Shown here piece by piece: positions 1-64,000 of a stretch of DNA of 64,000 bases (positions are counted from its first letter, which is position 1; every line of letters begins with the position of its first letter). A model generated the notes under the pieces. The model was not told where the DNA came from. It saw nothing but the letters and a program-made list of their open reading frames with translations, and ran no database searches. The DNA comes from Oryzias latipes (taxonomy: Eukaryota > Chordata > Actinopteri > Beloniformes > Adrianichthyidae). Location: positions 8,572,950-8,636,949 of the forward strand of contig NC_019872.2 in the NCBI RefSeq assembly GCF_002234675.1, read 5' to 3'. A program made the position numbers and the translations under genes.

Positions 1-405
1 TTTCTGCCGCCCTAATCCCTCTTCTCGACTTGCTGACCGGTTCACAGACGCAGCCGATTCTGTTTTTCCATCCTGTTGAAGGGGACGCCAATTTAATATT
101 AACAGTAGAGGACACACTGATGCTTCCTGTTTGGGATGTTTCTTGACTGAGGAATAAATCAATGAAAGAAACTAATATATTTACAAATACATATTAAAAA
201 AAACTCAAAAGATTTGTTGTTTGAGGTATCTGTTGTAACATGGACCCCCCCTAACATGAGCTGCACATTGTTTTTCAGTCTGCATCAGAACATGGATGTA
301 GATCTCTCACTGGTTGATTCTTCTCCATCGGTGAATATTTTTTTTACAAAACCTTTCAGTTAAGCTTTTAGCTTTTTAGGTGGAGTGCTGCAGATGAGCA
401 GACAA
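1..405. other. 3' flank of the AIFM3-like gene, no gene seen
   Basis: This stretch lies downstream of the stop codon of the minus-strand AIFM3-like gene and probably includes its 3' UTR. I see no open frame, structured RNA or recognisable repeat in it. Confidence 0.4.
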
Positions 406-3400
406 TCATGACATCTGCAGCCACCTCAGGTCGTCCGATCTGTTGGGGAGAGGAGAAGGAAAGATGGATCCACACCTTTTGATGAAATCTAATGTGAATT
501 TCTCCCAACATGTAATCTATCTCTTTAACTGAACTGCCTTAACTGGATGAAAACTTTGAGTTTAAGGTGTAAAAACAATATTACTAAATCTGAAGGATTT
601 CCAATTTCTTTCCTATGTTATTTCATCACAGCATAGTTTTCAGATTCAGTGAGATAAAACCAAACGCACTATCAAAAATACACTTCTGCTGGGGTAGAAG
701 CATTTGAGCAGCGTGTTCTTTTCTGACAGCACCAAGGATGCTATACAGATAATTATAGGATGTTAGTCTCACATACTGAGCTTCCTTCTTGGTAATGACT
801 TTTCCAGAAGACAGCCTCTCAGCCACTGCAGACACAGCCGGATCAAAGTTGAGGCCTGCTGCAGCTATGACCTCATCATTTCTCCAGGTAAACAAAACAT
901 ACACAATAGGGTAAAAATAGCCAAATGGTGTATTCTGGAATATAGAGAGAATTAGTCCAGGTTTTCAATTGAAGTTTTATCTTTTTCTTACTTGAGGTAC
1001 AAAGCGAGGAATTTATGTTCCTGAATGTTTCCTTTCATCACCAGCTCAGTGTATCCTTCCCCATAGCCTGCACACAAACAAAAAAAGAGAGCAATTAAAT
1101 CAGAGTAAAAGCAACAGGTCAACACTGTAAATTGTGGATATGTTGCTAAAGAACCTTGGCTGTGTTTTCATCTAAAATGTCTTCAGATGGAGACCTCAGT
1201 GAGCAGTAGTGGGCTTTAAACTTCACCTGCAGAGGTGTTCACGCTGTGCGTTTTGTACCTGCATATCTGATGGTTTTACCCAGTAGGACGGTCCAGTAGA
1301 AAGGAACTGAAGTGAGTTCAGTTTCTTTTCCCAGCATGTTCAGAGCTGCCACTCTTCCTTGACAGTAGAAAAATGTCAAAAGTCCAGTTAGAAAAATAAA
1401 CAAAGGCTACGAGAAGTTTTTCAACAATAATTTTTACAGTAAACTCAGAACTAACTAAGATAAAGGTGGCACCTTATATTGAGAACAAAGTTTAACACTG
1501 TCAAAACGGGCTCCTTAAAAATAAATTTAAAAATTCTTACCCCCTTTGAAGATTTTCTATAAATAAGCAAATGTCCTAATACATTGTCTTACCAAGAACT
1601 CGTATTTAAAAAACATTTCAGTCACTTAGACACGTTTTATCAAACTAATATTATTTTATTGAAAAACGTTCTTAATATGGTTATTTTCTTGGAAAACAGA
1701 ACATTTATTTAGAACAGACATTTATTGTTATTTGAAAGTCTTTTTACTTTTGAATTATTCCTTTTTGCAGTGCATTTTAACAGCGTTGAAAGGTTCAAAC
1801 ATTTCACTGTTTGTGTAGTGCCTAAAATATGTAATCCAACAAGTTTGATCTTGAAATTAGCATTTTGAAATGAAGTTCTTTCTAGCTTTAAAAAAATATG
1901 TTGTTTTTGCTAAGTTAAGGTAATTTTGGAGCCCAAGTGGTTTGATGCATATTTGTATCTAAAGGCTTTAAGGGGCAATGACTTTATTCTAAAACAAGCT
2001 TTTTCCTCTTTAATTTTGAACACTAAACTCCTATGTTTTATTTTTTAAATATTCTTTTTCTGTATTTCTGTGACAGAAACCCTTTTTTTTTAATTATTGT
2101 TCGTTACCTTGTGCTTGAGCCATCTGCCAGTGTCCGATGTTCACCAGCTGGTTTTTGGCCATTGCCAAAGGGAAAGTGGCCAGATCACCTGCACAGAACA
2201 CATCTGGGACATTTGTGCGCATGTACTGCCAGGAGGGGGAACAGAGGAAGAAGAGAGATCATCAACAGAGCAGAAAACTCATTCGTTTTCTTGTCATCAC
2301 AGAGGAAATACATGCTGGCATGAAATGTCTGTAGCCCACAAACTGAAAATCAAAGCACAGCGAGACGTTTTTACAACAAAGGGAAGACCCACCTTATCAA
2401 CTATTACTAGCTTTTTTGGATTCATCTGTATTTTAGTGCCTTGCAGGAACGCTGAGTTAGGAATGCTACCTGTTGACCAAAGAAAAGAAATGAAGGCCAA
2501 ATATGTTGAGGCTGTTGTTTTTGGCCTGTCTTGTAAAGAATCACATAAACCTTAACCAAATCCTGATTTAAAGGTTTTGAAATCCAAGGCATTAATAAAA
2601 AAATAAAAATAAATAACTAACATAAATTATTACACACACACAGTCCTATAAACCATTTTATTTGGGTCATTTTCAAACAACAGGAATTTAAACGTCATCT
2701 TTGAAGATGCAACCACAACCAACCATAAATGGAGGTTTGTAGATTAACAAATACATTTCTATCTTGAAGTTTTAAGCAGTTTTTGTTTAAAAATATCAAA
2801 TAAACCTTAGGTTAAATTATGAAAGCTAAATAAATGACACTGCAGTTGCTATACGCCCTCATATGACTGTGTGTTACAGGGACAGGCTAAAAAAGAAAGG
2901 TATGCAGTAAGGTAAAGGAGTTTATCTCACCAATTCCCACAATCAGCACATCCGTTGGGATAACTTTTCCACTTTTAAGCACAACTTCCTTCACCTGTTG
3001 GTGAATCAAACACCAGCAGAGTTTAGTTTCACCTTTTTCACTAAGCTTAAAACGAAGGTTGTAATAAAGTATCCGGGTGAAGCATTCCTCCTCACCTTGC
3101 CGTTCACGCCTTTGATTTCTGTCACAATGTCATTCATGTAAAATTTGATGTTGTACTCTGACAGCATCTGCAGAAACAGAAGGAATGATGGGTAAACAGA
3201 ATGACCTGTTGGTAAAAAGAAAAAAAAAGTCGGATGTAGACAGTTACAGCTGTTACCATCATTGTTATTCTGCCGACCTCCCGACCCAGCGTGTTCTGGT
3301 ATGGAAGCTCACTGCTGCCAATCACAGTGATACTGGAGGCTTTGTCCAACAGATATGACGCAACTTCCATCCCTGTTAAATAAAACATGATCAAAATAAT

Positions 3401-6400
3401 TGTAAAAACACATCATGAAAGTTTGTACGTTTGTACTTTCATGGACGTTATGGTCCAAGTTACTGAGGACATCTCATATAATAGTTACTACACAACTGTT
3501 TTCAACACAAATGTTAAAAATATTCTTTCTTTTTTTTACACAACTATTACAGTACCAACAAATGAAGTTCCTACGAGGACTACGTTGCTGCCCATACAGG
3601 CAGCGTGGATCTGCCGGGCGTCCTCTGGTGTCTCCAACATCATTATGTTCCTAAGCTTTGTGCCCGGAACATCGAGAGCCTTAGCTCTGAAAGACAGATG
3701 ATGATGACCTTAGCAGTTTCACAGAGACTAATGTTGTAACAAGGTTTTTAAAAATAAAGAGGAAAAAAGATTCTGATTCTGATTTAATGATCTTTTCTAA
3801 ATCTGGTAAATATTTGCATAAAAAGGGAAGAAAAATGTCTTTAAAACTTTAAAAAGTGAGTAGTTTGAATTTGAAATAAAATAGTGTTTGTTTTCAGTTA
3901 TCTCTGATTAGAACACCAACAAAGTAGCTCCTCAGAGCCACACAAGAAAGCCTTCAGTCAAGTCTATTTAAAGTTTAAAGAATAACAGCAGGAGATGTTG
4001 GTTTTTATGTAAATGTTTAATTCTTGCTGAGGACATCTGCAGTAGGTTTTTTTCACTTTAGGATTTGTCACTCATTTTTTATTTAAATGCAAACATTTTA
4101 TACAATAAGTCTCACAATTCTGCCCAACAACTCTGTCCCAAAACTCACACAGAAAATTGCAAGTAAAGCTTTGGCATAATTTCGATAAGGAAGATCTACC
4201 TCACTTCCAGGTAAGCTGGGATTGTACATCACTCACTCTCCACGGCACTCATCAATTAAGCCGTCACTTTAAATCAATAGCTAAATAAGCCAAACACAAT
4301 CATATTTTTGCTTTTGAATTCATGGATGTATGTATATTTCTACATTCTAGACGGTTTTGCCAGACCACCTCCACCCCGTCCTCCTCCTGGACCAATGCTT
4401 TGGCATGGACTGGCCCTCAAACACCACCAGCATCTAGGCTTTAGGGTTTATTTTATCGGTCTAAGCTTACCCCAGCATGCAGGGCGTCAGTGGCCCATTA
4501 AAGACTGTGGACTTAGTTCATGCACATCTTTTGTATCACAAATAAATCTTTATTTACAGTCCTAAGATCTCTCCTTATTGAAATAACTATAACTCTACAT
4601 TCATGTTTTTTAGACTGCCAGAAATTGGTTTAAAGTATAGATCTGGTTTGATTACATAACTATTTGGTCCTTTTTTCTGTGCTTCTTGTCTCAAGTTATC
4701 CTGACTGTAATCAATGGCCTCCAAAAGGCCTTGGTGCTGAAGGAAATACCTGCACACAGACAGAGATGTTGTTCAGGATGTACCTGCAGCCTGTGGAAAT
4801 GAGGAGCTGGTCATAGTTCTGGACTAAACCATCATCAAATGCAACTGTCTTCCTATCTGTGTCCACTGACAGCACCTGCAAAGATGGTGGTGATGCTTTA
4901 GCTTCAACTTTTACCACTGAAAGAAAGTTGTTTTTTTTATTGTGGAAGAAATACATGTTCTATTTAATCCAGCTTAATAAACACAGGAAGAAAATATTTA
5001 ACATGTTTCAATTGAGATAAAAGAAGAACTCACTTCTTTCCTGAGCCACACCTCAATATCATACTGATGGTAAAACTCCATCCTCCTCAGAACAATGGTG
5101 TCACTCTCCACATTCATGACCTGTGGAGAGGGAGCAGGGGTCTGGGGTTTCAATACTGGCAGTAAATTGGATGGTTATCTCCTAAACTCTTGTGTTCATG
5201 TCATCCGCTGAACCTTGCTGAGCCGAGTTTTGTCGTAGGGCAAAAGGTGATCTCTGGAGACCATGATGATTCTACCACCAAACTTTTCTTGCCGGAGCGT
5301 TTCTGCACACATCAGTGAAGCAATTCCTGGAGACAAACGTACCATTACAAACACTCAGTAAACATATAAATACTAACTTTTGTTTTAAATCATCCATGTC
5401 GACCATTAGGATAACATTCAGAATTGAAATGGAATAAAATATTAAAAGTTATTACAGTTAACGTTTTCTTATATGATCTACATTCTGTCATGAGGACTTC
5501 TAATGCATATGTGTCACATTTGTAAATGACCCCCCCCCATTAGTATGTGAATCCTCTCCCCACACACAGTCTGGACTCGCCTCCTCCAAGCAGCAGGATG
5601 GTGTGAGCAACTCCTGGTACTGCACCTCCCATACTGCGTATTCGTTTCTGCTGTTTGAGGTCCTGAATCGTGCAGTGAAGATAGAGGTTCATAGGTTTTT
5701 AAATAAACTAAAAGTTTTCACTTATTTTGCTTACATATGTTAGGACATATAAACTTTGACAACAATCACATTTTAATTAAATGACAATCAAAGTGTGGCC
5801 TGAATATACTTTTTTATTTATTTCAGCAAGAAGTTTCAAAACTAGTTTAATTTAGTAAATTAATAGACACAATGTTTTTCATTTTTGTTTCAATTGTTTT
5901 TATATTTTTTATTTATTCTTTTCTGTTTTGGCTCTCCTTAATGTAATGTTTCATCAAGTGCACTTGATGAACCATGCATACTAATACTTTTTCCCCACTT
6001 TTAGTTGATGTTTTGAAAATATTAGGTCAGTAAATTTTGTTTTTATTTATATCCTAAGCTTGGTGACTATATGTGCTACCATTCATGTGAGGTAGAAGCT
6101 GGTTTAACCCTTGTGCTATCTTAGATGATCCCATCCTTGCATTGATGTGTTCTCCCTACCATGACAAAGGTGGATAAAGGTGGAAAGATTTCAAGTAATC
6201 CATGGACACCAGTGAAGATCACAAATCATTGAAGAAAAAAGGTTCAACACACAGTCTAGTGGGTCTAAATGACCCAACTCCCAATGTTAAAGTGCCTAGG
6301 ATAGCACAAGGGTTAAGGTCTGTAAACTTCAAAAATGTGAAAAAGCCTACTTTCTTACTTAAATAACTGTAAAAAAACGAAATTGTTGCTTTTGTTTCCC

Positions 6401-8868
6401 CTTCTAAAGTCTAAGCATATACAAGAACAAATATGTTTTGCCTTTAAAGGTCTTTTAAAGTTTTTACGTGCACTCCTCTGAAGATTACATTAACAAACTT
6501 ACATTTGTAGTTACTTACCTTTCTGTTTACAGTCACATACACTTTACTGTTTTGAATTTTGACCTTTGAAAATGAAAAGAGGAAAAAAAAATAAAAGGTC
6601 AGTAGGTCTCCTTAAGGGATAGCATGAGGCCATCTCTCCTATTTGTACCTTATGGCAAGGTAAGGAGTCAATGCCGGGGAACTCCTCCAGATCTCCTGTG
6701 CAGATGTTGAAGCAGGAGCCGTGCCATGGACAGCGCACTCTGTTTCCTGAAACAACCCCTGAACACACACACACAGACACACCCAGTCAGGCATACGATT
6801 CATTAGTACAGACGGCCAACACGTGTAATTTAAGTTAAAGACGCTATACCTTGGCTGAGTGGAGCTCCGTAGTGCGTACACTGGTTTCCGAGGGCACTAT
6901 ATTTGCCTTCATGGCGTGTGAGCAGCACACTGTGATGTCCAATTTCAACTTCCTTCATTCTCCGATCACACACAGAGAGACACAAAGACCCCTTCAGTCG
7001 AAAAACGGACAGTCGAGAAGGCATTCGAAAGTCTTACATGTCGAAACAAAATGTATGTTTATATAGTTAGACATACTTTTGTATACATTAACATATACAC
7101 ATATATCTGACTAATTACATTTTTTTAAAGTTATTATTGAATCGTTTGGTTTTGAGTTTAGATTTTTGTTGATTTCTTTTGATTCTTCAAAGTTACTCAG
7201 AATATTTAGAAATTATATTAGCCCTTTCCTCATTTCCATTAGTGCTGTTTCCCAAATGTTGAATTGTAATTCAGTATTACACGTGTTTATTTGGTAAGGA
7301 AATCTGATTTTCTGTTTCTTATGGCTTTTTTTCTTTTTGTTGTAAACTTTTTGGATTATGATGTGATTTTGAAGTTTTTATTTTCTTTAGTGTGTAGTTA
7401 TGTCACACCTTAACTACAATCATGCAACAAAATGTTTGTTTATTTTCAAACACATTTTTCATCCTATGTGCAAGATAAAATAGCTTTCTAGTAAATGAAT
7501 GAAAGCTCATGTTATGGAATTGTTTTAAACCAGTGTTGCAACTTTGTTGACATTGCATTTTCTAAACATATACGTTTTAAATGCTCCAAATATAAATTTG
7601 AAATCATTTAACCCTCCTGGATATATTGCAAACCTCCAGTTATCTTTAAATATCTGTTGACAAAGTCAGTCATCTGGTGCATACTGTATATTGCTTTTAC
7701 CATGAAGAAATACAACTTTCTCAAAGTCCCAATCTCGTCTAAATCATTTATTGATCATGCTGACATCATTTAAAATTATATGGCTTTCCGGGACTGTGAC
7801 AGATTTGGATGCAAGACAGAGATGAAGTGCACATACAATATTAAAAAATGGCACATGGGGTCATGTTCTGTTCCAGATTCTATCATTTCTTCAATCATTT
7901 GACAATATTTTTCCTGAAGAGAACTAAATTATTTTAGTTAAGCGCATCAAGTTGTGATAAGATCAGAACTATTAGTTGCTATTTCTGACTCTGCTGCCTT
8001 GAAAGCATCAATGGCTCATTAGAATTAAATTCAGGACATAGATGGACAAATGGAGTGATAGCTTTTTGCAATTTGAGAAAAACAAAATACCCAGATCGGA
8101 AATTATATAATATGTATTTATGAAGTCTATTTTAGTTAATTGGAGCTAATCCTGCTGAAGGAGACCTTTGGTTGATCTTCCAAACAGTTGGGTGTGCTAC
8201 TAACCAACAACATTTTAAAATGTGCGTATTTCACGGAAAAATGTGAGTGAGTTCAATGTCTTTATGATATGTTTTCTTTTCTCAAGACTTTTGGATTTGT
8301 ATGAGGAATGTTTAACTTGAACATGTAATTTTAGCATGCTAACTTCAACTTGTGTCCTAAGCCTCTGCACTACAGAAATGTTTGTTAGTTCAGAAGCCCT
8401 TAAACCTAAATTAAATATTCTGAAACTGCTGTATAAAGGAAAACCTCCAAGATTCTTTCATAACGTTTAAATAAGTGACCTATGAGATTATAGTCAAGCT
8501 GAAGCAAAAACAAGTTATTTTCATGTGTTGACACAAGATTGGAAGTGGATAGTGGAGCATATGTGTTTAAAAATAGAGGTTTTGGATTGTCCATTTAAAA
8601 ATATATAGTTCAGCTTCCTTACTGTCCATCCTGCAGGTCTGACTCCAGACACACCATTGCTGTCAGTTCATCTGTGTCCTCTGGATCAGAGTCTGCACAA
8701 ACCATTTCAAATCAGATCACAAATAATAAATAATAAAGAAAACCTTCAAATAACGTCTCCAGCTTTAAGACCGGCCTGTTGACTGTTTTAATATTTTATA
8801 AACGGCTAAAACAATGTAAATGTACACATAGATGTAATATAGTACTTACTTTGTGTGGTCTTCCACAT
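406..8868 (-). CDS. AIFM3-type Rieske/FAD-dependent reductase, 19 coding exons
   Basis: Coding exons on the minus strand, in order: 8868-8850, 8692-8623, 6959-6850, 6758-6649, 6563-6519, 5662-5581, 5326-5214, 5120-5034, 4875-4784, 3686-3556, 3372-3257, 3167-3096, 2994-2931, 2469-2393, 2225-2108, 1357-1259, 1067-992, 881-777, 439-406. The phases agree throughout and give 1620 nt (539 aa). Residues 31-115 are a Rieske domain with ligand pairs C57/H59 and C76/H79. An FAD-type dinucleotide motif GGGIAS is at 144-149, an NAD-type motif GTSFVG at 282-287, and a CAGD motif near the C-terminus matches the second FAD contact of this fold. In the family, AIFM3 is an apoptosis-inducing-factor-like flavoprotein. 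Human AIFM3 is about 605 aa; this one is shorter mainly at the N-terminus, which is acidic with no evident mitochondrial presequence. The middle glycine of the NAD motif is serine. One intron appears to use a GC donor. It could be the fish AIFM5-type paralogue rather than AIFM3 itself. The first 19-nt coding exon is the least certain part. Confidence 0.85.
5327..5580 (-). other. Probable GC-AG intron of the AIFM3-like gene
   Basis: The exon ending at 5581 is followed on the minus strand by GCGAGT, not GT. Joining at this GC donor to the acceptor before 5326 gives the glycine-rich FAD motif in frame. The nearby GT sites either shift the frame or create a stop. The bases around the donor (GAG then GCGAGT) fit the strong consensus known for GC donors. 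Confidence 0.6.
6104..6316. mobile_element. TTAA-flanked MITE, copy 1 (piggyBac-like)
   Basis: The element is about 213 bp and bounded by TTAA on both sides. Its ends begin CCCTTGTGCTAT and the reverse complement appears at the other end. TTAA target duplication with CCC termini is the hallmark of piggyBac-type elements. There is no coding capacity. Two more copies, at 50.2 and 51.8 kb, share the interior. It sits in an intron of the AIFM3-like gene. Confidence 0.7.
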
Positions 8869-10902
8869 GTTATACTTTCAACTGCAACTTTACACAGACA
8901 CACAAACCGGATACTGCTAAACCAACAAAAGCTCATCAAATGTTCAGCTATAAGCAGACAAAGCTTGAGTCTGACGTCATTTTTCTATCTTGTGTGCAGA
9001 TGAAAGATAAAGGATTGTTGCCATAAGCAACTGGCTCCATATCTGACGTAGATCCTTCAGGCCAGAGGCTGCAAAGACGGGAAAGTTGGGATTAAAAAAA
9101 AGCCAAATATCCTTAAAAAAGTTCCTTTTGTGTTTCCGGCGAATGCGATGTCTCTGCAGTGCGACTGCTCATGTTCAGCTCTGCTATTGTTCCACAGAAA
9201 GACTAATTTGGACTTTTGTTTGTCATAGTGGCTACATAGAGAAAGGCTGACGAGGCTGAACGCTGAATGAAAGTTTAACAAAAGGCAGCACACAAAACCA
9301 GAGCGGGAGGCTATCGTTCAGACACGTTTTAGCTGTGATAATAAACCAGTTCCTAAAATTTTAATAGTAAATGTGCAAACATTTTGTTTGTTGTTGTTGT
9401 TCTCTATTAATGCATTGTTCTTAGAAATGATAATACTCTAACTTATGGCTTAAAGTAGGAAAAACAGATCTATGTTTAAACAACTGTTAAAGATATGCAG
9501 TCATATCAATGTTCTATTTTTAAGTAAATAGCATAATATTTTGATAAAAAATGTTTTAAAAATATTGTCAAAGTTTCTTAGACATAAAGGGGACACATTT
9601 GTCTTGTTGTATCTAAATACTTTAACCTACATTTGAAGAAATCTTTAGAAAGAAATCTTTTGTTCCTTGTGCCATCAGGCAAAACCACTCTATGGCGGAG
9701 CATCTAAGAAGCAATTGCTTTTGATTAATTCAACCCACTGATTTTTAAATGATTTAATCCATTGAATTTTAATCTATATAATCCATAGATTTTTTTTAAA
9801 TCAATTACTTTTTGAACCATTAACTTTTATTGTTTTTAAATGTGTGTGTGTGTTTTAAGATTGTCAGCAGATGGCCATTTTTAAATATCCTGAGGGATTA
9901 TTAAAGACTATCTATTTTCACTCATAAATGAGCTTTTTAAAGGTCTTTCCACAGTAATTCTTACACTGGTCACTAGTGTGTTGCAGGGCGACACACACTC
10001 ACCTATAGGGACACCAATTAACCTATCAAGCATATTTTTGGGCTGAGGGAGGAAGCCGGAGTGCCCGGAGAAAACCTACACATGCACATGGGTAACATGC
10101 AAACTCCACCCAGAAAGGTCCCAGTTGGAATTTGACCAAAGTCTATATAATTATTTTTATTATAATTTACACCTAAAAAAAATAATTTATTCTTGTAATA
10201 AGCTAAAGCGTGCAAATTTAAAACGTCATGTTTACGTTGATGTCTTGCAAAGCTGTCAGAAAATAGATATCCTTTTGATTCACCCAAAGGACCTTCATGC
10301 TATAGTATGTTTTATACGGATCCATTTTTGAAAATATTTTATGATTTACAGATTTAGATAAGGAATTCCATAGTCAGTTCCATAGTCAGCTGTACTACGT
10401 AAACTTCCACTTTTTTAGGACCAAACTAATTGTGACGCAGAAAGAAAACTATCCCAATAACATAATGACTAAAGTACAAAAGCACAATGACATGTATGTT
10501 TTTTATTTGACCTTTTTATTTTCATGCATTTTTTTCCAAACTTTTGTTTTAGGAAGTACTTCTGGGTTTATTGTTTGAGTTTTCCCATGCTGTCCCTCTG
10601 CGAGTCATTTTCCACAGTAAACATTCAGCTTAGTTTTTCCTTTTTTACAGTTTTCTCTGTTCGTGCTTTGATAAAACATAATTTTTAGCCTAAACCTGGT
10701 TCTAAATTTCTTGTAGTTTTTTTTTGTTTCGTTTTGTTTTTTAATCATTTCAGAAAACAATATTACATTTGTGCCCAACTGCGACACTATATCTGCTTTG
10801 CTATAGTTATATACGGTAGTTGCTACAGGCTCTTTTTTTTTTTTTTAAATATTGCTGTTCTTCTAAAAACACACAAAATAAAAGAAAGAAGATGGATGTC
10901 TT
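8869..10902. other. Spacer between the AIFM3-like and FBXO40 genes
   Basis: This holds the 5' flank of the AIFM3-like gene and the 3' flank of the minus-strand FBXO40 gene. The stretch 9967-10137 is a repeat fragment listed separately. I see no other gene; the rest is AT-rich with short homopolymer runs. Confidence 0.4.
9967..10137 (-). repeat. Fragment of a high-copy fish interspersed repeat
   Basis: Read on the minus strand, this matches from memory the body of a very common fish repeat, with the wording for TTTGCATG, TTTTCTCCGGGCACTCCGG and GGTTAATTGGTG. The tRNA-like head is missing here; a related head may be present at 24140-24260. The family name cannot be settled by eye. Confidence 0.5.
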
Positions 10903-13900
10903 TTACATCATTATCCTCTTGTTCTGCTGGAACATGGAAACCAGTGTTGAATTTTTACAGCTTGTGTTGCTTTGGGTTTCTCTTCTGACACGTGGAAGGC
11001 GAATCTTCTCCATCTTGGATTCTATCTTATTGTATGGACAAACTTTTAGATGCTCCGAGATGGACGGCACATTTCGGAAACACCAAGCATCCACAGGAGA
11101 AAACAAAGTGCTGAACTGCCAAGCCTGCAGAGATGAGCAAATGTTGAAAACATTTTTGGTACATGTTACATTTCCTTCCTAATAAGGCGACAGCTCATAT
11201 CTTTTCCCAACACATCAATAATGTTCAGGCCCTGAATTTGAGGAAAAACGAGACAATTATGGAAAGTAATTCAGGACCAAACTCAAACTTTTTCTCTTTT
11301 TTTTAAAAATCTCTTTATATTCAAACTTTTTTTCTTCTTTTTACAACTAATGCACACCAGGAATCCAAAACAAAAAAAGAAATTTCTTCCTGTTCTTGCC
11401 ATAAACCAAGGTAAATCAAATGTGAAATTTCCTCCAAAGACTGCGGGCAAATTTAAAAAAACCTGAAACCTTAAGGGCGAGGGGATCATCTTGACTCAAA
11501 GGCTGAATCCAAATTCGTCCGGCTTCCCCCTATCCCTCTAATTGTGAGGGCATTTGGAGGGATGGGGTGTTCCAAATAGTTTTTTCTGAAAGGGCTCTGT
11601 GGCGAAAGTAATCCGACGATAAATGTTTTCTTTACGTGGGTGTGCTCTGAAGCACAGAAGTTTACACGTAAATGTAAGTAATGATTTTTGTTTTAGCATG
11701 ACTTTTTAAAGTTATAAAACTGATGTCATGCATTTTCTGAGCGCTGGCAGCTCCGCGCTAACGCGGATGACCGGTGACTGTTGATGATGTCAATAGTTAG
11801 GAGTGATGTCCAAATGAGAAGACACTATTTTTCCATAAAGATATGTTTAAAGGGCTAAATGCAGAGGTAAGGAGAAGCTACAGGGGAAGAATTCAGATTT
11901 GGCCACAGTTGACATCAGCATGTCATGAAAGTGATCGGTGTTTATGCACCTGATCTACTAAAGGAGACAAAAAATCTATTATGGACTTTACCTCTAATCT
12001 CTGTAGAGGAGGACACCTAAAATCTACTGTGGCAGTAAATTTCAGACCGCTTCCACAACTTTTCCGAAAGAAGTATTGACTTGTCACAAAGGGCCTGATT
12101 CAGACAAGTGTTGCTTTAAAAATGATGAAAATTGAAGCCAAAACGCTGCCAGAGAGTAATATTAAAACTTACTTTATCCAATTAATGTAGGATCAAAAGC
12201 TCTGTGCTTGTCTTGCCCACTTAAGCAGATTGCTTGAGACCCCTGAACTTGTGCGGAAGATGGATGCCACCTTGGAGCAAGTTTCTGCCCAGATTTGAGG
12301 GAAGACTGGGCTAAATTCACCCACTTCTCATTCGGATCAATCTCTGCCTCACACAAAGCGAAGAGCCAGTCAAGGACTTTGCCGGCAGTACAAACAACCT
12401 GCTGGCGCCCAAAAGTATTTTATCTAATCAGACTCCCCGAAGGAGCTATGGACAACTGTCCTTGGCTCCACCAAAACAAAGCCGCTTCTACAGAGTGGAC
12501 TACAGCAGCTGTTCTTGAGGGTTGATAACTGCAACTCACCCCCTCCCTGCTTGTCCTCGGCTTACCAACCCCCTCCCTACCTCCTCTGTGAGCTGCCCGG
12601 AAGATGTGCCTGGCTCACGGAGCTGCACCTGATGGACAGACTCACGGGGGGCCCCCCACTCCCGTCCACCACCGTTTCCCCCCTGAGCCTCATGTACTGT
12701 GTCTTTGTCTGAATATGTGCTATTTGTGTTTAAACGGTGTAGTTTTTTTCTTGTATCAACACATTGTACGCAGTGTAGGGATACGACTTTTTTTTGTCAC
12801 CAAACCCAACCCCCGGCCCTCTTCGTGGTCCATCTGCATGCCATACAAAGGTGCGCCGGCGCAGGTCATCTAAGGCGCTCGGCTGCATTGACCTCAGTAA
12901 CCTCTCGAGATGTGTGTGTGTATCCTGTGTTGCTGTTTGTCTGACCTTCTTCATCGAGATGTACTGGAACTGAGTTTCTCCTTGTTGGGATTAATAAAGT
13001 TTTCATTCATTCATTCATTCATTCATTTAGACTAAACACATCATGTGACCTGATAGCATAAACAAAATGAGCGTATTGGTCATTTTAGTTCATGTCACAC
13101 TCCAATAAATGGGGAAAAAAAACATTAAAAATATTAAGTCTGACACAGAACCAGGCAAAAGTAAATATGTATGTAGTTATAACCTTACACACCAAAATAG
13201 GACAAACATGAATCTTGACAGAGGCTGTCATCTTAAACCAAAATTTATTTTGATCCCGCTTACACTATACAACCCTAGCGACACAAGACCATATTGACTG
13301 CACTCCGCATTGTTGAAACAACTTCAAGCACTTTAACTCCCAAGATTTAAAAGAAAAAAATCTAGAATAATCCCAGAGTATGTAATCCTGAGCCTCTTAT
13401 GATCACACTTACCTTCTGCTTCACCTTCCACTTGATCTTTCCATGTGAGGACGTCTTCTCCCAGCAGAGGGTGACCATCCCTCTCTCTTGCAGCAGAGAC
13501 GAACACACCTGCCTCATGAGGGGGGACACCAAGGCCAGCTGGGACAGGGACAAGCTGTCCAGGAAACTGGCTATATGGCATAGGACCTCATACGGAAGTG
13601 AACTTAAAGAGTCATCTCCTCTTTCATTTTGACCTCGTCTCCTCTTTTGGGCGTCGGAGGAGTCGGTCATAGACACAGGAACAGTGGGATGCAGGCCGAA
13701 GCAGCCCAAATCCGGACTGAAAAGTAGGATGAACTTAAATATTTGGTTTTTATTTAGAAATATTTACAATAAAACTTTAGGAAAATGAATCCTGTGAGTG
13801 AGATACATGTAAACCCCTTATTGTATTGTATTGTATGTAATTTATGTAATATTTTGTTGGTCTCTATACATGGATGCAGTTTAGAAGACTTGTGTTTATT

Positions 13901-16900
13901 TGGCCTTGTCTCTACTTAACTTTTCTTTTCCTTTGAAGTGAAATCTTCCTTAATTTTAATGGACTGTGCCAATGATAATTGTGATAGTTGTGCACAATGT
14001 ACTTGGTGGCTCACACTAAACCCAGGGAAGGGGAGTAAATTTCTGCTTAGCAATAGTTTGGTTTGCATGAATAGTTTGATATTTAATGTTAAATAAAATG
14101 TAGGAAGTTGTTTTAGTCATTTAGCAGTTCATTTTGTAAAACTGTTATGGAAAAATCATTTTCATCACAATTATTATCACAATTTTATGTGTTTTCAACA
14201 TAACTTTTAGTTTAGAGCAATGGTTTAGCCCAAAGTCGTCTTAAAAGACAGAATTGTGATTTATATATATTTTCTAATATTTTTCTTTTGTAAAATTTGA
14301 CTTTTTGACCATTGAAAATAAAGAATATAAAAAGTAGGAGTTCTTAAAAAAATCTGACTAAAGCAAGGATGGTTTCCCATTTTTAATCTTACAAAACTGT
14401 TAATTAAGAGTTAATGTTAAAAGCTGGCAACAAATGTCTGTATTCTGATTTAAAATATTGATGTTGTTTCATGTATATCCACATTACACATACGTTTTAT
14501 TAAATTCTTGCAATCAATCAAATATTTTCTATACTTGCCATGTTTTGTTTAAACATCTGTGAAAGCAGTAGTCTGTTCGAGTCTGTCTTTGACATCCTGA
14601 GGACAAATCTACATTTCAATGTTAGGGTCTAAATTTTCTAGATTTAAAGCTACAGCTGATGTAAATTCTGCTCATCATTCCTTTTTTTAAGGATCCAAAT
14701 ACAAAAACAACACACAAGATTATTGTTAAAGAGGATTCAGGAAATAATGAAGTTGATTTACTAAACGCGTCATTATCTGTTTGCAGTTACTATCTTGGCC
14801 TTTTCTATCAATGCTTAGAAAACCGTGTTTTTCTTTTTTGTTCTTACTTGTAGTTGACAGTGGCCTCATGAGTTAAAGGCTGAAACCTCCTCTGGTTGTA
14901 GGTGCATCCCAGGTATGCCAGAGGGCATCGCTGCTCAAACCAGCCATTCACGCTCATTTGAATGTCACAGTGGATGTTCCTGTAAACAACCACAAAAGTC
15001 ATCACTAAAACTAAAGTTGATCAATGTCCTTTCATTGGTCATTTTAACATTTGTTAAAATGAATGTTTTCTTTTTTTGATTTAATGTTAACTGTGGGCAA
15101 CATTAAGTTTATTACGTTGACTGCTTTAAAGAAACAGCTTTGCATCTCCATGTCGATACAGGAAACTCACTTATAATGTTTGCCATATTCTCTGCGCTGG
15201 AAAGTGCGTCCACAAACAAAGGTAAAGGTGGAGTTTGCCTTATGGTGACGGCTAGTGACGCCCTCCACTTGCAACTGAAGGTGCAGCTCCAGTGGTTTGC
15301 TTGCAGTCAGGTCAATGAGTGACATGTTTTTCCCGAAAGGAGCGGACTGGAAGTTGAAGGTCTGCGTGCCTTCGTCTGTCAACAGGCTGTCTGAGCTAAC
15401 GGTCTCTGCAATGAGGTGACCCCTACACTCTTTCTCCAAGGAGCATAGCAGGGACGCCTGAACAGTCAAATAAAATGACGTAAAACATTTTGAAGCTAGA
15501 ATGAACATGATAAAAAGCAAAAAAAGACACTTTTCAGACAAAACACACTCACACAAAGGAGCCCATCACAACGATTTCTATTAAAAATGTTTTTCATTTC
15601 TACAAACAGATATAATTTAACAAAAAAAAGGGAAATCTAAGCTAAATTATTGGAATTAACTTTTTGTTATTACAAGAAATACAAACCTAGAAACGTGCAA
15701 TTCATAAATGAGACCGCAAAACCACAAACAAATGAATTAAATGAAACTAATTCGAATAACTTGAGATAGAAAGATTTACTTAAATCGCTTTAAACATTAA
15801 ATCTTACCCAAAAAATTACATGGTTGAATGTTGAAACATTCTAACATCCAGATAAATTACTATATTAAATGGATATTTTTACACTCAGGACCTAAACATT
15901 TGCCTGCCTCATCCACAAAACCAACATTTCCCTCTGATTTTATACAATCTAATGATTTTTGGTGATTAAATTTTAAATTTTAAATCATGCGCATTTAAAT
16001 CTCAGTTTTTGCAGTTTTAAGTCAATTAATCAACCTGGTCTATTCCATTTAAAAAAACTGTTATAAGAAGATTATAATTGTGTAATCTGTGTAGGATTTT
16101 CAACCTCTGTGGTCGACTCAATAGGCCAGTTGTCTCACCTGAACTTCCTCCCACACTGGCATGCTCTCCACCCCCACACCCAGGTCACTGGTATCCACAA
16201 TTTTAGATTCCTTCTTGTAAAATCCAGGGTTGCGGATGCGGCTGTGCCTTGCAGAAAAGCTGGTAGGGACTTTAAAGGTGCGCACTGTGATGATTTTCAT
16301 TGGCTCCACGTGTCCGTACACAAAGGTCTTCTTCGGTTTTACAGCAGAGCACGAGGAAGATGGTGTGGGACATGCACCGGCCACTGCTTTGGAGCTGCTA
16401 GATGCTGCTGCCTCATCCTCTTCTGTCAGAGTATTCAAGCCTTTTCTATTCCCCTTACTCTTTCCTTTTCCTGCCACAGCAGTCGCTTCGGTCTCCCGAC
16501 AGCCACTCATCTCCATACTGAACATGCGCTCCCAGGCATTATAGCTTTCCAAATTATCAGGATCCACATTTGAGGCCCTGGCAATAGCCTCCCTTTCTTC
16601 CTGAGTGAGTACAGGCTGGTTTTCGACCTCACCATCATCTTCACTCTCGTTCTCACTGGGGAGGTTGATGTTAAACTTGTTAAAAGACTCCCAAAGTGTT
16701 TGACTTGCTTCTTCTGCAGCTGCCCTCTCTGCTGCCTCCTTGTCCTGTGAAACTTTTTTCTTCTTCTCTTTTTCTTTTCTTCTTTCCTCTTCTCCATCCT
16801 CTTCCTCTACACTCTGAAGCAGCTCCGGGAACAGATTCTTCATTTTTATGGAGTGAAACAGCTGCTGCTGGTCTTTCAGGGCCAAGCCCAGGTCAAGACA

Positions 16901-18410
16901 TTCACTTTGCTCTTTCAGCAAGTTCTCATGCAGCTCTGTGTTGGGATGAGAATGAGCATCGTTGACCGGCCAGCGGTTCCACTCCATGGAGCAGCACACC
17001 ACGCTGGCTGGACACACCTGGAGGTGGGCTGCCCTGGAGGAGCGCGGCAGCTGGACCGGACAGCCGTACTCTGCATTGAGGCAGGGCACTCTCACGTTGG
17101 GACAGAGCAGCAGGTGATCCTCCTCCTTGCACAGGTGGAAGAGGGCGCCGCAGAGCAGACGGCAGGGGATCAGCGCACAGCACACTGAGGCCTCCACCCG
17201 AGCCCTGCAGCATCGGCTGTAACAGGAATCGCAGTGGACGTGCTGCCGCTGCCTGGAGGCTCGAGAGCGATGACTCTGACCGAGCCAAAATGAAAAAGGA
17301 TTTTCATTCATGCTGCATTAAGTTCCAAAAAATTAGGTTCAAAAAAGAATTATGAGAGACCTAAAAAACATAACAACATACACTCACTAGCCACCTAATT
17401 AGGAACACCTGTCCAACTCCTTGTTAACACAAAATTGTAATCAGTGAATCACACGGCAGCAACTGGGATTGTTACCCACAAGCATCTCTAGGGTTTACAG
17501 AGAATGGTCCAGAAAAGAGAAAACATACAATGGCCAGCAGTTCTGTGGGTGGAAATGCCTTGTTGATGCCAGAGGTCAGAGGAGAATGACCAGACTGGTT
17601 GCAGCTGACAGAAAGACAACAGTAACTCAGATAACCACTGGTCACAACCAATGTCTGCAGAAGAGCATCTCTGAACGCAGAACACGTCCAGCCTTGAGGA
17701 AGATGGACTCCAGCAGCTGAAGACCACTCCGGGTGCCACTCCTGTGGCATTTGGATGATTGAGTCAGAATTTGGCATCAACAACATGAAAGCATGGATCC
17801 ATCCTGCCTTGTATCAACGGTTCAGGCTGGTGGTGGTGGTGTAATGGTGTGGGGGACATTTTCTTGGCTCACTTTGGGCCCCTTGGTACCAACTGAGCAT
17901 GATTACAACACCACAGCCTATCTAAGTGCTGTTGCTGACCATGTCCATCCATTTATGACCACAGTGTACCATCGTCTGATGGCTATTTCCAGCAGGATAA
18001 CGCACCATGTCATAGAGCTGGAATAACCTCGGACTGGTTTCTTGGTAATGTCAATGAGTTCCCTGGACTCAAATGTCTTCCACAGTCACCAGATCTCAAC
18101 CCAATACACCACCTTTGGGACATGGTTAAACGGCAGATAGGCATCATGGATGTGTAGCTGACAAATCTGCAGCAACTGTGTGATGCAATCATGTCAAAAT
18201 GGACCAAATTCTGTAAGGAATGTTTCCAGTACCTTGTTGAATCGATGCCACAAAAGATTAAGGCAATAGGGGCTCCAACCAAGTACTAGCAAGGTGTACT
18301 TAATTAAGTGGTCGGTTAGTGTTACAATAAAAATAATTTTCCCGCTAACAAGTGAAATAATTATCAATGGTTTGAGGTTTTTTTTTACACAGAGACCAAA
18401 ATCTTACCAT
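10903..18410 (-). CDS. fbxo40: FBXO40-type F-box protein, minus-strand copy
   Basis: Coding exons on the minus strand: 18410-18408 (ATG only), 17275-16139, 15457-15171, 14979-14848, 13716-13413, 11124-10903. They total 2085 nt and give 694 aa with consistent phases. Residues 2 to about 100 form a cysteine/histidine-rich TRAF-type zinc finger. A long acidic and Lys/Glu-rich stretch follows. The F-box lies at about 553-598 (motif DSLSSLPYEVLCHIASFLD), and a conserved tail contains SEHLKVCPYN. Human FBXO40 is about 709 aa. In the family it is a muscle-enriched substrate receptor of an SCF ubiquitin ligase, reported to target IRS1. The start was chosen because the same ATG-at-the-donor layout occurs in the plus copy. 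A 5' UTR exon appears to span 18464-18408. Intron 1 holds a Tc1-like relic and the last intron holds a MITE and a LINE-like tail. Confidence 0.9.
11501..11904. mobile_element. Short inverted-repeat element (MITE-like)
   Basis: The left end (GGCTGAATCCAAATTCGTCC) and the reverse complement of the right end (GGCCAAATCTGAATTCTTCC) match at most positions, and similarity continues inward with CCCTATCCCTC-like text. The element is about 404 bp with no open frame. I could not define a target-site duplication, so the superfamily is unknown. It lies in the last intron of the minus-strand FBXO40 gene. Confidence 0.45.
12440..13032 (+). mobile_element. Non-LTR retrotransposon-like 3' end with ATTC tail
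   Basis: A GC-richer block unlike its surroundings runs into GGGATTAATAAAG and then a run of ATTC units (about 12998-13027). This is how many fish LINE 3' ends terminate. No reverse transcriptase motif remains. The left border is a guess based on the change in base composition. Confidence 0.45.
17381..18321 (+). mobile_element. Internally deleted Tc1/mariner-like transposon
   Basis: The ends are imperfect inverted repeats, with CACTCACTAGCCACCTAATT on the left facing a related inverted copy at about 18290-18321, and TA next to the left end. Inside, the plus strand keeps pieces of a Tc1-type transposase: the end of the helix-turn-helix region near 17490, the GQRRMTRLV segment, and the text for the catalytic half up to the C-terminus near 18290. 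Length is about 940 bp, shorter than an intact member, with deletions at the N-terminal region and near 17745. It lies in intron 1 of the minus-strand FBXO40 gene, opposite to the gene. Confidence 0.8.
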
Positions 18411-18464
18411 CTTTTTAATCTTCTCCCATTAAGTTTCCTAATGTGAAGCAACACACTGATCCCC

Positions 18465-19060
18465 CTGTAGGAAAAGAGGACACCTTTACTTTCTAAGACT
18501 CTGGGATCAATCCCCAAAACAAACAGAAACAAACACACAATGACTGAAAGTCTTATGATTTAAAAAAGGAACAATCTGCTTTTGCCTTACCTATCTGACT
18601 TTCCAAGAAGAGAACCGCTGACTGAACTGCCATGTGCATTGAAAGATCCAGTGTTTGTGTTAAGTATGTGTTATAAATAGAGCCGGGGCACTGACTGAGC
18701 AATGTTGCACAGGTGGTCAGACACGTGGTTTAGGTTAACAGCCCTCCAATCCATTCCAATAAAAAGACGGATTCATAATATGCTGCTGTCGTTGGCCGAC
18801 ATTGGTCACCTTAGGGCTTTAGACTCGACTCAGAGATTCATTCATAAATAAACAGTGTCCTCTGGTGGAGATTTAAGTCGCTCAACCTTTTTCCAGCAGT
18901 CAATTCAAATTTTAAGAATAAAATAATTTAATAATACTTTCCTTTAACCAAGATTGTGCAGGTTTGTGTAAACTTTTAACATTACTACAGCAAAGTCAAA
19001 CTGAGGGGGTGTTATTTTTTCCTCCGGAACCTCTTGGATATTTCTTGTCTAATTTTAACC
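18465..19060. promoter_or_regulatory. Putative shared divergent promoter of the two FBXO40 genes
   Basis: This is the region between the 5' UTR exon of the minus gene (ending at 18464) and the probable first exon of the plus gene. It contains TTATAAATAG at 18671-18680, which fits the MEF2 consensus and could also act as a TATA element. It also has E-boxes CAGGTG at 18710-18715 and CACGTG at 18722-18727. These motifs suit muscle expression, which is known for FBXO40. Function is inferred from motifs only. Confidence 0.5.
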
Positions 19061-19139
19061 TGCCAGTTAAAGGACGCACACTCAAGGACTTGGAGCTACT
19101 TTGTAAAACCTAAGAGACAAAAACAACACGTCTGAGCTG
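19061..19139 (+). other. fbxo40: Probable 5' UTR exon of the plus-strand FBXO40 gene
   Basis: A strong donor (GAGCTG then GTAAGACA) lies at 19139/19140, upstream of the start-codon exon 19757-19780. The beginning of the exon cannot be seen from sequence, so the left coordinate is approximate. Confidence 0.4.
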
Positions 19140-19777
19140 GTAAGACATGTTTAATTCATCTTGGATTTTGTCTAAATATGTTGTGTCTCCTCATCTGGAG
19201 AAATTGCTGTTGACATGATAGCTAAAAACTGGTTATAGTCTTGTTGTTTTGTTTAATCTTTTTGGGGTTTTAAGTTGTTTTAACCACACACATTTACTCT
19301 TTTCTATAAAATCATTCAAATCAGCAATAAAATACACTTCTAATCTGTTTATCTGCAAGGTAGCTTGGTAGGAAAGTGTTTGTATCAGCTTTGGATTTTA
19401 TTCTGCTGTTATTTTCAGTTAAAGCACAGATCTGTACATTTTATTTAAATGGCTTTGATTTATTCCCTTCTTTTTCAGGACAAAAACAGCGCGTAACATT
19501 CATCAAACTTTACCTGGAGGATATAAGATTCAGTTTCTTTCTGATCAGTCAATTAAACCTTTGCTTATTGTTTCTGAAGTTAACACAGAATCTGTGATTC
19601 TGTTTTTTTAACCAATTATATTATAATTACCAATTGCCACCGTTCTGTTAATTAAGGTAGAAAGAAGCAAGAGGGAAGGGATTTCTGACCTTTGTCAGAT
19701 TGTGTTAGATCTGAAGGTGAATCACACCCTTCTTTTTTTTTGTCTTTTTTCCGCAGAGTCACAAAAAGCAAGAAACC

Positions 19778-22700
19778 ATGGTGAGTGGAATTCTTTTATT
19801 CTTGTGAAAAAGTGAAAAACACAGACCTAGATCTACACAGCAAAATAACATTTCCTGTTGAAAAACAATGGTTTTGGAAATCAGATTTAATCTTCTGGAT
19901 TGCAAAAAAATGTAAAAAATTAAAGTCACACTAGATAGCAGAAACCCTGGATGATGCTGACTTATTTGGAGAAACAAAAATGGGTAACTGGAGGTAAACA
20001 AACAGATATTTGGAGCTTAAGGAGGCCTCAGGATCCCTCTGACCAGTGGAGTAATGGGGATATCAGAGAGAATCCTCCCAACAGATCTCCTAGGAAGAAG
20101 ATTAAATTGGAGGTATTAGCTCAGAGAGCTTATATAGAATACTCGACTACTAACTCCAGTCCAACAGGCAAGGTTCAAATCCAAATATGCAAAAGTAGAG
20201 GTCAGGGCTTTGGGCAAAACTTATTTGGTCACAGCATACAGGTCAAAAATTGCAAAAAGGCACACAAGAATTGACAGGCTGGAGGATAGGCTACCAACAC
20301 TTCACACTGTAGCACCAGGTGAAGACAGAGAGCAGTTTAAGTAGAGGGAGACACAGGTGAAGTGAGTGAAGAATTTACCGGTAACAGGAACCAGTGCAGA
20401 CAGCAGAAAAGGAGAGGAGCTATTCTAAGAATATGATTGTAAATGAATAAATATCTCTGGCATTCTAAAAACAATGAAGTTGGTGTTTTCTGCTTCATTT
20501 TGGCTCCTACAGAGTCATCGTTCTCGAGCCTCCAGGCAGCGGCAGCACGTCCACTGCGATTCCTGTTTCAGCCGATGCTGCAGGGCTCGGGTGGAGGCCT
20601 CAGTGTGCTGTGCGCTGATCCCCTGCCGCCTCCTCTGCGGCGCCCTCTTCCACCTGTGCAAGGAGGAGGATCACCTGCTGCTCTGTCCCAACGTGAGAGT
20701 GCCCTGCCTCAATGCAGAGTACGGCTGTCCGGTCCAGCTGCCGCGCTCCTCCAGGGCAGCCCACCTCCAGGTGTGTCCGGCCAGCGTGGTGTGCTGCTCC
20801 ATGGAGTGGCTGCGCTGGCCAACTGACGACACAGACCCACATGGCTTCAAAGCCCTGCAGGACAATGTTCTGGAGGAGAGTGCAGCTCAGAACGGAGCTC
20901 TGGATGTTGCCATGTCTTTGGTTGATCAAACAGATCTGTATGAACGCCTCAGAATGAAGCCGCTCTATCCAGAGTTGATGGAGGAGGATGAGGAGGAAAT
21001 AAAGGAAGAGGAGAGGAAGGAGGCAGCAACAGGATGGACGGTCAGCGAAGAGCAACCTCAAGATCCAAGTCAAGGTTAGTTGGGATAAAACAAGAGTTGG
21101 AGTTTTGATTAAATGTTACAATCTGAAGAAAAATCGATTTTTGTCTTTAACAAAGAATGTTTTTTTTTTTTTTTATTGAGCACAAGTTTAGCTGCATGCA
21201 CAAAGTCAACAGTTTCAGTCAGAGAATTTCTTAATTTAAGATTATCTATATGCTAACCTAAAGTGAGGACTGGTGCACTCAGTTTTGGTTCAATTTTATG
21301 GTTCAAGCTACTCTATTTTAATGTGGGTTAATATGGACAATTTCCATAGCTGCAAGTTTTCCTATCATTAATATTTTAAATTAAAATTAAAAAAATTAAA
21401 TTAACTGTTAATCATGTAAATCCAATCAATAAGCCCTCCCTTAAAATCAAACATCCAAGTAATTTTATTTTAGAAACCTAAATAAAATAAAATAAAAAAT
21501 GTGTCTAAATATTTTATCTGAATACACACAATGATATTGCAAATGAGCACCAATTTAAACTGTAACAAACATCATTCCATTTTCTTTTTCTACAGGACTC
21601 CCCCCAAAAAGTGCATTTGAGAGCATCGGTGTGGAAGAAGTAGCACAGAATAGTTCCAAACAGGGTTTGGTCTTTAACAAAGAGAAGTTCAACCTGATGG
21701 AGATGATGTTTAGCATGGACAAGGGGGGCTGCACTGTTGCTCAGGAAAAACTAGAGACCGAAAGGCAAGCCCGGTCCTCTGGAGAGAAGGGAATCAACCG
21801 CCATGGCAGAGATCCAGAAGAGGCTGGGATGCAGGACAAAACAAACGCAACTCGCACAAACTTAGAGCCCGATACTTCTGCTGCTGCCACAAACCTCAGT
21901 GAGCACGACACAAGCAGGACCGGGCAAGCCCCGTGGCAAGAGGGGGTTCTGGACCGCCTCGGGCAGGAACTCACCCCTCAAGAGTACAACATGTATGTAG
22001 TGCATCACGGCCGCATGCTGCTTGCTTTTGGACAAATTGAGGCCTGCACTCCGAGGGAAAAAGACTTCGTCTACGGCAGCCTGGAGCCCATTCCAGTGCA
22101 GACTGTGCGCACTTTCAAGGTGATGATTTCAAAATACTGCTATGTTTTTTTGCCAATGTTTGAGAAAAAATGTGGAGTCATCTTATTGTTTGTCTTTTAT
22201 CCATGTTGTTCCCAATGTTCAATTATCCATGCACCTGAAATCTGAAAACTCCAGGTTACTGATTGATAATCTTTTTATTTGAACAGGTATTGAGTTAAAA
22301 GGGAAAATGCTAACTGGTAATATTTGGAAAATGGGTTTTGAGCCAGATCTGAACTGCTCCCTAAAGCAGAAATTATCAGTTTTTCTAAGGGAAGCTGGAG
22401 ACAGACAGTCAAGCGTGAAGTTCCTCATATTCCCTGGAAGATTTTGGGCATTATTTTTTCTTTAAATGTCGTTACAAAATAAGGAATTGTTGTTTTTTTT
22501 GTATTGTTTTTGTTTTTTTCATAAAACCATTTCTTGTGCATCACCCTTCTGCCTGTGTCAATTCTAACTGAGAAGAAACTTCCTGGTTGAATAAAAGTAA
22601 TTTCAAGTCAAACCTTAACAAGGAAATAAATCATTTTGAACTTGAATGTAGAATCAAATAGTCTAAGTTTTGGGGGTCCCATTATAAAAGTCACAACCTT

Positions 22701-25700
22701 TCACAGGACGGTTGATTTCAGTTGTGGAAGCAAATTTGTGTCATTAAGAAATTTGTTTTGATAATCCCAAAAACATGTTTTAATGAAGTTTATTTGACTA
22801 CTAATCAAATATTAGCAAATTCCATTTTTAATTTCTGTAGAAAAAAAGACCAACTACCTCAAGTGAAGAATTGTGGGGATCTTCTTAAAATAAAATAGAG
22901 CGTAAGTGTGACAGGTAATCCAGACAGGTTTGTTTTGAAGAGAAGACTCAGGTGTAAGGTCTGCCAGTTGACCGTGTTTTAATTCAACTGTAATCTGAAT
23001 TAAAAATGTAAAATAAAAAATGGACACATTTTTTTGGCAAAAAGTTTAGAAAGTAATTTTAGTTTTTGAATTTTCTCCCAAATTGTCTTTTAATGGGCAG
23101 ATCCCTGACAGCTACCACTACAGGGAGCGGGTCCACAAGTACGACACAGCTGTTCGTGTGCAGACTGAACATTGCAGCGTCGACACCTCTGACCTCGAAG
23201 TGAGCGAAGACACCTGGTTTACAGACGAAGCCAAAGCCACCCTCCTGGGCTATGCTGAGCAGGCTGTTATGGGTCACAAGGTACAGAATGCACGTTGAAC
23301 CATAGCATGCTTTGCTAGCTGAATTTAAGTGAATGAAAACGTTCTGACTTGTGCAAACAGTTTATCATTGAAGCAACATGAGGTGATGGTCTGTTTTGTT
23401 GCAGATCAGTGAGACTAAAGGAGCAGATGGACTTTATGTTGATGTAGGAACGCAGACACACTCTTTCCGCTCTGCACCCTTCAAAGGGAAGACAACACTG
23501 GCTGAGGTGATGGCGGGCAGACCACTAAAGCTTCATCTGCAGCTGCAGGCGGAAAGCGTGAACAGCAGAAACAATCGAGCAAGCTGCGCCTTTACATTTA
23601 TCTGTGGTCACACCTTCCACCGCAAGGAATATTCCACGCACTTCAGGTGTTCATTTATCAGAAATGTTTAATAACACCTTGTATTTAGACACACTGAAGC
23701 ATCTTTTTACTTACAGGAATGTGCACAGTGACATCCAAACGTGTTTAAGTGGATGGTTTGAGCAGAGATGCCCCCTTTCCTATTTGGGATGCACATACAG
23801 CCAGAGGAGATTTCAACCCTCCTCACAGGATGCCACTGTCACCTACAAGTGAGCGCACATTTGGTTTGCTGGGCTGTTGATCGGCTTTACTATATATATA
23901 TATACTGTTACATTTCCATCATCCTTGGAAGAGTAAGAGAAGCATTCAGGTACAAGTTCTGACCTTGAGGTTTGCATTGTAATTTTGCCCCCTATAGTTT
24001 TTTGTGTTGTTCATCAAATTACACTGAAAAAAAAAGTTTACACATTACCAAAGTACCAAAGCGCAATTCATGCTAATATGTGTGTTTTGCCACTGGCACC
24101 CAACACATAAAACTTACTAATTAGAGTCATATGCCAATGCAGAAGACTGCATAGAGGTGTAGTGGTTTGCACTCTCATCTCACATTGGAAAGGACGTGCC
24201 TCAAATCCCAGCTGGATCCCTCCCATGTGGGAAAGTGGATGTACAACTGCACTTTTGATTTTACATTTTGTTTCAAGTATTCAGATTTAGATTGTTGGTC
24301 CCTTTTAAACCCTGCTCAATGAGGGGCAATTCACTAACAAATTCACTCACTTTTCTTTGACAAATTGTAAAAACCTAAAATCTAAAATCACATTCTGATG
24401 TCCCTCCACCACAACGTAGCTCAATTCCTTAAAAAAGTCTCACTCTGATCATCTTTTGATCTATTGTAAAGGCGTTCCCATTGGTCTTATAATTATTATT
24501 GTTATGCCTTTTCAGCCAAAATCAAAAAGCCTGTGTAATTTTCTAGGACCTAGTTTCTGCAGAGCAGTAGTAGTTCAGTAGAATTTGACTTCTGAGTTGT
24601 GGGTGTTAATTTTGGCAGGGAGTAATCCCAGCCCTGCCTCCCAATATCTATCTTTACACTCACAAGCCCCAATCTAACTTGCAACAAAAATAGTGAGAAA
24701 TATTGGAGTTATCCAGAGGTACAGTTATGAGCCAGATACCAGCTCGGACGAGGAAAACAAAGACGGACACAGATGTAATTATCTGCAAGTAAGTGCATCA
24801 GAATGGGGCGGAACAGGAAGCTCATGGCCCATCAAACAAAAACATTTCCATATAAAAAAAATTTTTTCTAAAGGAGCAAAGCAGCCAATCAGGAGCTCTG
24901 CATGGGGGTCACTACTACAAGTTTTTTAAATGACATTTTTTCATCTGCTCTGATTCTCAACAATTGGAATAAAGAAGTACTCAGAAATGCAATATTGAGC
25001 TTAAGTTTCTTCATAAACGTTTGCTGTCATCCGATAATGCCACAAGTGTTAATAACACAACAGAATCATCCAATTTCAATGGAGTGGGTCATGATAACAT
25101 TATAAAGCATTGCCAATAATGTTGTCAGTAGCCGCAGAACTAGTGGAAACTCTTTTATTATTGAAACTCTTTATTAAGAGGACTAATTATATAACCACTG
25201 ATATTGTTCAGAAACAAAAAAATAGAAAATTGGCTAACTTTGTTGCTAACAGTTACTGATGAAGTGAGTCTCTGCAAGACCCACACTCCCCTCCCTGTTT
25301 TTCTTTTTCTCTTTCTCTTGAACAGCCAGCAGCTAAAGTGTTTCAATTTGCGCCCAACCAATTTACCTGGAAGCCCTTCTGACTCCTCCCCTGCTCAGGA
25401 CAACGAGGGCGAACACCTGGGAGGGGACTCTCTTAGCTCGCTGCCTTTTGAGGTGCTGTGCCACATGGCCACTTTTCTGGATAGTCTGTCTCTGTGTCAG
25501 CTGGCTCTGGTGTCGCGGCTCATGAGGCAGGTCTGCTTCTCCCTGCTGCACGAGAGAGGGATGGTCACCCTCCGATGGGGGAGGAAGGCCTGCATGCAGG
25601 GAAGGTTCAAGTGGGAAGCCAAACTGGTGAGGTTTAGTCTGCACTTTTTACTTGACCTTTTTTCTCGTTGTGATTCTGCTTCTGCTTCTCTTCAGGTGTG

Positions 25701-25899
25701 GGAATTCAGTCATCTTTTTTCCTCTGTTGACTCGTGGCGCCAACTTGATATCCCTCCAATGTCTGCTCATCTGAAAGTCTGTCCTCATTACCAGATGCAT
25801 ACTCACAGTGAGCCCATAGCCCTGCCTAGCATGAGTGAAAAACAGATTGGCAGTGAGAAAACTCAAAGGCTTATCAATCTTTTGAAAGAAAAACGATAA
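19778..25899 (+). CDS. fbxo40: FBXO40-type F-box protein, plus-strand copy
   Basis: Coding exons: 19778-19780 (ATG only), 20513-21074, 21596-22119, 23101-23280, 23405-23646, 23717-23848, 25326-25626, 25696-25899. They total 2148 nt and give 715 aa, close to human FBXO40 (about 709). The TRAF-type zinc finger covers residues 2 to about 100, then a Glu-rich segment. The middle region contains SAPFKGKTTL and CGHTFHRKEY, shared in diverged form with the minus copy. The F-box is at about 580-625 (motif DSLSSLPFEVLCHMATFLD), and the tail has SAHLKVCPHY. The expected role is SCF ubiquitin-ligase substrate receptor in muscle. The zinc-finger exon is nearly identical to that of the head-to-head neighbour while the rest is clearly diverged. 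This copy has introns the other lacks, and vice versa. Intron 6 (23849-25325) carries a SINE relic and a MITE. Which fish paralogue number applies to each copy is not known. Confidence 0.92.
24140..24260 (+). repeat. tRNA-derived SINE relic
   Basis: The text GTGTAGTGGTTTGCACTCTC resembles an A-box region and CCTCAAATCCC a B-box region, at the usual spacing for a tRNA-derived SINE head. The following CCATGTGGGAAAGTGGATG looks like a worn body. It is degenerate and not a functional tRNA gene. Confidence 0.45.
24439..25105 (+). repeat. Inverted-repeat element family X, copy 1
   Basis: The left end reads CACTCTGATCATCTTTTGAT. The interior shares TAGTTTCTGCAG, AGCCAGA-C-CCAGC-CGGACGAGG and AATAAAGAA with the copy at 26687-27154, and the left end matches the inverted copy at 27406-27852. 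The right border is approximate. It lies in intron 6 of the plus-strand FBXO40 gene. Confidence 0.5.
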
Positions 25900-26686
25900 T
25901 AGAGCAGTTACATTATTGCTGTTTAGCTTTTTTTTCAACATAGTGAAGAACAGGCCGTATTTTGCACAAATACAAAACAAAAGATGTCTCAGTTTGATCA
26001 TTTCACACTGTAGAAAGTTTGTTTGCTTATTTTATCATAAGATATATCATGTTCTATGTTGAGTTGTGTGTTTGGTTGATTCCATCTTTAATAAATATTT
26101 TTCTCTTACTTTACACAGAAGGAACAGTTTTTGTTCAAAACAAATGTATTAAACCTGTGATAGAACAAAAAGGCACACAGGTACAGTGACCGTGTGTTCT
26201 TTTTTTTATTTCTTCATGTCTGAGATAAATTTCCAAATAATAAAGGCTTACTACTGCATCTGAACTAACCAATTCACTTTGACACTTATTGCAGTTTATA
26301 ATGAGAAATATTTGAGCTTGATATCATTAAAAGAAATGTTTTTTTTTTAGTATTGTAGTGTTAGACTATGATGAGACAAAATGTAGAATTAGGAGGCACA
26401 AAAATGCAAAAAAAAAATCCATTTAGAGGGAAAACGTTTTAGAAAAAAACAAACGGGTTATGGATGTATTTCACTGGGTCAGTGAATAAAGCTATCCACA
26501 TGTGACCTGTGACCTGTGACCTTGGCTTGGTGTCACATGCAACTTAAGATTTTTGAGCAATGAAGAGCTAGGAGGATAATGAGTGAACATTGATTATTTA
26601 GTACCCGGTTTTAACCTTAAGGACACTACTCTTGTACTAAAATGTCTAATCAAGTTTCAGTTCTTAAATATAGTTTAAATATAGTT

Positions 26687-27154
26687 AGTTTTCTAGTACA
26701 TAGTTTCTGCAGTGCGGCAGGAGTTCATTAGAAATTCACCTCTGAGATATGTGGGGCCATTGCCAGCCCGCCTCCCCATTGATGAGAGCTTCCACTAATA
26801 CACTGTCCAGCTAGCTTACAGCTCCCTCCACTCATATATAGTTTTGAGCCAGACGCCAGCGCGGACGAGGTAACAAAGATGGACATGGATCTATTTGTCT
26901 GCAAGTGGATGCATCAGAATGGAGTGGAGCAGAGAGCTTGTGGCCCACCAATGGTGTTTTCTATTTCACAAATACGCTCTCTTTCAAACTGCATTTTTAA
27001 TCTGCTCCTAATTCACAACAATTTGAATAAAGAAATATTTAAAAATACAATTTTAAGCTCAATTTTCTTTATTTAAGTCCTCCATCGTCAGAAAAATGCC
27101 ACAATAACATGTTAAAAACCCCAAAAAACACGATTTTCATCTGAGCAGGTCTTT
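26687..27154 (+). repeat. Inverted-repeat element family X, copy 2
   Basis: It shares the TAGTTTCTGCAG start, the GAGCCAGACGCCAGCGCGGA block and the GATTTTCATCTGAGCAGG end with the other family members. It is probably truncated on the left relative to copy 3, and has no coding capacity. Confidence 0.5.
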
Positions 27155-27405
27155 CTGCGTATTTGTTTTCTGTTTTGTCTATCTTCTTCTTTTGTTTCAC
27201 TCTTTTCTTTGCCCAATTGCCCGCTTACCTCCAGTTGTCTTCTCCTCTTTTAAGCCCAACCAACAACAAACTAATAAAAATAGGTAAAAACAGACAAAAT
27301 ACCAACACAAACAGAGGATTTTGTTATTCCAAGAGGTAACCACAGCTGTTAAAATGGCCACTCAGGACATTAATAAAAAAAAAAAAGCTAATTTAAAATA
27401 CAAGA

Positions 27406-27852
27406 CTTAGAACCACTCTGATAAAAATCATGCTTTTTGTGTTTTTAACCTTCTCTAGTGATATTTTTCTGATGAGGGAGGACATAAATAAAAAATGACG
27501 CTCAAAATTGCATTTCTGACTATGTCCTTGTTCAAATTGTTGGGATTCAGGAGCAGATGAAGAAATGCAATTTGAAAAAGAGCATATTTGTGACACAGAC
27601 AATATGGTGGGGGGGGGGGGGGTCACAAGCTCCCTCCTTGCTTCCACAACAGGTAAGGTAGGGGAGGCTGGGTTTCTTCATGCTTGCACACAAAAGTCAG
27701 AGGCAGATTTCCAATGAACTATTACCACTCTGCAGAAACTATGTCCTAGAAAGTTTTTGGGTTTTTTTTGTAAAAAAAAAGCGTACCTGTGATTAAAAGA
27801 CCACGGGGAACCCTATGAAAATAGATCAAAAGATGATCACAGTGGTACTTTA
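27406..27852 (-). repeat. Inverted-repeat element family X, copy 3
   Basis: This is the most complete looking copy (about 447 bp). The ends GAACCACTCTGAT and GTACCACTGTGAT face each other as inverted repeats. The interior matches copies 1 and 2 on the opposite strand. A run of about 14 G near 27610 interrupts it. The terminal inverted repeats suggest a non-autonomous DNA transposon of unknown superfamily. Confidence 0.5.
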
Positions 27853-28099
27853 AGCTTGAAATGACTTGAAACAAAAAGTTTTACTAATATCTATGACTTG
27901 AACTTTGATAACAGTTCCCCAAAAGCGGGGGTCTTCATTGCAGCACATGTTCCACCTTTTATGTTTGTTTTGGAAGGGATGGAAGATCAATAAAAAAATC
28001 TATTTTCTAAATTTGAAGAACACATTTTTATTTAATTATTTAAAGAGAACAGTATCTAAAGAAAAATGAAAGTCTTCCTTGCTTTTGGCTGTTCCATCC

Positions 28100-28387
28100 C
28101 TTAAGCCCCGCCCCCTTTTTCCCCGAGTCACTAAACACCCCCCATACAGCCGGCTTTGTTGCAGCGCTGCAGCATCAGAAGGTGAACAGGGGGTTATTTC
28201 GCATCAAGCAGCTGCAGGATTTTTCACATTTTTAAGAAAAGAAGCAGCTTTGGTGGGATTCTAAAGCGTCACGAGCGTCCTTCTGCTCTCGCGTGGCTTT
28301 GTTTCGCCGCTTCTTCAAGGGCAGACGGAGATCCATGACATACGTTGAATCGGAGAGGACACCGCTTCAGTGTCACGCAAGGCCACG
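28100..28387 (+). other. Probable 5' UTR exon of the CCDC92-like gene
   Basis: A GC- and CpG-richer stretch ends in a donor (GGCCACG then GTCAGT) at 28387. The next acceptor (TGCAATCAG) begins the exon with the start codon at 28557. The transcription start is not visible, so the left border is approximate. Confidence 0.4.
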
Positions 28388-28575
28388 GTCAGTCATGCTG
28401 ATCATATCCACGCACAAAAAAAGAGACATATGTGATGCAAAAAATAATAGTAATAATAATAATACATGATGCAGTAAGAGCGACTGACCTATATCTGGAA
28501 TGATACACGTTCTAGAGTATCTTCTGTGAATGCTCCAGATGTTTCTCTGCAATCAGGTGGTGCGGGGGTTCGGTG

Positions 28576-31334
28576 ATGGACGCAGAGAGGTTGGAGCAGC
28601 AGGTGGCCAGCGTGGAGCGGGGCATTGTCTTCCTGAAGCGCGAGCACCTGGTGATGCTGAGCGGTCTGCAGCGGGAGATCACGCACCTGAAGAGGCGCTG
28701 TCACGGTAAATGACTCTGCGTCTCTGCGCAGGTCTGCGCCACTCTGCATGCATGCTCACCCCTCTGCTGCGTCTTCCATGTGTGCAGAGCTGAGCTGCGA
28801 GCTGGACTCCAGGTTTCCCAACAGACGCACAGCAGGTGAGTGACCTCCTGCGCTGCAAAGGTGAGAAGCAAATGATATTGCACGTTACAGGTAACAAAGG
28901 CCTGAACTCCTTCCTGTTTGATGGACAGATGAGGTTGAACAGGAATCATGGACTATGATGTTTGCAGTTGATTTTGTGATGTGCAGCAAGAGCAGTGAAC
29001 AGGTGGAGAAGAAGCTAATGGTGGAAGTTTGCCCTGGAAAGGAGAGGAATGAAGGTTAGTCACAGCAAGACAGAGTAGATGTGTGTGAATGAGAGGGACC
29101 CAAGTGGAAGAGTGAGATTACAGGGAGAAGAGACAAAGAAGGAAGAAGATTTTAAGTATATTGGGTCAAAAGTCCAGAGTAATGGAGAGTGAGAAAAGAA
29201 GTGAAGAAGTGAATGCAGGCAGATTGGAATGGGAGGAGAAAAGTGTCAGATGTGATGTGTGATAAAAGACTTTTAGCTCCATTTAGAGGATATGTGTTCA
29301 AGCCTGTGGTAAGACCTGCCATGTTGTTTGGCCTATAGACAATGGCACTGAGGAAAGACGGGAAGCAGAGCTGGAGGTAACAGAGATGAAGATGCTGAGG
29401 TCCTCTTTGGGAGTGACTAGGATGGATAGGATCAGGATTGAGTAGAGAAGGAAGGCATGTCAGAGGTTTGGAGATAAGGTCAGACAGAGATGGTTTGGAC
29501 ATGTCCAGAGGAGAGACAGTGAATATGTTTGTAGATGGATGCTGATCTAGAGCTACTAGGCAAGAGGTCTAGAGGAAGACCAAGGATGAAGGTAGCTGGT
29601 GCTGGAGTACAGGATCTGCCTCTGAACCTATACATTTGATTGCATTGGCTATAACTTGCAGGCAAGAGTTAAGATTTTCTGTTTTTAGGTAACATTTTAG
29701 ATAAAACTCAACTCAATCCTCTGTGTGCTCACGTGATTATCCTGTGACCTATTCCTTAAAATATTTCTAACAATGAGAAGTTTACCTGACTTAACTGACT
29801 TTATGTTTTATTATTAAATAACGTACATTTATACGTACATTTATACCATTGTCTGGATGAATCCTCGATTCTGATTGGCCGCTGGGTGTGCATTGAAAAG
29901 TGATAATGCATAATCATAACCGCACACCTAAAAAAGAAGTTCTGGTCACTCACACACCTTAAAGGTTCTAGATGACTGCACTGGCTTCTTTAAAACAAAC
30001 TTTTGCTTCATCATCTGGACAAAAGCAACCGGTAAGAGGTGAACTTTCTGATGCTTTAACCTATCGTGTCGACCAGCATAAAAATCACTTTCCTTTGCCG
30101 CTGTAGTTGAGGTTGGTGCCGGCACAGCAGGGTGTTGTCACGGCAACATGACAAACTGCGGCACACCGTCACAAATAGTCTGCTTTTTGTGAAAAAAATC
30201 GATCTAAACCGCACAAATAACAAGAGCGAAGTACTACAAACTGAATGAATAATTATTTCTTTTGTGAGTGACCATGATATAAGCGGGTTAATGGCCTTTG
30301 AAGTGTGGAATATCAGACATAATGCACTTCGCGGGAGCAACCGTCCATCAGTATTAAGCTTTGCTTTTGTAACATATTGATACTGTACTGTAAAAAGTTT
30401 TTAATTCTTAAAAATACACAATTTCTTGATTCAAAATGAGACTATTATTAAAAAGGGCAGTTTTGTGGAAAAATTAGTCTGTGTTAAGGAAATAACTCAT
30501 TTTTATCCATGTAAGTTTGGTTAAGTCAGAGTTAACATATGTTTGTTTTGAATCCTTAAATAAAAGATGACACAAATGATGTGACAGCTGGAATGCCTGA
30601 ATGTGTGTGATGAGGTGTACACAAGTGTTGTATTGTGTTCATCAGAGGAGGAAGCAGAGCTCGCCGCACGCTGTGAGGCTGCAGAGCGCCTGCTGCAGCG
30701 TCAGCAGCACATGATGGTCTCCACGCGTGGCGAGCTGCGAGCCGGCCGGGCTCGAGCGTCAGCACTTGGTAGGAGTCTCCGGGAGGAGGAGCGGCGTTTC
30801 CTGGAGGAGCTGAAGCAACGGAGTCATAAGATCACGCTGCTGAACCGGGAGCTTCAGCGTCAAAACGTCACCACCATGTCCCTCTGCCACCAGCTCCAAA
30901 ACGCACAGTTAAAACTCTTTCAGCAGCAGCAGGGGGCGGGATCTGCTGCAGGGACGGAGGAGGAGGAGGCCAGAGGGGAGGAAGGAGAAGAGGAGGAGGT
31001 GGACGAAGTAGGTCAGGAAGACTGGTTATTGTCCCCACCTGCACCTGTGTCTCCGGGTCAGGGAAGAGCAAAACACCAGAGGCTTGTGAGCCTGAGGGAG
31101 GAGAGAGTCAGAGCCTGCGTCCCACAGGAGAGAGTGACGTCACCACAGCGGCCTCACTCAATGCCTGACCCCGCCCTCTTTTTGGTGCCGCTCAGATATC
31201 GCCTTCTTCGCCTGGGCCAGCATAGCAGACCTAACGATGGAGATGGTGTCGAGGATGAGTGGGAGGATTTGGAGGACAGCGGGGTGCACAGGAGGGTGGA
31301 CATGGGAGCAGCGGAGGGAGAAACTGCACTGTGA
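28576..31334 (+). CDS. CCDC92/CCDC92B-like coiled-coil protein
   Basis: Coding exons: 28576-28705, 28788-28835, 30646-31334. They total 867 nt and give 288 aa with consistent phases. Residues 1-53 form a heptad-rich helix (MDAERLEQQVASVERG, then FLKREHLVMLSGLQREI). Residues 60-160 form a second coiled coil with EEERRFLEELKQRSHKITLL. This is the signature order of the CCDC92 family, where a similar EKKYLEELK-SHKLTLL block occurs. The C-terminal third is acidic, then Ser/Pro-rich and disordered. CCDC92 proteins are reported at centrioles and cilia; no catalytic domain is expected. Next to it is a CLUH gene, and in human CCDC92B lies near CLUH on 17p13.3, so CCDC92B is the better guess. The second intron holds a LINE relic. 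Confidence 0.8.
28950..29690 (+). mobile_element. Degenerate non-LTR retrotransposon, C-terminal reverse transcriptase relic
   Basis: In broken plus-strand frames one can read DFVMCSKSSEQVE, then LQG-like and FKYIGSKVQSN text, VVRPAMLFGL, ELEVTEMKMLRSSLGVTRMDRIR, and RWFGHVQRRDSEY. This order is that of the C-terminal part of a common fish LINE reverse transcriptase. Several frameshifts and stops are present. It sits in intron 2 of the CCDC92-like gene. Confidence 0.7.
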
Positions 31335-34300
31335 GGACGATGAAGAGGCAACTCCGTCTTCCATGTCTTTCATATGCATTTATTTTAAAGCAGACTTCTG
31401 ACTGTCTGTAGTGTCTTAAAATTCAGTTGCACACCTAACATTTCACAGGAGAGCAAGACCAGGCCTGCAGGAATACATGTGAATAGAATTTATCACATGA
31501 GTTTCACGTAAAGTGGTCAAAGTGGTCAAAAAAAGACTCATCAGTGATTTATATTGATGCTGTTTCCTTTTAGAACTCTGCTGATCATTAAAAGCAGCCT
31601 CGTCTCCAGTCAATGAACACTTTCTTCACCTTTGCTTAAAATAGCTTGTTTTTCACTGCAATACTCCCTTTCAGCTTCAGAAGGTCAATTGAGAGGGCTT
31701 TTATGAATTTTATATGATTTGCACCTTAGTAAATTCATGCAATGTGCCTAGGTATGGCAAAAATGGTTTTGTATTGTCATTTTTATATATTTATTATATA
31801 TTTTAAATATACTTATTTAGGATATCATCTTACGTTGATGTTCAGGCTGACTAGATCTTAATTTTTATGTTTTCAATTCTGATAATTTTGGCATTCAGTC
31901 TTGCTGGTTTGACAAAATAAAAGACCCAGACAGAAATAGTGTTAATGAAGTTCATGGAAAGGTTTTTTTGTCTTATCAGATTAGGGGTATTTGTTTAAAC
32001 CAATCAGTATAGGAGGAAAAATATTGACAACTTTGAAACTAAATCTGTAAATTGATCACAGAAGATGAACTGGATTGAAAGATAGCAGCTCTTTGCCCTG
32101 AATGTCAGTGCAGCTTCTTACATTTAAAAAACAATCAAATCTCAAAAATATTGATATTCCATATCATATATATATTTATGTTTGTTTTAACACTACCAAC
32201 TATTTCATTCACGTGGTTGTCATTCATAAAAATAATTACAGCATGCAAGTAGTAATAATTGCACAAAGATCAGCCATTATTAGATTTCTAGATTTATTTT
32301 ATATTGATTTGTGACGAATGGCTTTTAAGAAAGTTTGAACGATCACAGAAAAGTGATCTGAAAAGATTTTCAAAGCTTTCTTTTTACTGACTTTAATGAC
32401 TATTTACAACATGGGACAGTGTAAAGACAATGTTAGCGAGATAACAAATAAAATAAATTTGTGCACTTTATACATGTAAGACTGAGGGTAAGTCTGTCTC
32501 TCATGTAAGAAGAGTATTGTCTAACTTCTGGAGTGTCTTGGCTCCTGTGCTCAGAATGTTAATGCAGTGTTAACATGGCAACCATAGTCTTGCCTCAGCT
32601 TCTGCCAGAAAGTGTTAGAAGAAAAACAAACAAACTGAGAGGCTTGTTTTATGCTCTGTAGCCCCGAGGATGGTGCTGGGCTGCATCACTTAAATTATAC
32701 CATTTTCCCCTGGTTTTAGAAGAATTGAAACCAAACAAAGTCAACTGCAGTTTGGAAATTGCTGCTATTTTTTTAGGATGAATAGATTATAGTGTGTAAG
32801 AAAAGGTCAAAGTTTCTATTTGGATTTGGAAATGGTTTATTTCAAGCAATCAAAGATAGTTGTGACATTGATTGGAAAATATATGTATTTATATACGCAT
32901 ACATACAATTATAAATAATTTAGTTGTTACTCTTAATCATAAATAGACAAACTTACTCATGTGCAAACATAAGATGATTAAATGTTAAATTTTTTCAAAA
33001 GGAGTTGTATAATTGCTTGGAAAAGAGTGGGACGAAGGACATTTATATAATCCCACCCCTGTTTTGCTATATTTAGCTTTTTCTTTTCTGTATATTCTTT
33101 ACATAAATTATCATTATCCAGTTCTTAACTTCTAATCAGTCATTTATACCTTACCAACACTGATTGAGGTCATTACAAAAACCACAAATTTATGTAAATC
33201 CAATGACAAAGATGTAGTACATATTAAATAAACACATAAATCATTATTTCAAAAATCATTATAACCTATACAGATCAAATATCAAAACAAGTATACATTT
33301 CTTATCACTGAAAAAATAATATAAATATAGTATAGTTTAAGAAACCTTTTTACAAATTACGAAATTGGTAATTATCAGTTAATAAAAGGAGGCACATTTA
33401 AAACCATTATTTGACTAATATTAATGAAAGACAAATAAATAAATAAAAAGTTTTAATATCTTGGGGACATCTGGCCACACGATTTGATTTTTTTAGCTCC
33501 ATTATAACAACTGTAATGCATCAATAATTCTCAGCCACATTCAATTTTTACCCTTAATTTCACAAAAACTCATTTGAGGGTTTATAACAAATCAAGGTTT
33601 GATCCTAATATAAAATAATTCAAATATAACCTTCTTAATTTTGGACTTTCATCAAAGTCCAGACTTGGTTACTGTAATAAATGCACTGTGCAATTAAGAT
33701 GAGATGAGGCGCCAGTTCTTTGTATGAAGCGTTTAATATGCTACACTTTCCTGTTTGTCTGTTTTTTTAACTTGTTCTGTCCAACAACTGAGTGAACAAA
33801 TGAGAGCTGAAGGCCTTTTGTGTTGGACAGGTTTTACTAATACAAAAAAAAGGTTATGTATCTTCGGCAAACCAGGGTGTTTCTTTGTATTAACCCCTTT
33901 TTTTTTTTTTATTTTCATTTATTAGTTACATTTTATGGTTTGCAGAAAGCCTTCTGAATTAGTCATACTCATGTGTACAAAAGTTTTTCTATATTTTATT
34001 TTTTAGAGGAATTCTTCTTTTTCTTTTTTGTGTTTAAGTATGGTCCAACATTTTTAGGACATCGTTTGTCCTTAAAAAGCTATTTATTTTTAAACTGCCC
34101 CTTGCATTTGTATGAAACGGTGTCACCAGTAGATGGCAGCAAAACGCACCTGCTGCTTTTTCCTAAAAGAACAGACATTTAAGAAAAGGCAGTTTGTCCT
34201 TTTCCTGTGTAAAAAAGAAAAGCACGGTGTAAAGATAAAGAAATATTATATGTTTATGTATTTTTGTCTTCTTTTTTAATTTAGACATTGCTGGATGCCA

Positions 34301-35590
34301 ACCCGTTGCGTTTAACGTTTAAGAATTCTGTATTCTGAGTAGAAATATTAAACTTTTAGTTTCTAGTATGTAATGCATACTGTGCAGGTACGTTCAATGT
34401 GTTCATTATAGCTAAATATGTTAAGGACGGTGAGTAAAATAATTTTTTTCAAAAAGTTTTAAATACAGGAAGTTGCGTCATAGCCCTCTTGTGGATAAAA
34501 TCGGTACTGCGTGTGTGGATCGAGGGATTACAGGCTCTCAGCTCCTCTGCCTGCAGCCTTGAAGGGCAGACACGCTCCCAGTTTGCACAACATGGTTCCT
34601 CAGCAAGGACAGAGGAGCCTCAGACAGTAAGGAAAGCTGGAGGAACTCTACTCTCTGATTTCTACAGGATGAAACGCAGAGGATTTCATAGAAGATGACA
34701 TAGACTGCGTTAGAGGTCCTCTCTCTGCATGGTAGGGCTTCTACCTTTATTACCATAATACATATATGGAACAGGTGGGATTATGTTTTTATGTTTTGCT
34801 AAACATTAGTTTCTGAAACTTTATATAAAGTGTGATCTTTATAGAAAAAGTAGTAAATAATGTGTTTATTTTGACAATATTGTAATAGGGTACACAACTT
34901 GTCAGCAGATATTATTGTCTTCCAGGTTCCATCGTTCCCTTTGATGAAATTTAATGTGCAAAATTCTCTGGTGAATTTCGGGTGATGGCACTGCAGAAAT
35001 CATTCCCAGTCTCACAATAGTTATATGCTCCAATCTCCCTGCATTCCCATGTCTATACAATCACACACACGTGCTGAAAAAAAAGCCCTTTCTAGTGTCC
35101 TCTCCACTTGATTGTCAAATAATATATTGATAGAAATGGTTAAAGCAACATATAAAAAGAAGAAAAATTTAAATTAAAAGGAGTATAAAAGTATTAAATC
35201 AGTTTTTCTCCAATGAATTAAAGTTTGAAGTTTCTTTTCTTTTGCACCAGAGAGAAGTCTGAACTATCATTTGATATCACAACACAACAAACTAAATGTT
35301 TGTTGTCATGTTTAAGAGTTAAGTACACAACAATCGATGTTTAAAAGGGAAAAACAGTCAAAGCACAAGCCACACTCGTTTATTTGTTTGTAAAGTAACT
35401 ATAATTATTCTCAACAACACTCTCATTTCAAAATAATTGAGATCCGAAACAGATTTTATTGGCTAAATCCTTGTTTTTTTAGCACATGGTTTAAAAAACA
35501 AAAACAAAAAAAAGTTGATTAAAACAATCATTTTTAAAAACGTTATAACTCTGAAACTTTCTTTTATTCTCTCCTGACTGATTTTCACTA
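31335..35590. other. Spacer between the CCDC92-like gene and the CLUH gene
   Basis: The left part should include the 3' UTR of the CCDC92-like gene. The remainder is AT-rich with no recognisable gene. Near 34500-34626 a GC-richer block ends at a donor-like GTAAGG and may be a 5' UTR exon of the CLUH gene; this is weak. Confidence 0.35.
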
Positions 35591-35597
35591 AGGCACC

Positions 35598-38500
35598 ATG
35601 GGAAACATTCTGCAGTGCTGTCAAACGCTTTCAAACTATTTTAAGTGGCAGGACGTGTCGGCTCAGCGCGGGGGAGAGCAGTCCAATCTTTTATCCAGCG
35701 ATGAGACTGAAAGTGAGTCACCGAGCGATTCACACACTTTGGAGGACGACCTGTTAACCGTGTCTATCGGCATAACAAACCCCGCCCTCGAACCGGAGCA
35801 CTTCCTGTTTCCTGACATCATTCTAAGCAGCAACCCTGCAGGAGAAGTTACTTTGGCAGAGCCTATGGTTTGTTTATTGGTATCTGAGGAAGAGGATGGG
35901 CTGAGGTTGATGGAGCCAGAATATGAGAAGGGTGAAGGGGAAAGAAGAGGCTTCTCTGACATTGAGACTCATGTTGGTATGGGAGTCCAGACTGAGACCA
36001 AATCCCAGGCGGAGGTCCAGACTCAGACAGAGATGCTCAGGTCGGATGAGACTGAGGAGGAGAAAGATGAAGCTCAAAACAGAACAAAATCATCTCAAGA
36101 AATACGCACTACAATAAAAACTGAACAAAAGCTAGAAGAGGATCTGAGAAAAAGAAAAAACACAGTTTTCCCTGTCCGATGCGATGACCCCAAACTCCAG
36201 ATGAGAGATCTGAACAGTAGCTTTAATCATCAGTCTGTGGAGGCAGCAGAACCCTCCACCTCACATCAATGTTTTCTGGAGGGAGGTGATGAGGAGGGAT
36301 CAGGGATGAAGCAGGGGCCCCTGCTTTTTCTTGATAGGTTGTTTTCAGCAGCGGCACATGGAAGAGGTGAGTGGATTTTCCTCTTTTGCATGTTTTGTTC
36401 TTCTTAGTATTGTCAGAATGTAAATAAAACTTAGTTTCTAGGTGGCAAATAAAGACAAATAAATGTTTAAAAGAAGAGTTTTTTTTATCCAAAACATTTA
36501 AAAAAGGCAAAAGAAGTTAGCTGTCACATTAGAAATGTAAATGTTTATATAGTACTCTTAATTTTAAGAGTATGTGTACTTAATATGCGGTTTTTAACAT
36601 TCATAAAAAACTTAAACTTCCTTTTCTAGAGGCAAAAAAACTACTCTTGTCCATAAATGACAAGATGACAATTTTTTTTTTTCAGGAAGACTATATTTGT
36701 CTTGAAAAATGAAGGGTTCAATGAACAAATGTAGTTTGAGTTTTTAAAGCCTCATAAAGCTTTTCCTAATATTTCAAATCAAAGGATTTTTTTTTCTTGG
36801 ACCCGTTTTCATGTTTTCAATTCCTCCAGTTCGGGCTGCAGAAAGCTGTAACGATGACCCACTAGAGGCATGTCATGAGGAGAAAAGGAACAATTCAACC
36901 CTTCAAGATATACAGGATCTCCAAGACACCGAATTTACCTGTAGAATTCAGGCACCTGGAACCGAAACCTTTGACCTCCAGGTTCTGGTTCTTCAAACGT
37001 TGATCCGCAGAGACGTTGCTGTGGTTTGGCTCTCATCCTCCTCCTCTTTCAGGTGTCAGCACAAATGTTGGTGTCTGACCTACAGCAAGTTCTAATGGAT
37101 CATGAGTTCACCTGCCATCGCACGTGCTTCTCCCTTCAGCTGGAGGGAACCACCCTGGACTGCCGGGCGGAGCTGCGCTCCATCCCGGGAATTCAGGACG
37201 GAGCGCTCATTAAGGAGGTGGAGGGTAATGGCTTTTGATCTTACAATACTTTGCAATACCCAATTTTAATAGTAAAGTGATGATCATCAGCTTTTGATTA
37301 AAGCAGAAAATCATTTAATTCAAAACTGAACCTAAATAACCAAAACACCAATTTTAAACTTATAAGTAAAAGTAATTGTTAAAAAAAAGCCAGATACAGG
37401 TCCACCTTTTTTTGTAGCAGTTATTATTCAATTATTGATATACAGTTAGGACCATAAATATTTGGACAGAGACACATTCTTTCTAATTTAGTTTCTGTAC
37501 ATTACCACAGTGAATTTTAAATACAAAACAACTCAGATGCCATTAAAGTGCAGACTTTTAGCTTTTATTCCATGGGTTGAACAAAAAGATTGCATTATAA
37601 TGTGAAAAACTAAAGCATTTTTTAAACGCAATCCCTTCATTTCATGGGCTGGTAAGTAACTGGACAAATGAACTAACTGAAAACAAAATGGTCATTACTA
37701 ATACTAATTTGGTTGAAAACCCTTTGTTGGCAATGACAGCCTGAAGTCTTGAACTCATGGACATCACCAGATGCTGGGTTTTCTCCTTCTGAATGCTCTG
37801 CCAGGCCTTTACTGCAGCGGCTTTCAGTTGCTGTTTGTTTGTGGGCCTTTCTGTCTGACGTTTAGTCTTCAACAAGTGAAATGCTGCTCAATTGGGTTAA
37901 GATCAGGTGACTGAGTTGGCCATTCAAGAATATTCCACTTCTTTGCTTTAATAAACTCCTGAGTTGCTTTGGCTGTTTGTTTGGGGTCGTTGTCCATCTG
38001 TATTATGAAACGCCACCCAATCAGTTTGGCTGCATTCACCTGGATCTGCGCAGACAGTATGTCTCTGAACACCTCAGAATTCATTGGGCTGCTTCTGTCC
38101 TGTGTCACGTCATCAATAACACTAGTGTCCCAGTGCCACTAGCAGCCATGCACGCCCAGACCATCACACTGCCTCCACAGTGCTTTACTGATGATGTCGT
38201 GTGCTTTGGATCATGAGCTTCTCCATGCCTTCGCCATACTTTTCTCTTGCCATCATTCTGGTAGAGGTTCATTTTGTTCATCTGTCCAAAGAATGTTTTT
38301 CCAGAACTGTGCTGGCCTTTTTAGAGGCTTTTTGGCAAAGTCCAATCTAGCCTTCCTATTCTTGAGGCTTATGAGTGGCTTGCATCTTGCAGTGTACCCT
38401 CTGTATCTACTTTCATGCAGTCTGCTTTTTATGGTAGACTTGGATACTGATACGCCTTCCTCCTGGAGAGTGTTGTTCACTTGGCTGGCTGTTGTGAATG

Positions 38501-41500
38501 GGTTCCTCTTCACCATGGAAATGATTCTGCAATCATCCACCACTGTTGTCTTCCGTGGACGTCCAGGTCTTTTTGCGTTGCTGAGTTCACCAGTGCTTTC
38601 TTTCTTTTTCAGGATGTACCACACTGTTGATTTTGCCACTCTTAATACTGTGGCAATTTCTGGCATGCTTTTTTCTGTTTTCTCAGCTTAATGATGGCTC
38701 CTTTCACCTGCATGGAGAGCTCCTTTGACCACATGTTGTTTGTTCACAGCAAAATCTTCCAAATGCAAGCATGAGTCCTCTAATCAACTCCAGGCCTTTT
38801 ATCTGCTTCACTCATAATAACATAACAATGGAATTGCCCACAACTGCCCATGCAATAGCATGGAAGTCAATTGTCCAGTTACTCACCAGCCCATGAAATG
38901 AAGGGATTGTGTTTAAAAAATGCTTTAGTTTTTCACATTTCATGCAATCTTTTTGTTCAACCCATGGAATAAAAGCTGAAAGTCTGCACTTCAATGGCAT
39001 CTGAGTTGTTTTGTATTTAAAATTCACTGTGGTAATGTACAGAAACTAAATTAGAAAGAATGTGTCTCTGTTCAAATATTTATGGTCCTCACTGTACATT
39101 TTTAGCATTATGTAGCAAAGCATGTCATAATAGGTACACGTCTTCACCTTTAGCACTGTATGTTGTGTAGAATTCCCAACAATAAAAGACTTAATTGATA
39201 TATTTATTAAATAAAACATAAAACTATATTTATTTAAGAATGTTCCAAGTAAATTGTAGCACGTAAAAATTCTATAGAAGATACTTTCTCCACAGATAAC
39301 ATCCTTTTCTGTTCACTTTAACAAAATGTACATTTAAAAAAAAATTCCAAAAACAAAAAATTTAAAAAGCTCGTTCTTGTATGCATAATATCAATCAAAC
39401 AAAGGGCAAAGCAAGGCAAGGCAAGTTTATTTGTATATCACAATTAGTACACAAAGTAATTCAAGGTGCTTCACAAAACAGAAAAATGCATTAAAATGAC
39501 AATACATCATAGAAGTAATCAACGTAAAACTTACTTTAAAAGAAAAGAAAAAAATTGATTTAAAAATAAAGGAAGGAAATGAAAGAAAAGTGCAGATAGG
39601 ACCTTTCAGTCATATACACGGCTAAACAGAAATGTTTTAAGTCTAGATTTGAACATGAACACAGAAGATGCCTGTCTTACGACTTCAGGGAGGCTGTTCC
39701 AGATTTTAGCTGCAGAATATTGAAACGCTGATTCCCCTTGTTTAGTTCTGACTCTGGGAATCAACAGGAGGCCGGCCCCTGAGGTCCTCAGAGTACGAGA
39801 TGGTTCATATGGCACTAACATGTCAGAGATGTACTTTGGTGCTCGGCCATGGAGAGACTTGTACACAAGCAGAGCTGCTTTGAAGTCTATTCTTTGAGGT
39901 ACAGGGAGCCAGTGCAGAGACCTGAGCACAGGACTAATGTGATCATACTTCCTGGTTTTGGTCAGAACTCGAGCAGCAGCATTCTGGATGTACTGACGCT
40001 GTTTTACAGCTCGTTTGGAGAGGCCGGTGAGCAGGCCGTTACAGTAGTCTAACCCGCTGGAGACAAATGCATGAATAAGTATCTCCAGGTCTGGCTTTGA
40101 CATTATGTTTTTGATTTTGGCAATGTTTTTCAGGTGGTAAAATGCCGCTGATGTTACTGACTTGATATGGCTGTTAAAGTTCAGGTCAGAGTCCATGATT
40201 ACCCCTAGATTTCTTACTTGATTTGAGGGTTTAAGAGACAGAGAATGAAGGTAGCTGCTGACACTTTCTCTTTGTTTCTGTGGACTAAAAATAATAACTT
40301 CGGTCTTGTTTGAGTTTAGCTGGAGAAAGTTGTTCTGCATCCACGCACTGATCTGTTGGAGGCAGTGGCTGAGTGAATCCACCGGCCCATATTCACCTGC
40401 TGTCAGTGACACATAGATCTGAGTATCATCTGCATAGTTGTGATAAGATATGTTATTACTGCATATTAACTGCCCTAGTGGCAGCATGTAGAGGTTGAAC
40501 AGAAGGGGTCCCAGGATCGATCCCTGGGGCACACCACAAGTCAAGGCCATGTAGTCTGAGACACAACTCCCAATTTCAACAAAATATTTCCTGTCTTCTA
40601 GATAAGACTTGAGCCAACTTAGGGCAGATCCAGAGATGCCAACCCAGTCTTGGAGTCTGTGCAAAAGGATCCCATGATCAACAGTATCAAAGGCAGCACT
40701 CAGGTCTAGCAGGATTAAGACCGAGACTTTGCCATCATCAGTGTTCAGGCGGATGTCGTTGGTTACCTTGATAAGAGCAGTTTCTGTGCTATGATGGGGT
40801 CTAAAACCTGACTGGAAAACATCAAATGCATTGTTTAATACGAGAAAGTCAGTGAGCTGTTGGTAGACAACTTTTTCAAGGACTTTTCCTAAAAATGGCA
40901 GATTAAAGATAGGTCTGTAATTATTCAGTACAGTGGGATCAAGACCACTCTTCTTCAGGAGAGGTTTCATGACTGCAGTTTTTAAGGCCTCGGGAAATAT
41001 TCCAGATTGAAGAGACATGTTAACTATTTGAGTAATTGATGGCAACACACTGTTCAGGACAGACTTTAGAAATCTAGTGGGTAACACATCACGGCAGCAT
41101 GTAGACGAGCTCAGACGGGTGATGGTCTCTTGGACAGTTTGGTCAGTGACAGGTACAAAGTGAGTCATCTTAGCGTGAGTAGGTGGCCGTTGGATAGTTA
41201 TATGTGTTGTGGAGTTGATGGCTTTTTTAATGCCCTGAACCTTGTCATTGAAAAACACAGCAAACTCATTACATTTAGGGGTGCAAACCAGTTCTATTGG
41301 TAGCTGGGTTGGAGGGTTAGTTATTCTGTTTACTGTTGTGAACAGGATACGAGAGTTGCTGCTGCAACTTCCAATGATTTCAGAGAAGTACCTTTCCCTT
41401 GTTCTGCATAAGATCTGGTTGTAAGCGTACAACTCCCCCTTATACATTCCATAATGAACCTGGAGTTTTGACTTGCGCCACTTGCGCCAAAAGCCAAGTA

Positions 41501-44500
41501 TTAAAGCCCCTCTTTTTTTAATCACCAGTTGTGTTACAGTATGTAATATTTTCTTGATTTTCTATAACTGTCATCAAATGGATAGTTTTTTTTTAAAATA
41601 AGTAATCTGTTCTCACCTCCTTATTTTTCTGTAGAGATGGGAGCAGAACATTTTTATTTTTATTTTTTCAGGTTCTTTGTTTTTCTCAGTCCCAAAATCC
41701 AACAGAAATGAAAGCTAACAAATCCCTCTGTTGAGGTAAAGTAAAACTGTAATACTATTTCTTCTGTTTCAGATTCCTACTCCATCCGTGAGGCTCGTCT
41801 TCATCTCCGACACGTGAGTGATCTCCTGAGGAGCCTCGGTCCTGCAGACGCTTTCAACGGTGTGAACGGCAGTTCGCTGTCTTACCTGTCCTGGTATACC
41901 ATACGTGGTGAGGGGGATCGTCTCATTTTTACTCATTTCTGTGGATCATTTTTGTCTGAGATTTTACGCCTGTAATGGTTTCATTAAACCATTTCAGAAA
42001 GAGAAAAAATGGCCACAAAGCAAGACTCTGCTGACTGCAGTCCTCCAGACTACATCCTTCCTGGATGTAGGGAGCCTCCTGTAACTCCACTGCAGCCAGT
42101 CAGAGATGACTGGAAGGTGAGATAGCAGCTTATACTATTATCAGTACAGTTGCTTAAATAGGTAATATTTGCTGAATATGGGGAATTGCAGCCTTTGCAA
42201 TGCCTGCGGGTGTTGAGTCTGAGCGGCTGGAACCCTCCTCCAGGAAACAGGAGGATGCACGGTGACTTAATGTACATTAACGTCCTGACGCTGGAAGACA
42301 AGGAGCTCAACATCACATCGTCAACACGAGGGTTCTACTGCAACCAGTGAGTACTAAGCTGTTCAAAACAATGCTGGAGAGAATCCTTTTACTGTTTAAC
42401 CCCTGGAATTTATTTCCAGCTATGCAAAAATATCACTCATGTTCTGCTTTCTAGTAGTGATAAATTAAGGTAAGTTTGGAGCCAAAGTGGTTTGATTTGC
42501 ACAAGTGCATCGATAGGCGTCAAGGATGTACACTGCAATAAAGTAATTCACTTAATATGTGTCAGAACCTGATTACAAATTTTCTTTTTAGCTACTTTGT
42601 CTACTTTTTTTACTATGATATTCCTTTTTAATAATTATTGTATCACCTGAGAAGAGCATAGTTTGTTGTGGAATATTTAATAAACATATCTGTAGTAGGG
42701 TCGCCAGGCACTCCATTAGAGATAGGGTGAGAAGCTCGGAGGAAGCTCAGAGTGAACCTGCTGCTCCTACACATCGAGAGGGGCCAGTTGAGGTGCCTCG
42801 GGCATCATCTCCTTGACGCCTCCCTGGGGAGGTGTTCCGGGCATGCCCCACTGGGGGGAGGTTACGGGGAAGACCCAGGACATGCTGGAGAGACACCCTG
42901 GCCTGGGGACGCCACGAGGTCCCCCCAGAGCAGCTGGAAGAAGTGGCCAGGGAGAGGGAAGTCCCAGTCCCGGATGAACAGCAGAAGATGTTAGATGATG
43001 GATGGATGGATGGATGGATGGATGGATGGATGGATGGATGGATGGATGTCAATTGTCATTTTAATAAAAATAATATCAATTGTTTTAAGAAGCCAGGAAG
43101 TAATCTTAAGCTAAGCTTCTAATGAAATAGTTTTCCCTTACAGTATATTTTTAGGGCATTTTTTATTTATTTACTGGCACATTCACTTGTGTATTTTTTT
43201 TAACAAAAAAGGCAAAAAAGCTTTATATTCATTCAACAGTAGTGTAATTATATATTTTTAAATATTTTAAATAAGGATAAAATAAAAACGTTTTACCTCA
43301 AAGTAAGCCAGGGTTTGCTTTATGCTTGGCAGTTCATAACAACTCTAAAACAAAAAAAATGGTGAAAAATGAAAACTTTCTATGATCTTGCCCTAAACTT
43401 TATAAACCTTAGTGTGACTCTCCACCTGTTTCAGGTCGACTGCGTTCATCTTCAACCCTAAGCCGTCTATTCCCCAAATCCTTTGTCATTCTCTAGTCGA
43501 GCTGTTGAATCGAGTCAGCCCGGCATTCAAGAAAAACTTCAGCGCTCTGCAGAAAAGGAGGTAAACCTTTTATTTTTTATAGAAAAACAGAAAATGCATT
43601 TACTTATTGGGAATTTTTTTTTTAATTAAGATGTTTTTAAAATCTTTGAATAAAATTCACAAAAAATATTTTGAAGTACCATTGTTAAGTAACATGACAG
43701 TCATAGGATCAATTATGATATGTTTGATGATTTAAATTAAAAAAAAATGTGGTCAGTTTCTGCTCACAACAATATTAGTTTAAGATGCAAAAATATTGAC
43801 AGAACATTTTTTAGAAAGAAAGTTTCTGTACCACTGTTACTGTATCAACATAAAGTTTTGACAATTAGCAAAACTTTTCCCACCAAAAGCTTTTTTGAGA
43901 TTTCATAGAATTAGCCATTTTGAAATAAGCAGGAAAAGCCATTCTACTGCCCCCTCGTGGAATAATGGTGAACTACAGAGCAGAAAACGTGGACCTAGTT
44001 TTATACAGTAGGTTTTTAAGGACTGTTTGGATCATCTCAGAAATCCCTGTATCAAATATGATGCATATAATTATAATGGGTTATCAATGGTTCAATATCC
44101 AAACTTTTTCCACCATAAGAATTCTTGTCTGATCCTTTTAATCAGAGCTCAGCAACATCTTTATGAGCGTGTGGCGGCACCTTTCCAAATTTTCACCTGG
44201 ATCGCTCCTCATGGTGACTACAAGCTGGACTGTGTGCGAGCGGGAGAGTCTCCCAGCAGTCACATGGGGCAGGATGAACTCACGGCTGGGCAGGTGGTTT
44301 AAACTACATTCAGAGGAGTCGAGATAAAGCAACGTTGATGCTGAAATGTGGGCATGTTCTGCTCAGAGTCGGGACTGGAACGAAGAACTGCAGGGATGCC
44401 GGGAACTCCCCAGGGGGTCCCTACAGGAACGACTGCACAGGGAGCGTAGCATTTTTAAGGTCCTCCATGTCCTCGGTTAACAAAAGTGAAACTCCTGCTG

Positions 44501-47500
44501 CTCTTTGCGTAATGACGTTTTCATCTCTTGCAGACAAACAGTGACTTTGTTGCTGCTGCAACACAGGGTGCTATAGCCGTGATAGATGGCAACGTCATGC
44601 CATTAAACCCAAGGGAGCCGCCTCATCTGCAGATGTTCGTGTGGAACAACCTCTTCTTTAGTCAGGGGTTTGACCTGTTTGATCACTACCAACCGCTAGG
44701 AGGCGACATGGCTGCTCATGCTGCTGCCCTGTGTGACCTAAGGGGAGTGCAGGTAGAAACCCCAACGGAGGAGTGATTGATGTAATGGAATCTTCACAGG
44801 AAAGCCCTTCTGTTGTTTTCTGTGTTCCTCTGCTGCAGGCGTACACATCTGTTGACACAGAGGGGCTCCACACTCTCGGGACAGCTGTGGTGGATTACCG
44901 GGGTGTCCGTGTTGTAGTGCAGACTGTCATTCCTGGCATTCTGGAGAAAAACCACGAACAGATAGTCTATGGTTCCAACGACAATGGGAAAACAGTTTTC
45001 ACACACCCCAGGTGACTCACTCACACTCAGCTGTCGTGAGGTTTTTTTTACTCTTTGCTCATTTCGCTGTGATGGTCACACCAGAAAGTTTTATTTCCTG
45101 GCAGGTTTCTGGAGCTTCTGAGTAAAACCAGTAAAGCGCTGAGAATCCAGCATCACCAAGTGTTGGATCACAACAACACACCAGCAGAGCTTTGCTCAGG
45201 CATCTCCACTGTTGGCCTCTTTGGTAATGACAGGCGTTCTTACATATTAGACCTTCTGAGGACTTTCCCACCAGATCTGAACTTCCAGTTTTCTGAGGGT
45301 GAGGTGACTACAGAGGAGCTGCCACATGTGTGTAAAAGCTTTGGTTATCCGTGCCGTCATCGTCACAGCCTGGCCAGCCTGAGATCAGAACTGATAGAAG
45401 CCTTCGTCCGGCATAGGTGAGGACAGGTAGCTGTCCACAGCGGCTTGAACTGCAGGATATTCATATATTGGGTTTTTGTTGCAGGTATGAGCTATTTGTG
45501 AAGATAATGTCTCAGGAACTGAGGGAACTGGAAAAACTGGACAACGCCACGGAGAGGAGCGCAGGAGCTGTCGGTGAGCCCAGAGCTGAAGACCATAAGG
45601 AATTTCACTGTGACATGGATAAATGAAAAAAATTCAAATGTCAACAAGTAAACACAACAAGCTGAGAGGAAGAAAATGTTGGTGTTACTTCATTATAATC
45701 TCTATAAAGGTGTGGAATTACTAGAAAGTAGGAAAATTATCTGTCCATGCACCAAGTAAAGTTTACCTAACAAGAAATCTAATAATAAGAAATCATAATC
45801 TAGAAATGAGAAGTTCCACACACACACATTCAAAAGGGAAAAAAACTGTTAGATAGAATTACTTCAAAGTGAATGCTAAACAGCTCAATAGTACGTTTTC
45901 TTTTGCTAATTCTGAGCAAATGGTTTGCATTTTTTAAGTTTTTATAACTTATTGTGCTTCATTTTGATTACAGTGACAATAGTGTAATAGGTGGAAATTA
46001 TTGATTTTAGAACAAACTGAGAATATGATCTTAGTGCAAGTTAGTTAATAAACCCTCATAAAATCTAAAACTAGATCTTATTCTTCAAACCTAATTGTGT
46101 TTCTTTTTGTTTCCAAATTAATGACAATGAATGTTAGTCAAACATTTACTGAACTTTAAACATTTCACCTGATTTTTAACCTTTCTCTTTGAGATAAAGG
46201 TTTGAGAGTTTTCCCGTTTTTGTGTTTTCTTTTATGCAGAACAGCAGAGGAGAACGGCTTTCTCGAGAGCTTGTAAAGCCGTTGGATCAGTGAGCGAGTC
46301 CTGCTTCGACATGCGTTTTAATCCCAACGTTTGTTCTCCAGGTACTGATTCATTTCTCTCACACGCAGAAGCGTCAGCATTTATTCAATCATGCAGGTAA
46401 AGGAAGCATCCCTCTTCACTGCAGGTGTAAGGTTTCCCTCCGACTGTGTTGAGGAGCTTCACAGTCACAGGCGGCTGTTGTGGAGCGCTGCAGCTTTTCT
46501 TCTCTCTGACCAGATTCCAGCAGTGGTGAGTTGTTTTCAGGAGTGACAGGTTTTGTGTTTATCATGTTGTGAAGTCTCATGTATCGGTTGTTTATGCTGC
46601 AGCTGAGGGATTGTCTCGACCACACAGCAAATCCAATGGATGGAGCGAGCCTGACCTCAATTCTGCATCAGCGAGGGGTAAACGTGCGATATTTGGGCTC
46701 AGTTTTAATGAAACTGGACATGATGGAGGAGAAAGCGAGGCTCAAACATGTGCAGGTATTTCATTTGCTCAGTTTTCACAGAGGGCTGAATATGCAGTAT
46801 CTCTCAAACTTAAGCTTAATTTTTTTGTTCATGTCAAGGAAAAAAGAGGAAAAAATTGCCCTGTCAAGAAAATTACATCGCAAAGATACAATCAAAGTTT
46901 TTTAAACAGTTTTAAAATTCCACATAAAAGAAACACTTAAAAAATAATACTCGAGTGATTTATTCACCTCAACTCTTGGATTATTTATGTTGAGATGTAT
47001 TTTTGGATTACTTTTTGAAGCAATATGAAATTTTTGAGCTATAGGAGTTTGGTTTAAACTCAATTTATTTTTGAGTTAAGCAATCTCTGGCTCCCCAGAC
47101 TCCACCTGGAAGGGGCTGTTCTTGCCGGTCTACGACACAATGTGAGAATATGCTTGTTTTTGTGGCTTGTGAGGGGCTGGTGCTCAGAGCGCAGGTTTTT
47201 AGAGGAAGACTCAGAAATATGTGGAAAAAAAACAAAATCCCACTTTGGGGTTTCTTTTTATGAGGAATGAACATTATAACACATTTAAAAGCTCAAAAGG
47301 TTTATTTTGCATGGAATAGGCCCTTTGAAATTATCACATTGTTTATGTCATATTTTCTTCTTTGGGCAAGAAAGGGAACTAAATTAAGCCCAATGATTTC
47401 TTTTAGTAAGAAAGAAAATCTTTTTCATAATCGTTAATACTTAAATGCTTAACATATGGTTGAAATACTTGTGGAACCGGTCATTTTGTCTCAGTTTGAT

Positions 47501-50500
47501 TTGATGTGATTGAAAATATTTAGATTTTAATATTCTTAATTAAAAATGTGGATTCAAGCTTTTTTTTACTTCTTTTAGGTATTTTTCCAATCTTTTTTGC
47601 TGTTTGCAAATTAGTGCATTCACATAAAATAAATTACTCACTTATTCAACTGTTCCTTCACACGATTTTATCCGATGAATGAAGCACAGCTGTTAGTCTT
47701 GTTAGAGCCACATGTATGAATAACTACCGTAAAAATCTGATGAAATTTAAAATCATGTCGCTGTGCAAAAAAAATATATTTATTCTGTTAGACTTTTCAG
47801 ATTTTGATGAGAAATTGATTTTTAAGGTATTTGGATTATAATAAGTGTTGACCAAAGGACAAACTCTGATTTCCTTTCTTTACAGAGAATCTCCATCAGT
47901 GAAGTGATTATCAGAAGTGCTAAACATATCTTTAGGACCTACCTACAGGTGCACCAATAAAGACACATATTGAAGCTAATCTTTTTTTGGTTTATTTTAC
48001 AATAAGAATGTTTTCTGCCAGGACGTGAAACCTGCTGATTTCTCCGTGGCGGTCAGTCACTTCCTCAACTGCTTGCTGACCTCCTCCTGCTCCGGTTTGT
48101 CCGACAGCAGCTCCAATGAGCTGCTCTCTCATCGCAGGAGCCGCCGGCGCCGCAGTCACAGCAGCCGGGTGAGCTTGACTGCGGACAGCGTGTGGGCCAG
48201 GCTGACGTCCAGCAGGCTGTGGGACAGGATAAAGGCTGAGGCAAAAGACTATTACAAATACGCAGTTGAGAGGTGGGAGTGTCTTTGCATGTGGGACAAT
48301 TTGCAGAAGTGCAGCAAAAATGAATCTGTTTTCACTTTATGTTCAGTGAGAATTTAGAAGAGGTCATAGAGAAGCACAATCTACAGAGGATCTCCCTACT
48401 GAGAGAGTTTGCGATTAAAACCGGCATTCAGGTGAGATTAAACTTTTTTTTTTGCATATTTAGCTATTTTTAGTTATTTTATCAAGTTGAAACAAACCTT
48501 GGCATTTAAAAAACGATCAAGTTAAAGCTGTCTTTTTGTCTTGTTGTTTCTAGTATTTACTAATTAGATATTCACTGTTTGCTGATACCAAATAAGTTTA
48601 TACTTATCAATATTTCTTTTTCTTTTGAGTTATATTTTTAACTTAAATAACTTCTATTCCCTTGCTTAACGTTTATAAAAAATAATTGGAATGAACACAG
48701 TAGTTAATCCTATTTGTTTTAACATGATTTGTAATAATCACATCATGAAAAATAAATCATTCCTCAAAAATAAACAGTAACTAACATATTTTTTGTAAAA
48801 TCAAAATGAAAACCTAAATCAAGGTTTTCAAGGTGGCTTGTCTTTTTTTTCTAAATGCAAAAAGCTACTGTGATCATTTCCTATTTTTGCTAAACTGATC
48901 CTTCTAAAGCTCAAACCCTGAAGTTTCCTGACGGTGTAAAACGGACAGCTTTAGAGCACTCCCTCCTCTCTTCTGTCTGTCTGTCTTCCTGTCTTCAGGT
49001 GCAGTTAAGAGAGTACTCATTTGAGTCCCGGCAGAAGCCAGTGTTCGTGGAGGACGATGTGGTCAACTTGTTTCCTGTGGTCAAACATCTCAAACCTACG
49101 TCGAGCGATGCCACCCCGCTCCTGCACCGAGCCCGACAGGCTGCACAGGAGGGTGAGACACAAACAGACCTGTCACCATCTTTCATTAAAGAGGCAAAAT
49201 AAATATAATATAAAAGCCCAATCTGACTGTTGCCTTTACATTTTTGTGTTGATTTAAACACTTGTCTTTCTAAGATTTCTCTAAACAAAAGTGAGTGATA
49301 ACAAAAATCAATCTGCAAGTAGAACAAAAGACTTTCTTTTATATTCAACGAATATATTTTAAGTCACAAATATAGCATTACAGTCCTGAGGTGTGTAGTT
49401 TTATATAAATGCAGCAGATCAAAATCTTAAGCAGGTTCAGTTACTGCCAGTGCACTGAATGGGGCTTTAGTATTCACAACCAAAGAATCAAGTAAGAATC
49501 TTTTCTCCTGTCCTTCATCTGGTGCATTAGTCCCTCTGTGAGTAATGGACAGACAGTAGAAAAATGGCAGAATTTAACCCTTATTTTGTTGTTTGTTTTT
49601 CAGGTCTTCTCAGGGACAGCCGTGACCTGATCACCCAGGCTCTGACTCTTTACAGCCGCACATGTGGAGTCCTGCATGAGGATGTGTGCGCGTGCACGCG
49701 GCTCCTGGGCCGACTCAGCTACGTCTGCCACGATGTCGGGGATGTAAATATCCAAAACAAATGTCTTTTTTAGTGCTTTGCTTGCTGCTTGTTTGTTTGG
49801 CTCTTTCGCAGCCAAATCTGATGTTGTTGGAAAAAGTCTCTAAACTGCACTCTTGTGTTCATGTCTAATAGGCGGTGAGGCAGCAGGAAAAAGCAGTGAT
49901 GATTTCTGAGAGGATACGAGGGATTGATCATCCGCAGACCATAGAAGACTATGTAAGTCGTCAGATCACAAAACTCTTGTTGATCAAGTTTAGCTCTCTT
50001 GAAACCATGCTTTATTTTTTTAATTTTTATGCTTTTAATCTAGATGTACCTGGCACTATATTGCTTTGCTGGAGGCCAACAATCAACATCCTCACAGCTT
50101 TTGTATCGAGCTCGGTACCTCACCTTGCTTGTTAGTGGAGAGGATCATCCACATGTAGCACTACTGGATGTAAGTGTGGTGACCTTTATTTTAAGTGCCC
50201 TTGTCCCTCTTTGCTGTAACCCTTGTGCTATCCTAGGCACTTTAACAATGGGAGTTGGGTCATTTAGACCCACTAGACAGTGCGCTGAACCTTTTTTCTT
50301 CAATGATTTGTGATCTTCACTGGTTAGCATGGATTACATGAAATCTTTCCACCTTTATCCACCTTTGTCATGGTAGGGAGAACACGTCAATGTAAGGGGG
50401 GGGTCATCTAAGAAAGCACAAGGGTTAAGAAAAGTATAAAGGTATCCAACAGAGCATACAAGTATTGCCATTTACAGTAAACAATAAAAAATATTTCATT

Positions 50501-51373
50501 TACAGATTTCAAAGATTTTAAAGTTTTTCCTTTTCTGTAAGAAGTTGTTAATCAAACTGTGTTACTTATACTTGATGTGTTTCTTTGTAACAGACTATGC
50601 TGGGCCTCGTACTTTATGGACTAACAAAGTACGAGCTTTCCGTCAAGTTCCTACAGAATGCCTTAAATTTAACTTCAAAGTACCACGGGGTCACATCCTT
50701 AAAACATGCACACTGGTAACTGTGTCCTTATGTTCCTGCTTAAGTTCATCTTCCTCTTAAACATCAGCTGTCTTCCTCTTCTCCCTTCCGTGCAGTCATC
50801 ATCTGCTCACCGCTGTCTTTGAGGCTAAAGGAGACTTTTTTTCAGCGCTGCAACACGAGAAAGAGGCTTATTCCATCTATAAGAGTCAGGTGTGTTTCAG
50901 ACTGCAGGATGCTGCGTTTTTGCTGTGTGTGCTCACCACTAGAACTGACGACTACTTTTTTGTTGTTGTTGCACATTTCAAGGTTGGTGAGAATCACGCC
51001 AATACAAAGGAATGTTCAGAACACCTCAAGAGCCTCAGTCAGCGGGTCCAAAAAATGGACTGTTTCTGCAGTGAAGCACCAAGTGCCTGTATCCCACCTC
51101 CAGAGGTTTGTTGCACGTCAAGAATTTAAATCAGCAGGGAGGCATGACAGCAAATTATTTTTTGCTTGTTTTCCTTTTCAGCTTCACACTCGGAGTCTGT
51201 CTGCTGTCCTTCAGCAGCTCAACATGGTGTGTTGCATTGCTTTGAACCCCACCCAGGTAAACCTCTGAAGCAGTTCTACCAACAGGGCTTAAATATTTGG
51301 GCATCATATTCATGTCATCTTTTAATTATCATTATTATTTTTGTTTGTGCTCTTTGCATTTTAGCAAATCTGA
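35598..51373 (+). CDS. cluh: CLUH (clustered mitochondria homologue) paralogue, 28 coding exons
   Basis: Coding exons: 35598-36366, 36830-36981, 37053-37224, 41773-41907, 41998-42116, 42192-42346, 43435-43560, 44146-44293, 44367-44459, 44534-44752, 44839-45011, 45105-45416, 45485-45573, 46240-46341, 46425-46525, 46603-46755, 47886-47948, 48022-48272, 48347-48431, 48999-49152, 49604-49743, 49872-49952, 50044-50169, 50594-50715, 50796-50889, 50983-51105, 51182-51256, 51365-51373. They total 4341 nt (1446 aa; human CLUH about 1309). The ubiquitin-like N-terminal domain is at about 293-364, the Clu domain at about 545-800 ([14 protein letters not shown] is plain), and the TPR-like region near the C-terminus ([25 protein letters not shown]). 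In the family, CLUH is a cytosolic binder of mRNAs for mitochondrial proteins and controls mitochondrial distribution. Exon 1 is acidic, about 256 codons, and starts MGNILQCC in an excellent start context. The last exon is read out of phase with its apparent old frame and ends after two codons. Introns hold a Tc1-like element, an L2-type LINE, a LINE tail and a MITE. Fish have two CLUH paralogues; which one this is I cannot say. Confidence 0.9.
37441..39096 (-). mobile_element. Tc1-like transposon with about 215-bp terminal inverted repeats
   Basis: The ends (TACAGTTAGGACCATAAATA on the left, its close inverse ending ACTGTA on the right) are bounded by TA. Long inverted repeats of roughly 215 bp are visible at 37441-37660 and about 38880-39096. 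On the minus strand lie transposase pieces: an N-terminal DNA-binding part with the GRPRKTT motif (38666-38253), including the ILWTDE segment of the first catalytic Asp, then MDNDPKQ and SPDLNPIE for the second Asp and the Glu (38108-37869), and a C-terminal piece (37875-37642). The pieces are in different frames, so the gene is dead, while the ends are well kept. It is in intron 3 of the CLUH gene, opposite to it. Confidence 0.88.
39405..41525 (-). mobile_element. 5'-truncated L2-type LINE
   Basis: Reading on the minus strand, the element starts in the linker before the reverse transcriptase, so the endonuclease domain is lost. It ends with the common fish L2 3' end, repeated CTTGC units at about 39405-39425. 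5' truncation is typical of target-primed insertion. It lies about 300 bp from the Tc1-like element, in intron 3 of the CLUH gene. Confidence 0.85.
39606..41525 (-). CDS. LINE reverse transcriptase ORF (L2-like), 639 codons, open
   Basis: This single uninterrupted frame encodes a reverse transcriptase. Visible motifs in order are YRPIFNLPF, the [15 protein letters not shown] block, [28 protein letters not shown], the catalytic YADDTQIY, and the C-terminal block QNAAARVLT followed by [12 protein letters not shown], characteristic of the L2/CR1 group. The ORF is N-terminally truncated by insertion, with no endonuclease domain. The absence of stops suggests a fairly recent insertion. It is not a host gene. 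Confidence 0.88.
   Translation of the reverse strand: MIKKRGALILGFWRKWRKSKLQVHYGMYKGELYAYNQILCRTRERYFSEIIGSCSSNSRILFTTVNRITNPPTQLPIELVCTPKCNEFAVFFNDKVQGIKKAINSTTHITIQRPPTHAKMTHFVPVTDQTVQETITRLSSSTCCRDVLPTRFLKSVLNSVLPSITQIVNMSLQSGIFPEALKTAVMKPLLKKSGLDPTVLNNYRPIFNLPFLGKVLEKVVYQQLTDFLVLNNAFDVFQSGFRPHHSTETALIKVTNDIRLNTDDGKVSVLILLDLSAAFDTVDHGILLHRLQDWVGISGSALSWLKSYLEDRKYFVEIGSCVSDYMALTCGVPQGSILGPLLFNLYMLPLGQLICSNNISYHNYADDTQIYVSLTAGEYGPVDSLSHCLQQISAWMQNNFLQLNSNKTEVIIFSPQKQRESVSSYLHSLSLKPSNQVRNLGVIMDSDLNFNSHIKSVTSAAFYHLKNIAKIKNIMSKPDLEILIHAFVSSGLDYCNGLLTGLSKRAVKQRQYIQNAAARVLTKTRKYDHISPVLRSLHWLPVPQRIDFKAALLVYKSLHGRAPKYISDMLVPYEPSRTLRTSGAGLLLIPRVRTKQGESAFQYSAAKIWNSLPEVVRQASSVFMFKSRLKTFLFSRVYD
42694..43048 (+). 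mobile_element. LINE 3' end with GGAT tail
   Basis: The text encodes, with breaks, a familiar fish LINE C-terminus ([36 protein letters not shown]) and ends in a GGAT repeat. Only the 3' end is present. It is in intron 6 of the CLUH gene. Confidence 0.7.
42997..43048 (+). repeat. GGAT tetranucleotide microsatellite
   Basis: About 12 GGAT units run in succession at the end of the LINE fragment. Tails of this kind are often polymorphic in length. Confidence 0.9.
50217..50428. mobile_element. TTAA-flanked MITE, copy 2 (piggyBac-like)
   Basis: The ends are CCCTTGTGCTATCCTAGGCA on the left and the inverse ending at a TTAA on the right. The left flank reads GTAA instead of TTAA. It is about 212 bp and lies in intron 23 of the CLUH gene. 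The interior matches copies 1 and 3. Confidence 0.7.
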
Positions 51374-52600
51374 AGACAACCCAGGAAGAAAATAAAAGTT
51401 TTTTTGGAGGAAAAAACGACAAAGGAACCACAAAGTCTCCTCTCGACAATTGACAATATAGAGGAGCTGCCATATTAACAGAACTGATCTGTTTATTCTG
51501 AAAAAATGTTTAAGGATAAGGTGGAGGTGATCCACGTTAATTTTAATTTTGTTTTTCTAGACAAATGGATCATGAAATTATTCCTGCCATTGTTATGACA
51601 CCAATTTGCTGATTTCTGGATTTTTTTCTCATTAGTTTAAAATAAAAAAAAACACATACAAGTGAAACTTTTATTAAAACTAACAAATAAATTCTGTTTA
51701 AATGCAGAACGACGTTCTGTTTACACTTTTAATTAAGGAAATAATATTCACTTGTAATGAAAAATGTGATGTCGTCCTGCAATTCATTTATCATCCAAGA
51801 GGTGTCACTCTTTTGTTATTGAACGGATGGAGAATACTGTACTGTGCCTAACCCTTGTGCTATCCTAGGCATTTTAACATTGGGAGTTGGGTCATCTAGA
51901 CCCACTAGACAGTGCGCTGAACCTTTTTTCTTCAATGATTTGTGAACCTCACTATTGTCCATGGATTACATGAAATCTTTCCACCTTTATCCACCTTTGT
52001 CATGGTAGGGAGAACAGATCAATGTAAGGGTGGGGTCAACTAAGATAGCACAAGGGTTAAATGAGTCATTTGGAAGTCTATAATGATTTATTATACCAAA
52101 CAGGCAGAAATAATTAACAATGAATAATAATTTACTATTCTTCAAAAAAGTTGATTAAATGTATTTATCTGTTATAATACTAAAAGAGAAAGTCTTAAAG
52201 TATTATGGCTAATGTTGTAGCATGCTGAGATTTGTTTTTGATCATCTGCATCAGTTTAAATCAGATCAGCATTGGATGTTCTGAAAACTGTAGACATTAA
52301 CTAAATGAAAAACAAAACTGTATTACACTTATAATAAAAAGCAAGTTATTTTCGAATCTTTCTGGGGGTTTTTCTTCCCCTTTTTACATTATAGCCTGTG
52401 CAATTTCTCAAAGTGAAAGCAGATAGTAAACATTTAACAGTAATAAAACAATATTGATGTTTTGAATTATTAACTATTATAGGGATGTGCTAGAAGCACT
52501 AGAACGAAAATAATAAAATGCCACTGAAAAATGAATGCAAATAATAAATATTTTGAGGAACTATTTATTTTTTATTTTATATTCTCAGGAATGCACAGAA
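51374..52600. other. 3' flank of the CLUH gene
   Basis: This follows the CLUH stop. It starts with the leftover frame of the old C-terminus (to about 51453), then AT-rich DNA that includes MITE copy 3. I see no further gene before the CpG-rich exon of the next gene. Confidence 0.4.
51848..52060. mobile_element. TTAA-flanked MITE, copy 3 (piggyBac-like)
   Basis: It has the same ends and interior as copies 1 and 2, about 213 bp. The left flank reads CTAA and the right flank TTAA. It lies about 470 bp downstream of the CLUH stop codon. Confidence 0.7.
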
Positions 52601-52639
52601 AAGACACGTATAATTTAGACCTAAAACATCTTTGCCTTC

Positions 52640-52877
52640 ACAAAAGCCAGAGGTGTGCACGCTGCGCACCACCGCCCACATCGGCGTGCGCGTTCACGGT
52701 GTCAAACCGCGACCGTTAGCCAGCCTGGGCCGGGCGAATGCGGCGTCACCATGAGACAATCCGACCGTCCGTGCCGGCTGATGTGAAAAGTCACGGTTGT
52801 GAGCCTAAACCTGAGCCTCCTTGTTTTTGTATCCGCACATCTGTCATAGGGATATGAGATTCGTCAAGCTCCAAACG
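52640..52877 (+). promoter_or_regulatory. CpG-rich promoter and first exon of the right-hand gene
   Basis: This is the most CpG-rich block in the right third of the window (about 52640-52790), and it ends with a strong donor (CAAACG then GTAAGTT) at 52877. It contains short upstream frames: one starts at an ATG near 52750 and is only 11 codons; another starts at 52854 and runs into the donor. The exon is probably untranslated. The left border is approximate. Confidence 0.55.
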
Positions 52878-55800
52878 GTAAGTTAGGAGTTCTCACGCCA
52901 GAGTCTCTTTTTGTTTTGTCACTTGGTTAGACTTGTTTTTTAAGACCACAGTCTGCGCTTACCCGCTCCGATCTCAAAATGGCGGAGAGGCCGAATGCTA
53001 AGCTAAAAGAAGCTAAGAGGCAAACTTGCGACACTTTTTAGATATAAAAGGCAGAAGAAAAATACAATATCCAGATACTATTATTCAATTGTCATGTGTG
53101 TATATGATGACTTTCAAAAGCAGTTGTTCTCGTTTTAATCAATAAATGGCTTTCGCTGTAACACTTGTTGTGAAGCCTGGATGATCATTCGGCTATTCGG
53201 CTACACTTATGGAAGTTCTGTGTGGACGAGCTAGCCTACAATGTTAGCTATCCCAGCTGTTGTGTCAACGTAAATGTATTAATTAATGTTGCGATGTACC
53301 CATTATTTCTTGTTCAATCTAAATTTAGGTAAATAGTTGATTGTCTTTCGTTTTCTTTATTTTATTTTTTGCTCTAATAGCAACCCTGCAACCTGAAAAA
53401 TGTTACGATATAACTCGACGATGCCAGACAACGAATTCGAGTTTGTTTTTCAATAAAAGATGGCTGTAATAATCGGTTATTATTTGTTTAAATAGCCCCA
53501 ATGCTTTTCTGCTTTACCAAGTGCGGTAGAGGTATCAATTCGTGATCATTAGTTTGACAGCTACCCGTTATTGGGCACAGCTAACCTTAGCTTGAAAGGG
53601 CGTTGCTGAGCCATTGCTGCTACTTTGCCCTTGTGTCCCTGAACGCTTATTAAGACGCCACCCAAGCCATATTTAGATACTACTACTTACTTATTTTTTT
53701 TTTTAGTAAAGTGTATTTGTCTAACGGATATTTTTCGACCTAAATACTATCTGGATTTTCATTCTGGGTGGAGCCTTCCACGAATCGGATCTAAAATTGG
53801 AAAAAATCCGGACATCTTTGCAAGTTTGCTATGGAGCTTACGTACTTGTGATACCTGCTTTAATATTTAAATAAGCTTATCTCAATCATTTGAGCACATC
53901 CCATACACAAATATATAAATGCTTAGTTCATTAAAAAAGAAAAGGATTTTGTTTCAAATCTGTTGCCAAAATCTGGTTTCTGTTCTGCATATATATAGTG
54001 AATAAATTGCTAATCTATTTTTCTTTGTCCCTTTTTTGTAGAGCATCATTTGCTTCATAGTTTGCATTGCTTTGTTGTCTTGACATCAAGAAGCTGTAAC
54101 ATTTCTTTTTTGTTCCTACTTTAGTGAAGTTTTCTTGAAAGCTTCTTTAAAAAAATATGTTGTGGAAAGAAACAGAAGATGCACCTTCCTCTCCCCTCTT
54201 TCACTCTCTTGTGTTCTCTTCTTTTTTAACTTGTTTTGGGTTGATCAACTTGTTGATCTGAACAAGCTGATCAGCTGTGCTCAGCCACTGATCTAAGCAC
54301 TTAAGCCTGATTTCCACTTATGTCGTGTCGACGCAAATATCTTACCAGTCAGATGTTCACCGTTATTGAAAGGCAGATTTGCAATCATGTTTTTATTTTT
54401 CAACATCTTATTGCAGTAACAGCAGTGGTTGTGCCTTGCTTATTCCTAACTCCAGACATGTCAAAGAAACAGCACAGATCTTGCGGGGCAAAGGTGTGTT
54501 GTGTTGCTTGTGGGTATTTGCTGCTTGACTTGCCTACTGCTTGTTGTAAGCCTCTTTGAAAATGGCTGGGAAAAGTTAATAGCCACAAGCATGAATGAGT
54601 TTACCACAGTAAACCAACCACTCACAGTTGTTGGGGTAAATGTTGACGTGAAGCATTTACGTTTTTATCAAGCTGCAGTTCAGATCATGGCATACGTTTG
54701 GGCTTGAATTGTTGTAGAAACTTAAATTGGCTCAAATGAGACTTATTTTGAAGAATGATTTTTATGGAAAATGGTCTAAAGTCTCCTTTTAATTAAAAGA
54801 AAACCGGTTTGACATGTTTTTGAGTTGGCTTCAGCTCTGCTTGCACTGTTTTGATTTTGTTGAAATGTCATTGAAGAGTGACAGTTGAACAAACAGGTAT
54901 GTTTATCCTGCTTTGAGATTTGTAAACAAACATTAACTTTGCCAAGGTCAATAGTAAGACAAGTGGTTTGTCTTTTTAGTAATAGAACTCCCAAAGTAGC
55001 CAGAGGCAGCCAACATTTAAGTCTCTCTCTGTACTAAGCAGGCCGATTATTATTATTTTTATTAGAGCAAGGAATTCTGCATTGACAGTCTTATCTTTGC
55101 AACTATATTTGTTTTTAGAACAGAAACAGAACTTTAAAAAAACAGTTCTTAACCAGTAGGAAGCCATGGTGATATCAGTGTAACAGAAAAATATCAGAAA
55201 TGTGTTTAGTGTTTGACTTGGTTTGTGGTGTTTTTTACATTATTTAAGTTTTCAGGGAAAATGGGTCTGGGTTCTTATGCTTAGATGTTTAGTTTGATAT
55301 ATTCTGTCATTGGAATCTAGAACTGTCTTTTTTACTGGTTCCTCGACATAGAACTAAGTGAACTCTATTGTTCCACACTTTTGCATTACAATTATGTTTA
55401 AGCAAAAAGGGGAAAAACTAGATAAAAACGATTAGATCCTAATATGTGACCATGCTAACAAGCACAATCCCAACACATATTTTAAAGTTTAAATATTTCC
55501 TAATTTCTAACTATTATTTAGCCATTTTTCGATATATTTTTTTTTCTCCAGAGAAAATTCTATCATATTAAAAAAAAAAAAATTGGTGTGAAAAGCTATT
55601 TGTGCTGGGTGGTAATCATGCATTTGGTGCGTTCTAACTTTAAGAACTCTTATTTTATAAAGTGCACTTTTCACTGCTCAAAACCAGAACAACGATGCAA
55701 TTTGAAAGATAACACCAAAGTCCAGTTCTTGGTTTTGGTTTGGACGAGGCAAACTTTGTCACGTATTAGGTAAAATTGGTGCAGTTTTCTTATCCATAAC

Positions 55801-56028
55801 AGTTTTTTGTGTGGTTGTTTATGTTTACAATTTAAAAATTGAAATGATTGCTATTGCACATAAAACTTAATTATTTTATTTTATTTTTTATTTTTTTCTC
55901 AAGTATTTTGTTTGTAATTATTTAAAACAGTTCTTACACTCCCTTAAAACCAACTGTTTGTCTGTTTTAAATAACCCCCACTTCCTTCTTTATACTTTTG
56001 ATAAGTTAATGCACCTTGATCCCTTTTT
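52878..56028 (+). other. First-intron DNA of the right-hand gene, left part
   Basis: This is AT-rich sequence with no recognisable exon or mobile element. Many short frames are present but none has family features. It is followed by the minisatellite and Helitron-like array. Confidence 0.35.
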
Positions 56029-56235
56029 GGTTGAATGCTGTAAAGCATTCAACCCTTTGTTTTCCTGTTTCTCTTTATTGGTTGAATGCTGTAAAGCATT
56101 CAACCCTTTGTTTTCCTGTTTCTCTTTATTTATTGGTTGAATGCTGTAAAGCATTCAACCCTTTGTTTTCCTGTTTCTCTTTATTTATTGGTTGAATGCT
56201 ATAAAGCATTCAACCCTTTGTTTTCCTGTTTCTCT
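56029..56235 (+). repeat. Four-unit minisatellite with a perfect palindrome in each unit
   Basis: There are four tandem units of about 50-58 bp, each containing GTTGAATGCT, a 4-base loop and AGCATTCAAC, so each can fold into a 10-bp hairpin (the last unit has one changed loop base). Units end with TTTGTTTTCCTG and CTCTTTATTTATT. The text GCATTCAACCCT recurs near the 3' ends of the Helitron-like units that follow, so the two are probably related. Confidence 0.8.
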
Positions 56236-56263
56236 TTATTTATTATTATTATTATTTATACTA

Positions 56264-56805
56264 TCTTCCGCCGTTTTTTGACACTTAACTACTTCTACAT
56301 TTTTTAACCTATTTTTACCATTCAACTTTTGAAATGTTCAGCTCTTTCAGCTTATTCTTGCTATGACTTTTGGTACTTCTAATCCTTGTACTTTTTAAGA
56401 TATTCCAGTTTTTACGGGAATTATTGCCCTATTAAAATGCATTGGAAAGTTATGGTGCAAGAGGTTCCCGGATCGACACCCAGTTCGGACACTTGAAATC
56501 TTTCTACCATTCACCTTTTTAAATGTTCAACTCTTTCAACTTATTACAGATATTACTTTTGGTCATTCAAATCATTGAAATTTTTAAGATATTCCAGGAT
56601 TTTGCAGGATTTTTGCTCCATTAAAATACATAGGGAATTCTTGTGCTTAACCTTTTTTAAAGGTTTTCACCTTTTTTAACCATTTTACTTTTAAAATGTT
56701 GAGCTCTTTCAGCTCAGTTCAGCCATTTCTTTTACAAATTAAGCTTTCTATCAGCAATACAGCATTCAACCCTGCATTTTCTTCTGGAAATGCAGCTCCT
56801 TCTAG
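56264..56805 (+). mobile_element. Helitron-like unit A (shortest)
   Basis: It begins TCTTCCGCCG after an A and ends with a hairpin (CTGCATTT, loop, AAATGCAG) followed 10 nt later by CTAG and then T. A 5' TC, a 3' hairpin and a CTRR end at an A/T target are the hallmarks of Helitrons. It is 542 bp, has no 340-bp internal repeats and no coding region. Confidence 0.6.
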
Positions 56806-56822
56806 TTATTATTATTATAGTA

Positions 56823-58381
56823 TCTTCCGCCGTTTTTTGGCGTTTAACTCCTTCTACAATTTTTAACCTATTTTAACCATTCTACTTTTAAAATTTTCAG
56901 CTCTTTTACCTTTTTTCTGCTATGACTTTTGGTTTTTCAAATCCTTTTACTTTTTAAGATATTCCAGGTTTTCCGGGAATTTTTGCTCCATTGAAATACA
57001 TGGAGAATTTTTCGTTCAGAAGTTCACAGTTAAACTCCTTCTACAATTTTTCACCTATTTTAACCGTTCGACTATGAAAATGTTCAGCTCTTTCATCTTA
57101 TTCTAGCTATGACATTTTGGTCCTTCAAATCCCTGAACTTTTCCATTTATTCCCGGATATTCCTGGATTTTCCAATCTTTTTGCTCCATTGGCCACACCT
57201 TTGCTTCTTTAAACAATTGTAACTTTAACATTCTTTTGGCTAGAGAGACCGTTCAAATATTGAAATGTTCACAAGGTTTTGGACTTCAACATAAGGTTGA
57301 AAAATTATTATGGGATGGCAACACCACCTACAGTTTGGCGGCCATTTTGTGCCAAAATGTGAGGGAATTTTAAACTTCTTCAAACTTTCACCTATTTTTA
57401 CCATTCTACTATTACAATGTTCAACCCTTTCATCTTATTCCTTTCAGCTATGACTTTTGGTCCTTCAAATCTTTGAACTTTTCCAGATATTCCCGGATAT
57501 TCCCAGATTTTCCAATGTTTTTGCTCCATTGGCCACACCTTTGCTTCTTTAAACAATTGTAACTTTAACATTCTTTTGGCTAGAGACACCGTTCAAATAT
57601 TGAAATGTTCACAAGGTTTTGGACTTCAACATAAAGTTCAAAATTATTATGGGATGGCAACACCACCTACAGTTTGGCAGCCATTTTGTGCCAAAATGTG
57701 AGGCAATTTTAAACTTCTTCAAACTTTCACGTATTTTTACCATTCTACTATTACAATGTTCAACCTTTTCAGCTTATTCCTTTCAGCTATGACTTTTGGT
57801 CCTTCAAATCTTTGAACTTTTCCAGATATTCCCGGATATTCCCAGATTTTCCAATGTTTTTGCTCCATTGGCCACACCTTTGCTTCTTTAAACAATTGTA
57901 ACTTTAACATTCTTTTGGCTAGAGACACCGTTCAAATATTGAAATGTTCACAAGGTTTTGGACTTCAACATAAGGTTCAAGATTATTATGGGATGGCAAC
58001 ACCACCTACAGTTTGGCGGCCATTTTGTGCCAAAATGTGAGGCAATTTTAAACTTCTTCAAACTTTCACGTAGTTTAATCCTTCTACTATTACAATGTTC
58101 AACCCTTTCATCTTATTCCTTTCAGCTACGACTTTTAGTCTTTCAAATCTTTGAACTTTTCAAGATATTCCAAGATTTTTCAGGATTTTTGCTCCATTAA
58201 AATGCATAGGGAATTCTTGTGCTTAACCTCTTTTACATGTTTTTACTTTTTTTAACCATTTTACTTTTAAAATGTTGATCTCTTTCAGCTCAGTTCAGCC
58301 ATTTATTTTACACATTAAGCTTTCTTTCAGCAATACAGCATTCAACCCTGCATTTTCTTCTGGAAATGCAGCTCCTTCTAG
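56823..58381 (+). mobile_element. Helitron-like unit B with three internal repeats
   Basis: It has the same ends as unit A and is 1559 bp. It contains about three tandem copies of the 340-bp internal repeat (57044-58065). It is separated from unit A by a short ATT-rich spacer. Confidence 0.6.
57044..58065 (+). repeat. 340-bp internal tandem repeats of unit B
   Basis: Repeat starts near 57044, 57388, 57727 and 58066 give a spacing of 339-344. Each copy includes AGATATTCCCGGATATTCCC-like text and a GGGATGGCAACACCACCTAC block. The first copy is more diverged than the others. Confidence 0.75.
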
Positions 58382-58404
58382 TTATTATTATTATTATTAT
58401 AGTA

Positions 58405-60267
58405 TCTTCCGCCGTTTTTTGGCGTTTAACTACTTCTACAATTTTTAACCTATTTTAACCATTCTACTTTTAAAATGTTCATCTCTTTCATCTTATTTCT
58501 GCTATGACTTTTGGTTTTTCAAATCCTTTTACTTTTTAAGATATTCCAGGTTTTCCGGGAATTTTTGCTCCATTGAAATACATGGAGAATTTTTCGTTCA
58601 GAAGTTCACAGTTAAACTCCTTCTACAATTTTTCACCTATTTTAACCGTTCGACTATGAAAATGTTCAGCTCTTTCATCTTATTCTAGCTATGACATTTT
58701 GGTCCTTCAAATCTTTGAACTTTTCCAGATATTCCTGGATATTCCCAGATTTTCCAATCTTTTTGCTCCATTGGCCACACCTTTGCTTCTTTAAACAATT
58801 GTAACTTTAACATTCTTTTGGCTAGAGACACCGTTCAAATATTGAAATGTTCACAAGGTTTTGGACTTCAACATAAGGTTTAAAAATTATTATGGGATGG
58901 CAACACCACCTACAGTTTGGCGGCCATTTTGTGCCAAAATGTGAGGCAATTTTAAACTTCTTCAAACTTTCACCTATTTTTACCATTCTACTATTACAAT
59001 GTTCAACCCTTTCAGCTTATTCCTTTCAGCTATGACTTTTGGTCCTTCAAAATTTTGAACTTTTCCAGATATTCCCGGATATTCCCAGATTTTCCAATCT
59101 TTTTGCTCCATTGGCCACACCTTTGCTTCTTTAAACAATTGTAACTTTAACATTCTTTTGGCTAGAGACACCGTTCAAATATTGAAATGTTCACAAGGTT
59201 TTGGACTTCAACATAAAGTTCAAAATTATTATGGGATGGCAACACCACCTACAGTTTGGCGGCCATTTTGTGCCAAAATGTGAGGCAATTTTAAACTTCT
59301 TCAAACTTTCACGTATTTTAATCCTTTTACTATTACAATGTTCAACCCTTTCAGCTTATTCCTTTCAGCTACGACTTTTAGTCTTTCAAATCTTTGAACT
59401 TTTCAAGATATTCCAAGATTTTCCAGGATTTTCCAAGATTTTTGCTTCATTTAAATACATGGAGAATCCTTGAAAACCTTTGTTGCTTTCAAGCATTATA
59501 ACTTTAACAAGCTTTCAGCTAGAGGCACCGTTCAAACATTGAAATGCTCACAAGGCTTTGGACTTCAACATACGTTTTGAAATTATTATGGGATGGCAAC
59601 ACAACCTACTGTTTGGTGGGCATTTTTTGACAAAATCTGAAGCAAATGTTGCAATAAACTTCATCCATGGCTGGAACTGAACATATTGAAATTCACTGGA
59701 TCTGGACATATAAGGAATGTGGGCGTGGTTAGCAAACAAAGCTCGTTGCTAAGGATGTCCAAAAGTTTACTTTTTCCGATTCATCTGAAACCGACGTTGA
59801 TTTGTTCCTCATCTCCAGGCGACCGAAACATAAAATGGTTGCTATGGAGATAAAATCAATAGAAAAGCCGCCATTTTGAAAAGAGTGGATTTTCTATCAA
59901 CTTAGAACATGTAGCTTTTACCAATATAATACTCTCAAACAACGTGTTTTTTGGAGTCAGTTGATGATGCTGATTCCAATGCTAGTACTTTTAGCCATTT
60001 TAGCAACATCTTCAAATTTTCAACAATTCAGCCATTTTTTCAACAATTTCAGCTTTCATGCTTAAGTCCTACAAATTTTGACCTATTTCAGCCATTCTAC
60101 TTTTACAATGTTCAACTTTTTCAGCTTATTCCTGCTAGGACTTTTGCACCTTTAACTTTTCATGGTTCTTCCAGTACAGTTCAGTCATTTCTTCAGCTAA
60201 TTCAGCTTTCATTCAGCAGTACAGCATTCAACCCTGCATTTTCTTCTGGAAATGCAGCTCCTTCTAG
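58405..60267 (+). mobile_element. Helitron-like unit C with two internal repeats
   Basis: It has the same TC start and hairpin-CTAG end and is 1863 bp. About two 340-bp repeats (58632-59310) are followed by a segment (about 59460-60230) that unit B lacks and unit D shares. Confidence 0.6.
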
Positions 60268-60292
60268 TTTATTATTATCGTATCTTATAGTA

Positions 60293-62931
60293 TCTTCCGC
60301 CGTTTTTTGGCGTTTAACTACTTCTACAATTTTTAACCTATTTTAACCATTCTACTATTAAAATGTTCATTTCTTTCATCTTATTTCTGCTATGACTTTT
60401 GGTTTTTCAAATCCTTTTACTTTTTAAGATATTCCAGGTTTTCCGGGAATTTTTGCTCCATTGAAATACATGGAGAATTTTTCGTTCAGAAGTTCACAGT
60501 TAAACTCCTTCTACAATTTTTCACCTATTTTAACCGTTCGACTATGAAAATGTTCAGCTCTTTCATCTTATTCTAGCTATGACATTTTGGTCCTTCAAAT
60601 CCTTGAACTTTTCCAGATATTCCCGGATATTCCCAGATTTTCCAATGTTTTTGCTCCATTGGCCACACCTTTGCTTCTTTAAACAATTGTAACTTTAACA
60701 TTCTTTTGGCTAGAGACACCGTTCAAATATTGAAATGTTCACAAGGTTTTGGACTTCAACATAAGGCTCAAAATTATTATGGGATGGCAACACCACCTAC
60801 AGTTTGGCGGCCATTTTGTGCCAAAATGTGAGGCAATTTTAAACTTCTTCAAACTTTCACCTATTTTTACCATTCTACTATTACAATGTTCAACCTTTCC
60901 AGCTTATTCCTTTCAGCTATGACTTTTGGTCCTTCAAATCCTTGAACTTTTCCAGATATTCCCGGATATTCCCAGATTTTCCAATCTTTTTGCTCCATTG
61001 GCCACACCTTTGCTTCTTTAAACAATTGTAACTTTAACATTCTTTTGGCTAGAGACACCGTTCAAATATTGAAATGTTCACAAGGTTTTGGACTTCAACA
61101 TAAGGTTTAAAAATTATTATGGGATGGCAACACCACCTACAGTTTGGCGGCCATTTTGTGCCAAAATGTGAGGCAATTTTAAACTTCTTCAAACTTTCAC
61201 CTATTTTTACCATTCTACTATTACAATGTTCAACCTTTCCAGCTTATTCCTTTCAGCTATGACTTTTGGTCCTTCAAATCCTTGAACTTTTCCAGATATT
61301 CCCGGATATTCCCAGATTTTCCAATCTTTTTGCTCCATTGGCCACACCTTTGCTTCTTTAAACAATTGTAACTTTAACATTCTTTTGACTAGAGACACCG
61401 TTCAAATATTGAAATGTTCACAAGGTTTTGGACTTCAACATAAGGTTTAAAAATTATTATGGGATGGCAACACCACCTACAGTTTGGCGGCCATTTTGTG
61501 CCAAAATGTGAGGCAATTTTAAACTTCTTCAAACTTTCACCTATTTTTACCATTCTACTATTACAATGTTCAACCCTTTCATCTTATTCCTTTCAGCTAT
61601 GACTTTTGGTCCTTCAAATCTTTGAACTTTTCCAGATATTCCCGGATATTCCCAGATTTTCCAATGTTTTTGCTCCATTGGCCACACCTTTGCTTCTTTA
61701 AACAATTGTAACTTTAACATTCTTTTGGCTAGAGACACCGTTCAAATATTGAAATGTTCACAAAGTTTTGGACTTCAACATAAGGTTCAAAATTATTATG
61801 GGATGGCAACACCACCTACAGTTTGGCGGCCATTTTGTGCCAAAATGTGAGGCAATTTTAAACTTCTTCAAACTTTCACGTATTTTAATCCTTCTACTAT
61901 TACAATGTTCAACCCTTTCAGCTTATTCCTTTCAGCTACGACTTTTAGTCTTTCAAATCTTTGAACTTTTCAAGATATTCCAAGATTTTCCAGGGTTTTC
62001 CAAGATTTTTGCTTCATTTAAATACATGGAGAATCCTTGAAAACCTTTGTTGCTTTCAAGCATTATAACTTTAACAAGCTTTCAGCTAGAGGCACCGTTC
62101 AAACATTGAAATGCTCACAAGGCTTTGGACTTCAACATACGTTTTGAAATTATTATGGGATGGCAACACAACCTACTGTTTGGTGGCCATTTTTTGACAA
62201 AATCTGAAGCAAATATTGCAATAAACTTCATCCATGGCTGGAACTGAACATATTGAAATTCACTGGATCTGGACATATAAGGAATGTGGGCGTGGTTAGC
62301 CAACAAACTTCGTTGCTAAGGACGTCCAAAGGTTTACTTTTTCCGATTTGTCTGAAACTGACGTCGATTTGTTCGTCATCCCATGCCGCCCCAAACGTAA
62401 AATGGTTGCTATGGAGATAAAATTAATAGAAAAGCCGCCATTTTGAAAAAAGTGGATTTTCTGTCAACTTATAACATGTAGCTTTTACTAATATGATTCT
62501 CTCAAACAATGTGTTTTTTGGATTCAGTTGATGATGCTGATTCCAATGCTAGTACTTTTAGCCATTTTAGCAACTTCTTCAAATTTTCAACACTTCAGCC
62601 ATTTTTTCAACAATTTCAGCTTTAATGCTTAAGTCCTACAAATTTTGACCTATTTCAGCCATTCTACTATTACAATGTTCAACTTTTTCATCTTATTCCT
62701 GCTAGGACTTTTGCACATTTAACTTTTAAGGTTTTCCCAGTACAGTTAAGCCATTTCTTCAGCTAATTCAGCTTTCATACTTAACTCTTATTTAACCTAT
62801 TTTAACCATTTTACTTGTAACATGTTGAGCTCTTTCAGCTCAGTTCGGCCATTTCTTTTACAAATAAAGCTTTCTTTCAGCAATACAGCATTCAACCCTG
62901 CATTTTCTTCTGGAAATGCAGCTCCTTCTAG
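60293..62931 (+). mobile_element. Helitron-like unit D with four internal repeats
   Basis: It has the same TC start and hairpin-CTAG end and is 2639 bp. About four 340-bp repeats (60518-61877) are followed by the segment shared with unit C. Confidence 0.6.
60518..61877 (+). repeat. 340-bp internal tandem repeats of unit D
   Basis: Repeat starts near 60518, 60857, 61197, 61537 and 61877 give a spacing of 339-340. The second and third copies are nearly identical to each other, which points to recent expansion. Confidence 0.8.
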
Positions 62932-63409
62932 TTTTATTTGTGACTGATCACTGAGATAACCACACATTTGCTTACTAGTTTAATGACAAGACATGCTAAA
63001 CTGCTTTTCTTTTTCTGTTTTATTTATTTGATTTTAACTCCAAAGAAAAATGCCTTGGCCAACATTTTAGTTTGTCTATCAACTACTACTTTTCTATGTG
63101 TTCCTTTAAAAAAACACTTTTGGTGCAGTTTGTGAAGTCCAGGTGTACAAGCCGTGATAAGGTAACAGCTTGGAAGTCTGGTTGTTCCTTCACAAATTTC
63201 CCCTGTGTGGGATCAATAAAGTACTTCTGATTCTGATTTTCTGCTCACCACAGAAATCACTGCACTCTTCTGTCAGGTTACTAACACATTGTTTTGTGTT
63301 TAAATAACTGTAGCAAAAAAAACATTCAGCTTTGTTCTAAAACTGATTTGTACAAACAAAATTGATAGCTCATTTTAAACATTGATTTGTTTCTTTATTT
63401 ACTTTGCAG
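62932..63409 (+). other. First-intron DNA of the right-hand gene, right part
   Basis: This is AT-rich sequence. At about 63195-63240 the text GTGTGGGATCAATAAAGT followed by TTCTGATTCTGATT resembles a short LINE 3' end. It ends with the acceptor TTTACTTTGCAG before 63410. Confidence 0.35.
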
Positions 63410-63677
63410 ACAGTGAAACCTACAAGAAAAGTGTAGGAGACACCAGAGCAGACCAAGGCAGCGTTGAGTTAAGGTCTTCTCTGCGTGTCTGGTGTAAATC
63501 CTATTAGCTACCGCCCAGTCACTTCTTTACACTGCTCTGTCAGCTGTATGGAGGACTTGTAGTGTCTGTCACTAAGAAACACTAGCAAAGACTTTGTGTT
63601 GTCTGGTCAAGCTGCTAAGTGGCTTATAGCTGCTGCAGACCCAGACTCTGTTCCTATGAGCTTTAAATCCCTGAATG
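63410..63677 (+). other. Second exon of the right-hand gene, mostly untranslated
   Basis: The exon is bounded by a good acceptor (TTTGCAG) and donor (AATG then GTATGT). Frames are closed except the last: an ATG at 63656 opens a frame MSFKSLN that continues past the donor, so it may be the true start codon. Joined to the first exon, the upstream ATG at 52854 would give a 16-codon upstream frame. I do not recognise the protein. Confidence 0.45.
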
Positions 63678-64000
63678 GTATGTTTTGATTTCTGAACATG
63701 TTTTATGGAACTGTGTTCTACTTTGCTTTGATATCCAGTAAATATTACAAAGTAACATAAAGTCTGTAGTAAACTCTCAACAGGTTTTGGAAATTGACCT
63801 TTTTAAGACCCAAAATAATTGCTAATAAGACATCATACATTAAGATTAGGAGGATCAGCACACGCTATAGAAAATGCTTTACAGTAGGGAAAAAAGTATA
63901 AGACGGTCCACTTAAAATATTAGAGTTCAGGTCTGTGAGGAACAGAATTCTTGCTTGTTTTTAGTTTATAAACGTGGTTTTTCTGTACAATTATACATAT
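63678..64000 (+). other. Intron start of the right-hand gene
   Basis: This is sequence after the donor at 63677. I see no exon or repeat before the window ends. Confidence 0.35.

Follow-up and report, generated by a model that had tools for sequence, protein, structure and literature searches.

Recurrent, exon-restricted concerted evolution in an old FBXO40 gene pair of medaka and other fishes

Exon-restricted gene conversion between linked paralogues is a known kind of process, the closest described case being exon 2 (neurophysin) of the vasopressin and oxytocin (vasotocin and mesotocin) genes in several vertebrates (PMC2315648). The genes lie tail-to-tail in human and rodents, and in the cow the identity extends 135 bp into the preceding intron (PMC2315648); a common function of the domain is the reason proposed in PMC4432659. 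The FBXO40 pair described here resembles this system in being old linked paralogues with one near-identical domain exon and diverged flanking exons. It differs in that FBXO40 is an F-box protein and not a hormone precursor, in that the tract covers just the 5' portion of its exon and, in nearly all tested acanthomorph pairs, stops at one and the same internal codon, and in that two separate exons are affected. In the coelacanth hormone genes, for which the authors doubted conversion, GC3 is low, whereas it is high in the FBXO40 tract. The guppy LWS opsins are likewise inverted linked fish paralogues (tail-to-tail, 3,329 bp apart) and include hybrid sequence (PMC2527612); unlike the FBXO40 pair, these duplicates arose within or near the poeciliids, and what is described there is a hybrid copy rather than a repeatedly homogenised domain. 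The copying of exon 3 between cichlid aqp3a1 and aqp3a2 (PMC7408487) is also an exon-limited conversion between teleost paralogues, but its tract is a 105-bp fragment and reportedly restricted to African cichlids. For FBXO40 itself, expression in muscle and a role in IRS1 degradation are reported from mammals (PMC7672578). No report of FBXO40 gene conversion was found among the matches listed in a search of titles and abstract openings in the open-access literature, most subscription papers lying outside its scope.

The medaka gene pair and its near-identical tract

In the window (the whole 64-kb stretch of medaka DNA analysed), fbxo40.1 (copy A) and fbxo40.2 (copy B) are head-to-head, divergently transcribed genes with open frames (Table 1). 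Copy A matches NCBI FBXO40 of Oryzias latipes (P0121) with 100% identity over 100%, and copy B matches the O. latipes entry 'F-box protein 40, tandem duplicate 2' (P0001) with 97% identity over its full length. A domain scan found the N-terminal TRAF-like zinc finger zf-TRAF_2 (PF15965) in both copies (126.5 and 123.6 bits) and the FBXO40-type F-box F-box_4 (PF15966) in fbxo40.2 (153.5 bits), PF15966 in fbxo40.1 being taken from the database row for copy A; both copies thus carry the domain pair of the FBXO40 family.

Table 1. Features of the medaka FBXO40 pair, in window coordinates
Feature	Position	Strand	Remarks
fbxo40.1 (copy A)	10903..18410	-	694-aa open frame; GT/AG ends in the gene model
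fbxo40.1 coding exons	18408-18410, 16139-17275, 15171-15457, 14848-14979, 13413-13716, 10903-11124	-	
fbxo40.2 (copy B)	19778..25899	+	Open frame of 715 aa; gene model
fbxo40.2 coding exons	19778-19780, 20513-21074, 21596-22119, 23101-23280, 23405-23646, 23717-23848, 25326-25626, 25696-25899	+	
Conversion tract, copy A	16979..17294	-	19 intron nt (13 identical, 3 mismatched, CAG) and codons 2-100 of the zinc-finger exon
Conversion tract, copy B	20494..20809	+	Register as in copy A; one of two own-genome matches
Codon 101, copy A (3' border)	16976..16978	-	AAC, Asn; Asn in 54/57 readable fbxo40.1 partners
Codon 101, copy B (3' border)	20810..20812	+	CTG, Leu; Leu in 53/57 readable fbxo40.2 partners
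F-box exon, copy A	13413..13716	-	Also evolves in concert in other fishes, though not in Oryzias
F-box exon, copy B	25326..25626	+	F-box_4

The first-pass annotation had described a zinc-finger exon nearly identical between the two copies, with similarity starting just inside the upstream intron and stopping abruptly after GAGTGG, and each of these observations holds. The copies form an inverted repeat (16910-17294 / 20494-20878) of 385 nt, 90% complementary, with 3,199 nt separating the arms, and residues 2-100 of the two proteins differ once (Tyr/Phe 20). On the 5' side the non-coding match is short, comprising 13 shared intron nucleotides (17294..17282 / 20494..20506), three mismatches and a shared acceptor CAG; on the 3' side identity ends at GAG TGG, and codon 101 differs. 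The annotation's count of about 4 differences was low: the exonic tract (17275..16979 against 20513..20809) has 5 in 297 nt, the whole 316-nt tract has 8 including these, and the annotation's own 306-nt span also has 8, because it overruns the border codon. The run of identical codons exceeds that in all 20,000 permutations, likewise when synonymous choices alone are counted, which rules out chance. Searched at the DNA level against its own genome (734 Mb), the tract had two matches, at these two positions.

A collapsed or duplicated exon in the assembly or annotation, placed at both loci, could give such a picture, and near-identical inverted repeats are difficult for short reads. Yet the two tracts have 5 exonic differences, unique flanks and dissimilar acceptor sequence, and the same pattern recurs in entries from many other species. 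An assembly error was rejected on these grounds, and the probability left to it is close to nil.

Synonymous divergence, proposed in the first-pass annotation as a check on conversion, is unequal along the genes, dS being 0.055 in the tract and saturated outside (Fisher p ~1.7e-29 for synonymous differences). Fourfold sites differ at 4/51 positions in the tract and at 67/107 outside, and identical residues are encoded by identical codons in 94/98 cases within the tract, compared with 120/254 outside. Such a local drop with a sharp border is the expected mark of interlocus gene conversion; it was observed in medaka, to which the synonymous test is limited because the sequences of other species were proteins only. 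The fourfold contrast also tells against purifying selection alone, i.e. constraint on zinc-finger protein and codon use keeping old copies alike without exchange, and the short match of 13 intron nucleotides may do so as well. The tract is GC-rich (0.642, compared with 0.383 for the window), and its GC3 (79/99 and 80/99) exceeds that outside tract and F-box (300/534 and 311/556; p 7e-6 and 2e-6), as could be expected under GC-biased conversion, other causes being possible.

Tract and remainder across fishes

The gene pair predates crown teleosts, and its history was followed through protein searches returning the best 120 of 726, 910 and 1,129 matches. From the 239 distinct proteins of two best-120 lists, 160 were kept by hand and joined with the window's copy B into a 161-row set (81 fbxo40.1 and 80 fbxo40.2, some rows incomplete), once isoforms, entries without a name, close duplicates and some additional species had been removed; clustering of proteins at 90% identity conceals further alleles. 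The set yields 58 same-species pairs, two of them from O. latipes, the second of which is omitted from the wide quartet count (57 species). The 28 species used for trees were hand-picked for spread, with the alignment and per-species distances already known, and deliberately include the known exceptions Epinephelus, Solea, Melanotaenia and Halichoeres. All trees are quick searches, apart from one in the deeper analysis described below.

Among the matches listed, the tract (residues 9-100) is closer to its own paralogue than to the mean orthologue in 57/58 pairs (mean distances 0.048 and 0.143), as opposed to 0/58 pairs for the rest of the protein (residues 104-690; 0.493 and 0.280). Tract quartets, which overlap, have more species-grouping than paralogue-grouping sites in 1,572/1,596 cases (14,167 vs 293 sites in total), while the equally overlapping quartets of the rest without the F-box give 3,917 vs 132,851. 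In the 28-species tract tree there are 27 paralogue-label changes and 23/28 pairs are sisters (AU p 4e-70); the tree of the rest has one label change, no sister pairs (0/28) and a clean paralogue split. The tract tree is thus at odds with the duplication history, with same-species paralogues clustering, and on the annotation's second check, whether the tract groups with orthologues or with its neighbour, it falls in with the neighbour. Orthology of fbxo40.1 and fbxo40.2 read from the zinc finger alone would consequently be misleading in many fishes.

Constraint on this domain has some support: tract orthologues are closer than those of the rest (0.143 and 0.280), and His85, Cys89 and Cys96 are invariant in the pairs examined. 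Constraint alone, however, leaves within-fish paralogues threefold closer than orthologues of the same domain, and species-specific substitutions common to both copies, unaccounted for. It also sits poorly with segments elsewhere that are just as conserved, residues 481-500 having orthologue and paralogue distances of 0.090 and 0.221 and residues 321-340 of 0.124 and 0.491. The species-wise grouping refutes it for the tested acanthomorphs, and as a general account it is very improbable.

Homogenisation of the tract is, on the proteins compared, not universal. Epinephelus fails the mean-distance test (paralogue 0.152, orthologue 0.142), and Epinephelus/Plectropomus have 1 species site and 7 paralogue sites in the tract; 5/28 pairs are not sisters in the tract tree, and 24/1,596 quartets lack a species majority. 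In a deeper set of 84 rows and 31 pairs (those of Tachysurus, Alosa and Osmerus each combining two species of one genus), 11/31 pairs are sisters and labels need 20 changes, slightly below the 24.4 of shuffled labels (17/500 as low), so part of the paralogue signal persists. In six cypriniform pairs the zinc-finger tract was not homogenised, paralogues differing by 0.23-0.28 and group orthologues by 0.09-0.13. Nearly all tested acanthomorph pairs have the tract end at codon 100|101, and homogenisation is patchy in other deep lineages. Beyond the border, Leu101 in fbxo40.1 of Centropristis and Odontesthes, and Asn101 in fbxo40.2 of Dunckerocampus and Pholidichthys, speak for conversion.

Recurrence, probable mechanism and the F-box exon

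The low tract dS in medaka would also suit a single recent event confined to that species, either one conversion or the duplication of part of an exon. Between O. latipes and O. melastigma, however, the tract has 5 species sites to 0 (outside, 1 to 167), the copies agreeing within each species, so copying recurred within the genus; the two tracts have each been homogenised, with different residues. In the wider set, among the matches listed, the nearest tract sequence is strictly the own paralogue in 33/58 pairs and tied in 6/58, some orthologue being nearer in 19/58. The other species thus refute a single medaka event, to which we assign hardly any probability, and the process is recurrent, exon-restricted concerted evolution. 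The annotation's 'recent gene conversion' is accordingly borne out as to conversion, by dS and species-wise grouping, but not as one recent event, the exchange being recurrent in an old pair.

We are highly confident that the near-identity of the medaka zinc fingers results from recurrent interlocus gene conversion between divergent copies with tracts 3.2 kb apart. A break or stalled fork in the GC-rich zinc-finger exon of one copy would be repaired from the other, with up to ~300 nt copied per repair and in both directions over time, and copying would probably be halted by mismatched flanks, which set in within the intron on one side and at codon 101 on the other. Selection may tolerate or favour a common zinc finger and preserve the paralogue-specific linker from codon 101 onwards. 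Inverted orientation, held in the first-pass annotation to favour conversion, is apparently not required: database models of Clarias magur and Electrophorus voltai join fbxo40.2 to fbxo40.1 as a single protein, an annotation that implies a common strand, and the two tracts in these models are likewise similar.

More broadly, we somewhat favour a domain-wise evolution of this pre-crown-teleost pair, in which conversion keeps the zinc finger common to both genes, as it does the F-box in many lineages, while the middle has become paralogue-specific. On this view selection holds the codon 101 boundary in almost every acanthomorph, and conversion is off in cypriniforms (zinc finger) and Oryzias (F-box). 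These two very old genes provide a clear example, spread over many species, of concerted evolution limited to exons, and nature supplies cases with and without it: acanthomorphs and cypriniforms for the zinc finger, many other fishes and Oryzias for the F-box. The example allows tests of whether sequence mismatch or selection on the linker fixes the borders of a tract and of whether conversion drives GC3, and bears on why a ubiquitin-ligase adaptor keeps two modules common.

Besides the zinc-finger tract, the F-box exon is also homogenised in many fishes, Oryzias excepted. The annotation's statement that the rest of the proteins, F-box included, is clearly diverged is correct for medaka, although the F-box is less so than the remainder: two windows of the dS comparison covering it gave 0.81 and 0.85, and every other one wholly outside the tract gave at least 1.03 or was saturated.

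Individual residues give hints of direction. Among the matches listed, Cys23 occurs in 4/161 rows, namely three fbxo40.1 sequences of the O. latipes group (the window copy, another O. latipes assembly and O. sinensis) and the window's fbxo40.2; the fbxo40.2 sequence from another O. latipes assembly instead carries Arg23, like 78/80 fbxo40.2 rows. This distribution suggests that copying may have run from fbxo40.1 to fbxo40.2 in medaka. Phe20 in fbxo40.1 of the other O. latipes assembly (P0001 and P0122 being taken as one assembly on the basis of neighbouring accession numbers) suggests possible copying in the reverse direction, from fbxo40.2 to fbxo40.1.

The two FBXO40 genes of medaka

Two FBXO40 genes, both with open reading frames, are found in the window, which belongs to contig 14 of the medaka genome (734 Mb, 25 contigs). 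The minus-strand gene fbxo40.1 (copy A) has six coding exons, and its rebuilt 694-aa protein is identical to the NCBI entry 'F-box only protein 40 [Oryzias latipes]'. The plus-strand gene fbxo40.2 (copy B) has eight coding exons, and its protein shares 97% identity with 'F-box protein 40, tandem duplicate 2' from O. latipes (715 aa). Their start exons point apart, so that the genes stand head to head, and their unlike intron positions indicate intron gain or loss after the duplication. Both encode a zinc finger of the Pfam zf-TRAF_2 family, for which the closest solved structure by sequence is that of F-box only protein 30 (PDB 2yre, E 2.4e-27). Intron 1 of copy A contains a stretch of roughly 930 bp (about 17385-18322) with loosely complementary ends, which by eye looks like the remnant of a DNA transposon; its ends were not called by an inverted-repeat scan.

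Coordinates of features in the window
Feature	Position	Strand	Remark
Zinc-finger tract, copy A	16979-17294	-	
Zinc-finger tract, copy B	20494-20809	+	
Intron, copy A	15458-16138	-	one intron, after EVQ
Introns, copy B	21075-21595, 22120-23100, 23281-23404	+	three introns, after SQ, TFK and GHK; without counterpart in copy A
F-box exon, copy A	13413-13716	-	paralogue-specific in Oryzias
F-box exon, copy B	25326-25626	+	paralogue-specific in Oryzias
Coiled-coil-like gene	28567-31331	+	downstream of fbxo40.2
Open frame, 651 aa	39606-41561	-	resembles LINE-type reverse transcriptase, by eye

Homogenisation of the zinc-finger tract

The first-pass annotation attributed the near-identity of the 5' part of the zinc-finger exon to recent gene conversion. 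Over codons 2-100 the medaka copies differ at 5 of 297 nt, with one residue changed, and at 8 of 316 nt when the intron portion is included. In the upstream intron, 13 nt are identical, the next three are mismatched, and a CAG is common to both; at the 3' end, identity stops at GAG TGG, and the following codon differs at all three positions. Since zf-TRAF_2 covers about residues 13-105 (protein numbering), the tract nearly coincides with the domain. The dS in the tract is 0.055 (4 synonymous differences in 75.2 sites), against a pS of 0.727 in the rest of the coding region, which is near saturation (the Jukes-Cantor figure of 2.6 is not literal). Fourfold sites differ at 4/51 in the tract and 67/107 in the rest, and residues common to both copies use the identical codon at 94/98 positions inside and 120/254 outside. 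The run of identical codons is equalled in none of 20,000 permutations. Synonymous divergence is thus unequal inside and outside the tract, in agreement with the conversion claim.

The 3' border recurs in other fishes. In the 57 readable pairs, all species have the same residue in both paralogues at Trp100 (a share of 1.00), and a share of 0.07 do so at residue 101, which is Asn in 54 fbxo40.1 and Leu in 53 fbxo40.2. In four species residue 101 is that of the other gene: in the fbxo40.1 of Centropristis and Odontesthes, and in the fbxo40.2 of Dunckerocampus and Pholidichthys. We infer that in these species conversion extended beyond its usual limit, in one direction or the other.

Among the best 120 matches listed for each of three protein searches, many teleosts have both copies. 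A tree of 28 hand-picked acanthomorph species splits cleanly into two clades outside the tract (support 100, one label change), whereas the tract rows of the same species need 27 label changes and place the two copies as sisters in 23 of 28; an AU test in which five sets of identical rows were unconstrained rejects a single fbxo40.1 clade in the tract (p 4e-70). Strict sisterhood fails for Epinephelus, Melanotaenia, Mugil, Solea and O. melastigma; in O. melastigma the cause is a pair of identical goby rows placed among its copies. For the tract, 57 of 58 same-species pairs have a paralogue closer than the mean orthologue (Epinephelus being the exception), and outside it none of the 58 do; in the tract the paralogue is strictly nearest in 33 and tied in 6, with some orthologue nearer in 19. 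The tract therefore groups with its neighbour and not with orthologues, as the conversion claim also implied. Interlocus gene conversion between linked copies, whose tracts are separated by 3.2 kb, accounts for the grouping by species as well as for the borders and the identity at synonymous sites, through molecular steps that are inferred. The closest known case is vasopressin/oxytocin exon 2, as described in PMC2315648.

GC3 is raised in the tract (79/99 and 80/99, vs 300/534 and 311/556 elsewhere; p 7e-6 and 2e-6), which is compatible with GC-biased conversion but short of proof; the GC bias of conversion is described as disputed in PMC4432659. In the F-box, GC3 is 41/60 and 45/59 (p 0.07 and 0.003).

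Recurrence and age

Both O. melastigma copies carry Arg23, Pro35, Ser37, Tyr47 and Met88, and both copies in the window Cys23, Ala35, Ile37, Phe47 and Val88; some of them are, in one species, the ancestral state (e.g. Arg23, in 155/161 rows). Between the two species the tract has five species sites and no paralogue sites, vs one and 167 outside the tract and F-box, and neither pair keeps a paralogue-specific tract state common to both species, so homogenisation took place on both Oryzias lineages. Further clear homogenised pairs are found in Cynoglossus, Polymixia, Pungitius and Eucyclogobius, the copies of the last being identical over residues 9-100 with many residues peculiar to it.

In a tree with gar and Huso as outgroups, with the tract omitted and the F-box kept, the fbxo40.1 and fbxo40.2 clades (SH-aLRT 100 each) both include osteoglossomorphs, elopomorphs, clupeiforms, otophysans and euteleosts, with a third teleost FBXO40 clade (94) as sister to the pair (90). 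Since both clades span these deep groups, the tandem duplication predates crown teleosts; it probably followed the teleost genome duplication, dated to ~350 million years in PMC4166920. Members of the third clade include the related proteins P0286, P0324, P0327, P0334 and P0344, and their zinc fingers form one group apart from those of fbxo40.1 and fbxo40.2.

Paralogue tract distances in deep lineages range from alike (Osmerus 0.000, Synaphobranchus 0.011, Electrophorus 0.028; Albula, Megalops and Anguilla 0.06-0.08) through intermediate (catfishes 0.07-0.18, three characiforms 0.09-0.15) to weakly alike (Alosa 0.16, Arapaima 0.21, Chanos 0.22). Six cypriniform pairs are not homogenised (0.23-0.28), and provide a natural contrast to other teleosts; they come from Danio, Cyprinus, Sinocyclocheilus, Pseudorasbora, Triplophysa and Xyrauchen. 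In tract trees, cypriniforms have a supported clade of fbxo40.1 rows; their fbxo40.2 rows are grouped more weakly (81) in the 84-row tree and make up no clade in the 22-row tree. The 84-row set has 11/31 sister pairs, and fbxo40.1 monophyly is again rejected (AU p 3e-4).

The F-box exon and functional implications

In acanthomorphs, the F-box exon tree has 25 label changes and 17/28 sister pairs (AU p 0.011), whereas two control stretches of similar length each give one clean split. Summed over quartets, 5,515 sites group by species and 249 by paralogue, totals that give a direction but not independent counts, as quartets overlap. Homogenisation is weaker by distance than by tree or quartets: over residues 560-625, the paralogue is nearer than the mean orthologue in 42/56 pairs and strictly nearest in 2. 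These sequence comparisons make the F-box exon of many acanthomorphs a second concerted segment. Oryzias departs from this (0 species vs 11 paralogue sites); the first-pass description of the F-box as clearly diverged holds for medaka but not as a general rule. The loose linker ahead of the F-box is also common to both copies in Polymixia, Gasterosteus and Xiphias.

FBXO40 in mammals is described as a muscle adaptor that directs IRS1 to degradation (PMC7672578). If the zinc finger and F-box had the same partners in both proteins, the two genes could have both in common without restriction and still differ in the middle part; a parallel proposal for neurophysin appears in PMC4432659. In the Lucifuga annotation (P0056), the protein of the coiled-coil-like neighbour is fused to fbxo40.2.
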